From Candidatus Halobonum tyrrellensis G22 (GTDB lineage: Archaea; Halobacteriota; Halobacteria; Halobacteriales; Haloferacaceae): a stretch of 49,476 bases of DNA. Shown here in pieces: positions 1 to 49,476 of this stretch (its first letter is position 1; each line of letters begins with the position of its first letter). Under the pieces are notes generated by a model. The model did not search any database. It had not been told where the DNA came from and saw only the letters and a list, made by a program, of their open reading frames with translations. The position numbers and the translations under genes were made by a program. The DNA is taken from NCBI RefSeq assembly GCF_000495475.1, contig NZ_ASGZ01000007.1:1-49476 (forward strand). The letters run 5' to 3'.

Positions 1-1097
1 CCCGCGGCGTCGCCGAGTTGCACGGTTCCGTCGAGCGTCGTGACCGCGTACGCCGCGCCCGCCCGGTCGCCGGCGGCGCCGTTGCGCGGCGCGCCCACGA
101 CCACCGCGGGGTCGCCCTCGCCGGTCGCGTCGGCCGCGACGTTCACCGACCAGCCCGCCTCGTCGCCGTCGCTCTCGCCGACGAACGTCGCGTCGGCGTC
201 GGCGAGCGAGGAGGCGCTGCCCACCCGGTCGCCGTCGACCAGGTAGGCGCGGCCGGTGCCGTTGCGGGGCGACCCGACGACCACGTCGGCGGCGTCGCCG
301 CCCGTCACGTCGGCGGCGGCGACCGACCACCCGGTCAGCGACCCGGCGTACGTACCGGCGAGTTTCGCGTCGGCGTCGGTGACCGGCATCGTCCCGGCGA
401 GGTCGGCGCCGCCGTCGAAGACGTAGACGGCCCCGGCGTTGTTCGCGCCCTCGTCGTCGTGGGGCGCGCCGACGAGCAGGTCGTCGACCCCGTCGCCGTC
501 GACGTCGGCGGCGTCGACGTCGTTGCCGACCCAGTGGCCCCACGACTGGCCGTCGACCCGCACGTCCGCGTCGGCGGCCGTGAGGTCGCCGGCGTCGACG
601 GGGCCGTAGAAGACGAAGACGCTCCCCGAGCGCGGAGCGGTGGCGTTACGGAACGGCGCGCCGACGACCACGTCGTCCGTCCCGTCGCCGTTCAGGTCGC
701 CGACGGCGGTGCCGAAGCCCATCTCGTCGTTCCCCTCGCCGGTGACCGTCACCGCGGCGGTCGAGAGGCTCCGGGTCCCGTCGAGCGGTTCGCCCGCGGG
801 CAGCGACGCCGCCTCCGGCGTAGCCGTCGGCGAGCCGTCGTCGGGCGGCGACGCCGCCGTCTCGTCACTCCCGTCGGCGGTGCCGCCGTCCGCGTCGTCG
901 CTCGGGTCGGCGGTCGTCGCCCCGTCGGGGGTGCCGTCGACCGTCGGTTCGACCGCCGGTTCGGTACCGTCTCCGCCGGAGTCGCCGAGGAGGACCAATC
1001 CACCGCCGATGACCGCGACGGCGACGACGACGACGGCGCCCACCGCGAGCGCCCACGTCCGCCCGTCGTCGCCGAACGCGTCGTCCAATCCGGACAT
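1..1097 (-). CDS. Membrane-anchored FG-GAP (integrin-alpha-like) repeat protein, 3' end beyond the window
   Basis: Reading from the ATG at 1097 gives at least 365 codons without a stop, so the C-terminus lies beyond the left edge. The protein has a short cytoplasmic start, one hydrophobic segment (about residues 16-38), a Thr/Asp/Pro-rich stalk to about residue 105, then at least four repeats of the form GDLNGDGTDDVVVGAP. The D-x-N/D-x-D-G-x-x-D cores are the calcium-binding loops of FG-GAP beta-propeller blades, as in integrin alpha subunits. It is probably an extracellular binding or adhesion protein tethered by its N-terminus, but the ligand cannot be read. A TATA-like box lies 24-33 nt upstream of the ATG. 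The plus-strand frame over the same bases is Arg/Val-rich noise. Family assignment is firm, function is inferred. Confidence 0.9.
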   Translation of the reverse strand, partial: MSGLDDAFGDDGRTWALAVGAVVVVAVAVIGGGLVLLGDSGGDGTEPAVEPTVDGTPDGATTADPSDDADGGTADGSDETAASPPDDGSPTATPEAASLPAGEPLDGTRSLSTAAVTVTGEGNDEMGFGTAVGDLNGDGTDDVVVGAPFRNATAPRSGSVFVFYGPVDAGDLTAADADVRVDGQSWGHWVGNDVDAADVDGDGVDDLLVGAPHDDEGANNAGAVYVFDGGADLAGTMPVTDADAKLAGTYAGSLTGWSVAAADVTGGDAADVVVGSPRNGTGRAYLVDGDRVGSASSLADADATFVGESDGDEAGWSVNVAADATGEGDPAVVVGAPRNGAAGDRAGAAYAVTTLDGTVQLGDAA

Positions 1098-1120
1098 GTA
1101 ACTGGTACTCTACGGGGAAC

Positions 1121-1130
1121 CCTTTAGTTC
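1121..1130 (-). promoter_or_regulatory. TATA-like box of the FG-GAP gene
   Basis: Minus-strand GAACTAAAGG lies 24-33 nt upstream of the ATG at 1097, the spacing expected for a leaderless haloarchaeal transcript. Confidence 0.5.
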
Positions 1131-1244
1131 GGACTGTTCCGGTCGCCCGCGAGCCGCGATGGGTCAATCGGAGTCGGGCGTGAAGCGTACCGGCTCGGTT
1201 CCGACTCCAGCGGGTTCTTGTCGCTCGGGGGCGTTCGGCGAGGC

Positions 1245-1994
1245 GTGCAGGTGGCCATCATCACCGTCGGGGACGAGATACTGGCGGGCGACACGGAGAA
1301 CACCAACGCCTCGTGGCTCGGCCGTCAGGTGACCGAGCGGGGCGCGACGGTCGCGCGCGTGCTCGTCGTCCCGGACGACACCGCGGTGATCGCCGACTAC
1401 GTCCGGCGGTGGGTCGACGAGTTCGACGCCGTGGTCGTCACCGGGGGACTCGGCGGCACCCACGACGACGTGACGATGCGGGCCGTCGCGGACGCGTTCG
1501 ACCGCGGACTGGTCGTCGACCCGGACGTCCTCGACGAGGTGACGGCGACCGCGAACGCGTTCGCCGAGCGGAACCCCGACCTCACCGACGCGTACGACCT
1601 CGACCTCGACCTCGAAGCGTGGGCGGAGATACCCGAGGGCGCGCGGCCGCTCGACAACGCCGCCGGACTCGCGCCGGGGTGCGTGCTCGACGGCGTCTAC
1701 GTCCTCCCGGGCGTCCCCGAGGAGATGCGCGCGACGTTCGAACCGGTCGCCGACGAGTTCGGCGGCGACGCCGTCTCGGAGACGCTGTACACCCCGATGC
1801 CCGAGGGCGCGCTCTCGGGGACGCTCGCCGACCTCCCCGAGCGATTCGACGTGGCCCTCGGGAGCTACCCCGCCCCGACCGGGACGCCCGGCCGCGTGAA
1901 GGTCACCGGCAGCGACCCCGACGACGTGGCCGCGGCGGTCACGTGGCTCAGCGAGCGACTGGAGACGGTCGAGGAACCGGGCGAGCGGGCGTAG
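1245..1994 (+). CDS. CinA/MoaB-type molybdopterin-binding domain protein
   Basis: This 249-residue protein is the COG1058-type domain shared by the CinA N-terminus and MoaB/MogA. It opens with VAIITVGDEIL and carries the loops ENTNASWLG, VVTGGLGGTHDD and LPGVPEEM that mark the family's substrate-binding fold. The C-terminal NMN-deamidase domain of full CinA is absent. I chose the GTG at 1245 because the next residues form the first strand of the domain; an in-frame TTG at 1218 would add nine unrelated residues. Bacterial CinA acts in pyridine-nucleotide recycling, but for the archaeal single-domain form the substrate is uncertain. It is divergent from the FG-GAP gene with 147 bp between them. 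The fold is secure, the reaction is not. Confidence 0.85.
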   Translation: MQVAIITVGDEILAGDTENTNASWLGRQVTERGATVARVLVVPDDTAVIADYVRRWVDEFDAVVVTGGLGGTHDDVTMRAVADAFDRGLVVDPDVLDEVTATANAFAERNPDLTDAYDLDLDLEAWAEIPEGARPLDNAAGLAPGCVLDGVYVLPGVPEEMRATFEPVADEFGGDAVSETLYTPMPEGALSGTLADLPERFDVALGSYPAPTGTPGRVKVTGSDPDDVAAAVTWLSERLETVEEPGERA

Positions 1995-2075
1995 CCGCCG
2001 GTCCCGCGCGGCGTAACTATCGCGAACGATATCGGGCTGCAAACGGTTAACCCGGTTCCGTCCGTTCTCTCGCAC

Positions 2076-4112
2076 ATGTGGACCAGCCGAGCCAGCGGCG
2101 GCGCGGATTCACGTGCGCAGTCCGAGGTGATCGGCGTGGTCCTGCTGTTGGGACTCACGGCGGTCAGCCTCTCGGCCGTCGTGGTCGTCGGCGGGGAGGC
2201 GATCGACGCGACCCAGGATAGGGTGACGTTCGACGGCACCGAACTCGCCATGACGGAACTCGACTCGCGAGTCGCGCTGGTCGGTCTCGGGCAGGCGGAG
2301 TCGCGCCGGGTGTCGCTACCCGCCTCCCAGCGCGGCACCACCACCGTCGACGAGGACGCGGGCGAACTCCGCTTTACGGTCACGAACCGGTCGACCGGCG
2401 ACACCGTACTCGACCGGACGGTCACCCTCGGGACGGTCCGCTACGAGCAGGACGGGCGGTCGCTCGCCTACCAGGGCGGCGGCGTGTGGCGGGTGTCCGA
2501 CGGCGGCGCCGCGCGGATGGTGTCGCCCCCCGAGTTCCACTACCGGGCGGGCGGCGGCGGCCAACCCACGCTGACGCTGCCGGTCGTCACGGTGTCGGGC
2601 GACGCGACCGGCGACTCGTTCGTCGTCACCGCCAACGGGAGCGACCCGCTCTTCCCCCGGAGCGACGACCCCGCGCTGGGTAACCCGCTCGAATCCGGGC
2701 GCGTCGAGGTCACGGTCCGGAGCGACTACTACCGGGCGTGGGGGTCGTACCTCGAAACCCGGACCAGCGGGACCGTGACCTACGACCACGACGCGCGGAG
2801 CGTGACGCTGACGCTGGTCTCGCCGACCGAACCCCGGCGTCTCGACGACGCCATCGCCTCGGAGAGTCTGAACGTGGTGCTCGGCGGCGGCGCGACCGTC
2901 GACAGCTACAACTCCTCGGAGGCGCCGTACGCCGGCGACGACGGCACCTGTCCGGCCGGGACCGACGCGACCGTCTACGTCAAGGAGGACCTCGAAGTCA
3001 GCGGCGGGTCGGTCGTCTGCGGCGACATGTACGTCGACGGCGACCTCGCGGTCGGCGGCGGCATCACGGTCCGGGGCGACCTCGTGGTCAACGGCGACCT
3101 GAGCTTCGGCGGCGGCTCCGGCACGGTCGACGCCGACGCCATCGTCGTCGACGGCGGGCTGGATCTGGGCGGCGGCGTCACGCTCGCGAGCGACACGGTG
3201 GTCGTCCGCGACAGCGTCTCCGAGGACGGCGGCGTCACCGTCACGTCGAACGTGAACGTCGCGGTCGGCGGGGAGTACCTCTCGGGGTCCGGCGACTTCG
3301 AGGGTACCGCCCGCGTCCGCGGCGACTTCGTCCCCGCGGACGGCCAGTACGTCGGGGGGACGGTCAGGACCGCCGGCGAGTACGCCGACGACGGGGTGTG
3401 GCCCGACGACGACGACGCGACGATCGTCGAGGGCGCCGTCCCGCCCGACCTGAGCCGACTCGACCGCGCGCGGACCATCGGCGAACCCAACTTCGAGCCG
3501 ATCGACAACCGGATCGCGAGCACGCTCGACGACGTGGAGAACGACAGCGACGCGGACGACCACCTCGACGACATCGAGTCGGGGAGTTGCTGGGGGGAGA
3601 CCTGCACGCTGTCGGCGGGCCGCTACTACCTCGACCGGGTGGACGTCGGCGGGAACGTCGTGGTGAACACCACCGACGGCCCGGTCACGCTCGCGGTCCG
3701 GAACGACTTCGACGTCGGCAGCGACGGGATCGAAGTGGTCGGGGACAACCCCGTCGAGGTGTACGTCGGCGGCGACGTGCGCGTCGGCGGCGGCGGCGAC
3801 CTCGTCACCGCGTCCGGCCGGGGCGACCAGGTGCGGATCTACGGCGGTTCGGGGTCGACCTACTCGGTCGGGAGCGGGTCGCGGGTGTACGGCGTCCTCT
3901 ACGCGCCGGGCAACGAGGAGATAACGCTGGGCAGCGGCGCGGAGTTGTACGGCGCGGTGGTGGGGACGGTGAGCAGGGTGTCGGGCGACGCCGCCATCCA
4001 CTACGACTACGCGCTCGCCGACCAGCCCGCGATCGACGGCGACTCCGACCAGCACCCCCACCTCACCTACGTCCACGTCAGCGTCAACCGCGTCGAGATC
4101 GACGACGACTGA
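2076..4112 (+). CDS. Pilin-like surface protein with bactofilin-like beta-helix and DUF7305-like C-terminus
   Basis: A 678-residue protein. The N-terminus SRAQSEVIGVVLLLGLT is a pilin-type signal: short polar leader, then a hydrophobic helix. Residues 40-260 form a beta-rich region like the haloarchaeal DUF7289 pilin-like proteins. From about residue 300 there is a long run of short strands rich in GGG, VDGDL and VRGDLVVNGDL, the pattern of polymer-forming (bactofilin-like) right-handed beta-helices. The last ~110 residues (YGVLYAPGN, LYGAVVG, SGDAAIHYDYAL) match what I recall of the DUF7305 end found on bacterial PilX/Tad-associated proteins. It ends 12 bp from the convergent end of the pilin-like operon, which suggests a large tip or adhesin subunit of that machine. 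That role is inference from position and architecture. Confidence 0.82.
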   Translation: MWTSRASGGADSRAQSEVIGVVLLLGLTAVSLSAVVVVGGEAIDATQDRVTFDGTELAMTELDSRVALVGLGQAESRRVSLPASQRGTTTVDEDAGELRFTVTNRSTGDTVLDRTVTLGTVRYEQDGRSLAYQGGGVWRVSDGGAARMVSPPEFHYRAGGGGQPTLTLPVVTVSGDATGDSFVVTANGSDPLFPRSDDPALGNPLESGRVEVTVRSDYYRAWGSYLETRTSGTVTYDHDARSVTLTLVSPTEPRRLDDAIASESLNVVLGGGATVDSYNSSEAPYAGDDGTCPAGTDATVYVKEDLEVSGGSVVCGDMYVDGDLAVGGGITVRGDLVVNGDLSFGGGSGTVDADAIVVDGGLDLGGGVTLASDTVVVRDSVSEDGGVTVTSNVNVAVGGEYLSGSGDFEGTARVRGDFVPADGQYVGGTVRTAGEYADDGVWPDDDDATIVEGAVPPDLSRLDRARTIGEPNFEPIDNRIASTLDDVENDSDADDHLDDIESGSCWGETCTLSAGRYYLDRVDVGGNVVVNTTDGPVTLAVRNDFDVGSDGIEVVGDNPVEVYVGGDVRVGGGGDLVTASGRGDQVRIYGGSGSTYSVGSGSRVYGVLYAPGNEEITLGSGAELYGAVVGTVSRVSGDAAIHYDYALADQPAIDGDSDQHPHLTYVHVSVNRVEIDDD

Positions 4113-4124
4113 CGACGACAGGGG

Positions 4125-4889
4125 TCACTCCTCGTAGGCGACGGTCACGCGTGTCTCGGTCACGACCACCACCTCGGTCTGGTAGCTACACCGCACGGTC
4201 GCGTTCGCGACCGAACACGTCGTCGGCGTCAGGTCGTCGAGCGTCCGCTTCCACGCGCCGACCCGCCGGGGGTCGGTCTCGACTTCGATGGTGACGGTCG
4301 AGAGACTCCGGTTGACCGCGGCGTCGCGACTGACGCGGTCGGCCCGGACGAGCACGACGCCCGACCCGCCGCGCTGTGGGCCGGTGCCGGTCACCTCGAC
4401 CAGCGGGACGACCGTGCGCTCGCGGGTCGCGACGACCGGCGGCGCGCGGACGGTCGCGCTCCCGCCCCGCTCGGTCCGGAACACCGCACCTCCCTCGTAG
4501 ACGAGTTGGGCGTCGTCCGTGGTGTACGTGAGCGCGGTCGTCGACACCTGTCCCGTCCCCCGCCCCACCACCTTGCCGTCGGCCTTCACCGTGATCATCG
4601 TCCCCTCGTCGAAGCCGAGGCGGGCGTCCGCGAGTCGGATCTCGGTCGCGCGGCCCGGCGCGTCGCCGACCGCGATGTCGTCGAGGTTCTCCGCGAGCAC
4701 GTCGAACGCGCGTTCGGCGTTCGACACCTGCTCGACCGACCGCGCGTCCTGAAGCCCCGACACGCCGAACACCACCACCGTCCCGGTCGTGAGCACGATC
4801 AACGAGAAGACGAACACGAAGCCGAGCACGTCGCTGACCCCGCGGTCGCGCTCGCGACGGTCGTCGGCAGCGGGCGGTTTCACACGCAT
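4125..4889 (-). CDS. Pilin-like protein, DUF7289-type; last gene of the pil operon
   Basis: A 254-residue protein. After a charged leader, RGVSDVLGFVFVFSLIVLT starts a hydrophobic helix of about 22 residues, the pilin/archaellin-like N-terminal pattern. A beta-rich extracellular region follows, with a YEGGAVFRTERGG segment echoed as YQGGGVWRVSDGG in the large convergent protein at 2076-4112; this supports shared ancestry of the two. A single pair of cysteines near residues 225-232 could form a disulfide. Its ATG directly abuts the stop of the upstream gene, so it is translated in the same operon as the PilB/PilC-like pair. It probably becomes a minor pilin or pseudopilin in the membrane. Processing by the archaeal prepilin peptidase is expected but not shown by the sequence. 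Confidence 0.8.
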   Translation of the reverse strand: MRVKPPAADDRRERDRGVSDVLGFVFVFSLIVLTTGTVVVFGVSGLQDARSVEQVSNAERAFDVLAENLDDIAVGDAPGRATEIRLADARLGFDEGTMITVKADGKVVGRGTGQVSTTALTYTTDDAQLVYEGGAVFRTERGGSATVRAPPVVATRERTVVPLVEVTGTGPQRGGSGVVLVRADRVSRDAAVNRSLSTVTIEVETDPRRVGAWKRTLDDLTPTTCSVANATVRCSYQTEVVVVTETRVTVAYEE

Positions 4890-5432
4890 CTACCCGTCCC
4901 CCCGCTGGAACTCGACCCGGAGCGGCCCGCCGCCGTCGTACCGAACGTGGACGGTCCCGCCGGGGAGGCCCTCGGCGGGCGCGACCCCGACGCGGGTCGA
5001 AAGCGGCACCCGGACCGACACCTCGACCGCCGCCGCGCGGAACACCAGCGCCGTGCGGTTTCTCCCGCCCGCGTCGGGAGCGTCGACGACCGACACCGCG
5101 TACGTCGACCCCGCGACCCGGTTCGGGAGTCGGATCTCGACGTCGACCTCCCCGCCCGACGAGGCGGCGGCGAGGCGGTCGGCGTCGCCGACCGCGCCCG
5201 CGAGGCGTTCGGCGTGGACCCGCAGCCCCTCGGTCGTGGCGGCCGTGCGCTCGCCCTCGAGGTACGACCCGCCGCCGACCAGCAGCCCCGTGATCAGGAT
5301 CGCGGAGATGCCGAGCGTGAGCACGTACCCCAGCGCGGTCGAGGACGCGCGCTCGTCGCCGCAGACGCCACAGCCGCCGCCCACGCCGACGCCGACGACG
5401 CCACTGCCCGCCGACGCCTCGCGCTCACCCAT
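4890..5432 (-). CDS. Small pilin-like membrane protein, DUF7266-type
   Basis: A 180-residue protein. A Gly-rich leader is followed by ASSTALGYVLTLGISAILITGLLVGGG, shortened here as TALGYVLTLGISAILITG, a single N-terminal membrane helix after which the chain is extracellular and beta-rich. It has an arginine-containing C-terminal strand pattern (GGPLRVEFQRG) like the other genes of the cluster. I use the ATG at 5432, which overlaps the upstream stop by 8 nt; a GTG at 5441 would add three residues. Conserved haloarchaeal families of this kind sit next to pilB/pilC, so a minor-pilin-like role is likely. The DUF number is from memory of the neighbourhood order. Confidence 0.78.
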   Translation of the reverse strand: MGEREASAGSGVVGVGVGGGCGVCGDERASSTALGYVLTLGISAILITGLLVGGGSYLEGERTAATTEGLRVHAERLAGAVGDADRLAAASSGGEVDVEIRLPNRVAGSTYAVSVVDAPDAGGRNRTALVFRAAAVEVSVRVPLSTRVGVAPAEGLPGGTVHVRYDGGGPLRVEFQRGDG

Positions 5433-6420
5433 CGAACTCACCCGGCGCGACCGTGACGTTCGTGGCGTACCACACGTTCCGGTTCCGGTAGTTCACCCGG
5501 AGGTCGGCGGCGTAGACGCCCGCCGAGTAGAACGGCGACGCCGCGGCGTCCTCCCCCGCGAAGTTGCCCGCCTCGACCGGCCCGCCGACCGGGTCGCCAG
5601 CGCCCCTGCGCGCGACGAACCCGTACGTCCCGGTCGCGGCGTGCCCGTTGCGGTAGCCGACGGTGTACGGCTCGCTCGGCGAGAGGAACTCGAGCGCGGG
5701 CGCGTCGGTGCCGTTCACCGTCGCGTCCGCGAACGACACGGCGAGCGCCGTCCCCGGTCGACACGTCGCCGGAGTCGCGGTGCCGCCGGGGGAGAACGTC
5801 TTCACGCACGCGTGGGTGTCGTTGCGGTAGACGGTGACGGTCCAGACGCTCCCGGTGGCGTTCTCGAACCGCACCCCGAGCGCCGCGTCGCGCAGCGCCG
5901 ACCCGTCGGCGACGGTGGCGTCCGAGAGCGCCGAGTCGGGTTCGACGGCCGCCTCGTACGCCCGAACCCGAGCGTCGGTCACGAGCGTCCAGTCGCCCGA
6001 CGCGTTGGCCTCGTCGCCGGCGGGGACGAGCGCCCGCGAGGCGTTCGTCTGGCCGGCGTACGTCCCGGGCGTGGTCGCGGTCACCGTCACGTCGCCGACC
6101 GCGTTCCGGTACGCGAGGTGGCGGTCGGCGACCGCGCGCCACTCGACTACCCGCGCCGCGAGCGCGTCGGCCGCGGTGTCGTTCGTCGACTCCCGGCTCA
6201 CCTCCCGGACCGCGTCGGCGGCCGCCGCGGTCGCCTGTCGGTCGTACGCGAGGGCCGGCCCGGCGTGGGTGCCGTCGTCGCGGGTCGCGACCGCGCCGGC
6301 GTAGATGACGGAGTTGAGCACCACCGCGAGGACGACGAACGTGGTCGCGAGCGCGAGCGCACCCACGACGAACAGTTGCGCGCGGTCCCGCCCTCCCGCC
6401 GCCCGGCTCAGATCCGCCAC
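5425..6420 (-). CDS. Pilin-like membrane protein, DUF7261-type
   Basis: A 331-residue protein. It starts at GTG 6420, overlapping the upstream stop by 13 nt. The leader ends at DRAQLFVVGALALATTFVVL, then a helix continues through about residue 40 (LNSVIYAGAVATRD). The rest is a large outside region rich in Asn-x-Ser/Thr sequons (for example NDT, NAT, NGT), as expected for a glycosylated archaeal surface protein. Two cysteines near residues 208 and 222 may pair. As the largest small-pilin gene of the operon it may be a minor pilin priming or decorating the filament; this is inference. The plus-strand and third-frame readings of this stretch are shadows. Confidence 0.8.
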   Translation of the reverse strand: MADLSRAAGGRDRAQLFVVGALALATTFVVLAVVLNSVIYAGAVATRDDGTHAGPALAYDRQATAAAADAVREVSRESTNDTAADALAARVVEWRAVADRHLAYRNAVGDVTVTATTPGTYAGQTNASRALVPAGDEANASGDWTLVTDARVRAYEAAVEPDSALSDATVADGSALRDAALGVRFENATGSVWTVTVYRNDTHACVKTFSPGGTATPATCRPGTALAVSFADATVNGTDAPALEFLSPSEPYTVGYRNGHAATGTYGFVARRGAGDPVGGPVEAGNFAGEDAAASPFYSAGVYAADLRVNYRNRNVWYATNVTVAPGEFDG

Positions 6421-7028
6421 AGCACCACCTCGATCTCGAACACGCCGTACAGCCCCGAGTCGGGCGCCGCGTCGGGTGCGAAGTACGACCCGCTCGCGTC
6501 ACCGAGTCGGGGGCCGGTCGCGTTCCCCGCGGGGTCGAGCAGGCGGTCGTCGTCGCGGAGCGTGACCAGCCGCGTCGCCACCGTGGCGTGTTCGGTCGGT
6601 TCGCCCATGCTCACGAGCCCGACGCTCGCGTCGCTGGTGTTCCACGACGAGAGGCTGTCGTTCTCGCCGGGCACGACGTAGCGGACGTTGACGTTGTACG
6701 CGACCCCGCGGTCGAGGAACACCTCGTCGAGCGCGGTCCCGAACGCGGTCGGCGGCCCGCCGCCGGTGTAGCCACCGCCGGTCGCGCCGTGGAACCGGCC
6801 GGCGTCGGGGTCCCAGTAGCGCAGCGTGCGCGCGAGGCTGCCGTTGGCCGCCTCGGCCGCGAGCAGGCTCTCGGCCTCGTACGCCTGCTGGTTCTCGATG
6901 TGCTGGTTGGACGTGCTGCCCGTGAGCGGGGTGACGGCCGCGATCTGGAGTGCGAACGCCACCCCCGAGAGCATGACAAGCCCCGCGGCGACCGCCTCCA
7001 GGGTGTGCGCCTGTGCGCGCACGGTCAC
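6408..7028 (-). CDS. Pilin-like membrane protein, DUF7288-type
   Basis: A 206-residue protein starting at GTG 7028 in a GTGA overlap with the upstream stop. The first residues VTVRAQAHTLEAVAAG lead into the helix LVMLSGVAFALQIAAVT, so it follows the same RAQ + hydrophobic pattern as its neighbours. The outside part contains NQQAYEAESLLA, a conserved-looking amphipathic stretch, and several N-glycosylation sequons. It ends with a hydrophobic strand (GVFEIEVVLWRI). A longer open frame reaching 7910 is spurious upstream of this start: it reads antisense-like Arg-rich sequence across the previous gene. Probable minor pilin or pseudopilin of the adjacent assembly system. Confidence 0.8.
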   Translation of the reverse strand: MTVRAQAHTLEAVAAGLVMLSGVAFALQIAAVTPLTGSTSNQHIENQQAYEAESLLAAEAANGSLARTLRYWDPDAGRFHGATGGGYTGGGPPTAFGTALDEVFLDRGVAYNVNVRYVVPGENDSLSSWNTSDASVGLVSMGEPTEHATVATRLVTLRDDDRLLDPAGNATGPRLGDASGSYFAPDAAPDSGLYGVFEIEVVLWRI

Positions 7029-7714
7029 CACACCCTCACGACGAGGCGGACGCTCCGGCCGTCGAGGAAGACGACCCGCCGGGCGGTGGTCGCGTCGGCG
7101 CCCGCGTGCGGGCTGGCCGGCGTCGACAGTCGTACGCTGTCCGGTGTGATCTCCGGGAACGCCGACGTGTCGAGCCGAACCGCGCCGGCGTCGCGCGGGC
7201 GCCCCTCGATCGACACGTCGACCCGGTCGGCCGTCCCGAGCGCCGCCGCGGGCGAGTCGGCCGCCCCGAACGCGCACGCCGCGGGCGGGGCGGTGTCGTT
7301 CCTGAACGTCTCGAAGAACGCGGCGGTACAGACCGGGTCGAGCACCGCGGGGTCGGCGGGGTCGCCGAGCAGCCCGCCCGCGAGTTCGTCCGCCAGCCGG
7401 TCGGCGGTCGGCGACCCCGCCTCGTCGCCGAACGGGACGAACAGCTGTCCGCTGAAGCTCACGGCGAACGCGACCGCGAGCAGGAAGATGCCCGCGCCGA
7501 CCGCGTAGTCGGTCGTGATCTGCGCCCGGGTCGACCGCTCCGCGTGCGACGCTCGCTCCGCGTGCGCCGTCCGCTCGGTCCGCTCGGGTCGGTGCTCGGT
7601 CGTTTCCTGCCGTCCGGGGACGCCGGCATCGCCCGCCGTCTCCCGCCCGCTCGACGCGTCCGCTCCGCCCGGCCCGGTCGGGGCCGCCGACCCGACCCGC
7701 GGTGTGCGGCTCAC
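7025..7714 (-). CDS. Pilin-like membrane protein, DUF7287-type
   Basis: A 229-residue protein starting at GTG 7714, coupled by a 4-nt GTGA overlap to the pilC-like gene before it. The first ~60 residues are a polar, Glu/Arg/Thr-rich leader with HAERASHAERSTRAQ repeats, unusually long for a prepilin signal. Then comes TTDYAVGAGIFLLAVAFAVSF, the single hydrophobic helix. The outside region has two cysteines (about residues 133 and 147) and ends in a basic strand (VRLVVRVW). The long leader is odd; an internal start nearer the helix is possible but no better start codon context is visible. It is the first pilin-like gene after pilC and is likely co-translated with it. Confidence 0.76.
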   Translation of the reverse strand: MSRTPRVGSAAPTGPGGADASSGRETAGDAGVPGRQETTEHRPERTERTAHAERASHAERSTRAQITTDYAVGAGIFLLAVAFAVSFSGQLFVPFGDEAGSPTADRLADELAGGLLGDPADPAVLDPVCTAAFFETFRNDTAPPAACAFGAADSPAAALGTADRVDVSIEGRPRDAGAVRLDTSAFPEITPDSVRLSTPASPHAGADATTARRVVFLDGRSVRLVVRVW

Positions 7715-9762
7715 GCCACCACCACCCAGACGCCGAGCGCGACGGTGAGCAGCACGACGACGAACTTGACGCCCGAGACGATGTCGGCGCTCCGGATGTA
7801 CCCCGCGACCAGCCCCGACACGACCGCCTGGAGCGTGACCGCGTGGAAGAACAGCGCCGAGAGCTGGTCCACGTCGACGTTCCCCGCGAACCCGCCGCTG
7901 GCGACCCCACCGCCAGCGCCGCCGGCGGCCGCCGTCCCGCCCCCGCCCGCGCCGCCGGTCAGCCCCGTCAGCACGTCGAGGAACTTCAGCTTCAGGATCG
8001 CCATCACGGCCAACAGCGTGAGGTACGTCATCAGGATGATCGCCACCTGCATCCGGGTGCGCGACTTCCGCTCGCGGTCGATGTCGTCCTGGTTCTCGCT
8101 GGCCTGCGCCGCGGTGGTCAACACGTCCGTGATCTGGCTCGACGCCTCCTGCGCCTCCGAGATGAGCTTCACCGTCCGCGCGAGCCGCGGGATGCGGTAG
8201 GCGTTGTTGAACTCGACGAGCGCCTCCCGGAGGCTCATCCCGTAGTTCACCTTGGCGTACATCACCTCGAACTCCGCCGCCAGCCGGCCCGAGGAGGTGT
8301 CGGCGACCGTCTCGACCGACTCGAGCAGCGTCTGGCCGGTGTCGTTCGCCGACGAGAGCTTCCGGAGCGTGTCCGAGAGCTTGTTCGTGACCCCGCCGCG
8401 GCGGTGCTGGTGCCAGCTGTGGAACGCCGCCAGCGGGATCAGCGTGACGTACGCCGGGACGTACACCCACGCGAACGTCCCCCACACGGGGTTGGCGACG
8501 AAGCCGTCCCACGACAGCGGCGCCGACCCCGACAGCACCGCGAACCCGACGAGTACGAGCGCCGCGGGGGCGGTGAGCGCGAGCGTGTACGACGGGTTCT
8601 CCCGGAGGAACACGTGCGGCGCCCGCAGCAGTTCCGCCGTCTTGTGCGTCCCCTCCCGGCTCCGGATCCGGTCGAACACGCCGAACGACCCGACGAACGA
8701 CTCGACCAGCCCGAGGTGGAGGAGGCCCTCGCGTTGGCTCTCGGCGAACCGCTCGTCGACGCCCGAGGGGTCGAGGACGCCGTCGCCGGGTTCGTCCTGT
8801 TTCACCGTCGAGACCAACACGAGGAAGCCGACGCCGATCAGCGGCGTGAGGAGGTACACCGTCGCGAACAGGAGGAACGGGTCGCCCTTCCCCATCATCG
8901 CCATGATGACGAGGATGATGATCAACAGGAGCGGGAACAGCGACAGCGTCATGTACATCTCGCCGAACAGTTCGAGCGTCTCTAAGGTCAGCTCCTGCTG
9001 CTGTTTGGCCGTCCGGAGGTGTTTGTCCTTCTTGTCCTTGAGAAACTGCTCCATGTCCCCCCCGGAGTTGATGATCGACAGCATGTCGGTGAGGAACTGC
9101 GAGAGTTCGTCGCTCGGCGTCTCGATCGCCTGCTCGCGCACCGCGTTCCGGTAGTCGGTGCCGAAGTACTGCGTCTCGTGGACGATACTCTGGAACTCGC
9201 GGGCCACCTCGCCGTACGTGTCGTCCGCCTCGGCCATCGCCTCCAGTATCTCCAACTGGTTCAGCCCGCCCACCGACAGCGCGTACATGAACGACACCGC
9301 GTCCGACAGCAGCATGTTGATCTCCCGCTCGCGGGCGCTCGCCCGCTGATAGGGGATCGCCAACAGCGTACCGAAGCCGAGCCCGAACCCGACGCCGCCG
9401 AAGACGGCGCCGCTGAGTAGCACGCCCACCGGCATCGTGAGACTCCGGAGCAGTCGCGCGGTCTCCACCGACGACACCGGGATGCCGAGTCCGACCGCCT
9501 CCGGCGAGACGACCCCCAACGCGAACAGGGCGTAGCCGAGCAGGCTCCCGCAGAGCCACAACAGCCCGCCGACCAGCACCCCGACCCCGAGCGCGCGCGA
9601 GACGTACAACTCGACGGGCTGGCTCATCCGCGCCTCGGTGAGTTTCTCCTCGATGCCCGCGACGAAGTCGCCGTCGGTGTCGAACAGCCGCCGGAACAGC
9701 GGGTAGAAGGCGTCCGCGAACCCCTGCGCGCTCCCGAACCCGCCCTCGGTGTCGAGGCTCAT
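7711..9762 (-). CDS. Type IV pilus / T2SS-F family platform protein (PilC/FlaJ-like)
   Basis: A 683-residue polytopic membrane protein with two T2SSF-type cytoplasmic domains, each followed by membrane helices, as in archaeal FlaJ and TadC. The first domain (about residues 145-250) carries SDAVSFMYALSVGGL and GGDMEQFLKD; the second (about 445-560) carries SSANDTGQTLLESV and YGMSLREALVEF. Helices are visible near residues 60-85, 105-140, 270-320, 395-450 and in the last ~110 residues. A Gly/Ala-rich loop of about 35 residues precedes the final helices. The protein anchors the assembly ATPase and drives pilin extraction from the membrane. The ATG follows the ATPase stop directly (TAG then ATG). 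Which of the several haloarchaeal PilB/PilC pairs this corresponds to cannot be told here. Confidence 0.9.
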   Translation of the reverse strand: MSLDTEGGFGSAQGFADAFYPLFRRLFDTDGDFVAGIEEKLTEARMSQPVELYVSRALGVGVLVGGLLWLCGSLLGYALFALGVVSPEAVGLGIPVSSVETARLLRSLTMPVGVLLSGAVFGGVGFGLGFGTLLAIPYQRASAREREINMLLSDAVSFMYALSVGGLNQLEILEAMAEADDTYGEVAREFQSIVHETQYFGTDYRNAVREQAIETPSDELSQFLTDMLSIINSGGDMEQFLKDKKDKHLRTAKQQQELTLETLELFGEMYMTLSLFPLLLIIILVIMAMMGKGDPFLLFATVYLLTPLIGVGFLVLVSTVKQDEPGDGVLDPSGVDERFAESQREGLLHLGLVESFVGSFGVFDRIRSREGTHKTAELLRAPHVFLRENPSYTLALTAPAALVLVGFAVLSGSAPLSWDGFVANPVWGTFAWVYVPAYVTLIPLAAFHSWHQHRRGGVTNKLSDTLRKLSSANDTGQTLLESVETVADTSSGRLAAEFEVMYAKVNYGMSLREALVEFNNAYRIPRLARTVKLISEAQEASSQITDVLTTAAQASENQDDIDRERKSRTRMQVAIILMTYLTLLAVMAILKLKFLDVLTGLTGGAGGGGTAAAGGAGGGVASGGFAGNVDVDQLSALFFHAVTLQAVVSGLVAGYIRSADIVSGVKFVVVLLTVALGVWVVVA

Positions 9763-12700
9763 CTACGACTCACCCGTCCCCTCCGCGTCGCCGACCCCCC
9801 ACTCGTCGCCCGCGTCGGCGGCGGCGTCATCGTCGTCGGTGTCATCGTCGTCGGTGCTATCGTCAGCGGCGTCATCGTCGGCGGCGCCGTTCGACGGGAC
9901 CCCGCCGTCCGACCCGGGGCCGTCCGCCGCCGCGCCGGGGTCGTCACCGTCACTCGTGTCGTCGGGGTCGTCGAAGTCGTCGATGCCGGCGAACGGGTCG
10001 TCGCCCCCGTCGGCGGCGGTTCCGTCCCCGCGGGTGTCGGCGTCGGCGGCGGCGTCGCCGCTCCCGTCGTCCGCGCTCCCATCCGCGGCGTCGGCGGGGC
10101 TATCCTCCGATCCGACGCCGCTCCCAGTTCCGTCGGCCGGGTCCGCCAGGTCCGCCCCGGCGCCGGCCTCGGCCTCGACGCTCGCGGACGAGGCGGGGAT
10201 GTCGAGGGCGTCGGCCACGCCGGCGGGTGCGGCGGCGCGGTGCTCGTCGAACAGCGGTTCCGCCTCGTCGAGGATACCGCCCACGTGGTCGAGCATCTCG
10301 TCGCTCGCCTCCGGCCGGGGGACCATCGCCTCCTCGTCGGGGTCGACGTCGATCAGCACCGACTCCATCTCGCGGAGGTCCTCGAGGCTGGTCTCCAGCC
10401 CGTCGGTCGCCATCAGCCCCACGATGGTCTCGGGGTCGTTGATGAACGCCTGCAGCGTCGCGGCCACCTGCGTGTACGTGTTCAGCCCGCGGTCGATCAG
10501 GTACGCGAGTACGGCCTGCCGCATCAGCATCTCCTCTTCGAGCGTCTCGCGGGTCCACCCGCGGTCGAACTGGATCTCCCGTAGCGTGTTCGACTCGCCC
10601 ATCTTCAGGAACTCGTCGGTCTCGGCCTGCCACTGGTAGACGTCTTGGACGTTGATCTCGTCGTTCTCGGCGTCGTAGTGGTTGATCTCCGTGAGCGACT
10701 TGTTCCGGCGGACCTTCCGCCCCCGCACCCGGGTCGCCGACTGGATGGAGACCAGGTCGAGCGCGGTGAACATCGTCTTCGAGACGTTGATCGGGTCGGT
10801 GGTGAACCGCTTGAGCACCTCCCCCACGTTGTCGGCGTGGAACGTCGTGTACGTGGTGTGGCCCGTCGACATCACCTGAAACAGGGTTCGCCCCTCCTCG
10901 CCGCGCACCTCGCCCATCACGATGTAGTCGGGCCGCTGGCGGAGCGCGGCCTCCAGCAGGTCGAACTCGTCGACGTCGCCCTTGTCGTCCTCGGAGAAGG
11001 AGGGGCGCGTCACCGAGGCGATCCAGTTGCGCTGGGGGAGTTCCACCTCGCGGGTGTCCTCGATCGAGACGATCTTCGAGTTCGAGGGGATGAACAGCGA
11101 CACCGCGTTGAGACTCGTCGTCTTCCCCGAGGCGGTGCCGCCCGCGAACAGGAGGCTCTTGTCGTTTTCGATGCAGAGCCAGATGAACGCCATCTCCTCC
11201 AGCGAGAAGGTGTTCCAGTTGATCAGGTCGATCGGCGTGAAGGGGACGTCCTTGAACTGCCGGATCGTGTAGTTGGTGCCGTGGTCCGACACCTCCCGGC
11301 CGAGCGTCAACTGCGCGCGCGACCCGTCCGGCAGCGTCGCGTCGACCTGCGGGCGGCGCTTGGAGATTCCTTTGCCCGACCGCTGGGCGAGTTTGACCAC
11401 GAAGTCGTCGAGTTCGTCCTCGCCGTGGTAGACGTTCGAGATGATCTGCTCGTACTCGGAGTGGTAGACGAAGACGGGGCTGTCGTAGCCGTCACACGAG
11501 ACGTCCTCGACGTTGATGTCGTGTTTGATCCCGTCGATCCGCTCGTAGCCGACGAAGTCGCGTTCGAGGTAGTACAGCAGTTTCTCGACGGCGTACTCGG
11601 TGAGCGTGTCGGGGTCCTCCGCGAGCACCGCGGGTTCGGGGCGGGCCGCGATGCCCTCTAGCCCGCCCTCGGTTCGGGGCGTCCAGTAGCCGAGCGCGCG
11701 CACCAGTCGGGCGGCGGCGTCGTCGCCGTCGGGGTCGACGTCGAGTACGCCACGTTCGCGGAGCGCGTCCGCGACCCGGTTGCCGAGACCGGTCCCGTCG
11801 GGCCGGTCGTAGAGGTCGTACCGGTCGAGCAGCGCGTACGTCTCTTCGCGGATGACGCTCCGGCGGTGGCTCTCGTCGCCGGCGACCACCCCCTCGTCGG
11901 CGTACTTGATCGCCGAGCGGAGTTTCCCCTCGAAGAACTCGCTCAACTCCGTCTCGACCCGGTTGAGCGCCGGTTCGACCACGTAGTACTTCTTCTCGTT
12001 CTCCTTACTGGAGTGGAAGACGATCACGAACGAGTACGGCTCGTTCACCCAGTAGCGCTCCACCTCCTCGAAGTGGGTCTTCTTCGGGATCGGCACCGCC
12101 TTCTCTAAGTCGTAGCGGTTGGTGAGCGTCGTCTCGCCGTCGGCGTCCGAGAAGAACTCGTCCTCGTCGACGTCGGCTGCGACGTTCACCGTCCGCTCGT
12201 CGACCACCGCGTCGAGTTCGGGCGCGCGGTCGCTGAGGTGGCCCAACACCGACTCGACCGCGTCGGGGTCGAACCCCAGCGCCTCCGTCCTGTCCTCGTG
12301 GGTGAACGACAGCGGTTCGTCCTCCTCGTCGGTCGGGGGGTTCCCCTCCTCGTCGAGGAAGTACTCGCGCTCGTAGTCGTCCCACGTGTAGATGTCCTTC
12401 CACACCGGCGTCTCGTCGTACGCCAACAGCGGCGAGGCGTCCGCGATGTCCGCCCCCGTCGCACCCGCCGCGCCGACCCGGTCGGCGAGTCCCGAGAGGT
12501 CCGTCCCGAGGTACTCCGCGGGGTCGACCCCGACGGCGTCGAGGTCCTCGTCGGTCACCGGCCGTCGGCCGGGCGTCGCCGTGGGGTCGTCCTCGTCGGG
12601 CGGGAGGCGGATGCGATCGGCCAACGCGTCCGCCGCGTCCGTCTCACCCCGGTCGCGGAGGAAGTCGACCCAGGTGTACGTCTCCGCGTCCGCCCCGTCC

Positions 12701-12840
12701 CCGACGCCGTCCGCCCCGTCCCCGACGCCGTCCGCCCCGTCCCCGACGACGTCCGCCCGGTCGTCGTCGTCGCCGTCGGTGTGGCCGGCGTCCCCCTCGG
12801 CCCCACCAGACCGCGACGCTTCCGCGTCGTCGGTTGTCAT
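9763..12840 (-). CDS. Type IV pilus assembly ATPase (PilB/GspE/VirB11 family), with acidic extensions
   Basis: A 1025-residue hexameric-ATPase family protein that powers pilin assembly at the cytoplasmic membrane. Walker A is AGGTASGKTTSLN near residue 567; the Asp/Glu box and Walker B-like RPDYIVMGEVRGEEG lies near 637; the His box STGHTTYTTFHAD follows. The N-terminal domain contains WVNEPYSFVIVF, a haloarchaeal signature also present in the second ATPase of this window. Two features are odd. Residues 1-50 are very acidic with three copies of a 7-residue DGVGDGA-type repeat. About 150-180 residues at the C-terminus are an almost pure Asp/Gly/Ala tail with no domain. It is first in an operon of at least seven genes. 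No TATA box of convincing spacing is seen, though an AT-rich patch lies near 12890-12902. Confidence 0.93.
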   Translation of the reverse strand: MTTDDAEASRSGGAEGDAGHTDGDDDDRADVVGDGADGVGDGADGVGDGADAETYTWVDFLRDRGETDAADALADRIRLPPDEDDPTATPGRRPVTDEDLDAVGVDPAEYLGTDLSGLADRVGAAGATGADIADASPLLAYDETPVWKDIYTWDDYEREYFLDEEGNPPTDEEDEPLSFTHEDRTEALGFDPDAVESVLGHLSDRAPELDAVVDERTVNVAADVDEDEFFSDADGETTLTNRYDLEKAVPIPKKTHFEEVERYWVNEPYSFVIVFHSSKENEKKYYVVEPALNRVETELSEFFEGKLRSAIKYADEGVVAGDESHRRSVIREETYALLDRYDLYDRPDGTGLGNRVADALRERGVLDVDPDGDDAAARLVRALGYWTPRTEGGLEGIAARPEPAVLAEDPDTLTEYAVEKLLYYLERDFVGYERIDGIKHDINVEDVSCDGYDSPVFVYHSEYEQIISNVYHGEDELDDFVVKLAQRSGKGISKRRPQVDATLPDGSRAQLTLGREVSDHGTNYTIRQFKDVPFTPIDLINWNTFSLEEMAFIWLCIENDKSLLFAGGTASGKTTSLNAVSLFIPSNSKIVSIEDTREVELPQRNWIASVTRPSFSEDDKGDVDEFDLLEAALRQRPDYIVMGEVRGEEGRTLFQVMSTGHTTYTTFHADNVGEVLKRFTTDPINVSKTMFTALDLVSIQSATRVRGRKVRRNKSLTEINHYDAENDEINVQDVYQWQAETDEFLKMGESNTLREIQFDRGWTRETLEEEMLMRQAVLAYLIDRGLNTYTQVAATLQAFINDPETIVGLMATDGLETSLEDLREMESVLIDVDPDEEAMVPRPEASDEMLDHVGGILDEAEPLFDEHRAAAPAGVADALDIPASSASVEAEAGAGADLADPADGTGSGVGSEDSPADAADGSADDGSGDAAADADTRGDGTAADGGDDPFAGIDDFDDPDDTSDGDDPGAAADGPGSDGGVPSNGAADDDAADDSTDDDDTDDDDAAADAGDEWGVGDAEGTGES
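12688..12750 (-). repeat. Three tandem 21-bp repeats inside the ATPase gene
   Basis: Three consecutive 21-bp units at 12688-12708, 12709-12729 and 12730-12750 (the third with one mismatch) encode a 7-residue Asp/Gly/Val/Ala repeat near the N-terminus of the PilB-like ATPase. The reading frame is kept, so copy number may vary without breaking the gene. Confidence 0.85.
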
Positions 12841-13073
12841 TACGGCTACCGACTCCCGCGACGACCTTCAACCGTGCCATCAAACTCTCCGATATGATAA
12901 CTGCGGCGTCAGCGGGCTGTCGGTCGCCGGGTCCGCACTCCGAGCGGCGTTCACACTCCCCGACGACCGCAGTGGGACGGGCCGAACGACGGACCGCGTA
13001 GCGGTCGGCAGACGAAGGGTCGGCGCCGCGTCTAGCTTTCGATCGCTTAGTTGTGAGCGCGCAGAGCCGGGGA

Positions 13074-13090
13074 TCGCTAGCGAAAAACGA
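13074..13090 (+). promoter_or_regulatory. Palindrome and AT-rich box upstream of the DUF326 gene
   Basis: TCGCTAGCGA at 13074-13083 is a perfect 10-bp palindrome. It runs straight into an A-rich box (CGAAAAACG) about 33-41 nt before the ATG at 13122. A palindrome touching the presumed BRE/TATA is a good position for a repressor or activator; the regulator is unknown. Confidence 0.45.
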
Positions 13091-13121
13091 CAAGAAGGAG
13101 CCACCCCTATATCAACCCGCG

Positions 13122-13478
13122 ATGACACTTCAGGATACGCTCTCGGAGATCGACCACCTGGACGACGAACAGCGCGAGTGCATCGAGAACTGCTTCGAGG
13201 CCGCCGCAGCCTGCGAGTGGTGCGCCGACGCGTGCGCCGGCGAGGGCGAGGGGATGGCGGAGTGCATCCGACTCTGTCGCGACGTCGCCGACCACGCCTC
13301 GCTGCACGCGCGGTTCATGGCGCGCGACTCCGGCTACAGTTCGAAGATGGCCGAAGACTGCGCCGAACTCTGTCAGGAGTGCGCCGACGAGTGCAGCCAG
13401 CACGACAACGACCACTGTCAGCTCTGTGCGGACGTGCTCGAAGAGTGCGCCGAGAGCTGTCGGTCGATGGCCGCCTGA
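13122..13478 (+). CDS. Four-helix-bundle Cys-rich protein, DUF326 (copper-storage/Csp-like)
   Basis: A 118-residue protein with 15 cysteines arranged in helical spacings such as CIENC, CEWCADAC, CAELCQECADEC and CQLCADVLEEC. This is the DUF326 pattern, in which cysteines line the inside of a four-helix bundle; characterised relatives (Csp proteins) store many Cu(I) ions. There is no signal peptide, so it would be cytosolic, like Csp3. The ATG at 13122 begins the typical MTLQDTLSEI helix; the frame is open upstream to 13053 but nothing there fits the family. It converges with the rhodanese lipoprotein gene and is followed by a T-run. Copper binding is inferred from the family; histidines near the open end of the bundle (HASLH, HDNDH) fit. 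Confidence 0.88.
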   Translation: MTLQDTLSEIDHLDDEQRECIENCFEAAAACEWCADACAGEGEGMAECIRLCRDVADHASLHARFMARDSGYSSKMAEDCAELCQECADECSQHDNDHCQLCADVLEECAESCRSMAA

Positions 13479-13533
13479 GGCGGGGAGCCGTCGCGGTCCG
13501 CCCGGCGTCGACACCGCTCGTCTGACACCCCAG

Positions 13534-13539
13534 TTTTTT
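13534..13539 (+). terminator. T6 run after the DUF326 gene
   Basis: Six consecutive T residues lie 56 nt after the DUF326 stop and before the convergent rhodanese gene. Archaeal RNA polymerase stops at such T-tracts, and in this 70% GC context the run stands out. Confidence 0.5.
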
Positions 13540-13562
13540 CGCCCGATCCCGATCCGACGCGC

Positions 13563-14297
13563 TCAGCCTCGCAGCTCGCCGACGTCGCCGGTGACGGTCG
13601 TCCCCACGAGGTCGCCGAGCGGCGCGCGAACCCGGTACTCGGGCGTCTCGACGCGGATGGTCGAGTCGGCCGTCACGTCGGTGAAGCGGAGTTCGAGATG
13701 GTACTCGCCCGCGTCGTCGATGGCGGTCGCCTCCCGCTGGCCCGTCGGCTCGTGTCGCGCCCACGCCGTCTCGCCCGCGTGGGCGGCGTCGGTCACGCCG
13801 CTGATCTCGCGTAGCTCGGGGCGAACGTCGACGTTCGCGCCCGCGACCGGGTATCCGCGGTCCGTCCACTCCCAGAACCCCTCGTCGATGACGTACACCT
13901 CCTCGTAGCCGTCGTCGATCAGCGTCGACGCCCGGAGCGACGAGAGGTGGTGGGGACAGCCGCAGTAGCAGACGATACGCGCGTCGGTCGGCCACTCCGC
14001 GACCGGGTCCGAGGGCCGCCCGTCGGGCGCGGGACTCCACACCGCCCCCTCGACGTGCGACCGGTCGTACGCCCGTTCGCCGCGCGCGTCGGCGAACCGC
14101 GCGGCGTCGTCCTCGTACCACTCGTGTACGGTGTCGACCGGCACCAGCGGGACTCCCGTCCCCTCGACCGTGATCCGCTCGAACCCGCCGTCGCTCGTCT
14201 CCTCCGAATCCGACGTTCCCGACCCGCCGAGACAGCCGCCGAGGAGGGTGACGCTCCCGGCCGCGAACGACCGCCGCGTCGTGCGCTTCCATCCCAT
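13563..14297 (-). CDS. Tat-exported rhodanese-domain lipoprotein
   Basis: A 244-residue protein. The start at 14297 gives RRSFAAGSVTLLGGC, a twin-arginine signal ending in a lipobox cysteine, so the mature protein should be lipid-anchored outside the cell. The rhodanese domain (about residues 40-165) holds DARGERAYDRSHVEGAV and the active-site region IVCYCGCPHHLSSLRA, with three cysteines where rhodaneses have one catalytic Cys, followed by GYEEVYVIDEGFWEW. The C-terminal ~85 residues are a beta-rich region with no recognised family. It may relay sulfur or act on thiols at the surface. The upstream open stretch to 14357 would spoil the Tat signal. The rhodanese call is solid; its substrate is unknown. 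Confidence 0.87.
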   Translation of the reverse strand: MGWKRTTRRSFAAGSVTLLGGCLGGSGTSDSEETSDGGFERITVEGTGVPLVPVDTVHEWYEDDAARFADARGERAYDRSHVEGAVWSPAPDGRPSDPVAEWPTDARIVCYCGCPHHLSSLRASTLIDDGYEEVYVIDEGFWEWTDRGYPVAGANVDVRPELREISGVTDAAHAGETAWARHEPTGQREATAIDDAGEYHLELRFTDVTADSTIRVETPEYRVRAPLGDLVGTTVTGDVGELRG

Positions 14298-14525
14298 CTC
14301 CGGGTCGTTACGCGCGGGCGCCGAAGAGTGTTCGCGTGGCGGCGGTGCCGAAACCACTCTAGCTACGGTACCGCGAGCGAGGCCGAAGGCCGAGCGAGGA
14401 GGCCCCCGCTAAAAGTGGTCGACGGGCGCGACGGGAGTCACGCGAGCGAACGTAGTGAGCGAGTGTGACCCAGCGAGACCGACGGTCTCGCGGAGTCGGG
14501 GCCGTGAGCGACCGGAGGGAGCGAA
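14298..14525. other. 228-bp gap downstream of tRNA-Arg with direct and inverted repeats
   Basis: No gene is visible here. The stretch carries repeated GCGAGCGA/GAGCGAG words (near 14368-14398 and 14441-14462) and a perfect 8-bp-arm hairpin at 14473-14491. Words of this type are common beside haloarchaeal tRNA genes. The rhodanese promoter should lie at its left end. Confidence 0.55.
14473..14491. repeat. Hairpin: 8-bp arms, 3-nt loop
   Basis: GCGAGACC (14473-14480) pairs perfectly with GGTCTCGC (14484-14491). It lies about 35 nt beyond the 3' end of tRNA-Arg(CCT), so it may shape the 3' trailer of that transcript. Confidence 0.6.
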
Positions 14526-14598
14526 CGGGCGCGACGGGATTCGAACCCGCGATCTAGAGGTTAGGAACCTCTCGCCGTATCCCCTTGGCCACACGCCC
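14526..14598 (-). tRNA. tRNA-Arg (anticodon CCT)
   Basis: The minus strand folds into a full cloverleaf of 73 nt. The acceptor stem is GGGCGTG with CGCGCCC plus discriminator G, with one G-U pair. The anticodon arm is AGAGG / TTCCTAA / CCTCT, giving anticodon CCU, which reads AGG. The T-arm is GCGGG / TTCGAAT / CCCGT. CCA is not encoded and no intron is present. Confidence 0.95.
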
Positions 14599-14653
14599 CA
14601 CTACCGGGTGTGAGGCGGCGATAGAAAAGCGGACCGGAGCGCGTCGAGACGGG

Positions 14654-14941
14654 TCAGTTCCGCTCGGTCTCGGTTTCGGTCGCGGTGTCGGTCGCCGTGC
14701 CCGCGCCCGCGGTGCCCGTCTCGTCGCGGTCGTTGAGGTCGCCGACGGTCTCCTCTTGCATGTCCTCGAGTTCGTCCTCGATCTCCTCGCGACCCTTCTT
14801 GAACTCCCCCATCGCCTGCCCCGTCGAGCGTGCGAGCTTCGGGATCTTGTTCGCCCCGAACAGTAGGATGAGGACGAACAGGATGATGAGCATCTCCGGC
14901 CCGCCCGGGATCGCCCCGAACAGGAGTGCTGTGGTGTCCAT
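14654..14941 (-). CDS. tatA: Sec-independent (Tat) translocase subunit TatA
   Basis: A 95-residue protein with the TatA plan: a short N-terminus, one membrane helix (about residues 17-34, EMLIILFVLILLFG), the hinge at FGANKIPKLARS, then an amphipathic helix (GQAMGEFKKGREE) and an acidic, Thr-rich tail. TatA multimers form the passage for folded proteins exported by the twin-arginine route, which haloarchaea use for most secreted proteins; at least two genes in this window (13563-14297 and 30470-31291) carry Tat-type signals. No tatC is adjacent. A TATA-like box sits 23-32 nt upstream, so the message should be leaderless. The acidic tail of ~45 residues is typical of haloarchaeal versions. Confidence 0.95.
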   Translation of the reverse strand: MDTTALLFGAIPGGPEMLIILFVLILLFGANKIPKLARSTGQAMGEFKKGREEIEDELEDMQEETVGDLNDRDETGTAGAGTATDTATETETERN

Positions 14942-14963
14942 CTCTACTCCCGCCTAACCGGCT

Positions 14964-14973
14964 GGTAATTATA
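14964..14973 (-). promoter_or_regulatory. TATA box of tatA
   Basis: Minus-strand CCTATAATTA lies 23-32 nt upstream of the tatA ATG, inside a run of A/T that is rare in this window. Spacing fits a leaderless transcript. Confidence 0.65.
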
Positions 14974-15121
14974 GGCTTTTTGGACCGCGGGGTTTCGGGT
15001 GTTCGAGCGCTATCGCGGGTGAAATCGGCCGGACACGACGATATTTGGTCCGATCCGAGCGGCGGCCCGGCCGTCCGTCGACGGTCGCCGACGCCGCCGC
15101 CGGCCCCACGTGGTAGCAAAG

Positions 15122-15130
15122 CCATAAGTA
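15122..15130 (+). promoter_or_regulatory. TATA-like box of the HTH gene at 15155
   Basis: CCATAAGTA lies 25-33 nt before the ATG at 15155, the usual leaderless spacing. Confidence 0.5.
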
Positions 15131-15154
15131 GGTGGATGGAGAGCGTCCGGTTGG

Positions 15155-15484
15155 ATGATAGACACCCTCCTCACCGCGATGGCGGACCCGACGCGGCGGC
15201 GCGTACTGGGTCGGCTCGAACCGCTCGACGCGGGGCGGACACTCGCGGTCGACGACCTGTTCGACGACGGCGACGACGACGCCGACCGACTCCGCCTCCG
15301 GCACGTCCACCTCCCGAAACTGGCCGAGGCCGACCTGGTCGACTGGGACCGCGAGGCGGCCCGCATCGGGGTCGGAGCCGACTTCGAGCGGGCGTTGCCG
15401 CTGCTCCGGGCCGCCCGGGAGGTCGAAACCGGCGTCGGCCCCGGCGCGGGCGCGGCGTCCGAGTCGGGCCGTGCGGGGCGGTGA
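15155..15484 (+). CDS. Small ArsR-like winged-helix regulator, DUF7344-type
   Basis: A 109-residue protein beginning MIDTLLTAMADPTRRRVLGRLE, quoted here only to LGRL; ADPTRRRVL is the first helix of the ArsR-like winged-helix families common in haloarchaea. LRHVHLPKLAEADLVDWD matches the recognition and wing region, in which a histidine-containing helix leads into VDWD. The C-terminal ~35 residues are a Gly/Ala linker with no fold. Such single-domain proteins are usually DNA-binding regulators or parts of signalling switches; the target is unknown. It stands alone between divergent tatA and the HD-domain gene downstream. Confidence 0.78.
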   Translation: MIDTLLTAMADPTRRRVLGRLEPLDAGRTLAVDDLFDDGDDDADRLRLRHVHLPKLAEADLVDWDREAARIGVGADFERALPLLRAAREVETGVGPGAGAASESGRAGR

Positions 15485-15596
15485 GTTCGGCCCGTACGGG
15501 GCGTGTGAGTCCCGGTGTCGCGCGCCCGCGGCGGCGCTCGCCGTCCCGAGAGACGTGGGGTAAGGGCTTTTGCGGGTCGCCGCCGTGGGCTGAGAT

Positions 15597-16427
15597 ATGA
15601 GTAACTCCGACGAGGCGCAGACCGTAGAGGAGTCGACCCCCCGGGAGTACGACCCGAACGCGGAGCACGCCTTCCCGGACCACCGGCTCAACGACGTACT
15701 CGACGCGCTGTTGTCGGACGCCGAGGTGACCGCGTACCTCCGTGCGCAGAACGTGAACGCGGTCGAGCGCAAGGGGTACAACGACCACGGCGCCAAACAC
15801 ATCAGCATCGTCCGGAACCGCGCGCTCCGACTGTACGACCTGCTCAAGCGGGGGAACGTCGAGTTCAACGGCGCGACCCAGCAGGGGCTCGACGAGGCGG
15901 ACGAACCGGTGATAATCGCGCTCGCGGCGACGCTCCACGACATCGGCCACGTGGTCCACCGCGACGACCACGCCTACTACTCGATCCCGCTCGCGGCGGA
16001 CGTACTCGACCGGTTCCTCGCGCAGTTTTACGACATCGACAACCAGGTGCGCGTGAAGGCGGAGGTGCTCCACGCCATCCTCTGTCACCACACCGAGGAG
16101 GACCCGCTGACCCGCGAGGCGGGCGTCATCCGCGTCGCGGACGCGCTCGACATGGAGCGGGGCCGCTCGCGGATGCCCTACGAGAAGGGCGGGCGCGGCA
16201 TCAACACCCTCTCCTCGCAGGCGATCCGGAACGTCGAACTCAAACCCGGCGAGGACGAGGACGCCCCCGTCCTCGTCGACATCGAGATGGTGAACGCGGC
16301 GGGCGTCTACCAGGTGGACAGCCTGCTGAAGGCGAAGCTCCGCAACTCGCTCATCGAAGACTACGTGCGTATCGTCGCGATCAACACCAAGGCCGACGAC
16401 CAACTCGTCGAGCGGATCGAGCTGTAG
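15597..16427 (+). CDS. HD-domain phosphohydrolase
   Basis: A 276-residue cytosolic protein. The HD motifs are present in order: the first histidine in NDHGAKHIS (about residues 63-70), the HD pair in TLHDIGHVVHRDDH (about 113-126), HAILCHHT (about 160-167) and the closing aspartate in RVADALDMERGRS (about 181-193). This is the metal-binding set of HD phosphohydrolases, which cleave phosphate esters, often of nucleotides. The C-terminal ~75 residues form a beta-rich region (VYQVDSLLKAKLRNS) that I do not recognise and that may bind a regulator. No neighbour hints at the substrate. The hydrolase class is secure. Confidence 0.85.
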   Translation: MSNSDEAQTVEESTPREYDPNAEHAFPDHRLNDVLDALLSDAEVTAYLRAQNVNAVERKGYNDHGAKHISIVRNRALRLYDLLKRGNVEFNGATQQGLDEADEPVIIALAATLHDIGHVVHRDDHAYYSIPLAADVLDRFLAQFYDIDNQVRVKAEVLHAILCHHTEEDPLTREAGVIRVADALDMERGRSRMPYEKGGRGINTLSSQAIRNVELKPGEDEDAPVLVDIEMVNAAGVYQVDSLLKAKLRNSLIEDYVRIVAINTKADDQLVERIEL

Positions 16428-16489
16428 CGGTTCCCCTCCCCGTCGGCCGTTCACACCCTGTACGGGGCGAATCACTCCGGAACGGCCGG

Positions 16490-16498
16490 CTTTATACC
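16490..16498 (+). promoter_or_regulatory. TATA box of the MFS transporter gene
   Basis: CTTTATACC lies 29-37 nt before the GTG at 16527, an AT-rich box in an otherwise GC-rich gap. Confidence 0.6.
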
Positions 16499-16526
16499 GC
16501 GCGGTCGTGTTTCGATACGTAACACA

Positions 16527-17822
16527 GTGGCTGGGTTCGGAAGTTCGATCGGTCTGCTCAAGGACAGGGAGTTCGGCGCGCTCGCGGGGACGGCGTTCGC
16601 ACGGAGCCAGGCGTACTCGACGCTGCTGCTCGCGCTCTCGCTGTACGCGGAGCTGTTCGGGACCACCGGGTTCGTCGAGGGGCTGTTCGGGACGGGGTTC
16701 GCCGCGGTCCAGTTGGTGATCGTCCTCCCGCTGGGACGGAAGATAGACACCGGGAACGCGAAACACTGGCTGCTCGCGGGGCTGGCGCTCAACGTTGTCG
16801 TGTTCGTGGGGTTCGTCTTCGTCGACAGCGCGGTCCACGTCGTCCTGATCCGGATGGTTCAGGGGCTGGGCGCGAGCATCCTCTGGATCACGGGGTCGAC
16901 GGTGATCGGCACCATCTCCCCCGACGGCGAGAACGGCCGGTGGCTGGGGTCGTACAACCAGGTCGCCGCCTTCTCGAGTCTCGCCGGCGACTTCGTCGGC
17001 GGCTACCTGCTGTACGCCGAGGGCTTTACGTTCACGTACGTCGTGCTCTCGGGGGTCACCATCCTCGCGTTCGTCCTGGTGTTCGTCCACCTCCGTGACG
17101 ACCCCGGCGGCGGGACCGAGGCGGACGCGGGCGGCGGGGTCGAGACGTTCCGCGCGCTGTTGCGGCTCCCGATGATCCGCGCGCTGGTGCTGTTTCGGCT
17201 GGCCTTCTCGGTGGGCAAGATGGCGGTCATCATCTTCCTGCCCATCCTCGCGAAGACCGAGTTCGGTATCAACGTGTTCGCGGTCGGGTGGATCCTCGCG
17301 GGCGGGAAGCTGACGAAGGCGCTCACGCAGGGGTACGTCGGCGACCTCTCCGACAGGGTGGGGGAGAAACAGTACTTCGTCGTGGTCGGGGCGCTACTGT
17401 ACGGGGTCGGCACCGCGCTCATCCCGTTCAGCTACTACTTCGAGGGGACGCTCGACCCGTTCCGGTTCGTCATGTTCGGCGACCGGATGGTGCTCGGCGG
17501 CGCGTTCTTCTCGCTGTTCGTGGCGTACATGGTGCTCGGGATCGCCGACAGTATCCGCCTGCCCGCGAGCATGTCGCTGTTCGTCGAGGAGGGCGAGCGG
17601 TACGACTCCGTCGCTTCGTCGATGAGCCTCCGCTCCATCTCGTGGAAGATCGGACAGGTCGCCGGCCCGCTCACCGTCGGACTGATCATCGACTACGTCT
17701 CGGTGAGCGCGGCGTTCTACACCGCCGCCGGGTTCATCATCGTCGCCTCGGGCGTCTTCTGGGTCGTCTTCTCGCGGGCGTCGGCCCGCGAGGCGGCCGG
17801 ACCCGTGACCGCCGACGACTGA
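16527..17822 (+). CDS. Major facilitator superfamily (MFS) transporter
   Basis: A 431-residue integral membrane protein with about 12 hydrophobic segments in two halves. LPLGRKIDTGNAKH sits in the loop after helix 2, where MFS proteins carry the G-x-x-x-D-R/K motif A, and GYVGDLSDRVGEKQ is its repeat in the second half. RMVQGLGASILWITG is the helix 4 motif B with its conserved arginine. A polar loop of about 25 residues (GGGTEADAGGG) separates the halves. The GTG start follows a TATA-like box at leaderless distance. Substrate is not deducible: no catabolic or resistance genes adjoin. It may belong to the drug/proton or metabolite exporters. Confidence 0.9.
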   Translation: MAGFGSSIGLLKDREFGALAGTAFARSQAYSTLLLALSLYAELFGTTGFVEGLFGTGFAAVQLVIVLPLGRKIDTGNAKHWLLAGLALNVVVFVGFVFVDSAVHVVLIRMVQGLGASILWITGSTVIGTISPDGENGRWLGSYNQVAAFSSLAGDFVGGYLLYAEGFTFTYVVLSGVTILAFVLVFVHLRDDPGGGTEADAGGGVETFRALLRLPMIRALVLFRLAFSVGKMAVIIFLPILAKTEFGINVFAVGWILAGGKLTKALTQGYVGDLSDRVGEKQYFVVVGALLYGVGTALIPFSYYFEGTLDPFRFVMFGDRMVLGGAFFSLFVAYMVLGIADSIRLPASMSLFVEEGERYDSVASSMSLRSISWKIGQVAGPLTVGLIIDYVSVSAAFYTAAGFIIVASGVFWVVFSRASAREAAGPVTADD

Positions 17823-18046
17823 CCGCCGTCGCCCTCGCGTCCGCACGTCGCGGCCGTCGTCGACCGGTCGACCGCGACCCGCGTCGGTGTCATCCGGACC
17901 GACGCCACGCCGAAGTGGCCGACCGCGTCGGCTGTCCCCGTCAGTCCTGTCGAATCGCGCGAATCGTCGGGGGGAGACCGGACAGATCCGGGGGGCAAAA
18001 CCAGTAGCTTCACGTCGTCCGCGCCGGTCGAACGGACGAACCCTCC

Positions 18047-19621
18047 ATGGCGGACCCACTCGGAGCGCTGCGCGACTCGCTGACGCCGAGTCTCGGCACC
18101 TACGTCGACTACCGGACCAGCCTGGGGTTCGTCGGGTCCATCCTCAAGTACATGGCCGTCGCGCCGCTGTTCCCGGCCGTCGTCGCGCTCTACTACGGGG
18201 AGACGCCGCTCCCGTTCGTGCTGACGGCCGCCGTCATGGGCGGGGGCGGTCTCGCGCTCGAACGGCTCCGGTCGGGGCCGGAACTCGGCGACCGCGAGGC
18301 GTTCCTCCTGGTCAGTCTCACCTGGCTCGTCCTCCCGCTGGTCGGGACGCTCCCGTACCTGATCGCCGGCAACGGGACCGTCGCCCACCCCGTCAACGCG
18401 CTGTTCGAGAGCATGAGCGGCTTCACCACCACCGGCGCGACGGTCCTCGGCGAGATCTCCTTCGAGCGCCACTCGCGGGCGATGATGATGTGGCGACAGC
18501 TCACCCAGTGGCTCGGCGGGATGGGGATCCTCGTGCTCATGGTGGCGATCCTGCCGGAACTCTCGGTCGGCGGCGCGCAGGTGATGAACCAGGAGGCGCC
18601 CGGCGTCGCGATGGAGAAGCTCACGCCGCGCATCCGCGACACCGCCCGCGCGCTGTGGACCATCTACGCCGCGTTCACCGTCGCCGCCGCGGTGGCGTAC
18701 TACGCGCTCGGACTCCTCGGGCTGGCGGACATGAGCTTCTACAACGCGGTCGCGCACGCGCTGACGACGCTGCCGACCGGCGGGTTCTCCCCCGAAGGGC
18801 GCAGCGCGGAGGCGTTCTCGCCGGCCATCCAGTGGACGATGGTCCTGTTCATGGTCGTCGCCGGAACCAACTTCGCGCTGTTCTGGTACGCGCTCTCGGG
18901 CAAACCCGAGCGGCTGTTCGGCGACGGCGAGTTCCGCGCGTACCTCCGGGCGATGGCGGTCGTCAGCGTCGTCCTCGGCGTCCTGCTGTTCACCGGCGCC
19001 GGCCTGGCGAGGACGCCCGAGAACGTCGGCCCGATCGTGGGGAACCTCGAAGGGGCGGCGCGGCAGGCGGCGTTCCAGACGGCCGCCATCGTCACGACGA
19101 CCGGGTACGCCAGCATGGACTTCAACCTCTGGGGGGAGTCGACCCAACTCCTGTTGCTGTTCGCGATGTTCCTCGGCGGCTCCGCGGGGTCGGCGGCCGG
19201 GTCGGTCAAGATCGTCCGGTGGTACACGATCCGGAAGACGATGGCGCGGGAACTGTTCACGTCGGTCCACCCGGACGCGGTCCGCCCCGTCCGGTTCAAC
19301 GGCGACCCCGTCGACGAGGGGACGATCCGGAGCGTGTTCGTGTTCACGATGCTGTTCGTCGTCATCTTCGTGTTCGCGACGGTCGCCATCTACGTCGACA
19401 GCCTCCGGGTCGGACTCGACATCTCGGCCATCGAGGCGGTCAGCGCCTCGATCGCCACGCTCGGCAACGTCGGTCCCGGCGTCGGCATCGTCGGGCCGAT
19501 GAACAACTTCGAGCGGTTCCCCGCGACCACGAAACTGTTCATGACCGGGCTGATGTGGATCGGTCGACTGGAGATCCTCTCGGTACTCGTGATCCTCACG
19601 CCGTCGTACTGGCGGCGGTGA
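18047..19621 (+). CDS. trkH: TrkH-family potassium transporter membrane subunit
   Basis: A 524-residue protein of the Trk/Ktr/HKT superfamily, which lets K+ enter the cell. The four pore loops are visible: SGFTTTGAT (about residue 124), TTLPTGGFSP (about 242), VTTTGYAS (about 350) and ATLGNVGPG (about 471). The glycines of the selectivity filter are all kept. About 10 membrane helices surround them, as expected. Haloarchaea hold molar K+ inside, so such uptake systems are central to osmotic balance. TrkH normally needs cytosolic TrkA-type RCK subunits; none is adjacent. Instead the stop codon overlaps the start of a small helix-hairpin-helix gene. Confidence 0.95.
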   Translation: MADPLGALRDSLTPSLGTYVDYRTSLGFVGSILKYMAVAPLFPAVVALYYGETPLPFVLTAAVMGGGGLALERLRSGPELGDREAFLLVSLTWLVLPLVGTLPYLIAGNGTVAHPVNALFESMSGFTTTGATVLGEISFERHSRAMMMWRQLTQWLGGMGILVLMVAILPELSVGGAQVMNQEAPGVAMEKLTPRIRDTARALWTIYAAFTVAAAVAYYALGLLGLADMSFYNAVAHALTTLPTGGFSPEGRSAEAFSPAIQWTMVLFMVVAGTNFALFWYALSGKPERLFGDGEFRAYLRAMAVVSVVLGVLLFTGAGLARTPENVGPIVGNLEGAARQAAFQTAAIVTTTGYASMDFNLWGESTQLLLLFAMFLGGSAGSAAGSVKIVRWYTIRKTMARELFTSVHPDAVRPVRFNGDPVDEGTIRSVFVFTMLFVVIFVFATVAIYVDSLRVGLDISAIEAVSASIATLGNVGPGVGIVGPMNNFERFPATTKLFMTGLMWIGRLEILSVLVILTPSYWRR

Positions 19622-19869
19622 GCGGCGACGGCGGCGTCGCCGCTCGGCGTTCCCGGGACGCCGCCGACGCGGACGGGTTCGAGGACCCGCTGATGGAACT
19701 GCCCGGCGTCGGCTCGACGTACGCCAAGCGGCTCCGGTCTGCGGGCTACGACTCGGTCGACGAACTCGCGGGAACCGACCCGGCGACCCTCGCCGACGAG
19801 ACGGGCGCGACCGAGACGCGGACCGCCGAGTGGGTCGACCACGCGACAGACGAACGCGACGGGGCCTGA
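19618..19869 (+). CDS. Small helix-hairpin-helix domain protein coupled to trkH
   Basis: An 83-residue protein starting at GTG 19618, whose last two bases begin the trkH TGA stop (GTGA overlap), so translation is probably coupled. Residues ~25-65 form a helix-hairpin-helix pair: MELPGVGSTYAKRL, then GYDSVDELAGTDPATLAD, as in the HhH/SAM-like modules of DNA-binding proteins and in predicted flap-endonuclease-like proteins. Such modules bind nucleic acid backbones through the GVG turn, but they also serve in protein contacts. Why one follows a K+ transporter is unclear; a chance junction is possible. The long plus-strand open frame upstream in this phase is a shadow of trkH. Confidence 0.72.
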   Translation: MSGDGGVAARRSRDAADADGFEDPLMELPGVGSTYAKRLRSAGYDSVDELAGTDPATLADETGATETRTAEWVDHATDERDGA

Positions 19870-19947
19870 CGCGACCACGCCGTCGTCCACCGGCGGGCGG
19901 TCGAACCCCTCCGTGTCGATTTTCGCCTCACGTCGTTCGAAAGAAGA

Positions 19948-20019
19948 TGCGCCGGCCGGGATTTGAACCCGGGTCGTTGGCTTGGAAGGCCAAAGTCATA
20001 CCAGCTAGACCACCAGCGC
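19948..20019 (-). tRNA. tRNA-Gly (anticodon TCC)
   Basis: The minus strand forms a 72-nt cloverleaf. The acceptor stem is GCGCTGG with CCGGCGC plus discriminator A. The anticodon arm is TTGGC / CTTCCAA / GCCAA, anticodon UCC, reading GGA and possibly GGG. The T-arm is CCGGG / TTCAAAT / CCCGG. CCA is not encoded and there is no intron. Confidence 0.95.
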
Positions 20020-20168
20020 ACGTCGGTCGGTCACACGACGGGTCGCACCCGCGCGGGCCGACGCCGAACGACGGGCGGTGCTTGCCCGAGCGGGAATAAG
20101 GGCGTTTCGCTCTCCCCGTCGGCGCTCGCCGCCGACCGGTCGGGGCGAGCCGCGACGCCTCCCGCGGG

Positions 20169-20306
20169 CTACTCCTCGTCCCAGTCGAGCGACGGGATGA
20201 TCTTCCGGCCGGTCGCCCGTTCGAGCGCCCGCGCCCCCCAGTACGCGACCAGCGGGCCGAGCAGCAACGCGATGAACGCGCCGGTGAGTATGCCCATCGG
20301 TGTCAT
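20169..20306 (-). CDS. 45-residue single-span membrane protein
   Basis: A very small protein, MTPMGILTGAFIALLLGPLV at its start, then a positively charged linker (ARALERATGRK) and an acidic end (PSLDWDEE). One hydrophobic helix (about residues 5-24) places it in the membrane. I recognise the pattern of small conserved haloarchaeal proteins but no function. Codon use is normal for the genome and the ATG has no competitor. It lies between tRNA-Gly and the flavoprotein gene, all on the minus strand. Confidence 0.7.
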   Translation of the reverse strand: MTPMGILTGAFIALLLGPLVAYWGARALERATGRKIIPSLDWDEE

Positions 20307-20437
20307 CGTGTGGTCCCCCCGACGAAACCGCCCCTCGATAGTGTTCCGGTCGGCGCCCGCCGGCGTGCCGTCGGCCGCGACACCCCTCTCCCGTCTCGAC
20401 GCGACCGACGCGGGGTCGGTCGAGTCGGGTCCGGGCG

Positions 20438-21562
20438 TCAGTCGTCGGCGACCGTCTCGCTCTCCCCGTCGCTCCCGCTCGCCTCCTCGGCCCGCGGCCC
20501 GGCGGCGTGACCCGGGTGGGCGACGGCCGTCGCGAGCAGGTCCGGCGAGATGGCGGGCACCTCGTCGGTCCCGACGGGGCCCGCCGCCTCTATCTCCTCG
20601 ACCGACCGCGGGAACGCGCGGAGGTCCATGTGGAGCGCGATGCCCGCCTTCGCCCCCTCGCCCATCGCCACCGGGATCTGGTTGTGGCCGGGCGTGAGGT
20701 CGCCGACCGCGTAGACGCCGTCGACGCTGGTCCGGCCGTGGTCGTCGACCGCGACCGTGCCGTCGTCGTTGCGGTCGAGTTCGAGCGCGTCCGCCAGGTC
20801 CGCGTTGTAGTTCGACCCGTACATCGGGAAGCCGCCGCGGTACTCGCGGACGGTGCCGTCCTCGAACTCGAACGACTCCAGCCAGCCCTCGTCGTCCTTG
20901 TTCATCCCGGCTATCTCGTCGTCGATCACGTCGACCGGGTGGGCGTCGAGCATCGCCGCGGTCTCGTCGCTCCACGTCGGCTCCGCCCCGCGGGTGAGCA
21001 GGTCCACCTCGCCGGTGACGTTGAGCATGATCATCGCGACGTACGCGGCCGAGTCGCCCGTCCCCATCACGAACACGGGTTCGTCGACGAACATGTACGC
21101 ATCACAGTGGAGACAGTAGTGCAGCCCCCGCCCCGTCGGCGGCAGCGGCGGGTCGGGCCGCTCGTCCGAAAAGCCCGTCGCGAGCACGACCCGGCGGGAG
21201 GTGTGAGCGTCGCCGTCGACCGACACGCGGAACCCGCCCGCTCCGTCGTCGCCCGCCCCCTCGCTCCCCGCGTCGTCGAGCGGTTCGACGTCGTCGACGA
21301 ACGCCTGCCGGTAGTCGGCGCCGTACTCGCGCACCTGCCGCTGGGCGGTCTGGAGGAACTCGGCGCCGGTGGTGTCCTCGGTGACGCCGACGACGTTGTG
21401 GGTGTCGCGCATCATCGCCGCGCGCCCGCCGCCGCGGTTGACGACGGCCGTGTCGAGTCCGAGTCGCGTGGCGTACAGCGCCGCGGTCAGCCCGGCCGGG
21501 CCGCCCCCGACGACGGTCACGTCGTAGTCGAGTTCGTCGAACTCCGCCGACTGCTCGGTCAT
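20438..21562 (-). CDS. Thioredoxin-reductase-like FAD/NAD(P)-binding oxidoreductase
   Basis: A 374-residue flavoprotein. VTVVGGGPAGLTAALYATR (residues ~14-32) is the FAD dinucleotide-binding motif, GTGDSAAYVAMI (about 170) the NAD(P) motif and VDGVYAVGDLTPG (about 290) the second FAD motif. HYCLHCDAYM (about 150) places a CxxC pair where thioredoxin reductases have the redox-active disulfide, though here it is CLHC and not the usual CATC. It likely reduces a disulfide protein or similar partner with NAD(P)H. The C-terminal ~50 residues are an acidic tail. The start at 21562 is fixed by a TATA box 23-32 nt upstream; the frame runs on to 21643 without homology. Confidence 0.87.
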   Translation of the reverse strand: MTEQSAEFDELDYDVTVVGGGPAGLTAALYATRLGLDTAVVNRGGGRAAMMRDTHNVVGVTEDTTGAEFLQTAQRQVREYGADYRQAFVDDVEPLDDAGSEGAGDDGAGGFRVSVDGDAHTSRRVVLATGFSDERPDPPLPPTGRGLHYCLHCDAYMFVDEPVFVMGTGDSAAYVAMIMLNVTGEVDLLTRGAEPTWSDETAAMLDAHPVDVIDDEIAGMNKDDEGWLESFEFEDGTVREYRGGFPMYGSNYNADLADALELDRNDDGTVAVDDHGRTSVDGVYAVGDLTPGHNQIPVAMGEGAKAGIALHMDLRAFPRSVEEIEAAGPVGTDEVPAISPDLLATAVAHPGHAAGPRAEEASGSDGESETVADD

Positions 21563-21584
21563 GGTGCGTACTCCGGTCCCGAGC

Positions 21585-21594
21585 GGATAAAAAC
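21585..21594 (-). promoter_or_regulatory. TATA box of the flavoprotein gene
   Basis: Minus-strand GTTTTTATCC lies 23-32 nt upstream of the ATG at 21562, a clear leaderless promoter. Confidence 0.65.
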
Positions 21595-21756
21595 GCGTCC
21601 GGTCGTGCGGCGGCGCCGACAGACCGGCCCTCGACGCGGCCACGCACCCGTGCGGCCCGCGTCACCTGGCTCGCCCGCGTCTCCCCTCCCGTTCGTGTCG
21701 TCCGTACCGCCCGCGTCGTCCATCCTGCCCGCGTCCCGTCCGCGTCATCCCTCGGT

Positions 21757-22476
21757 TCAGCCCGCGTCGTCCGACCCGTCCGACCCGCTCGACCCGCCGG
21801 GCGCGACCACGGCGTAGCAGTTGCCGCTGGAGACGAACGCCTCGACCGTTCGGAGACCGCTCGCCTCCAAGTCCGCGCGGAACTCCGCGGGGTGGTAGAC
21901 GTGGTAGAAGCGGTCCACCGTCTCGCCGTCGGGGAGCGTCCAGTCGACGCTGGTGTCGAACCCGGCGTCTCCCTCCCGGGGGTCGAACCGGTCGTGTTCG
22001 GTGCTCCACGCGCTGACGAGCGCGCGGCCGCCGGGCGCGAGCGCCCGCGCGAGTTCCGACAGCGACGCCACCCGCCGGTCGCGCCCGCGGAGGTGGTGGA
22101 GCGCCGCCACGTACACCCCGACGTCGACCGTCGCGTCGGCCACCGGGAGCGCCGCGGCGTCGCCGCGGACGAACGAGAGCGCGTCGGCGTACCCCCGCTC
22201 GCGCGCCCGTCGCCGGGCGACCCCGAGCAGGTCGCGGCTCACATCGACGCCGACCACCCGGTCGACGCGCGCCGCGAGCGGTTCGGCGTGGCGACCGTTG
22301 CCACAGCCCACGTCGAGGCCGACCCCGCCCTCGCGCGCGTCGAGAAACGACTCCACCTCGGGCCACGGGTACTCGCGGGTCGCCGAGAACTGTTCGGCGA
22401 TGCGGTCGTAGGTGGCCGCGAGCGCGCGGGCGTTCGGCGCCGCCTCGCGCGTCTCGCGCTCGTCGCCGGGGGTCAC
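21757..22476 (-). CDS. SAM-dependent methyltransferase, Trm9/ALKBH8-like
   Basis: A 239-residue class I methyltransferase. The N-terminal block YDRIAEQFSATREYPWPEV followed by GLDVGCGNGRH (motif I, about residues 50-60) resembles Trm9, the enzyme that methylates carboxymethyl groups on wobble uridines of tRNA. Later motifs are GVDVSRDLL (motif II), ALHHLRGRDRR and APGGRALVSAWS. The start is GTG 22476, in a GTGA overlap with the end of the pilC-like gene, so it is probably translated with that operon. The last ~12 residues are Ser/Gly/Asp-rich. The tRNA substrate is inferred from similarity to a motif pattern; a small-molecule or lipid substrate cannot be excluded. Confidence 0.8.
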   Translation of the reverse strand: MTPGDERETREAAPNARALAATYDRIAEQFSATREYPWPEVESFLDAREGGVGLDVGCGNGRHAEPLAARVDRVVGVDVSRDLLGVARRRARERGYADALSFVRGDAAALPVADATVDVGVYVAALHHLRGRDRRVASLSELARALAPGGRALVSAWSTEHDRFDPREGDAGFDTSVDWTLPDGETVDRFYHVYHPAEFRADLEASGLRTVEAFVSSGNCYAVVAPGGSSGSDGSDDAG

Positions 22477-24593
22477 GCGATGAACACGAACGTGAGATAC
22501 GCCGCCAGGAGCATGAGGACTGCGTGTTTCGCGCCGTCGCTCACCGACCCCTCGCCGAGTTGGCCCGCGACCAGGCCCGAACAGACCGCCTGGATCGCCG
22601 AGGCGTGGTAGAACAGCGTCGAGTACGCCGCGGTGTCGACGGAGCCGAGACCGCTGAACGTCCCGCCGGACATCCCCGCCCCCGCGAGACCGCCGCCCGC
22701 ACCGCCGCTCGCGCCGGCCGCGCTCTGGACCGCGGGGATGAACGACACCGTGAGCGCCGCAATGATGCCGAGAAACACCAGAAAGGAGATGTAGATGACG
22801 AGGAGGTACGTCACCATCACCTGTCGGCGCTCCCGGCGGAGCCGCCGGGTGGCGCGCGCCTCGTCGGCGGCTATCTCGAGGACGGGCGCCACGTCGCCGC
22901 TGGCGGCCATCGCGTTCGTGATCAGCGCCACCGCCCGCGACATCATCGGCGAGTCGACCCGCGCGTCGAGTCGGTGGAGCGCGGTCGCGGCGTCGGCGCC
23001 CCACTCGATATCGCGCCACGTCCGGCGCACCTCGGGGGTGAGCCGGTCGAGGTCCGAGCGGGTCAGCCGCTTCAGGCTCCCGACGACGGTCATCCCCGCG
23101 TCGTTGAGGCTCGCCATCCGGTCGAGGAAGTCGGGGACCGCGCGCTCGACCGCCCGGGTCCGCCGCTTGCCCGTCTCGTACACCAGCGCGAACGCGACCA
23201 GGACGAACAGCACCGCCTCGACGACCGGCGCGTCGACCGCCCGAACCAGCGGTACCGGCGCGAGCGGGAGCGCGCCCGTCCGGAACAGTACCCACGCGAG
23301 ACCGAGCGGGACCGTGAGCGGCAGCGTCGCGGCCGGCCGGTTGGACACCGCCGCGAGCGGCCGGTCGGTCCACTCGCGGAGCCACGCCGACCGGCGGTAG
23401 AGCGCGAGGCGGCCGCGGCTCGCCGCCCACCGGTCGGTGACGGCGCCGCCGTCGGCGCGCGCGCCGGTGTCGGCAGATGCGGACTCGACGGCGCGCGTCG
23501 CCTGCCGCAGCCGCGGGTCGGCGGTCGCCTCGCGGCGGCTGGCGTCGACGTGGTCGCTCGTCATCGAGTCGAGGAAGACGACGAACCCGGCGCTCGCCAG
23601 CGGGACGCCGAGGTAGACGACGACCCGGATGAGGTCGAGCGTGTCCTGGAGGACCAGCCCGATGACGACGAGGATGGTGACGAAGAACAGCGGCCCGGCG
23701 ACCAGCACCGTCACGTACGCCTCTGCGAACGCCTCGAGGAGTTCGAGGTACTGCTCCTGTTGGGCGGCGGCCTCCTCCTGGTAGCGTTCGTACTGCCCGC
23801 GGAGGAACTCCGGGAGGCTCCGCCCGCTCCCCAGCACCGAGACGAGATTGTCGCTCAGGTCCGCCATCGACGCCGCGGGCGTCCGTTCCGAGAGGTGTTC
23901 GAGCGCGGTGAGCGTGTCGGTCCCGAAGTTGTTCACCTCGCGGACGGCGACGCCGAGTTCGCGCGCCGCCTCGCCGTACACCGTCTCGTTGTCGGTCAGC
24001 GTGTCGAGCACCGCCGGGAACGACATCCCCGACCGCGAGAGCGCGTAGAGGAACGCGACCGTCCGGGGGAGCGTCGACTCCACCCGCCCGGCGCGGGCGC
24101 TCGCCCGCTGGTCGAGCAGGAACCACCGCAGGTGGTACGTCCCCAGCGCCGCGCCGGCGCCGACGGTCGCGGCCGACAGCGCGAACAGCGGGAACAGTTC
24201 GGCCACGCCGAGCGCCGGGAGGCGACCGAGGTTGCCGAGGAACGACAGCGCGGGCGGCACCGCCGCCCGGACCGCCTCGGCGCTCACCCGGAGCAGCGCC
24301 AACAGCAGCGCCAGCGCGTAGACGCCGAGGAGGCTCCCCGAGACGCCCGCGACCGCCGCGTACAGCAGCGTCCGCGAGGCGTACGCCCGGTGGGTCGTCC
24401 CGACGTGGGCGGCGCGGAGGCGCTCGCGCTGGCGGCGCCGCCGCCGGCTCCGCTCGGCGACGTAGTCGCCGAACGCCGCGAGCGCGACCCGCGTCACCGC
24501 CAGCGAGGCGCGCCGGCTCGCGAGCGCCAGCCCGAACGGCGCGAGCAGGGCGGCGACGAACGCCAGCGGGACGAACAGTTCGTACACGGTCAC
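22473..24593 (-). CDS. Second type IV pilus / T2SS-F family platform protein (PilC-like)
   Basis: A 706-residue polytopic protein with two T2SSF-type domains. The first (about residues 165-270) includes VAFLYALSRSGMSFPAVL and SDNLVSVLGSGRSLPEFL; the second (about 475-590) includes MASLNDAGMTVVGSLKRL and SPMMSRAVALITNAM. Helices lie near 1-25, 75-105, 125-150, 290-345, 390-460 and in the last ~110 residues, where a Gly-rich loop (GASGGAGGGLAG) precedes SIAQAVCSGLVAGQ-like sequence as in the first copy. Its ATG overlaps the upstream ATPase stop by 4 nt (ATGA). No pilin-like gene follows; the next coupled gene is the methyltransferase. It should form the membrane platform of a second pilus-like machine. 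Confidence 0.88.
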   Translation of the reverse strand: MTVYELFVPLAFVAALLAPFGLALASRRASLAVTRVALAAFGDYVAERSRRRRRQRERLRAAHVGTTHRAYASRTLLYAAVAGVSGSLLGVYALALLLALLRVSAEAVRAAVPPALSFLGNLGRLPALGVAELFPLFALSAATVGAGAALGTYHLRWFLLDQRASARAGRVESTLPRTVAFLYALSRSGMSFPAVLDTLTDNETVYGEAARELGVAVREVNNFGTDTLTALEHLSERTPAASMADLSDNLVSVLGSGRSLPEFLRGQYERYQEEAAAQQEQYLELLEAFAEAYVTVLVAGPLFFVTILVVIGLVLQDTLDLIRVVVYLGVPLASAGFVVFLDSMTSDHVDASRREATADPRLRQATRAVESASADTGARADGGAVTDRWAASRGRLALYRRSAWLREWTDRPLAAVSNRPAATLPLTVPLGLAWVLFRTGALPLAPVPLVRAVDAPVVEAVLFVLVAFALVYETGKRRTRAVERAVPDFLDRMASLNDAGMTVVGSLKRLTRSDLDRLTPEVRRTWRDIEWGADAATALHRLDARVDSPMMSRAVALITNAMAASGDVAPVLEIAADEARATRRLRRERRQVMVTYLLVIYISFLVFLGIIAALTVSFIPAVQSAAGASGGAGGGLAGAGMSGGTFSGLGSVDTAAYSTLFYHASAIQAVCSGLVAGQLGEGSVSDGAKHAVLMLLAAYLTFVFIA

Positions 24594-26245
24594 CCCCGCG
24601 GGCCGTCGTCGCCTCCGGCGTCTGGAGCGCCGTCGCGAGCGTCGAGTCGTCCCATCGTCCGGTCGGGGTCGGCGTAGTACTCGTTGACGAGCGCGGTGAA
24701 GCGCCGGTAGTCGGTGACGCCGCGCTCACACAGCGTCGCCAGGAACCGCTCGCGCCGGCGGAGTTCCCGCCGGAGGTCGGTGCGGCTCCACCCCCGTTCG
24801 TCCGCGATGTCGGCGAGCAGGTCGGAGTCGTTCCGCTCGTAGGTGTCGGTGCTCGCCTCCCACGAGAACGCCGACGAGTAGTCGAGTTCGCCGGTCCGGC
24901 CGTCGACGCCGCCGATCTCGCCGACCGTCCGCGTGCGGCGGACCCGCTCGCCGTCGAACCGGGTGAGCGTCTGGATCGACAGCACGTCGAGGCTACGGAC
25001 CATCGCGCGGGGGACGTTGATCGGCTCGTTCTCCAGCCGGTTGATCGCGGTCTCGACCGAGTCGGCGTGCATGGTCGAGAACGTGGTGTGACCCGTGTTC
25101 ATCGCCTGGAACAGCGTGACCGCCTCCGAGCCGCGCACCTCGCCGACCACGATGTACTCCGGGCGGTGCCGCAGCGCCGACCGGAGCAGGTCGTACATGT
25201 CGACGTCGTTGCCCTGGTGGAGCCCCTCGCGCGTCACCGACGAGAGCCAGTTGTCGTGGTACAGCGACAGTTCGCGGGTGTCCTCGATGGTGAGCACCTT
25301 CGACCGCGGCGGGACGAACATCGACACCGCGTTCATCGAGGTGGTCTTGCCCGAGGCGGTGCCGCCCGCGAAGATGAGGCTCTTGTTGTGCTCGATACAG
25401 AGCCAGAAGTACGCCATCTGCTCGACGGAGAAGGTGCCGTAGTCGACGAGGTCGACCGGCGTGAACGGCTCGTCGGCGTACCGGCGGACGGTGAACGCCG
25501 ACCCCCGCGGGGTGACCTCCTCGCCGAGCGCGAGTTCCGCGCGCGAGCCGTCCGGCAGCGTCGTCTCGACCATGGGGTCGCCCACGGAGATGTGCCGGCC
25601 GGACTGCTGGGCCAGCCGGATGACGTAGCTGTCGAGTTCCTCCTGCCCGAAGCGGACGTTCGTCTCGATGTCGGTGTACTCGTCGTGGTAGACGAAGATG
25701 GGGAGGTCGTAGCCGTCACACGACACGTCCTCGATGTGGGGGTCGTGAAACAGCGGGTCCATCCGCCCGTACCGTCGGAAGTCGCGCGCGAGGTAGTACA
25801 CCAGCGTGTGGAACGTCCGCATGTCCACGTCCGCGCCGTACTGTTCGAGCAGCGCGCGCAGTTCCTCGCGGAGCGTCGCCTCGTCGGCGTGGCCGTCGGC
25901 CGACCGGAACAACAGCGGGTCGCGGATGTCGTCGACCACCTGCGCGAACAGCGTCGACGCGAACCCGTCGAGTTCGGGTTCGACCACGTTGTAGCGGTGT
26001 TCGCTCGCGCCGTCGTCGTAGGTGACGACGACGTACGCGTACGGCGCGTTCACCCAGTAGCGCTCCACCTCCTCGTGCCCCTCCGCCGGGGTGAACGACG
26101 CCAGCGGGCCGTCCTCGTCCGGACGGAACGGCCGCACCGCGACGTCGGTGCCGCGAACCATCTCGACGGCCCGCGACACGCGCCGGCCGAGCGCGCCGAG
26201 TCGACCCCCGGTCGTCTCGCTGTCGTCCCGAGATTCCCCCGACAT
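24590..26245 (-). CDS. Second type IV pilus assembly ATPase (PilB/GspE family)
   Basis: A 551-residue ATPase, compact compared with the 1025-residue copy. Walker A is AGGTASGKTTSMN near residue 293; the region RPEYIVVGEVRGSEAVTLFQ near 363 gives the Walker B-like and Asp boxes; NTGHTTFSTMHAD follows. The N-terminal part carries WVNAPYAYVVV, cognate to WVNEPYSFVIV in the other copy, and DVSCDGYDLPIFVYHDEY, also shared. There are no acidic extensions. It forms an operon with the pilC-like gene and the methyltransferase. It drives assembly of a pilus-like or secretion structure whose pilins are encoded elsewhere. A TATA-like GTTTAAGTT lies about 30-38 nt upstream of the start. Confidence 0.92.
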   Translation of the reverse strand: MSGESRDDSETTGGRLGALGRRVSRAVEMVRGTDVAVRPFRPDEDGPLASFTPAEGHEEVERYWVNAPYAYVVVTYDDGASEHRYNVVEPELDGFASTLFAQVVDDIRDPLLFRSADGHADEATLREELRALLEQYGADVDMRTFHTLVYYLARDFRRYGRMDPLFHDPHIEDVSCDGYDLPIFVYHDEYTDIETNVRFGQEELDSYVIRLAQQSGRHISVGDPMVETTLPDGSRAELALGEEVTPRGSAFTVRRYADEPFTPVDLVDYGTFSVEQMAYFWLCIEHNKSLIFAGGTASGKTTSMNAVSMFVPPRSKVLTIEDTRELSLYHDNWLSSVTREGLHQGNDVDMYDLLRSALRHRPEYIVVGEVRGSEAVTLFQAMNTGHTTFSTMHADSVETAINRLENEPINVPRAMVRSLDVLSIQTLTRFDGERVRRTRTVGEIGGVDGRTGELDYSSAFSWEASTDTYERNDSDLLADIADERGWSRTDLRRELRRRERFLATLCERGVTDYRRFTALVNEYYADPDRTMGRLDARDGAPDAGGDDGPRG

Positions 26246-26274
26246 GCGTCAGTCGTCGGGGGTTGCCCGCTCCG

Positions 26275-26284
26275 GAACTTAAAC
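26275..26284 (-). promoter_or_regulatory. TATA-like box of the second pil operon
   Basis: Minus-strand GGGTTTAAGT lies 30-39 nt upstream of the ATPase ATG at 26245, between that gene and the end of the DUF7549 gene. Confidence 0.5.
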
Positions 26285-26299
26285 CCGCGACCCGGAGTA

Positions 26300-26854
26300 T
26301 CAGTCGAGAGATCCGGGGTCGGACTCCGACTCCGGCTCGGGGCCGGGGTCGCCGCCGCCGTCGACCCGTTCGGCGCGGAGGAGGACCGCGCCCAAGGCGA
26401 CGTGGACGACGCAGACGGGGAGCGACAGCCCGGGGAGTCCCGCGCCGAGGAGGGCCCAGGCGACGCCGAAGACGACGCCCGCGAGGGCCAACAGCGCGCC
26501 GAGCAGCGGGACCGGGTGGACGGGCCACGACGCCGCGCGCGCCTCCGCCCGGTAGTAGGCGACCGAGACCCCGAGCGCCGCGACCGAGACCGCGGCGCCG
26601 ACGACCCACGCGAGGTAGGCGGGGGCGACGGCCGTGCCGGCCTGCGCGAGGGACGCCGAGACGGGGTCGGCGACCGCCACCGGGTTCGCCACCGGGAGAC
26701 CGGCGGCGTACCGCAGTTCGACCAGCGGGAACCGGAGGTAGGTGACCGTCCCGCCGGCCACCGCGGCGTGGTGGACGTTCCACGGGACGAACGCGGCGAG
26801 CCACGTCGACACCACCGCCAGTTCGCCCGCGTACTCCGAGCGGACCCAGACCAT
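26300..26854 (-). CDS. Four-helix membrane protein, DUF7549-type
   Basis: A 184-residue membrane protein with the conserved-looking start MVWVRSEYAGELAVVSTWL, then segments at about residues 14-40, 77-102, 113-133 and 138-158. The C-terminus is an acidic tail with Pro/Glu/Ser repeats (GPEPESESD). The WNVHH near residue 25 may be a functional polar pair in the membrane. I recall the family as a conserved haloarchaeal DUF of unknown function; the number is tentative. A strong TATA box 22-30 nt upstream makes it its own transcription unit. Confidence 0.72.
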   Translation of the reverse strand: MVWVRSEYAGELAVVSTWLAAFVPWNVHHAAVAGGTVTYLRFPLVELRYAAGLPVANPVAVADPVSASLAQAGTAVAPAYLAWVVGAAVSVAALGVSVAYYRAEARAASWPVHPVPLLGALLALAGVVFGVAWALLGAGLPGLSLPVCVVHVALGAVLLRAERVDGGGDPGPEPESESDPGSLD

Positions 26855-26875
26855 ACGTCCGCGCCGGGCCGCCGC

Positions 26876-26884
26876 GATATAAAA
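26876..26884 (-). promoter_or_regulatory. TATA box of the DUF7549 gene
   Basis: Minus-strand TTTTATATC, one of the best TATA boxes in the window, lies 22-30 nt before the ATG at 26854. Confidence 0.7.
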
Positions 26885-27005
26885 CCGGGCGGCGCGGCCG
26901 GCCGGCCCGGGCGACGGCGTCGCGACCCCCGGAACGGGCCGGCCCGCCCCCGAGCGCGCCGGGCGAACCCGCCCGTCGGGTACGGAGACCGCCGGTCGGC
27001 GTTAC

Positions 27006-27014
27006 GTTCATACC
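27006..27014 (+). promoter_or_regulatory. TATA-like box of the DUF5793 gene
   Basis: GTTCATACC lies 28-36 nt before the ATG at 27042. The spacing favours that ATG over the GTG at 27018, which would leave only a few bases. Confidence 0.5.
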
Positions 27015-27041
27015 CGCGTGTACCCAACCCCGGCGTACGGA

Positions 27042-27512
27042 ATGAGGCGCGACTACTTCGAACTGGAGGTGGAGAACCTGGAGTGGGTCGAGGCGGGCGA
27101 GGACCCCCGCAAACCCCGCGTGTACATCGACTTCCACGGTCCCGAGGAGGAACTCCGCGAACGACTCGCCGGGAGCCGCGGCGACCTGCTGGCGGCCGAG
27201 GAGACGGACGTGGCGTTCCGGCTCCAGGAGTCGGCCGACGACCCCGACGCGACGGGCGTCGTCGGCGTGACCAACCGGCTGACCGGCGACTTCGTGCTCG
27301 AACTCAACGAGGACGCCGACGACGTGCTCCGGTTCATCACCGCCGCCCGCGAGTACGGCAAACGCGACGACGGCGACGGCCGGTACCGCGTCGAGATCGA
27401 CGTCGAGGGCGAACAGCTCGTCGCCTACGAGAAGGAGACGTTCCTGGTGTACGACGCCGAGGGGAACCTCCTGCGTCACGACAGCCTCATCCCCTCCGGC
27501 GTCGAACTCTGA
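27042..27512 (+). CDS. Conserved haloarchaeal protein, DUF5793-type
   Basis: A 156-residue acidic cytosolic protein, starting MRRDYFELEVENLEWV. It has alternating strands and short helices and a motif-like VYIDFHGPEEELRERL; the middle contains VTNRLTGDFVLELNEDADDVLRFITAAREYG, quoted here as LTGDFVLELNEDADDVLRF. No catalytic motif or metal site stands out. I associate it with a haloarchaeal domain of unknown function. The TATA spacing supports the ATG at 27042 and not the GTG eight codons upstream. It stands alone between the divergent membrane-protein gene and the glycosylase. Confidence 0.75.
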   Translation: MRRDYFELEVENLEWVEAGEDPRKPRVYIDFHGPEEELRERLAGSRGDLLAAEETDVAFRLQESADDPDATGVVGVTNRLTGDFVLELNEDADDVLRFITAAREYGKRDDGDGRYRVEIDVEGEQLVAYEKETFLVYDAEGNLLRHDSLIPSGVEL

Positions 27513-27608
27513 GTTGACTCCTCCTCCCGCGCCGCCCGCGCGCCGCCGCCGACCGGGGCGCTGTCGAAACCGCAAGGTCCATCCGGCGGACGCGCCCGTC
27601 TCACTGGC

Positions 27609-28238
27609 GTGAAGAACGTCACCGACCGCACGTCGAACCCGTTCGGGATGCGCCCGGACTGCGACCGGTTCGTCCCCGGCTACGGCGACGCCAACGCCCA
27701 CTTCCACGTCGTCGGCGACCACCCCGGTGTCCACGGGGGGAGCGAGACCGGCGTCCCGTTCACCGGCACCGCGGCGGCCGACCGCCTCCAGACCGCGCTC
27801 GTCCGCGGGGGGCTGCTCTCGTCGACGGGCGACGAGCCGGCCGTCGAGCGCACCTTCCTCTCGTATCTCCACATGTGCGTCCCGGACGGCGCGCCGACCG
27901 AGGACGACTACGCCGACATGGAGCGGTTCTTCGACGCCGAACTCCGCGCCATCGCCGCGCACGTCCTCCTCCCCGTCGGCGCGCGCGCGACCGACCACGT
28001 CCTCCGGGCGTACACGGCGCAGGCGTGGAAGACCGAGGTCGACATGGAGGCGCTCCACGGCGAGGAGATGCGCGGCTCGGGCTGGCTCGTCATGCCGATC
28101 AAGGAGCCCGCCGAGTGGGTCGACGGCGACGACGACCGACTGGTGGAGGCGCTCGAGACGTTGCAGGCCACCGACTACCGCCGCGAGACCGACCTCGGCC
28201 GGTTCCTCCCCGGCGAGGACCCCTACCGCGTGCGGTGA
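27609..28238 (+). CDS. Uracil-DNA glycosylase superfamily protein (family 4/5-like)
   Basis: A 209-residue DNA-repair enzyme candidate. VVGDHPGVHGGSETGVPFTG (residues ~31-50) corresponds to motif A of family 4/5 glycosylases (GEAPG...G-x-PF-x-G), here with Asp-His in place of Glu-Ala and without the usual acidic residue after the Gly. The end of the chain has LVMPIKEPAEW (about 166-176), at the place of the H-P-S type motif B. The Fe-S cysteines of classical family 4 members are missing: only two Cys occur, at about residues 18 and 88. These changes suggest a haloarchaeal branch with altered chemistry or specificity. The GTG at 27609 is the best start. It is convergent with the histidine kinase gene. 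Confidence 0.78.
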   Translation: MKNVTDRTSNPFGMRPDCDRFVPGYGDANAHFHVVGDHPGVHGGSETGVPFTGTAAADRLQTALVRGGLLSSTGDEPAVERTFLSYLHMCVPDGAPTEDDYADMERFFDAELRAIAAHVLLPVGARATDHVLRAYTAQAWKTEVDMEALHGEEMRGSGWLVMPIKEPAEWVDGDDDRLVEALETLQATDYRRETDLGRFLPGEDPYRVR

Positions 28239-28415
28239 GCCGCGGCCGACGCCGGCCGACGCGGTCCCGGCGGTACGGGCGCGGCGCGGACGCGTCGCCC
28301 GCCGCCCGCCCTGGGAGACAATATTTGTCGCGGTGCCGTACCACTTTATCCGGGCGTGCACCCGGGTCACACGGCGGTCCTGGTCCGCGTGTGTTTGTCA
28401 GACCGTGCGCGAACC

Positions 28416-28477
28416 CCCGCGGCTCCCGCGGGAGACCGTCCACGTTTCGATGCGGCCGGCCGCGGTTTCGCGGCCGG
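28416..28477. terminator. Two strong hairpins between convergent genes
   Basis: The 242-bp gap between the glycosylase and the kinase ends holds two perfect hairpins: 28416-28432 (7-bp arms, CTC loop) and 28456-28477 (9-bp arms CCGGCCGCG / CGCGGCCGG, GTTT loop). The second ends 3 bp from the kinase stop. They probably shape or protect the 3' ends of both messages. The rest of the gap has an AT-rich patch (ACAATATTTGT near 28318-28328) and no gene. Confidence 0.5.
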
Positions 28478-28480
28478 TTC

Positions 28481-30202
28481 TCAGCCCCGACCGGAGCCGG
28501 AGCGCGACCCGCTCCCCCCGTCGGCCGCCGGGAGTCTGACGGTGACGGTCGTCCCGTCGTCGGTGTCGAACCGGATGTCCCCGTCCGACTCCTCGACCAG
28601 CCACGTCACCAGCCAGAGTCCGAACCCCGAGGCGTGTTCGAGCTGCGACTCGCGGTCGCAGGCGAGCGCCCGCCGCTCGGACTCGGGCAGCCCCGGGCCG
28701 TCGTCGGTGACGGTCACCTCCGCGCACCCGTCGGCCTGCCTCGCCGTGACGCGCACGTGCGGGTGGTCGCCGTCGTGGTGTTCGATGGCGTTCTCGACGA
28801 GGTTGTCGAAGACGGAGTCGAGGAACTCGATGCCGCGGACCGGGAGGCTGTCGGGCGCGTCGAGTTCGACCGTCGCCTCGGGGAAGTCCGCGCGTGCGGC
28901 GCTCGCGACGTCGCGGAGGACGCCGCCGAGTTCGACCACGCCGAGCGGTTTCTCGCCGGTGTCGAGGGTCGCCTCCACCTCGCGCACCTTCTCGGTGAGC
29001 GTGAGCATCCCCTCGGCGCGCTCGCGGATGCGCTCGACCGGCCTGAGGTCGGCGGCGTCGTCCGCGACCGGGTCGAGGAGTTCGGTGTAGCCGACGACGA
29101 CGTTGATGTCGTTCCGGAGGTCGTGTCTGAGAACCCGGTTGAGCACGCTCAGCCGGCGCTCGTGCCGGCGGCGCTCGGTCACGTCCCGGAGCGTGACGAT
29201 CCGGCCGCCGACGAGTCCGCCCCGCGAGAACCGCGAGACGCGCGCGTCGTACACCCGGTCGCCGCCGTCGGTCGACCGGACGTACGCCGGCCGCTCGTGG
29301 TCGGCGTCGACGGGCGCGGTCACCACCTCGTGGAGGTCGGGGAGCGCGTCCGCGAGCGGCCGGCCGAGCAGTTCCCGACGGGTCGACCCGGCGACGGCCG
29401 CGCCCGCGGGGTTGCAGTCGGTGACGGTTCCGTCCTCGCGCAGGACGAACACGGGGTCGTCCATCCCCTCGACGGCGGCGTCGCGCGCGACGCCCCGCGT
29501 GGCGGGTGAGGCGTCGAGCAGCCGGTAGTTGAGACGCATCGCCGCGATCAGCAGCCCCGAGACGACGAACGCCAGCGGCGTCGGGTCGAACCCGGGCGGG
29601 AACAGCCCCCCGAGGTAGGTCGCGTTCGCGAGCCACGGCACGGCGACGACGCAGAGCAGCCCCGCCGCCTGCGCGCGGTGGGTGCCGGTGGTCGAGACGA
29701 CCGTCGCGGCGAACAGGACGCTCCCGACGAGCAACAGCAGGTAGGAGTAGACGGCGTGCAGCCAGAACAGCGGCCCGTAGACGGGCGCGAAGTAGACGCC
29801 GGTGGCCGTCGCCTCCAGACGCACCGCGGCCCACATCAGCGGCACGGCGGGCGAGACCCACGTGGCCGCGGCGGTGACGACGAGCGGGGCGGCCACCGCG
29901 AGCACCCGCCCGCGGGTCAGCCGCACCTGCCGGCCGTAGGAGGCGGCGAACACCGTCCACAGCACCGGCGTGAGGCCGACGCCGACGTAGGCGACGCGGC
30001 TGGCGAGGAGTTTCCCCGCGAGGTCCGCCCGCGCGTACCCCGCCGCGTACGCCCCAGACCAGACGGTCAGCGCGAACAGCAACAGCGCGAGGTACACCCC
30101 GCTCTCGTCCTCGCGGTGTCGCCACAGCGCCACCCCGACCGCGCACGCGACTGCCGCGGCCACGGCCATCACGGGCGCGTACGGCGTCCACTGCCACGTC
30201 AC
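28481..30202 (-). CDS. Membrane sensor histidine kinase (7TM-PAS-HisKA-HATPase)
   Basis: A 573-residue kinase. The first ~220 residues hold seven hydrophobic segments of the haloarchaeal 7TM sensor type. A PAS domain (about 230-350) follows, with VFVLREDGTVTDCNPAGAA. HisKA carries LNRVLRHDLRNDINVVVG, with the phosphoacceptor His (about residue 374) in RHDLRND. The ATPase has the N-box FDNLVENAIEHHDG, the G1 box VTDDGPGLP and the G2 box GFGLWLVTWL. It ends in a Gly/Ser tail. It senses a signal through the membrane part and/or PAS and phosphorylates a response regulator, none of which is adjacent. Start is GTG 30202; a TATA-like patch near 30341-30350 would imply a leader of over 100 nt. Confidence 0.92.
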   Translation of the reverse strand: MTWQWTPYAPVMAVAAAVACAVGVALWRHREDESGVYLALLLFALTVWSGAYAAGYARADLAGKLLASRVAYVGVGLTPVLWTVFAASYGRQVRLTRGRVLAVAAPLVVTAAATWVSPAVPLMWAAVRLEATATGVYFAPVYGPLFWLHAVYSYLLLLVGSVLFAATVVSTTGTHRAQAAGLLCVVAVPWLANATYLGGLFPPGFDPTPLAFVVSGLLIAAMRLNYRLLDASPATRGVARDAAVEGMDDPVFVLREDGTVTDCNPAGAAVAGSTRRELLGRPLADALPDLHEVVTAPVDADHERPAYVRSTDGGDRVYDARVSRFSRGGLVGGRIVTLRDVTERRRHERRLSVLNRVLRHDLRNDINVVVGYTELLDPVADDAADLRPVERIRERAEGMLTLTEKVREVEATLDTGEKPLGVVELGGVLRDVASAARADFPEATVELDAPDSLPVRGIEFLDSVFDNLVENAIEHHDGDHPHVRVTARQADGCAEVTVTDDGPGLPESERRALACDRESQLEHASGFGLWLVTWLVEESDGDIRFDTDDGTTVTVRLPAADGGSGSRSGSGRG

Positions 30203-30469
30203 GGCCGGCCCCCCTGCGGGCGTCGGGCCGGAACCCCCCGACCGCGCCGGGTTCGGTGTGGGGTCCGTCTGCCGACACGGGGGCGGCTCCGACTGGAGGG
30301 GGGTCGGGAGGACACGTTCGGAGGAAGTGGGACCGTCCGCGGCATAAACGTACGCCGCGGTGTCGCAGTATCGAGAATCGCGAGCCCAGCCCGGGCAGAC
30401 CGACCGCGGACCGGCGGCGACCGCAGGCAGACGGGGACGCTCGTGAGGTGCGGCGGCGCGGTCGGGCGG

Positions 30470-31291
30470 TCAGGCGTCGAGCGACCGGAGGGCGACGCGA
30501 CCGTTGGCCGCATGCGCGAGCAGGCGCGGCCCGCCGCCGTTCGCGGCGGCCGTGACGCGTCGGCGCTCGCGGGTCACGCCGCGCAGGTCGACGCCGTCGA
30601 CCGCGAGCGCCCCGTCGACCGACTCGGCCGCCACGTCGAGACCGACCCGGTCGGCCACCGCCACGCGCACCGCGCCGTTCGTCGTCTCGGCCGTCGCCTC
30701 GCCCCGCACCGCGCCGACCTCGACATCGACGTCGCCGTTGACCGTGCGCGCGCCGTCGAACCCCGCGGTCGCGGCCGCGGTGGCGTCGCCGTTGACCGCC
30801 CGGAGGGTGACGAACCCGTCGACACCCTCGGCGACGGCGTCGCCGTTGGTCGCCTCGACGACGGCGTCGCCGGTCGTCCCGCGGAGGGTCGCGCCGCCCG
30901 CGGCGCTCCCGACGCGCGCCACCGCGAGGCCGGCGGGGACGCGGACCGTCAGGTCGACCGCCGCGTCCGAAGCGTCGTCCGTGGTCGCTTCGACCGCCAG
31001 CCGGTCGCCGTCGCGACTGGTGGTCACGCGGGTGCGGTCGGCCGCGCGCTCGGAGCGCGCGCGGGCGGTGGCGTCGACGCGGACGCGGTCGACGGCCTCG
31101 GACGCCTCGACGGTCGCGTCGCCGTCACCGTTGTCGACGGTCAGCGCCGTCGCGTCGCCGGGATCGACAGCGCTCGTCTCGCGTCGCTCGACCGGCACGT
31201 CGCGCCCGCGGTTCGCGCGGCCTGCGAGTCCGACGCCGCCGACCGCCGCGACCGCAGCGAGCAGCGTTCGACGGGTGGAGGAGGGGACCAT
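30470..31291 (-). CDS. Exported DUF4097-like (beta-helix) protein with Tat-type signal
   Basis: A 273-residue protein. It begins SSTRRTLLAAVAAVGGVGLAG, a twin-arginine signal (RRTLL) without lipobox Cys, so the product is secreted or peptidase-released. Residues 40-270 are short strands with repeated NGD-type turns: VDNGDGDATVEAS, VEATNGDAVAEG, LRAVNGDATAAA, ARTVNGDVDVEV, AETTNGAVRVAV. This spacing (about 20 residues) fits the DUF4097/YvlB type of right-handed beta-helix. The protein has no cysteine and no catalytic motif. Function is unknown; an adhesin-like or envelope role is inferred. A TATA-like box lies 23-31 nt upstream, inside the end of the neighbouring hydrolase gene. Confidence 0.82.
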   Translation of the reverse strand: MVPSSTRRTLLAAVAAVGGVGLAGRANRGRDVPVERRETSAVDPGDATALTVDNGDGDATVEASEAVDRVRVDATARARSERAADRTRVTTSRDGDRLAVEATTDDASDAAVDLTVRVPAGLAVARVGSAAGGATLRGTTGDAVVEATNGDAVAEGVDGFVTLRAVNGDATAAATAGFDGARTVNGDVDVEVGAVRGEATAETTNGAVRVAVADRVGLDVAAESVDGALAVDGVDLRGVTRERRRVTAAANGGGPRLLAHAANGRVALRSLDA

Positions 31292-31313
31292 ACCCGACGT
31301 GTCGTCGTCGCGA

Positions 31314-31322
31314 CCCTTAACC
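31314..31322 (-). promoter_or_regulatory. TATA-like box of the DUF4097-like gene
   Basis: Minus-strand GGTTAAGGG lies 23-31 nt upstream of the ATG at 31291 and overlaps the last codons of the upstream hydrolase gene. Confidence 0.5.
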
Positions 31323-32051
31323 CCCGCGCGTCGTCCCGCGGCCCCCCTCCCGGCTCGCGTCGTCGCTCCGGTCCGGGTCGCCGAGGGCGACCCGCCGGAG
31401 GCGCTCGGTGCCGCCCTCCCGGACCGGGTCGCCGTGGCCGACCGCGAGCACCTCCGGCCCGCCGGGCGAGAGCGCGACCGCGAACCGTCCGACGCTGGCG
31501 GCGTTCTCGGCGGTGCTGTACGCCGTGAACCACGACGACGGCGCGAGGTCGCCGTCGCTCTCGGTCACCATGTCGCCGACGAACGCCACGCCGAACGCCC
31601 GGTGGACGTACGCGGTGTGTCCGGGGGTGTGTCCCGGCGTCCGGAAGGCGGTGAACCCGCCCACCTCCTCGCGGTCGCCCACCCGGCGGACCGGCAGGTC
31701 GGGCGTCGACACGAACAGCCCCCCGACCCGCTGGGAGAGCGCCTTGTGCGGGGTGAGCGGCGGGGTGGCGCTCCCGTCGAGGTAGCTCGCGTCGGGGTCG
31801 GCGGCGTACACCGGCGCGTCGAACGGCAGTTCCGCGAGCGTGCCGACGTGGTCGAGGTCGTAGTGGGTGACCAGCACTCGGTCGACGTCGGCGACGGCGT
31901 AGCCGGTCCCGGCGCCCTCCAGTTGCGCCTCCAGTTGCTCGGCGTCCCACGGCGTCCCGGCGTCGACGAGTGTCACCTCGCCGTCGTCGACGAGGTAGGC
32001 GTTGACGCTGGTCAGCCCGAGGCGGAAAACGTGGTCCGGTGGGATCCCCAT
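31317..32051 (-). CDS. Metallo-beta-lactamase-fold hydrolase
   Basis: A 244-residue protein. The metal site is visible in LVTHYDLDHVGT (H-x-D-x-D-H pattern, about residues 57-68), the histidine of GHTPGHTAYVH (about 136-146) and FVGDMVTES (about 152-160), the usual order of ligands for two zinc ions. VTLVDAGTPWD is the strand before. It most resembles glyoxalase-II-like thioester hydrolases of haloarchaea. The substrate is not evident. The frame runs to 32309 but the ATG at 32051 begins the MBL strand and has a TATA box 24-33 nt upstream. Confidence 0.9.
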   Translation of the reverse strand: MGIPPDHVFRLGLTSVNAYLVDDGEVTLVDAGTPWDAEQLEAQLEGAGTGYAVADVDRVLVTHYDLDHVGTLAELPFDAPVYAADPDASYLDGSATPPLTPHKALSQRVGGLFVSTPDLPVRRVGDREEVGGFTAFRTPGHTPGHTAYVHRAFGVAFVGDMVTESDGDLAPSSWFTAYSTAENAASVGRFAVALSPGGPEVLAVGHGDPVREGGTERLRRVALGDPDRSDDASREGGRGTTRGG

Positions 32052-32074
32052 ACGGAGGGAAGTCGCCCCCCGCG

Positions 32075-32084
32075 GGATTAACCT
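32075..32084 (-). promoter_or_regulatory. TATA-like box of the MBL hydrolase gene
   Basis: Minus-strand AGGTTAATCC lies 24-33 nt upstream of the ATG at 32051. The 192-bp gap to the divergent rpoL holds nothing else that I can support. Confidence 0.55.
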
Positions 32085-32243
32085 TACCCGGCCGGCCTCC
32101 GCGTCGTCCCCGGTCGGGGGTGTCCGACGACGGTCCGGCAGGGTCCGCGCGGCCGGCGCGGCCGACGCGGTCCGCGGGCGCCGCCCGGCCCTCGCTGGCG
32201 GGCGAACACAACACTCAAACGCCGGAGCGGCCAACGGGCCGGC

Positions 32244-32540
32244 ATGGAACTGCGCGTACTCGAGAAGACCGACACGGAACTCCGTATCGAGGTCGCCGAC
32301 GAGGACCACACGTTCATGAACGTCCTCAAGGGCGAACTCCTCCAGACGGAGGGGGTCGCCGCCGCGACGTACGACATGAACCCCGAGCAGTCCGGCGGGC
32401 AGACCGAACCGATCCTCTCGATCACCACCGAGACGGGGTTCGACCCGCTCGACGCGCTCGAAGAGGCCTCGAACGGCGTCTCCGACCGGATGACGACGCT
32501 GTACGACGAACTCGACGCCGGGTTCGCGGGCGCGGCCTGA
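32244..32540 (+). CDS. rpoL: DNA-directed RNA polymerase subunit L (Rpo11)
   Basis: A 98-residue core subunit of the archaeal RNA polymerase. The pattern [20 protein letters not shown], then [24 protein letters not shown], quoted here as [11 protein letters not shown], matches the RPB11/alpha-like dimerisation fold. It pairs with subunit D to nucleate assembly. An acidic tail typical of halophiles ends the protein. It is divergent from the hydrolase gene and followed by a membrane-protein gene with its own promoter. Confidence 0.97.
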
Positions 32541-32562
32541 GTTCGGTCTCTTCCGCCCGTTC

Positions 32563-32569
32563 GCTTATC
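32563..32569 (+). promoter_or_regulatory. TATA-like box of the LPG-synthase-type gene
   Basis: GCTTATC lies 24-30 nt before the GTG at 32593, in the short gap after rpoL. Confidence 0.45.
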
Positions 32570-32592
32570 GCCCCCGCGTTCGAAGCCCGCCC

Positions 32593-33627
32593 GTGACCAC
32601 CTCGACTGACGACGGGAGCGGGGACTCGGGCGTCGACGCCGGCACCGTCGGCAAGTCCCTCGTCGGCTTCCTGATCGCCGGGGTCGTCCTCTACCTGTTC
32701 GGCCGGGTCGTCGGCTGGAACGAGATCGCCGAGACGCTGCGGGGTGCGGAGCTACGGTGGCTCGCGCTCGCGTGCGCGTCGACGACGGTCTGTCTCGTCA
32801 TCTGGTCGAAGGCGTGGGACGTCACGCTCTCGGCCGTCGACGTGGAGATCCCCTTCCGGAGCATCGTCGTCACCTACTACGCCGCGACGTTCGCCGACTA
32901 CGTCACCCCGTTCGGCAAGGCCGGCGGCGGCCCGTTCGTCGCGTACGTGCTCTCGACGGACGACCGCGCCTCCTTCGAGAACGCGCTCGCGTCGGTCGTC
33001 GTCAGCGACACGCTCAACCTCGTCCCCTTCTTCACGTTCGCCGGCGTCGGGTTCGTCGCGCTCGGAGTGACGGGGAACCTCCCGTCGAACGCACGGCTGC
33101 TCGTCTACGGGCTGGCCGCGCTGTTGCTCGTCCTCCCGGCGGTCGGCTACCTGCTGTGGACCCGACAGGGGCTGGTCGAGCGGCTGGTCGTGGGCGTGCT
33201 CGGTCCCGTCTCGAAGCTGACCGACCGCGTGGACGCTGAGGGCGTCCGCGAGCGGGTCGACGAACTGTACGTCCACCTGAACACGATCGCCGACACGGGC
33301 CACGCCGTCGCGCACACGCTGGCGTACGCGTACGTCGGGTGGGTGTTCTTCGCGGTGCCGCTGTACCTCGCGGCGCTGACCGTCGGGGTTGAGATCGACC
33401 CGCTGCTCGTGCTGTTCATCGTCCCCGCGAGCACGCTCGCGTCGTTCGTCCCGACGCCGGGGGGTCTCGGCGGCGTCGAGGCGGCGATCACCGGCCTGCT
33501 GGTGGCGCTCGCGGGTCTCTCGTTGGGGACGGCGGCGTCGATCGCGCTGCTGTACCGCGTCGCCTCCTACTGGTACGTGGTCGCGGTCGGCGGCGGCGCG
33601 GCGCTGGTGCAACTGCGCCGGACCTGA
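32593..33627 (+). CDS. Lysylphosphatidylglycerol-synthase-type membrane protein (UPF0104)
   Basis: A 344-residue membrane protein with about eight hydrophobic segments. The signature of the family is present: VTPFGKAGGGPFVAYVLS (about residues 105-122), and VPTPGGLGGVEAAITGLL (about 277-294) near the C-terminus. In bacteria this integral domain flips or modifies aminoacyl-lipids when joined to a cytosolic transferase; in archaea the stand-alone form probably handles polar lipids or glycolipids. No fused transferase is present. Starting at GTG 32593 keeps an acidic N-terminal stretch of about 18 residues before the first helix. Confidence 0.88.
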   Translation: MTTSTDDGSGDSGVDAGTVGKSLVGFLIAGVVLYLFGRVVGWNEIAETLRGAELRWLALACASTTVCLVIWSKAWDVTLSAVDVEIPFRSIVVTYYAATFADYVTPFGKAGGGPFVAYVLSTDDRASFENALASVVVSDTLNLVPFFTFAGVGFVALGVTGNLPSNARLLVYGLAALLLVLPAVGYLLWTRQGLVERLVVGVLGPVSKLTDRVDAEGVRERVDELYVHLNTIADTGHAVAHTLAYAYVGWVFFAVPLYLAALTVGVEIDPLLVLFIVPASTLASFVPTPGGLGGVEAAITGLLVALAGLSLGTAASIALLYRVASYWYVVAVGGGAALVQLRRT

Positions 33628-33630
33628 CGC

Positions 33631-34689
33631 TCACCAGTCCTCGCGGTCGTCCTCCTCGGGGTCGTCGAACGGCGGCGGGAGGTCCTCGTGCGACTCCGCG
33701 CCGAACGCCCAGCCGAGCCAGTAGCCGACGTGCCAGCCGATCCGGTCGCGGTCGATGTTGTTGACGGTGATCTCGTAGCGGGTGAACTGCTCGAACGCCG
33801 GGTCGGCGTCCACGTTGTAGCCGTACCGGCGGCCGACCGAGGTGGCGGTCCCCGTCCGCGTGAACTCGACGACGATGTCGGCCTCCGAGCGGTTGTCGGT
33901 GAGCCGGAGGTCGACGCCCGCCGGCAGCGTCGACGACTCGTCGGTCCGGTAGTAGTCGACCGCGCGCTCGACCCCCTCGACGTACTCGAGCCGCTGGGTC
34001 TCCATGATGTCGGGGTAGGCCGCGTACACGCGGAGGCTGTCCTTCTTCCACGGGTTCGCGAGCGACGTCGCGTTCGGCGTCGGCAGGCGGACCTTGCGGG
34101 TCTCGGCCGCCATGAACGGGTACTCGTCGGCGTCGTCGTGCTCGTAGCCGAGCGTGTGTCCCACCTCGTGTGTGAGCGTCTCGACGGTCGACTCGTTCGT
34201 GTAGCCGGTCTCGACTCTGACGGCCGTCGGGTCGGGCGCGGCCGCCCCCCGGGGGACGTAGTCGGCACAGCCCACGTCGCGCTCGCTGTGGATCCCGCTA
34301 CACCGGACGATGTCGTCGACGAACCGGACCCGCACGTCGGCGTCGGCCGCGTCGGCGTCGTCGACGACCCGGTAGTCGAGTCCGTAGCCGGTCGACTCGT
34401 TCTCCCAGAAGGCGAGCGCCCGTTCGACCAGCGGCCGGTAGTCGCGGCCGTCGGTGGCGGGCGCGACCACCGCGACGGTCACCGGGTCCGCGTTCCAGGG
34501 GTTCGACGCCGCCGCGGCCGACGCCCGCGCGGGGCCCGGGTCGGGCGTCGGCGTCGGGTCGGGGGTCGCCACGTCGCCGGCGTCGACGGGCGGCGGGGTG
34601 GGCGTCGGCGTCCCGCCGGCGCTCGGGCCGACACACCCGGCGAGCCCCCCGAGGACCGCGAGAAGACAGAGGCCGACTGCGATACGCAT
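33631..34689 (-). CDS. Matrixin-like zinc metalloprotease lipoprotein
   Basis: A 352-residue protein. MRIAVGLCLLAVLGGLAGC is a Sec-type signal ending in a lipobox Cys, so it should be lipid-anchored outside the cell. After a Pro/Thr-rich linker comes a long domain holding LTHEVGHTLGYEHDD (about residues 172-186), the HExxHxxGxxH zinc motif of metzincins, with YPFMA downstream that could serve as the Met-turn. Cysteines near 139 and 147 may pair. The rest (WKKDSLRVYAAYPDI, NVDADPAFEQFTRYE) is beta-rich and unassigned. It likely trims extracellular peptides or proteins. The start at 34689 is chosen for the signal peptide. Confidence 0.85.
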   Translation of the reverse strand: MRIAVGLCLLAVLGGLAGCVGPSAGGTPTPTPPPVDAGDVATPDPTPTPDPGPARASAAAASNPWNADPVTVAVVAPATDGRDYRPLVERALAFWENESTGYGLDYRVVDDADAADADVRVRFVDDIVRCSGIHSERDVGCADYVPRGAAAPDPTAVRVETGYTNESTVETLTHEVGHTLGYEHDDADEYPFMAAETRKVRLPTPNATSLANPWKKDSLRVYAAYPDIMETQRLEYVEGVERAVDYYRTDESSTLPAGVDLRLTDNRSEADIVVEFTRTGTATSVGRRYGYNVDADPAFEQFTRYEITVNNIDRDRIGWHVGYWLGWAFGAESHEDLPPPFDDPEEDDREDW

Positions 34690-34766
34690 CTGTCGCGACC
34701 GAGCGGCCCGACGCACTTCAAGATGCGCCGCCGATTATCACGATACGATAGCACGCGGCCGGCCGC

Positions 34767-35582
34767 TCACAGCCGCATCGGGACCCCACGGTCGGCGAGG
34801 TAGCGTTTCACCTCGTCGATGCCGTACTCGTCGAAGTGGAAGATGGAGGCGGCGAGCGCGGCGTCAGCGTCCGCGTCGACGAACACCTCCTCCATGTCCT
34901 CGGGACCGCCACAGCCCGAGGAGGCGATGACCGGCGTCGACACCGACTCACAGACCGCCCGCGTGAGCGGGATGTCGTAGCCGTCCTTGGTGCCGTCGGC
35001 GTCGATGGAGTTGACGAACAGTTCGCCCGCGCCGCGCTCTTCCGCCTCGGTCGCCCACTCGACCACGTCGAGACCGGTCCCCTCGCGGCCCCCCTTGACG
35101 GTGCACTCGAACCAACACGACTCGCCGTCCACCTCGACGTACTGTTCGCCCGCCTCGTCGAACCGCCGGCGCGCGTCGACCGAGATGACGATACACTGGC
35201 TGCCGAACGCGTCCGCGCCCGCGTCGATCAGCGAGGGTTCGGCGATGGCACCGGAGTTGATCGACACCTTGTCCGCGCCCGCCCGGAGAGTCTCCTTGAT
35301 GTCCTCGCGGGTCCTGATGCCGCCGCCGACGGTCAGCGGGATGAAACACTCGTCGGCGACGGCCGACACCGTATCGAGCATCGTCTCGCGGCCCTCGGCG
35401 CTCGCGGTGATGTCGAGGAAGACGAACTCGTCGGCGCCCGCCTCGTTGTACTTCCGCGCCATCTCGACGGGGTCGCCCGAGTAGCGGAGGTCCTCGAAGT
35501 TGACGCCGGTGTACACCGCGGCGTCGCCCTCCTCGTCGAGGTCCACGTCGATACACGGGATGATGCGCTTCGTGAGAGTCAC
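34767..35582 (-). CDS. hisF: Imidazole glycerol phosphate synthase cyclase subunit HisF
   Basis: A 271-residue TIM barrel that makes imidazole glycerol phosphate and AICAR from PRFAR with ammonia from HisH (histidine biosynthesis). TKRIIPCIDVDL holds the catalytic Asp at the first strand, LTVGGGIRT a phosphate-binding loop, NSIDADGTKDGYDIPL the second catalytic Asp, and SSGCGGPEDM the phosphate site. Start is GTG 35582 (VTLTKR); the frame is open to 35612 without homology. No other his gene is adjacent. Confidence 0.97.
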   Translation of the reverse strand: MTLTKRIIPCIDVDLDEEGDAAVYTGVNFEDLRYSGDPVEMARKYNEAGADEFVFLDITASAEGRETMLDTVSAVADECFIPLTVGGGIRTREDIKETLRAGADKVSINSGAIAEPSLIDAGADAFGSQCIVISVDARRRFDEAGEQYVEVDGESCWFECTVKGGREGTGLDVVEWATEAEERGAGELFVNSIDADGTKDGYDIPLTRAVCESVSTPVIASSGCGGPEDMEEVFVDADADAALAASIFHFDEYGIDEVKRYLADRGVPMRL

Positions 35583-35680
35583 TACCGGACGTACTGTCGA
35601 GCGGCGTTTCACCGTTTCGACTGTCGGGGTCGCGCGGGCGAACCACGAGCGATTAAGTGCCGCCGCACCCGACGGGGCGT

Positions 35681-35839
35681 ATGGCCGACCACCACGAACA
35701 CGAGCAGTTCCGCGAGTTCGACGACGACCGGGTCACCTCACCGATGCAGCCGTACACGTCGGGGCAGATTGGCGTCGGCGTCGCGGTCGCGGTCGTCGGT
35801 CTCCTCGTCGTCTTCGGGCTGCCGCTGCTCCTGTTGTAA
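35681..35839 (+). CDS. 52-residue single-span membrane protein
   Basis: The sequence is a His/Glu-rich start (MADHHEHEQFREFDDDRVT), a short linker, then one C-terminal helix (GVGVAVAVVGLLVVFGLPLL). It is a small haloarchaeal tail-anchored-type protein of unknown function, possibly of a DUF7550-like family. ATG 35681 follows a TATA-like GATTAAGTG about 22-30 nt upstream, so it is leaderless and divergent from hisF. Its 3' two-thirds overlap a candidate lipoprotein gene on the other strand. Confidence 0.75.
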   Translation: MADHHEHEQFREFDDDRVTSPMQPYTSGQIGVGVAVAVVGLLVVFGLPLLLL

Positions 35840-36100
35840 CCGCCCGGAGGCCGCCGGGGGGACCGTCGCGTTCCGACCGGTCGAGGCACCGACGCGCGTC
35901 GCGTTCGTCGAACCCACCCGTTCCTCCGTCGTCGCCTCCCCGGCGGCCGTCTCGGCGGGCGGCGCCCCCGGGGTTCCGCTCGTCGGCGCGGGCGACGCGC
36001 TCTGGGTGCCCGCGGGCGGCCCGGGACTCGGGGTGGGTCCCGGACCCGAACAGCCCGCGAGCACCAGACAGCAGGCGACCAGGAGGGCGAATCGGCGCAC
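35738..36100 (-). CDS. Candidate short lipoprotein gene, overlapping the mini membrane gene
   Basis: GTG 36100 opens a 120-residue frame: RRFALLVACCLVLAGC is a convincing Sec signal with lipobox, followed by a Pro/Ser/Thr/Ala linker (about 20-85) and then polar, Asp/Arg-rich sequence antisense to the 35681-35839 gene. Codon use is good up to about residue 87 and worse beyond. A TATA-like CAAACGGTTACC lies 22-35 nt upstream. No folded domain is present, so it is either a short linker-type lipoprotein or the remnant of a longer gene cut by the neighbouring gene. The overlap with a likely real gene is the main doubt. Confidence 0.5.
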   Translation of the reverse strand: MRRFALLVACCLVLAGCSGPGPTPSPGPPAGTQSASPAPTSGTPGAPPAETAAGEATTEERVGSTNATRVGASTGRNATVPPAASGRLQQEQRQPEDDEETDDRDRDADANLPRRVRLHR

Positions 36101-36189
36101 ACGGGCCGTTCGACCGGCCGACGGTAACCGTTTGCGCTCCCGGCCGTCGCTCCTCACACTCCCCACCGAACACCGCTCGGACCACTCCT

Positions 36190-36290
36190 CGGTATGTAGG
36201 TGGCCATCATACGGATGTAAATGAAAACAAGAGGAAGCTATACGTAATGCAAATTTCACCGCCGCTAATTGAAAAATATGAGAACTGGGA
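36190..36290. other. AT-rich island before the PPC-domain gene
   Basis: About 100 bp with AT content near 60-65%, in a window of about 30% AT, containing GTATG/CATAC inverted repeat arms (36192-36196 and 36208-36212) and A-rich tracts (ATGAAAACAAG, TGAAAAATATG). It holds the control region of the downstream gene and possibly a remnant of foreign DNA. No credible gene lies in it. Confidence 0.6.
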
Positions 36291-36331
36291 GCGCGCTTTC
36301 TTGTACCGGTACGCCGCTGGCTGGAGTAGAG

Positions 36332-38176
36332 ATGCGAATAGGGCTACTGACGCTGGTGGTGGGGGTCGTGCTAGCCGGGAGCGTCGTCCCGACGGCGGCC
36401 GCGGCCGGTGCGGGCGGGACGAACGCGCTCGCACCGGGCGCTGGGGCGGTCGGTACGGCGGACGCGGCCGACGGGATGGCGAACGCCACGGCGGTCGAGT
36501 CCGGCGAGGAGGTCACGGGACGGGTGACGCCGGCCGACCGCGCGAACTGGTACGCCGTCGAGGCGGACGCGGGTGACCTGCTCCGCGTCGTCGGCTCCGA
36601 CGGGATGGGCGAGGTCCGGTTCAGCCTCGTCGGACCGGACGGCGAGGAACTCGACGCGGGCGAGGCGACGGCCAACCGGGCGGCGATCGGAGCCGTCGCC
36701 GACACCGACGGGACGCACTACGTCCGCGCGTCGACGCCCGCCGACGGCCTCGGCGGCGCGTACGACTTCACCGTCGCGGTCGGGACCGACGACGCGACCG
36801 AACCCGACGACGACGCCGGGAGCGCGCCGGCGGTCGACGACGGCGACCGGGTGGAGGCGACGCTCGCGGAGGGCGACGAGGACTGGTACGCCGTCGAGGC
36901 CGACGCGGGCGACCTGCTCACCGCGGCCGCCGTCCGGACCGACGGCGGCGGCACCGACGTGGGACAGGGGTTCCGCCTCGACGTCGTCGCGCCCGACGGC
37001 GAGCGGGTCGGTCTCGTCGACGACGCGGACGACGCGTTCAACCGGCGGACCTCCGGGGTCGACGTCGGCGACGACAGCGCCGACACCGCCTTCCAGCGTG
37101 CTGTCGCCGACACCGACGGGACGTACTACGTCCGCGTCGTCCCGGTCGCCGACGACGGCGGCACCGTCGAGGGGTTCGTCGACTACGAACTCGTCGCGCA
37201 CGCCCGGACGCCGACGCCGCTCGCGGCGAACGAGTCGGTCGACGCCTCGTTCGCCGCGTCGACGGACGCACACGGCGCGTACACGTTCGACGCGAACGCG
37301 AGCGAGACGCTCCGCGTCACGGCCGAGTCCGCCGAAAGCGGGGTCGTCGTGAGCGTCCTCGCGCCCGACGGGTCGTCCGTCGCGCGGGCGTCGGTCTCGG
37401 GGACGGCGACGTTCGACACCAGCCTCGGGACCGACGGTCCCGCCTACGTGGTGACGCGGCCGTCGGCCGGCGCGCTGGGAGCGCGGACTGGGTACACCCT
37501 CTCGGTCGACGCCCCCGACCGGCCGAGCGAGGACGAGGAGACGACGCCCGACGACGGCGGCAACGCGACCGCGACCCCGACGGGTGACGCCGACGGCACG
37601 GCGACCCCGACCGGCGACGGCACGGCGACGCCGGACAACGACGCCAACGGTACGGCGACCCCGAGCGACGGCGACGAGACGACGCCCGACGACGGCAACG
37701 GCACGGCGACACCGACCGACGACGGCGACGCGACCGCGACTCCGGACGGGGACGACGGAACCGCGACGCCGACCGGCGGGGCGAACGGGACGGACGACGG
37801 TAACGCGACGGCGACGCCCGCCGCGGGCGGCGACGGCGCCGCGGCCGGCGGGTCGAGCGGGTCGGACGACGACGACGGGGGCGACTCCGACGACTCCGAC
37901 GCCTCGTACACCAAGCGTCCCGACGACGCGGGGACGGCGACGGCCACGCCGACGGCGACCGCCACCGCGACGGCGACGGCCACCCGTACCCCGACCGCCA
38001 CCGCGACGGCGACGCCCGACGCGGACGAACGCGCGGGCGGCGCGGCCGCCCAGCAGGGCAGCGTGGCGGCCGACGGGCTGCGCGGCGCGACCGGCGCGAG
38101 CGGTAACGGACTCGGCCCCCTCTTGGCGGTCGTCACGCTCGTCGTCGGGTCGGTGGCGCTCATGGTGCGGCGGTAG
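36332..38176 (+). CDS. Surface protein with three PPC-like domains and Thr/Asp-rich stalk
   Basis: A 614-residue secreted and membrane-anchored protein. Signal peptide RIGLLTLVVGVVLAGSVVP leads into two related domains (about 48-150 and 152-293), each with the phrase NWYAVEADAGDLL or DWYAVEADAGDLL and a later TDGTHYVRA or TDGTYYVRV, the pattern of pre-peptidase C-terminal (PPC) domains. A third, more diverged copy covers about 294-400. Then come ~180 residues of TATP/DDG repeats, a stalk likely to be O-glycosylated, and a final helix (PLLAVVTLVVGSVALM) ending in RR. The end resembles archaeal C-terminal sorting tails but lacks the PGF triplet. No protease domain is present. Its role is probably cell-surface binding. 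Confidence 0.86.
   Translation: MRIGLLTLVVGVVLAGSVVPTAAAAGAGGTNALAPGAGAVGTADAADGMANATAVESGEEVTGRVTPADRANWYAVEADAGDLLRVVGSDGMGEVRFSLVGPDGEELDAGEATANRAAIGAVADTDGTHYVRASTPADGLGGAYDFTVAVGTDDATEPDDDAGSAPAVDDGDRVEATLAEGDEDWYAVEADAGDLLTAAAVRTDGGGTDVGQGFRLDVVAPDGERVGLVDDADDAFNRRTSGVDVGDDSADTAFQRAVADTDGTYYVRVVPVADDGGTVEGFVDYELVAHARTPTPLAANESVDASFAASTDAHGAYTFDANASETLRVTAESAESGVVVSVLAPDGSSVARASVSGTATFDTSLGTDGPAYVVTRPSAGALGARTGYTLSVDAPDRPSEDEETTPDDGGNATATPTGDADGTATPTGDGTATPDNDANGTATPSDGDETTPDDGNGTATPTDDGDATATPDGDDGTATPTGGANGTDDGNATATPAAGGDGAAAGGSSGSDDDDGGDSDDSDASYTKRPDDAGTATATPTATATATATATRTPTATATATPDADERAGGAAAQQGSVAADGLRGATGASGNGLGPLLAVVTLVVGSVALMVRR
37540..38020 (+). repeat. Low-complexity coding repeats of the surface-protein stalk
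   Basis: Degenerate units of the type GACGGCACGGCGACCCCGAC recur from about 37560 to 37840, and an (ACGGCGACC)-like run covers about 37930-38015. They encode the TATP/DDG stalk, are in frame, and are likely to slip in copy number. Confidence 0.75.
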
Positions 38177-38368
38177 ACCGAACGGGCCGGAGCGAGCGGA
38201 AGCGGACGCGGACCCGCGCCGACTCCGACGGCACTCTTCTCTCACCCCCTCTCCCGACGGTCCGAGAACGGACCCGTGAGCGACCGGAGACGGCGGGCTA
38301 CGCGGACTACCCTCGGGTGGAGGTGGCGTCGACGACTGGACTCGAAGCGGGTAAGTGGGACGCGGCGC

Positions 38369-40507
38369 TCAGGCGAGTTCGCGCTCGATGACCGCGCGGC
38401 GCTCGCGGACCGCGTCGGCGTCGTACGCGAGTTCGGCGTCGCCGACCGACAGCGACAGCGTCCCGTCGGTCGTCGCCTCGCCGAGCGTCTCGACGGGGGC
38501 GACGCCGTCGAACGCGTCGCGGACCGCGTCCGGGTCGGTCGTCTCCACGACCGCCCGGCCGGGCGTCTCGTCGAACAGTTCGAGCGAGCCGTCGACGGCC
38601 ACGTCCGCGCCGGCGTCGTCGCTCACGCCCTCCGCGAGCGTCACCGCGAGCCCGCCGTGGCTCACGTCGTGGACCGCGAGCGTCGACTCCAGCCCCGCCA
38701 CGCCCGCGAGCGACGCGACGACCGTCTTCGGGTCCCGGGGGAGGTCGGGGAAGCGGTCGCTCCCGCCCGCGTGCGCGAGGTACGCCGACCCGCCGAGCGC
38801 GCCGCCCGGTTCGCCGACGTGCAGCAGCGTCCCCTCGCCCGCGAACGCGGTCGGGGGCGCGTCGTACCCCCGGCCGTCCGCGGCGTCGCGGGTGCCGACC
38901 ATCGCCAGCGTCGGCGTCGGCGGCACCGGCCCGGCCGCCGAGTCGTTGTACAGCGAGACGTTCCCGCCGACGACCGGCACGTCCAGCGCCGAACACGCGT
39001 CGGCCAGCCCGTCGACCGCCGCCGCGAACGCGCCGTACACCTCGGGCTTCTCGGGGTTGCCGCCGTTGAGACAGTCGACCGCCGCCAGCGGCGTCGCGCC
39101 GACCGACGCGAGGTTGGTCGCGTTCTCCACGGCGACGGCGCGCGCACCCTCGTACGGCGCGGCCGCGGTCCACCGCGGCTCCGCGCCCGCCGACAGCGCC
39201 AGCCCCGTCTCGGCCTCCCTGACGGCGAGCAGGGCGGCGTCGTCGCCCGGCCGGACCGCGGTGCGCGCGCCCACCTCGTGGTCGTACTGGCGGTACACCC
39301 ACCGCTTGCTCGCGGTGTTCGGGTCGCCGACGACCGCCTCGAACGCCTCCGCCACCCGCGCGTCGGGCAGGTCCCGCTCCGGTTGGACGGGGTCGACCCG
39401 TTCGAGGTCGTTCGTCGGTGCGCCGTCCGCGAGGTACGCCGCGGGGGCGTCGACCACCGTCTCGCGGTCGCCGTCGTCGCCCTCGAACGTACAGACGTAG
39501 TTGCCGTCGGTCACCTCGCCGATGACCGAACAGCCGAGGTCGAACCGGTCGGCGAGTTCGGCGACCCGCTCGGCGTCCTCGGGGCGGACCTCGTACACCA
39601 TCCGCTCTTGGGACTCCGCGAGGAGTATCTCCGTCGCGTTCATCCCGGGTTCGCGCTGGTGGACCGCGTTCAGGTCGATCTGCGCGCCCAACCCCCCCTT
39701 GGCGACGAGTTCACACGACGCGCCGCCCAGCCCCGCCGCGCCCAGGTCGCGGGCGGAGACGACGAGCGACTCGTCGACCAGCGCCTCGTTGCACTCGATC
39801 AGTCGCTTCTCGGCGTACGGGTCGCCGACCTGGACCGCGGGGCGGTCCTCGGTCTCGGCGTCCTCGCTGAGGTCCTCGCTGGCGAACGACGCGCCGCCCA
39901 GGCCGTCCCTGCCCGTGGCGTTCCCGACCAAGACGAGTTCGTTCCCCGGCTCCGCCGCGACGGCGGTCACCATGCGGTCTTCGGTCGTGAGACCGACGCA
40001 GGCGACGTTGACCAGCGGGTTCCCCTCGTAGCCGTCGTGGAAGGCGACCGACCCGCCGACGGTGGGGACGCCGATGGCGTTACCGTAGTGGCTGATCCCC
40101 TCGACGACCCCCTCGAACAGGTAACGCGAGTGCTCGCGGTCGAAGTCGCCGAAGTACAGCGAGTCGGTCAGCCCGACGGGGTACGCGCCCATGCTCATCG
40201 TGTCGCGGACGATGCCACCGACGCCCGTCGCCGCGCCGTCGAACGGGTCGACGTACGAGGGGTGGTTGTGGCTCTCGACGCCGAGCGTGACGTACGTGTC
40301 GTCGTCGAGGGCGACCACCGCGGCGTCGTCGCCCGGGCCGACGACGACGTCGTCGGACTCCGAGTCGAACGCCGACAGCAGCGGGCGCGACGAGCGGTAC
40401 GCGCAGTGTTCGCTCCAGAGGTTCTCGAACAGGGCGGTCTCGGTCCGCGTGGGGTCGCGGCCGAGTTCCCCGACGACGAGTTCCCGGTCCGCGTCGGCGA
40501 GTGGCAT
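38369..40507 (-). CDS. purL: Phosphoribosylformylglycinamidine synthase subunit PurL
   Basis: A 712-residue small-type PurL, the ATP-using subunit that converts FGAR plus ammonia to FGAM in purine synthesis together with PurS and PurQ. Landmarks are [15 protein letters not shown] near the N-terminus, [31 protein letters not shown] (given here as [13 protein letters not shown]), [12 protein letters not shown] and, in the second half, [12 protein letters not shown]. The length and motif order are those of the family. PurS and PurQ genes are not in the window. A 12-bp palindrome sits 44-55 nt upstream of the ATG. Confidence 0.97.
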
Positions 40508-40550
40508 TCACGTTCACGGTGGAATCGGTCGATGAAAGGGCTTTCTATGC

Positions 40551-40562
40551 GCACGTTCGTGC
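40551..40562. promoter_or_regulatory. 12-bp palindrome upstream of purL
   Basis: GCACGTTCGTGC-type dyad (5-bp arms, 2-nt centre) lies 44-55 nt before the purL ATG, just upstream of a TATA-like region (minus GCATAGAAAG). A position next to the BRE fits an operator for a purine-responsive regulator; this is inference. Confidence 0.4.
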
Positions 40563-40658
40563 ATCCGATCCGGTCGGTGACGGGGGACGGGCGCGAGCGG
40601 GGGAGCGCGAGCGGGGAGCGACGGGCGACGGGTTCCGGCGGCCGCGCGGCCGACCGGC

Positions 40659-41267
40659 CTACCGCCCGAGGAACCGCTCGGGGAGGTACGGCCGGACGGG
40701 CGCGGGCAGCGACGCGGCGACCCGTTCGGCGAGCGTCGCCAGCGGCCGGCGGAGGACGACGTAGCCCGCCGACACCGCCACCAGCGCGAGCACCCCGCGG
40801 CGGACCAGCGGCGCCTCCGCGAGCAGGTACGTCGGCGCCGCCGCCGCCGTCGCCACGAGGAGGTCCTCGGGGGCGCCGTCGTAGCGCACCCACCGCCGCG
40901 GGGCGACCCACCGGCCGCGGAAGTGGTCGTACACCGCCCGGTCGGACGACCCCTCCCACGGCCGGAGTTCGAGACCGCCGCCGAGCGCGTCCATCGCGGA
41001 GTGGCACGCCGCCGCGAGCAGGAACACCGCGACGGCGGCCGCCAGCGGCGCCGCCGCGACGACCGCCACCCCGGCCGCCGCCGAGGCGGCGAGCCAGTAG
41101 TAGACGGGGAAGTGGAGCGTGCGCCGGTGGCCGGCGTAGAGGTCGAGGTCGGGGAAGAGGCCGCCGGCCGCGCCCGCGGGGAGGGCGACCGGGGCGAGTT
41201 CGGGCGCGGCGACCGAGACGGCCGCTCCGAGCGTTCCCCCCACCAACGCGTGCGTCGTGGCCATCAT
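40659..41267 (-). CDS. YdjM/LexA-binding-type metal-dependent membrane hydrolase
   Basis: A 202-residue membrane protein. MATTHALVGGTLG at the start, LFPDLDLYAGHRRTLHF and CHSAMDALGGGLELRPWEG are the family's His/Asp motifs, set between hydrophobic helices (about residues 8-35, 55-90, 130-165). The conserved H and D residues are thought to bind metal, and the family is called membrane-bound metal-dependent hydrolase, although the substrate remains unclear. Two ATGs in series (41267 and 41264) make the exact start ambiguous by one codon. It is divergent from the membrane protein gene at 41436. Confidence 0.87.
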   Translation of the reverse strand: MMATTHALVGGTLGAAVSVAAPELAPVALPAGAAGGLFPDLDLYAGHRRTLHFPVYYWLAASAAAGVAVVAAAPLAAAVAVFLLAAACHSAMDALGGGLELRPWEGSSDRAVYDHFRGRWVAPRRWVRYDGAPEDLLVATAAAAPTYLLAEAPLVRRGVLALVAVSAGYVVLRRPLATLAERVAASLPAPVRPYLPERFLGR

Positions 41268-41435
41268 TGCGGAACTGGACGCGGGTACGCCGCGGGAGTA
41301 CTTATCCCTCTCGCCGGTTCTCCGCGTCCGGGACGTACACCGACGGGCCGCGACCCCGGCCGGCGCGGGTCGCGACGGCGGAACGGTCCCGTTCCACCCG
41401 ACACACCTTCGGTCCCCCTCTCCGTACGCCGCGCC

Positions 41436-42074
41436 ATGGGGCGACTCCCGTCGCTGGGTCCGACCGCGCGCCGACGGCTCTCACGGCTCCTCCAGGCCGC
41501 GCTGGCCGTCATGTTCGTCGTCGGCGTGGCGACGGCGTACGTCGCGCTCGCGGTCAACGCGGTGCTCGCGCTCGCGGTGACGTTCGTCCCGAACCTCCTC
41601 CGGCGCGACGTGAACGTCGCGCTCGGCCCGGGCGTCACGCTCGCGGTGGCCGTCGCCGCGTTCCTCCACGTCGTCGGGATGGCCGGTCCCTACGAGCACG
41701 TCTGGTGGTGGGACCACATGACTCACGCGCTGTCGGCGACGATGGTCGCCGCCGCCGCCTGGGTCGCGGTGCACGCGCTCAACGAGTTCTCCGAGGAGGT
41801 GTACATCCCGGAGCCGTTCCTCTCGGTGTGGGTGCTGCTGTTCACGCTCGCGGCGGGCGTCGGCTGGGAACTCGCGGAGTTCGCCGCGCGCGCGCTGAGC
41901 GGGTGGGCGGGCGTCGAACCCATCCTGGTCCAGTACAGCGTCGACGACACCCTGTTCGACCTCGTGTTCGACGCCGTCGGGGCGGTCGTCGTCTCCGTCG
42001 CCGGCGGGCGACGGCTCCGCCCGCTGGTCGACCGAGTGGTGGAGACGCTCACCCGCCGGCGCGACCGGCTCTGA
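41436..42074 (+). CDS. Multi-span membrane protein of unknown family
   Basis: A 212-residue protein with about five hydrophobic segments (about residues 22-48, 56-75, 90-112, 128-150, 172-190). A polar cluster WWWDHMTHALSATM (about 88-101) puts Asp and two His in or near a helix, and ELAEFAARALSG follows a later helix; these look like conserved functional sites. The pattern recalls DUF2238/YjdF-type proteins, without certainty. ATG 41436 gives a basic N-terminus (ARRRLSRLL) that fits the positive-inside rule. Function is unknown. Confidence 0.75.
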   Translation: MGRLPSLGPTARRRLSRLLQAALAVMFVVGVATAYVALAVNAVLALAVTFVPNLLRRDVNVALGPGVTLAVAVAAFLHVVGMAGPYEHVWWWDHMTHALSATMVAAAAWVAVHALNEFSEEVYIPEPFLSVWVLLFTLAAGVGWELAEFAARALSGWAGVEPILVQYSVDDTLFDLVFDAVGAVVVSVAGGRRLRPLVDRVVETLTRRRDRL

Positions 42075-42193
42075 GCGACGGCCGGCCGCCGGCTGGCGCA
42101 CACGCACGGCGTCACGCTCGGCGGCCCGTCCGCGCGGGTCGGCGGACGCGACGGACCGCGCCGCTTTTCTACCACCCCGCGATACTTCACGCC

Positions 42194-42877
42194 GTGTTAT
42201 CGGTCGAACTGCACAGCCACTCCGAACTGTCGCACGACGGCCGCGACCCGGTCGACCTGCTGCTCGAACAGGCGGCGGGCGTCGGGCTCGACGCGCTCGC
42301 GGTGACCGACCACGACCAACTCGACGCCAGTGTCGACGCCGCCGCGCGCGCAGACGACTACGGGCTGGTCGGCATCCCCGCCATGGAGGTGACCAGCGCC
42401 GCCGGCCACGTGCTCGCGTTCGGCATCGACGAACCCGTCGACCCCGGCCAGTCGTACGACGACACGCTGGCGGCGATACGGGCGGCGGGCGGCATCGCGG
42501 TGATCCCACACCCGTTCCAGAAGTCCCGTCACGGCGTCGCACCGCACGTCTCCGACGAGCAGTTGGCCGGCGCCGACGCCATCGAGGTGTACAACTCCCG
42601 GCTGCTGACGGGGCGGTCGAACCGGCAGGCCCGGGAGTTCGCGCTCGCACACGACGTCCCGATGACCGCGGGCAGTGACGCCCACATCGCCGAGATGGTC
42701 GGGCAGGCCGTCACCGAGGTGGGCGCGACAGAGCGGTCGGTCGACGCCATCCTCGACGCCATCAGGGACGGCCGGACCAGCGTCGTCGGCCAGCGCACAC
42801 CGTGGCACGTCTCCTTCCGGCAGGCCGCCGGCGGGGCCAAACGCCGCGTGCAGCGACGCCTGTCGGAGCTGATCTGA
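42194..42877 (+). CDS. PHP-domain phosphoesterase
   Basis: A 227-residue protein with the four PHP motifs: ELHSHSELSHDG (residues ~5-16), AVTDHDQLDA (about 36-45), VIPHPFQKSRHG (about 102-113) and TAGSDAHIAEM (about 157-167). These coordinate three metal ions in polymerase and histidinol phosphatase domains. Size and motif order match stand-alone PHP proteins that act on phosphate esters of nucleotides or sugars. The GTG at 42194 starts the first strand directly and has a T-rich TATA-like box (CTTTTCTAC) about 22-30 nt upstream. The asparagine-synthetase-like gene begins 12 bp after its stop, so both are probably one transcript. Confidence 0.9.
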   Translation: MLSVELHSHSELSHDGRDPVDLLLEQAAGVGLDALAVTDHDQLDASVDAAARADDYGLVGIPAMEVTSAAGHVLAFGIDEPVDPGQSYDDTLAAIRAAGGIAVIPHPFQKSRHGVAPHVSDEQLAGADAIEVYNSRLLTGRSNRQAREFALAHDVPMTAGSDAHIAEMVGQAVTEVGATERSVDAILDAIRDGRTSVVGQRTPWHVSFRQAAGGAKRRVQRRLSELI

Positions 42878-42889
42878 GGGCCGCCGCGC

Positions 42890-43975
42890 GTGACTCGTAT
42901 CGACGGGGCCGACCCGGGGACGGTCCGGACGGCGCTCGCGGCGGCGGACCCGCTTCCCGGGACCGACGGGTTCGCCGGCGAGTGCGACGGGACGCTCGTC
43001 CGCGACGTGCTCGGCCGCCGGCCGCTGTTCGTCGACGCCGACTCGGAGGCGTGGGCGTTCGACCCGACCGACCTCCGGTCGCCGGAGACGTTTCCCGCGG
43101 GCCACGCCCGCGCCGACGGGGCGACCGAGCGGGTCTGGTCGCTCCCCGACCCCGCGCCCGCCCCGGCGGCGGAGGCGCTCGCGGCCGTCGAGCGAGCGGT
43201 CCTGACCGCCGTTCGCGGCGCCGACCCCGCGGGGACCGCGGTGGCGTTCTCCGGCGGCGTCGACTCCGGGCTGGTGGCCGCCGGCCTCCCCGACGCGCCG
43301 CTGTACGTCGCCGGCTTCGAGGGCTGTCACGACGTCGAGGCGGCGCGGGCGGCCGCCGACGCGATGGGGCGGGCCGACGACCTCCGGGTCGTCGAGGTGA
43401 CGCACGACGACCTGCGGCGGGCGGTGCCCGAACTCGTCGCCGCGACCGGTCGGACCAACCCGATGGACGTCTCCATCGCCCTGCCGCTGTACCTGGTAGC
43501 CGAGCGTGCGGCCGCCGACGGCCACGACCGACTCGCGGTCGGGCAGGGCGCGGACGAACTGTTCGGCGGCTACGCCAAGGTGGTCGACCCCGTCGACGAC
43601 GGCCGGGTCGACGCCGACACCGTCCGCGGCGCGCGCCGCGAGACGCTGCTCGCGCTCCCCGACGGGCTAGAGCGGGACGTGTTGACCCTCCGCGCCGCGG
43701 GGGTCGACCCCGTCGCCCCCCTGTTGGGCGACGAGGTGGTGGCGGCGGCGCTCGAACTCCCCGCCGACCTGCTCGCCACGCCCGACGAACGGAAGGTGGC
43801 GCTCCGGCGGGCCGCCGCGGGCGTCCTCCCCGAGTCGGTACGGGCGGCGGAGAAGAAGGCGGTCCAGTACGGCACGTACGTCTCGCGGGAACTCGACAGG
43901 CTCGCCCGGCGCGCGGGGTTCAAACGGCGGATGGAGAACCACGTCGGCCGGTACGTCGAGTCGCTGGTCGAGTGA
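42890..43975 (+). CDS. Asparagine-synthetase-like protein with degraded glutaminase domain
   Basis: A 361-residue protein. Residues ~115-345 are the ATP-pyrophosphatase domain of class B asparagine synthetase: VAFSGGVDSGLVAAGL (about 117) is the PP-loop, MDVSIALPLYLVAE, and GADELFGGYAKV (about 220) the conserved Asp/Glu loop. The N-terminal ~95 residues keep only a trace of the class II amidotransferase fold (LVRDVLGRRPLFVD, then AWAF) and lack the nucleophilic Cys2 start (MCGI) and most of its length. So it cannot take ammonia from glutamine as AsnB does; it should use free ammonia, get it from a partner, or form another amide. It follows the PHP gene by 12 bp. Confidence 0.85.
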   Translation: MTRIDGADPGTVRTALAAADPLPGTDGFAGECDGTLVRDVLGRRPLFVDADSEAWAFDPTDLRSPETFPAGHARADGATERVWSLPDPAPAPAAEALAAVERAVLTAVRGADPAGTAVAFSGGVDSGLVAAGLPDAPLYVAGFEGCHDVEAARAAADAMGRADDLRVVEVTHDDLRRAVPELVAATGRTNPMDVSIALPLYLVAERAAADGHDRLAVGQGADELFGGYAKVVDPVDDGRVDADTVRGARRETLLALPDGLERDVLTLRAAGVDPVAPLLGDEVVAAALELPADLLATPDERKVALRRAAAGVLPESVRAAEKKAVQYGTYVSRELDRLARRAGFKRRMENHVGRYVESLVE

Positions 43976-43997
43976 GGCGGCTCCGGGCCGGGACAGG

Positions 43998-44477
43998 CTA
44001 CTCGCCGACCGCCGCGCCGACCGTCTCGACGGCCTCGATACCGATCTGGACCGTGTCGGGGTCGACGTCGGCCTCGCGCAGTTCCGCGGGGGTGTACCAC
44101 GCCCACGCCGCGGCGGGTTCCTCGTCGTCGCCCGCGGGGTCGACCGCCCGGGAGTCGACCGCCGCGAAGTACACCATGTCGACGTGCTGGTGGGCGACCC
44201 GTCCGTCGAGCGTGTCGATGTCGTACAGCACCGTGTGTCGCGGGTCGGGGAGCGTCTCGCCGTCGGGTGCGGGCACGGGGTCGGTGTCGTCGACCAGTCG
44301 CGCGTCGAGACCCGTCTCCTCGTGCGCCTCCCGGAGCGCCGCCTCGTGGGGGAGTTCGTCCCGGTCGACGTGCCCGCCGGGCGGAAGCCGGATATCCAGT
44401 TTCGGGTGGCGGTGGAGCGCGACCGCGCCGTCGTTGACGAGGTAGACGGTCGCCGTGAAGTGGCGCGTGAGTTCCAT
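43998..44477 (-). CDS. NUDIX hydrolase
   Basis: A 159-residue protein. The NUDIX box G-x5-E-x7-R-E-x2-E-E-x-G-L is intact as GHVDRDELPHEAALREAHEE plus TGL (residues ~34-57). It hydrolyses nucleoside diphosphates linked to another moiety, using Mg2+ bound to the box glutamates. ATATVYLVND-type strands precede it. The substrate is undetermined. The start at 44477 follows the leader of the divergent-free gap after TFB. It is convergent with the asparagine-synthetase-like gene. Confidence 0.92.
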   Translation of the reverse strand: MELTRHFTATVYLVNDGAVALHRHPKLDIRLPPGGHVDRDELPHEAALREAHEETGLDARLVDDTDPVPAPDGETLPDPRHTVLYDIDTLDGRVAHQHVDMVYFAAVDSRAVDPAGDDEEPAAAWAWYTPAELREADVDPDTVQIGIEAVETVGAAVGE

Positions 44478-44551
44478 ACCCGCGGGTGGGCGGCGGTCGT
44501 GTTCGGTGTTACGTTCGGCGGCGGAAAAGCGGTCGACTCGGCCCGGAACGG

Positions 44552-45532
44552 TTAGAGGTGGACCTGCTCTTCGGCTTCGAGCAGTTCGTGATAGCGGTTC
44601 CGGATGGTGACCTCGGAGATGTTCGCCACGTCGCTGACCTCGCCTTGCGTCACCTTCTCGTTGGTGAGTAGCGAGGCGGCGTACACCGCCGCCGCCGCGA
44701 GTCCGACCGGCGACTTGCCCGAGTGGATCCCCTCCTCCTTGGCGGTTTCGAGCAGTTGGCGGGCGCGCCGCTCCGCCTCGTCGGAGAGTTCGAGGTCGGA
44801 GGCGAACCGCGGCACGTAGCTCTCGGGGTCCGCGGGCTGGATCTCCAGGTTGAGTTCGCGCACGACGTAGCGGTACGTCCGCGCCACCTCGTCTTTGTCG
44901 ACCCGCGAGACGCCCGTGATCTCGTCGAGCGACCGCGGCGTGCCCGCCTGCCGGGCGGCGGCGTAGAGGCTCGCCGTCGAGACGCCCTCGATGGAGCGGC
45001 CGGGCAGGAGGTCCTCGTCGAGCGCCCGTCGGTAGATGACGCTCGCGGTCTCGCGGACGTTGTCCGGCAGGCCGAGCGCGGAGGCCATGCGGTCGATCTC
45101 GCCGAGCGCCTGCTTGAGGTTGCGCTCCTTCGAGTCGCGGGTGCGGAACCGCTCGTTCCAGGTGCGGAGCCGCTGCATCTTCTCCCGCTGGCGGCTCGAC
45201 AGCGAGTTGCCGTACGCGTCCTTGTTCTGCCAGCCGATGTTGGTCGACAGCCCCTTGTCGTGCATCATGTTCGTCGTCGGGGCGCCGACCCGGCTCTTCT
45301 CGTCTTTCTCGCTCGCGTCGAACGCGCGCCACTCCGGCCCGTGGTCGATCTCGTCCTCCTCGACGACGAGCCCGCAGTCTCGACAGACCGTCTCGCCGCG
45401 TTCGGAGTCGTTGACTAACTGCCCCCCGCACTCCGGACACGACAGATCCGCCTCCTCGCGCTCCCCCTCGCTCTCCTCCGTGTCTGACTGTCGGGCACGC
45501 TCGTCCGTGTAGTTTCGGACGTTCTCACTCAT
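44552..45532 (-). CDS. Transcription initiation factor IIB (TFB)
   Basis: A 326-residue TFB, which bridges TBP bound at the TATA box to RNA polymerase and contacts BRE. The zinc ribbon is CPECGGQLVND...CRDCG (about residues 32-54); the B-reader/linker includes DHGPEWRAFDASEKDEKSR; two cyclin repeats follow (about 115-205 and 215-300), ending in the BRE-binding helix-turn-helix (VSDVANISEVTIRNRYHEL). Haloarchaea carry several TFB paralogues with differing promoter sets. Which one this is cannot be told. A TATA-like GGTATAAGTC lies about 68-77 nt upstream, so it probably has a short leader. Confidence 0.96.
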   Translation of the reverse strand: MSENVRNYTDERARQSDTEESEGEREEADLSCPECGGQLVNDSERGETVCRDCGLVVEEDEIDHGPEWRAFDASEKDEKSRVGAPTTNMMHDKGLSTNIGWQNKDAYGNSLSSRQREKMQRLRTWNERFRTRDSKERNLKQALGEIDRMASALGLPDNVRETASVIYRRALDEDLLPGRSIEGVSTASLYAAARQAGTPRSLDEITGVSRVDKDEVARTYRYVVRELNLEIQPADPESYVPRFASDLELSDEAERRARQLLETAKEEGIHSGKSPVGLAAAAVYAASLLTNEKVTQGEVSDVANISEVTIRNRYHELLEAEEQVHL

Positions 45533-45753
45533 TTTTGGGTGGGTGGAAAAACGGCGGTCGGAACCGTGTCCTTCCGAGTACTCTGTTGGTTAGGAAACGA
45601 CTTATACCTGATGGCGGTGTATACGCGGATTCTACCGCCGAAAACTACCCGACGTGGCCGGTGCGGTTCTGTCGATTGGACGAAATATACCGGACGGGGA
45701 AATCGTCTCCCCCGACCGACGGGAGACCGGTCGTGCCGGCGGGTACGCCGTCT
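45533..45753. other. 221-bp gap holding the TFB promoter
   Basis: The gap between the end of the M6 protease gene and TFB (both minus strand) contains a TATA-like GGTATAAGTC at about 45600-45609 on the minus strand and another AT-rich box (GTATACGCGG) near 45620. No gene is visible. Confidence 0.5.
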
Positions 45754-48360
45754 CTACCGTCGGTCGTCCGAGTCGTCGGGCAGGTCGACCGTGATCGTGT
45801 GGTTGCCCGGGCCGTAGGTGCCCGTCGAGGCGTTCCACAGCGACTGGGTGACCGACGGGTCGAACCCGGCGTCGGGCTTCTCGTACGTCGCAAGCGACAG
45901 CGTCACGTTCTCGCCGTCGGCGACGGTGAACGACACCGACGCCGTGCCGTCGTCGTGTTCGACGACGTGGCCGTAGTCGACGGCGTCGCGGACCGACTCG
46001 TTCGGCCACGCGGTGCCCCGTTCGGTGATGCCGTCGTCGGCCGTGCCGTGAGCGAACCGGAGCAGGCGGTCCTCCTCGGCGTACAGCGGGTACTCGCCGC
46101 CGATCCGCTCGTACGGCTCGCCCGCCACGAAGTCGACCTGGTAGGTGGTCGTCTCCGCCTCGTCCGGCCCGTCGTCGGCGTACCCCACCTCGTACTCGTA
46201 CGGGACCGTGCCGAACTCACCTTGCTCGCTCGCGCGCGTCACCGTGAGGACGTACTCGCTCACGTTCTCGCCCGCGGGCAGGTCGGTGAGCGTCCGCGTC
46301 CCCGAGTCGGGGAACGACCGGAGCGGGTACTGTTCGACCCCGACGACGCCGCCCGTCTCGTCGAGTCCGATCACCGAGTACTGGTAGTCGACGTACTCGT
46401 CGCGGACCTCGTCGAGACTGGCGAACGGGTCGGCGCTCGACCCGTCGTACGAGACGTTCGTCCCCGAGACGGAGACGTCGCGGACGTACATCCCGGTTCC
46501 GGGGACCGTCGAGGAGTTACCCTGTGCGGCGTAGTCGCCGATGTACCGGAACCCGATCAGCACGTCCTCGCCGGCGTACGCCGAGAGGTCGAACGTCTGC
46601 TCGGTCCACTCGCCGCCCGTATCGCCCGTGAAGCCGGGTCGGTTCTCGGCGACCGGCGGGTAGGCGCCGTCGGGCGAGGCGAGGTAGTCGGTGGTGTTCT
46701 CGTTCGAGAGGCTGGTCCAGGTGTCGCCGCCGTCGGTCGACACCTGCACGTACGCGTAGTCCCACCCGCGTTCGATGTCGTAGTAGGCGTCGAACCCGAG
46801 CGTCGGCGAACTCGTGTCGTTCAGGTCGGCCTCGACTATGGCGAACCTGTCGGCGAGGTTGCCCGCGCCGCTCGCGAGCACCGTCTCGTTCGCGTCGACC
46901 GGGTTCGCCGTCGCCTCCCACTGGGTGGGCAGTGTGTCGATGCCGCCGACCGTGATGTTCTCGACGGTCGCGTCGCCGCTCGCGTCGATGGTCTCGTAGG
47001 CGTTCCCCCACGAGGCGGTCACGTTGTTCCGCGTGTACAACACCTCGTCGCTGGTGTTGACGTTCAGTTCGACCCGCTCGAACGAGTACGGCGCGGGACC
47101 GTCCGCGCCCGCGTCACCGACGAGCGCCGCCGAGAAGTCCTGGTACAGTTCCGTGTAGTTCTCCGAGGCGCCGACCCGGTCGAGCGCGTCGTTCACCCCC
47201 GCGATGCTGTCGTTGCCGTCCTCGAAGGCGGCCCGAACGAACTCCTCGCCGTACCGCTGTTCGCCGTACAGCATGAACAGGAACGCCCCGCCGTAGTCGG
47301 CGAGGGCGTTGATCGAACCCTGGTCCTCCCACTCGACGAGCGAGTTGGACGGCAGTTGCTCGTAGGCGGGGACGTGACTCGACGGGACGCCGTAGCCGAC
47401 CGCGAGTTCGGCGTAGTCGGAGAGTCCCTCGTTGACCCACGACACCTCGTCGGGGTCCTGGTCGCTGTGGAGGAGGTGCTGGTACTCGTGGGCGAACGTG
47501 CCCTCGACCTGGTGGGACTCGTTGCTCCCGTCGTCGGGTCGCCACGGCGCCTCGGGCGTGCCGGTGCCGTTCGCCCAGTCGTACGCGTCGATGGTGACGA
47601 CGTTCCGGTCGGTGTACTGTTCGATCGTCGGCGAGAAGAAGCCGGCCGTGTACAGCGGGTACGACTCGTTGTAGTAGTTCTCGTCTTGGACGTTGTCGAC
47701 CAGCATGATCGTCCGGCTCTCGTTGCTGGTCTTGTAGTAGTCCCGCGGCACCGCGCCCTGCGCCGCGAGCGCCGAGTCGTTGCCGTAGTGGGGCTGCGGC
47801 TCGCGGAACAGTTCACTCTCGGTCGGGTAGATGTTCCCCTCGAACTCCTCGATCAGGTAGTCGAGTTGCGCCTCCGTGACGTTGGGGTCGGCGCGGGTGT
47901 CGTTCTCCGGCCACGAGAGGTCGTTCGCGACCCAGATGGCGCCGTTGTCGCTGACGCGCCGGAGGGTGTAGTTCTTGAAGTAGTACTCGCCGGTCACGAA
48001 GTCGACCGACGGGAACTGCTTCGTCGTGCCGACCGTCGCGTCGGCCGTCGGGGCGGCCGCGCTCGCGGCGGCCTGACTCCCGCCGGTCGGCGCCGAGAGA
48101 CCGGAAGTGTCGAGCGTGAAGTTCCGCATCCGGCTCGACGGCACGTCGACCGGCGTCGGGTCGTCGGCCGCGTCGGCGGAGTCGTTGTCGTCCGTCTCGT
48201 CGGCCGCGTCAGCCGCGTCGGCGGCCGCCGTCGGCGCGTCCGCGGCTCCCGTCGCCGCGGGCTGCGCCGTCGCGCCGGTGCCGACGGCGGAGGCGCTAGC
48301 CCCCATCGCCACCGACGAGAGGAGGATCGTCGCTACGAGAAGTATCGCTCGTGATCTCAT
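45754..48360 (-). CDS. Large secreted M6-like (immune inhibitor A type) metalloprotease
   Basis: An 868-residue protein. RAILLVATILLSSVAMGASA is a Sec signal; an Asp-rich, acidic pre-region follows to about residue 100. EGTFAHEYQHLLHSD (residues ~288-302) gives the HExxH zinc motif, and SWVNEGLSDYAEL (about 306-318) has the downstream Glu, as in M6/gluzincin-like families. Residues ~430-680 carry beta-sandwich domains with many Asn-x-Ser/Thr sequons. It ends without a membrane anchor. It most likely degrades extracellular protein in the brine. Start at 48360 is set by the signal peptide; the frame continues 21 nt upstream. The region before it is packed with palindromes. Confidence 0.9.
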   Translation of the reverse strand: MRSRAILLVATILLSSVAMGASASAVGTGATAQPAATGAADAPTAAADAADAADETDDNDSADAADDPTPVDVPSSRMRNFTLDTSGLSAPTGGSQAAASAAAPTADATVGTTKQFPSVDFVTGEYYFKNYTLRRVSDNGAIWVANDLSWPENDTRADPNVTEAQLDYLIEEFEGNIYPTESELFREPQPHYGNDSALAAQGAVPRDYYKTSNESRTIMLVDNVQDENYYNESYPLYTAGFFSPTIEQYTDRNVVTIDAYDWANGTGTPEAPWRPDDGSNESHQVEGTFAHEYQHLLHSDQDPDEVSWVNEGLSDYAELAVGYGVPSSHVPAYEQLPSNSLVEWEDQGSINALADYGGAFLFMLYGEQRYGEEFVRAAFEDGNDSIAGVNDALDRVGASENYTELYQDFSAALVGDAGADGPAPYSFERVELNVNTSDEVLYTRNNVTASWGNAYETIDASGDATVENITVGGIDTLPTQWEATANPVDANETVLASGAGNLADRFAIVEADLNDTSSPTLGFDAYYDIERGWDYAYVQVSTDGGDTWTSLSNENTTDYLASPDGAYPPVAENRPGFTGDTGGEWTEQTFDLSAYAGEDVLIGFRYIGDYAAQGNSSTVPGTGMYVRDVSVSGTNVSYDGSSADPFASLDEVRDEYVDYQYSVIGLDETGGVVGVEQYPLRSFPDSGTRTLTDLPAGENVSEYVLTVTRASEQGEFGTVPYEYEVGYADDGPDEAETTTYQVDFVAGEPYERIGGEYPLYAEEDRLLRFAHGTADDGITERGTAWPNESVRDAVDYGHVVEHDDGTASVSFTVADGENVTLSLATYEKPDAGFDPSVTQSLWNASTGTYGPGNHTITVDLPDDSDDRR

Positions 48361-48365
48361 GGAAT

Positions 48366-48438
48366 CCGTGACATGAGTCACGGGCGCCCGACATAATTGT
48401 TGTCACACAACAAACCATGAATTATCGGTAATCACCGA
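48366..48438. promoter_or_regulatory. Stack of four palindromes at the M6 protease promoter
   Basis: Perfect dyads lie at 48366-48383 (CCGTGAC-ATGA-GTCACGG), 48381-48390 (CGGGCGCCCG), 48397-48413 (TTGTTGT-CAC-ACAACAA) and 48425-48438 (TCGGT-AATC-ACCGA). The TATA-like AATTATGT (minus strand) at about 48391-48397 lies between the second and third, 31-37 nt upstream of the protease ATG. So one dyad overlaps the predicted start of transcription and another the BRE position, as expected for a tightly controlled promoter. Confidence 0.6.
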
Positions 48439-48601
48439 GCAACATCGGCAGTACCGTCCGCTTCTCCGGCGGTCTCATCCGCTTCTCCGACGGCACCGTC
48501 CGATTTCGGCCGCTCGGACGCGACCCGGACCGAACGCGCGGCGGCGCTCGCCGAGGGGGTGTATCGAAACCCTTACTCTCCGCCCGCGGCACCTCCCGGG
48601 T

Positions 48602-48883
48602 ATGACAGACGCCGGGAGCGTCGACCCCGAGGAGGTGCGGCACGTCGCGGACCTCGCGCGGGTTGACCTCGACGAGGCGGAGGTCGAGGAGTTCGCCGCG
48701 CAGTTCTCGGACGTGCTCGACTACTTCGAGGCGCTCGACGAGGTGCCCGAGGTGGACGAGGAGCCGGACCTGGTGAACGTGATGCGGCCCGACGAGGTGC
48801 GGGAGGGGCTCTCACAGGAGGCGGCGCTGGCGAACGCCCCGGAGACGGAGGAGGGGTACTTCAAGGGTCCGCGGGTGTCGTAG
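48602..48883 (+). CDS. gatC: Aspartyl/glutamyl-tRNA amidotransferase subunit GatC
   Basis: A 93-residue small subunit of the GatCAB complex, which turns misacylated Asp-tRNA(Asn) and/or Glu-tRNA(Gln) into the amidated forms. HVADLARVDLDEAEVEEFAA is the family's N-terminal helix and ANAPETEEGYFKGPRV the extended C-terminal arm that wraps the other subunits. The stop TAG is directly followed by the gatA ATG, the usual gatCA order; gatB is not in view. Confidence 0.95.
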   Translation: MTDAGSVDPEEVRHVADLARVDLDEAEVEEFAAQFSDVLDYFEALDEVPEVDEEPDLVNVMRPDEVREGLSQEAALANAPETEEGYFKGPRVS

Positions 48884-49476
48884 ATGGCGGCCGACGAGGA
48901 GGACCTCAACGCGTTCGTGACCCGCGAGACGGTCGCGGGCGCCGACGACGGACCGCTCGCGGGCCGGACTGTCGCGGTCAAGGACAACATCTCGACCGAG
49001 GGGCTGCGCACCACCTGCGGGTCGGCGATGCTCGACGACTACGTGCCGCCGTACGACGCGACGGTCGTCGAGCGGGTGACCGCCGCGGGCGCCGACGTCG
49101 TCGGCAAGACCAACATGGACGAGTTCGGCATGGGCGGGACGACGGAGACGTCGGCGTTCGGCCCGACCAAGAACCCGGTCGACCCCGACCGCGTCCCGGG
49201 CGGGTCGTCGGGCGGGTCCGCCGCGGCGGTGGCCGCCGGCGAGGCGGACCTCGCGCTCGGCACCGACACCGGCGGCTCGGTGCGCAACCCCGCCGCGTTC
49301 TGCGGCGTCGTCGGCATCAAGCCGACGTACGGGCTGGTGTCGCGGTACGGTATCGTCGCGTACGCCAACTCGCTCGAACAGGTCGGCCCGCTCGCGCCCA
49401 CCGTCGAGGGGGCGGCGGAACTGCTCGACGTCATCGCCGGCCCCGACGAGAACGACGCCACCACCCGGGAGGCGGG
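48884..49476 (+). CDS. gatA: Aspartyl/glutamyl-tRNA amidotransferase subunit GatA, 5' part
   Basis: The first 197 codons of the amidase-signature subunit; the gene runs off the right edge. TVAVKDNI supplies the catalytic Lys, and [15 protein letters not shown] with [13 protein letters not shown] supplies the cis-Ser and nucleophile Ser of the Ser-cisSer-Lys triad. GatA releases ammonia from glutamine and channels it to GatB. ATG 48884 abuts the gatC stop, so translation is coupled. Confidence 0.96.

Follow-up and report, generated by a model that had tools for sequence, protein, structure and literature searches.

Glutamine-dependent asparagine synthetases, exemplified by E. coli AsnB (1ct9) and human ASNS (6gq3), join an N-terminal Cys glutaminase to an ATP-pyrophosphatase (ATP-PPase) domain with the PP-loop SGGxDS. 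Beta-lactam synthetase (1mc1) and carbapenam synthetase (1q19) share the AsnB fold, have an inactive glutaminase and close a ring, and the catalytic Glu (Glu-364 in human, Glu-348 in E. coli) is replaced by Tyr in both, as read from the CarA row and the beta-lactam synthetase row of our alignments. The QueC-type and ArtA nitrile synthetases belong to the same superfamily and also have the ATP-PPase fold, and QueC uses ammonia without a glutaminase. In this study, a stretch of 49,476 nucleotides from the haloarchaeon Candidatus Halobonum tyrrellensis G22 (the window) was analysed, in which the following features were identified:

42194..42877, forward strand: PHP / PHP_C metallohydrolase of the CehA/McbA type (Pfam and NF038032 profile scans)
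42890..43975, forward strand: predicted AsnB-fold AMP-forming synthetase of 361 aa with no working glutaminase (sequence, Pfam, AlphaFold2 and structure comparison)
42890..43174, forward strand: vestigial glutaminase of about 95 aa, comprising the second half and lacking the Cys (structure and sequence alignment to AsnB)
43250..43267, forward strand: PP-loop SGGVDS, residues 121-126 (sequence)
43541..43573, forward strand: GQGADELFGGY, residues 218-228, with Gln-219 at the human ASNS Glu-364 position (sequence alignment)
43853..43876, forward strand: clade signature KKAVQYGT, residues 322-329, its first Lys corresponding to human Lys-466 (sequence alignment)
48530..48880, forward strand: gatC, GatC over the Pfam cut-off, start approximate (Pfam)
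48902..49474, forward strand: 5' part of gatA, about 190 aa, cut by the contig end, start approximate (profile match)

The gene order in the window is thus php, synthetase, genes on the opposite strand (NUDIX-like, transcription-factor-B-like by eye, and one further gene), then gatC and the partial gatA (GatC and GatA together at 48554-49471), the last two bearing out the presence of GatCAB genes claimed in an earlier, sequence-only reading of this DNA. For the synthetase, the GTG at 42890 was taken as the start: it is the first start codon to follow an in-frame stop and lies 12 bases past the PHP stop, which agrees with the spacing given there. The likely start of the PHP gene is the GTG at 42194, and the scanned PHP protein (P0001, 226 aa) starts one codon later, at 42197 (TTA). 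Elsewhere in the same genome, a second contig carries a stretch (G000:C12:58054-58425) that matches positions 338-462 of the GatA model and is possibly the other end of gatA. A full-length AsnB-like protein is also encoded (G000:C2:85607-86746, in a 734-aa frame), with a likely start VSGIV and Ser at the Cys position.

The synthetase scored 97.3 bits against Pfam Asn_synthase (cut-off 21) and carries both the PP-loop SGGVDS and GQGADELFGGY, hence the synthetase domain is intact as first proposed. Against the asparagine synthase equivalog TIGR01536 it reached 94.2 bits, below the cut-off of 267.1, a score that the missing half also lowers. The AlphaFold2 model, built from 39 sequences, had a mean pLDDT of 96.1, and its best PDB match was E. 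coli AsnB (Z 32.2 over 343 residues), followed by beta-lactam synthetase (29.9), human ASNS (29.1), carbapenam synthetase (26.9) and TsnB9, all with Z of at least 23.9; the first unrelated family was LarE (Z 11.6). The model thus shares its fold with AsnB and beta-lactam synthetase; the Gln-219 of the window synthetase is neither the Glu of the one nor the Tyr of the other. The likeness to QueC was a weak profile match (3bl5, E 0.0056), and ArtA (9lei, Z 9.3) was level with unrelated rows. The first 95 residues superpose on AsnB and ASNS from residue 70 onward, indicating that the first half of the glutaminase including the nucleophile Cys is missing, in line with the earlier description of a Cys-less domain shrunk to about 95 residues. 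The protein therefore retains the fold and PP-loop of AsnB/ASNS and lacks their N-terminal Cys glutaminase. Motif RDxxGxxP[LIV] was retained in 39 of 43 haloarchaeal rows, and the S, G, G, D and S of the PP-loop were invariant across the 39 rows of alignment A2. PADLOC gave no match for either the PHP protein or the synthetase, and a defence-system identity was therefore rejected. A search of open-licence papers, covering titles and the beginnings of abstracts, returned nothing on this archaeal clade.

The window synthetase is not a chance occurrence, since 136 of 145 Halobacteria genomes, among them that of the window itself, have relatives. In the phylum sample, 264 of 294 genomes had matches, mostly one per genome; all 51 genomes in the order of a Thermococcus record had a member covering nearly the full query length, and 119 of 150 genomes in the class of a Methanoplasma record matched (Thermoplasmata-type; a class-level count). 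Among Thermoproteota, 101 of 121 genomes matched at E 0.001, a count given no weight as many rows were weak or partial, and a control search of Sulfolobus acidocaldarius gave no PF00733 match. Named records include Methanocaldococcus, Methanobrevibacter, Thermococcus, Bathyarchaeota, Archaeoglobaceae and Thermoplasmatota. In a tree of the synthetase domain, 87 archaeal rows formed one clade (100/100, the bootstrap not yet settled) against 7 outgroup rows, 5 bacterial and 2 paralogues. Rows that keep a Cys glutaminase are those of Thermococcus, Methanocaldococcus and Methanobrevibacter, along with some others of the methanogen phylum; in other rows the domain is full in length but Cys-less, and elsewhere it is short or absent. 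The description of the enzyme as lacking its glutaminase is therefore true of the window gene but is a lineage trait, as other clade members keep the Cys domain. The tree requires at least 5 switches between the Cys and Cys-less states, and judged from these sequences the glutaminase has eroded repeatedly within the archaeal clade. Three loci of the methanogen phylum (L112, L129 and L135, family f11) have a longer remnant, and L112 and L129 begin MSGIVG, with Ser replacing the nucleophile Cys; by its sequence, this form is a putative intermediate of domain decay.

Active-site residues were counted over 107 archaeal rows from a sequence alignment, with human ASNS numbering in which Cys is residue 1; 43 of 80 named loci were examined, 9 of these 43 were left out of the residue count as distant outliers, and L125 and L127 were dropped as no ORF had been chosen for them. 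Shared with AsnB and ASNS are Lys-466/449, Arg-403/387 and Asp-367/351: Asp-367 was retained in 106 of the 107 rows, Glu-368 and Lys-466 in all 107 and Arg-403 in 104. With the residues for ATP and pyrophosphate kept and conservation this strong, the alignment argues for an enzyme rather than a relic. The differences from AsnB/ASNS, besides the glutaminase cut to its Cys-less second half, are a Gln for Glu-364/348, no Arg at the Arg-339 position and an extra Lys after Lys-466. Gln occupies the Glu-364 position in 104/107 archaeal rows (and in 6 of the 9 outliers), in contrast to Glu in 6/6 bacterial relatives. Arg-339 is found in 0/107 archaeal rows (1/116 if outliers are included) and 4/6 bacterial ones. 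The second Lys directly after Lys-466 is present in 104/107, and three residues further the Gln-Tyr pair never varies (107/107). The Asp-400 position holds Asn or Gln in 92/107 archaeal rows, and bacterial rows vary there too (Asp in 1/6). The Gln is shared by all 10 listed members that retain a Cys glutaminase, thus the swap probably predates the loss of the glutaminase. One full-length AsnB-like paralogue of a methanogen (L139) likewise has GQGADE. One haloarchaeal full-length AsnB relative, read from its printed motif, has no Arg at the Arg-339 position either, so loss of this Arg is no proof of a new substrate.

These residues bear on whether the protein is a diverged, ammonia-dependent asparagine synthetase that supplies free Asn alongside the Asn-tRNA pathway, which is what its fold and best sequence relatives would suggest. 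Its neighbours, the Asn-tRNA amidotransferase genes and purB, all concern aspartate chemistry, and the order of the Thermococcus record, with a member in each of the 51 genomes, uses AsnRS, which needs free Asn. Against this stand the TIGR01536 score, the absence of Arg-339 and the Gln: human E364Q and E364A are reported inactive with aspartate, ATP and ammonium (NH4Cl; PMC6748925). Furthermore, AsnRS over the cut-off was found in 0 of 30 haloarchaeal genomes tested, which together with the Gln swap lowers the likelihood of a plain asparagine synthetase, and agrees with the earlier view that the main route to asparagine probably lies elsewhere. Substitutions at other positions might compensate for the Gln, and we regard an asparagine synthetase as a plausible but less likely identity for this protein.

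Gene order points towards translation. gatC lies 3' of the synthetase in 28 of 74 non-haloarchaeal loci, always on its strand (28/28), with a median gap of -4 to the first possible start of gatC and 25/28 gaps within -53 to +48, values that the choice of gatC start influences; the order asn-gatC-gatA-gatB was found in 24/74, and in the other 46 of the 74 no gatC adjoins the synthetase. The fetched pieces, which reached 8 kb to either side of the synthetase or in some cases less, contained both gatC and gatA in 28/40 haloarchaeal and 23/40 other loci, and in haloarchaea they were downstream on the same strand in 27 of those 28. Compared with PHP, gatCAB is the older and wider neighbour. GatCAB does not itself need the synthetase: GatA was present in 79 of 80 genomes and over the cut-off in 23 of 24 chosen genomes without the synthetase, and a dependence was rejected for this absence of co-loss. 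Other translation neighbours over the Pfam cut-off, each in a single lineage, were a diphthamide synthesis protein, Sua5, ribosomal S8e and a class II tRNA synthetase; neighbour names were assigned by eye, apart from ten checked by Pfam. In marine group III archaea (L190, L207), the synthetase follows a diphthamide synthesis gene and begins where the TATA-binding protein gene stops, and Sua5 is the third gene downstream (L190 by Pfam, L207 by eye). A basic C-terminal patch (a 50-residue span of +3 or more) was present in 40/40 haloarchaeal members, and was dropped as a sign of RNA binding because the ordinary haloarchaeal AsnB relatives also carry it (3/3).

purB is next to the synthetase on the same strand with a gap below 100 in 10/74 non-haloarchaeal loci, and divergent in 3 Bathyarchaeota, an adjacency that is compatible with general metabolism too, and topA also shares the neighbourhood. 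A role outside translation, as an amide synthetase for some small metabolite or cofactor, with the proximity of gatCAB an accident of old gene order, would accommodate purB and topA as well as the presence of mostly one copy in 264 of 294 genomes, as expected of a core cofactor. The tight coupling to gatC in many families, with gatC and gatA near in haloarchaea, nevertheless exceeds a loose order, and we consider this explanation improbable.

On balance, and with moderate confidence, we favour an active amide synthetase that forms AMP and uses ammonia, acts on a substrate other than aspartate in all probability, and serves a function linked to translation. Its observed basis is the predicted fold, the kept ATP and pyrophosphate residues, the lost Cys half, the Gln swap and the gene order, from which we infer adenylation, ammonia use, a non-aspartate substrate and the translation link. 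As an ATP-pyrophosphatase (AMP-forming) derived from a glutamine-dependent AsnB, the enzyme would bind ATP at the PP-loop and adenylate a carboxylate, probably not that of aspartate, and ammonia would attack the adenylated carboxylate to give an amide. Since its own glutaminase is gone, the ammonia would come from solution or from another enzyme, GatA being a candidate source. The role in translation is suggested because the frame of the synthetase abuts or overlaps that of gatC, a gene of the Asn-tRNA amidotransferase, in many archaea.

The adjacent PHP gene had led to the proposal of a small pathway shared with the synthetase. Its product was over the cut-off for both Pfam PHP and PHP_C and scored 110.9 bits against the CehA/McbA domain model NF038032 (cut-off 80). 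The search for conserved context proposed at the time gave a divided answer: PHP lies directly before the synthetase in 40/40 fetched haloarchaeal loci, with gaps of -4 to +37 in the 18 of these measured (values influenced by the start choices for the homologues), but no such PHP was found at 40/40 non-haloarchaeal synthetase loci (tblastn 1e-4). Moreover, among 9 Halobacteria genomes without the synthetase, 8 retain a PHP homologue (64-73% identity) and one has only a weaker match. As PHP persists where the synthetase is lost, a private two-gene pathway is not supported, and a two-step haloarchaeal route through PHP and the synthetase appears highly improbable despite the constant adjacency. 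In 5 of 8 fetched pieces from the synthetase-less genomes, PHP is within about 2.5 kb of gatC-gatA, indicating that PHP and gatCA can outlast the loss of the synthetase. In two of these five, from genomes of one haloarchaeal genus (L141, L142), at most 3 bases separate the PHP match from the start of the gatC match, which looks like a clean excision of the synthetase gene. One haloarchaeon (L154, G117) has a divergent PHP (56%) beside the synthetase and a closer homologue (63%) elsewhere.

Within the favoured reading of a translation-linked amide synthetase, one specific substrate can be put forward, although we rate it as a long shot. By analogy with QueC acting on its own substrate, the archaeal clade may be the missing enzyme that converts the carboxymethyl group of the tRNA wobble uridine cm5U34, a product of Elp3, with ATP and ammonia to the amide ncm5U and then the nitrile cnm5U; both syntheses would be expected to pass through a reaction of this group with ammonia and ATP. 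The cnm5U-forming enzyme is stated to be unknown (PMC7694415), and the same was reported for the ncm5U-forming enzyme. Carriers of cnm5U are haloarchaea, Methanococcus maripaludis and Methanocaldococcus jannaschii (PMC7694415); Thermococcus kodakarensis, in which cnm5s2U has been measured, is among the reported carriers and Thermoplasma acidophilum is a reported carrier of ncm5U. As far as these few reports go, the carrier species and the clade overlap, but PMC7694415 also gives cnm5U as absent in other archaea, without a list, which counts against this candidate. Neither Elp3 test lent support: an elp3 neighbour was found at 0/130 synthetase loci, and co-occurrence was uninformative, Elp3 being present in 80/80 genomes; that 24 of these lack the synthetase also counts against the candidate. 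In addition, gatCAB makes Asn-tRNA, whose anticodon starts with G, not U, which counts against a wobble uridine.

The synthetase, present across most sampled Halobacteriota and beyond, best matches models named asparagine synthase, although nearly all aligned members carry the residue that abolishes asparagine synthesis in the human enzyme. Should it act on a tRNA or some other component of translation, it would close a gap in what is known of that process in archaea; if the product is Asn after all, the view of essential residues in asparagine synthetase would change.
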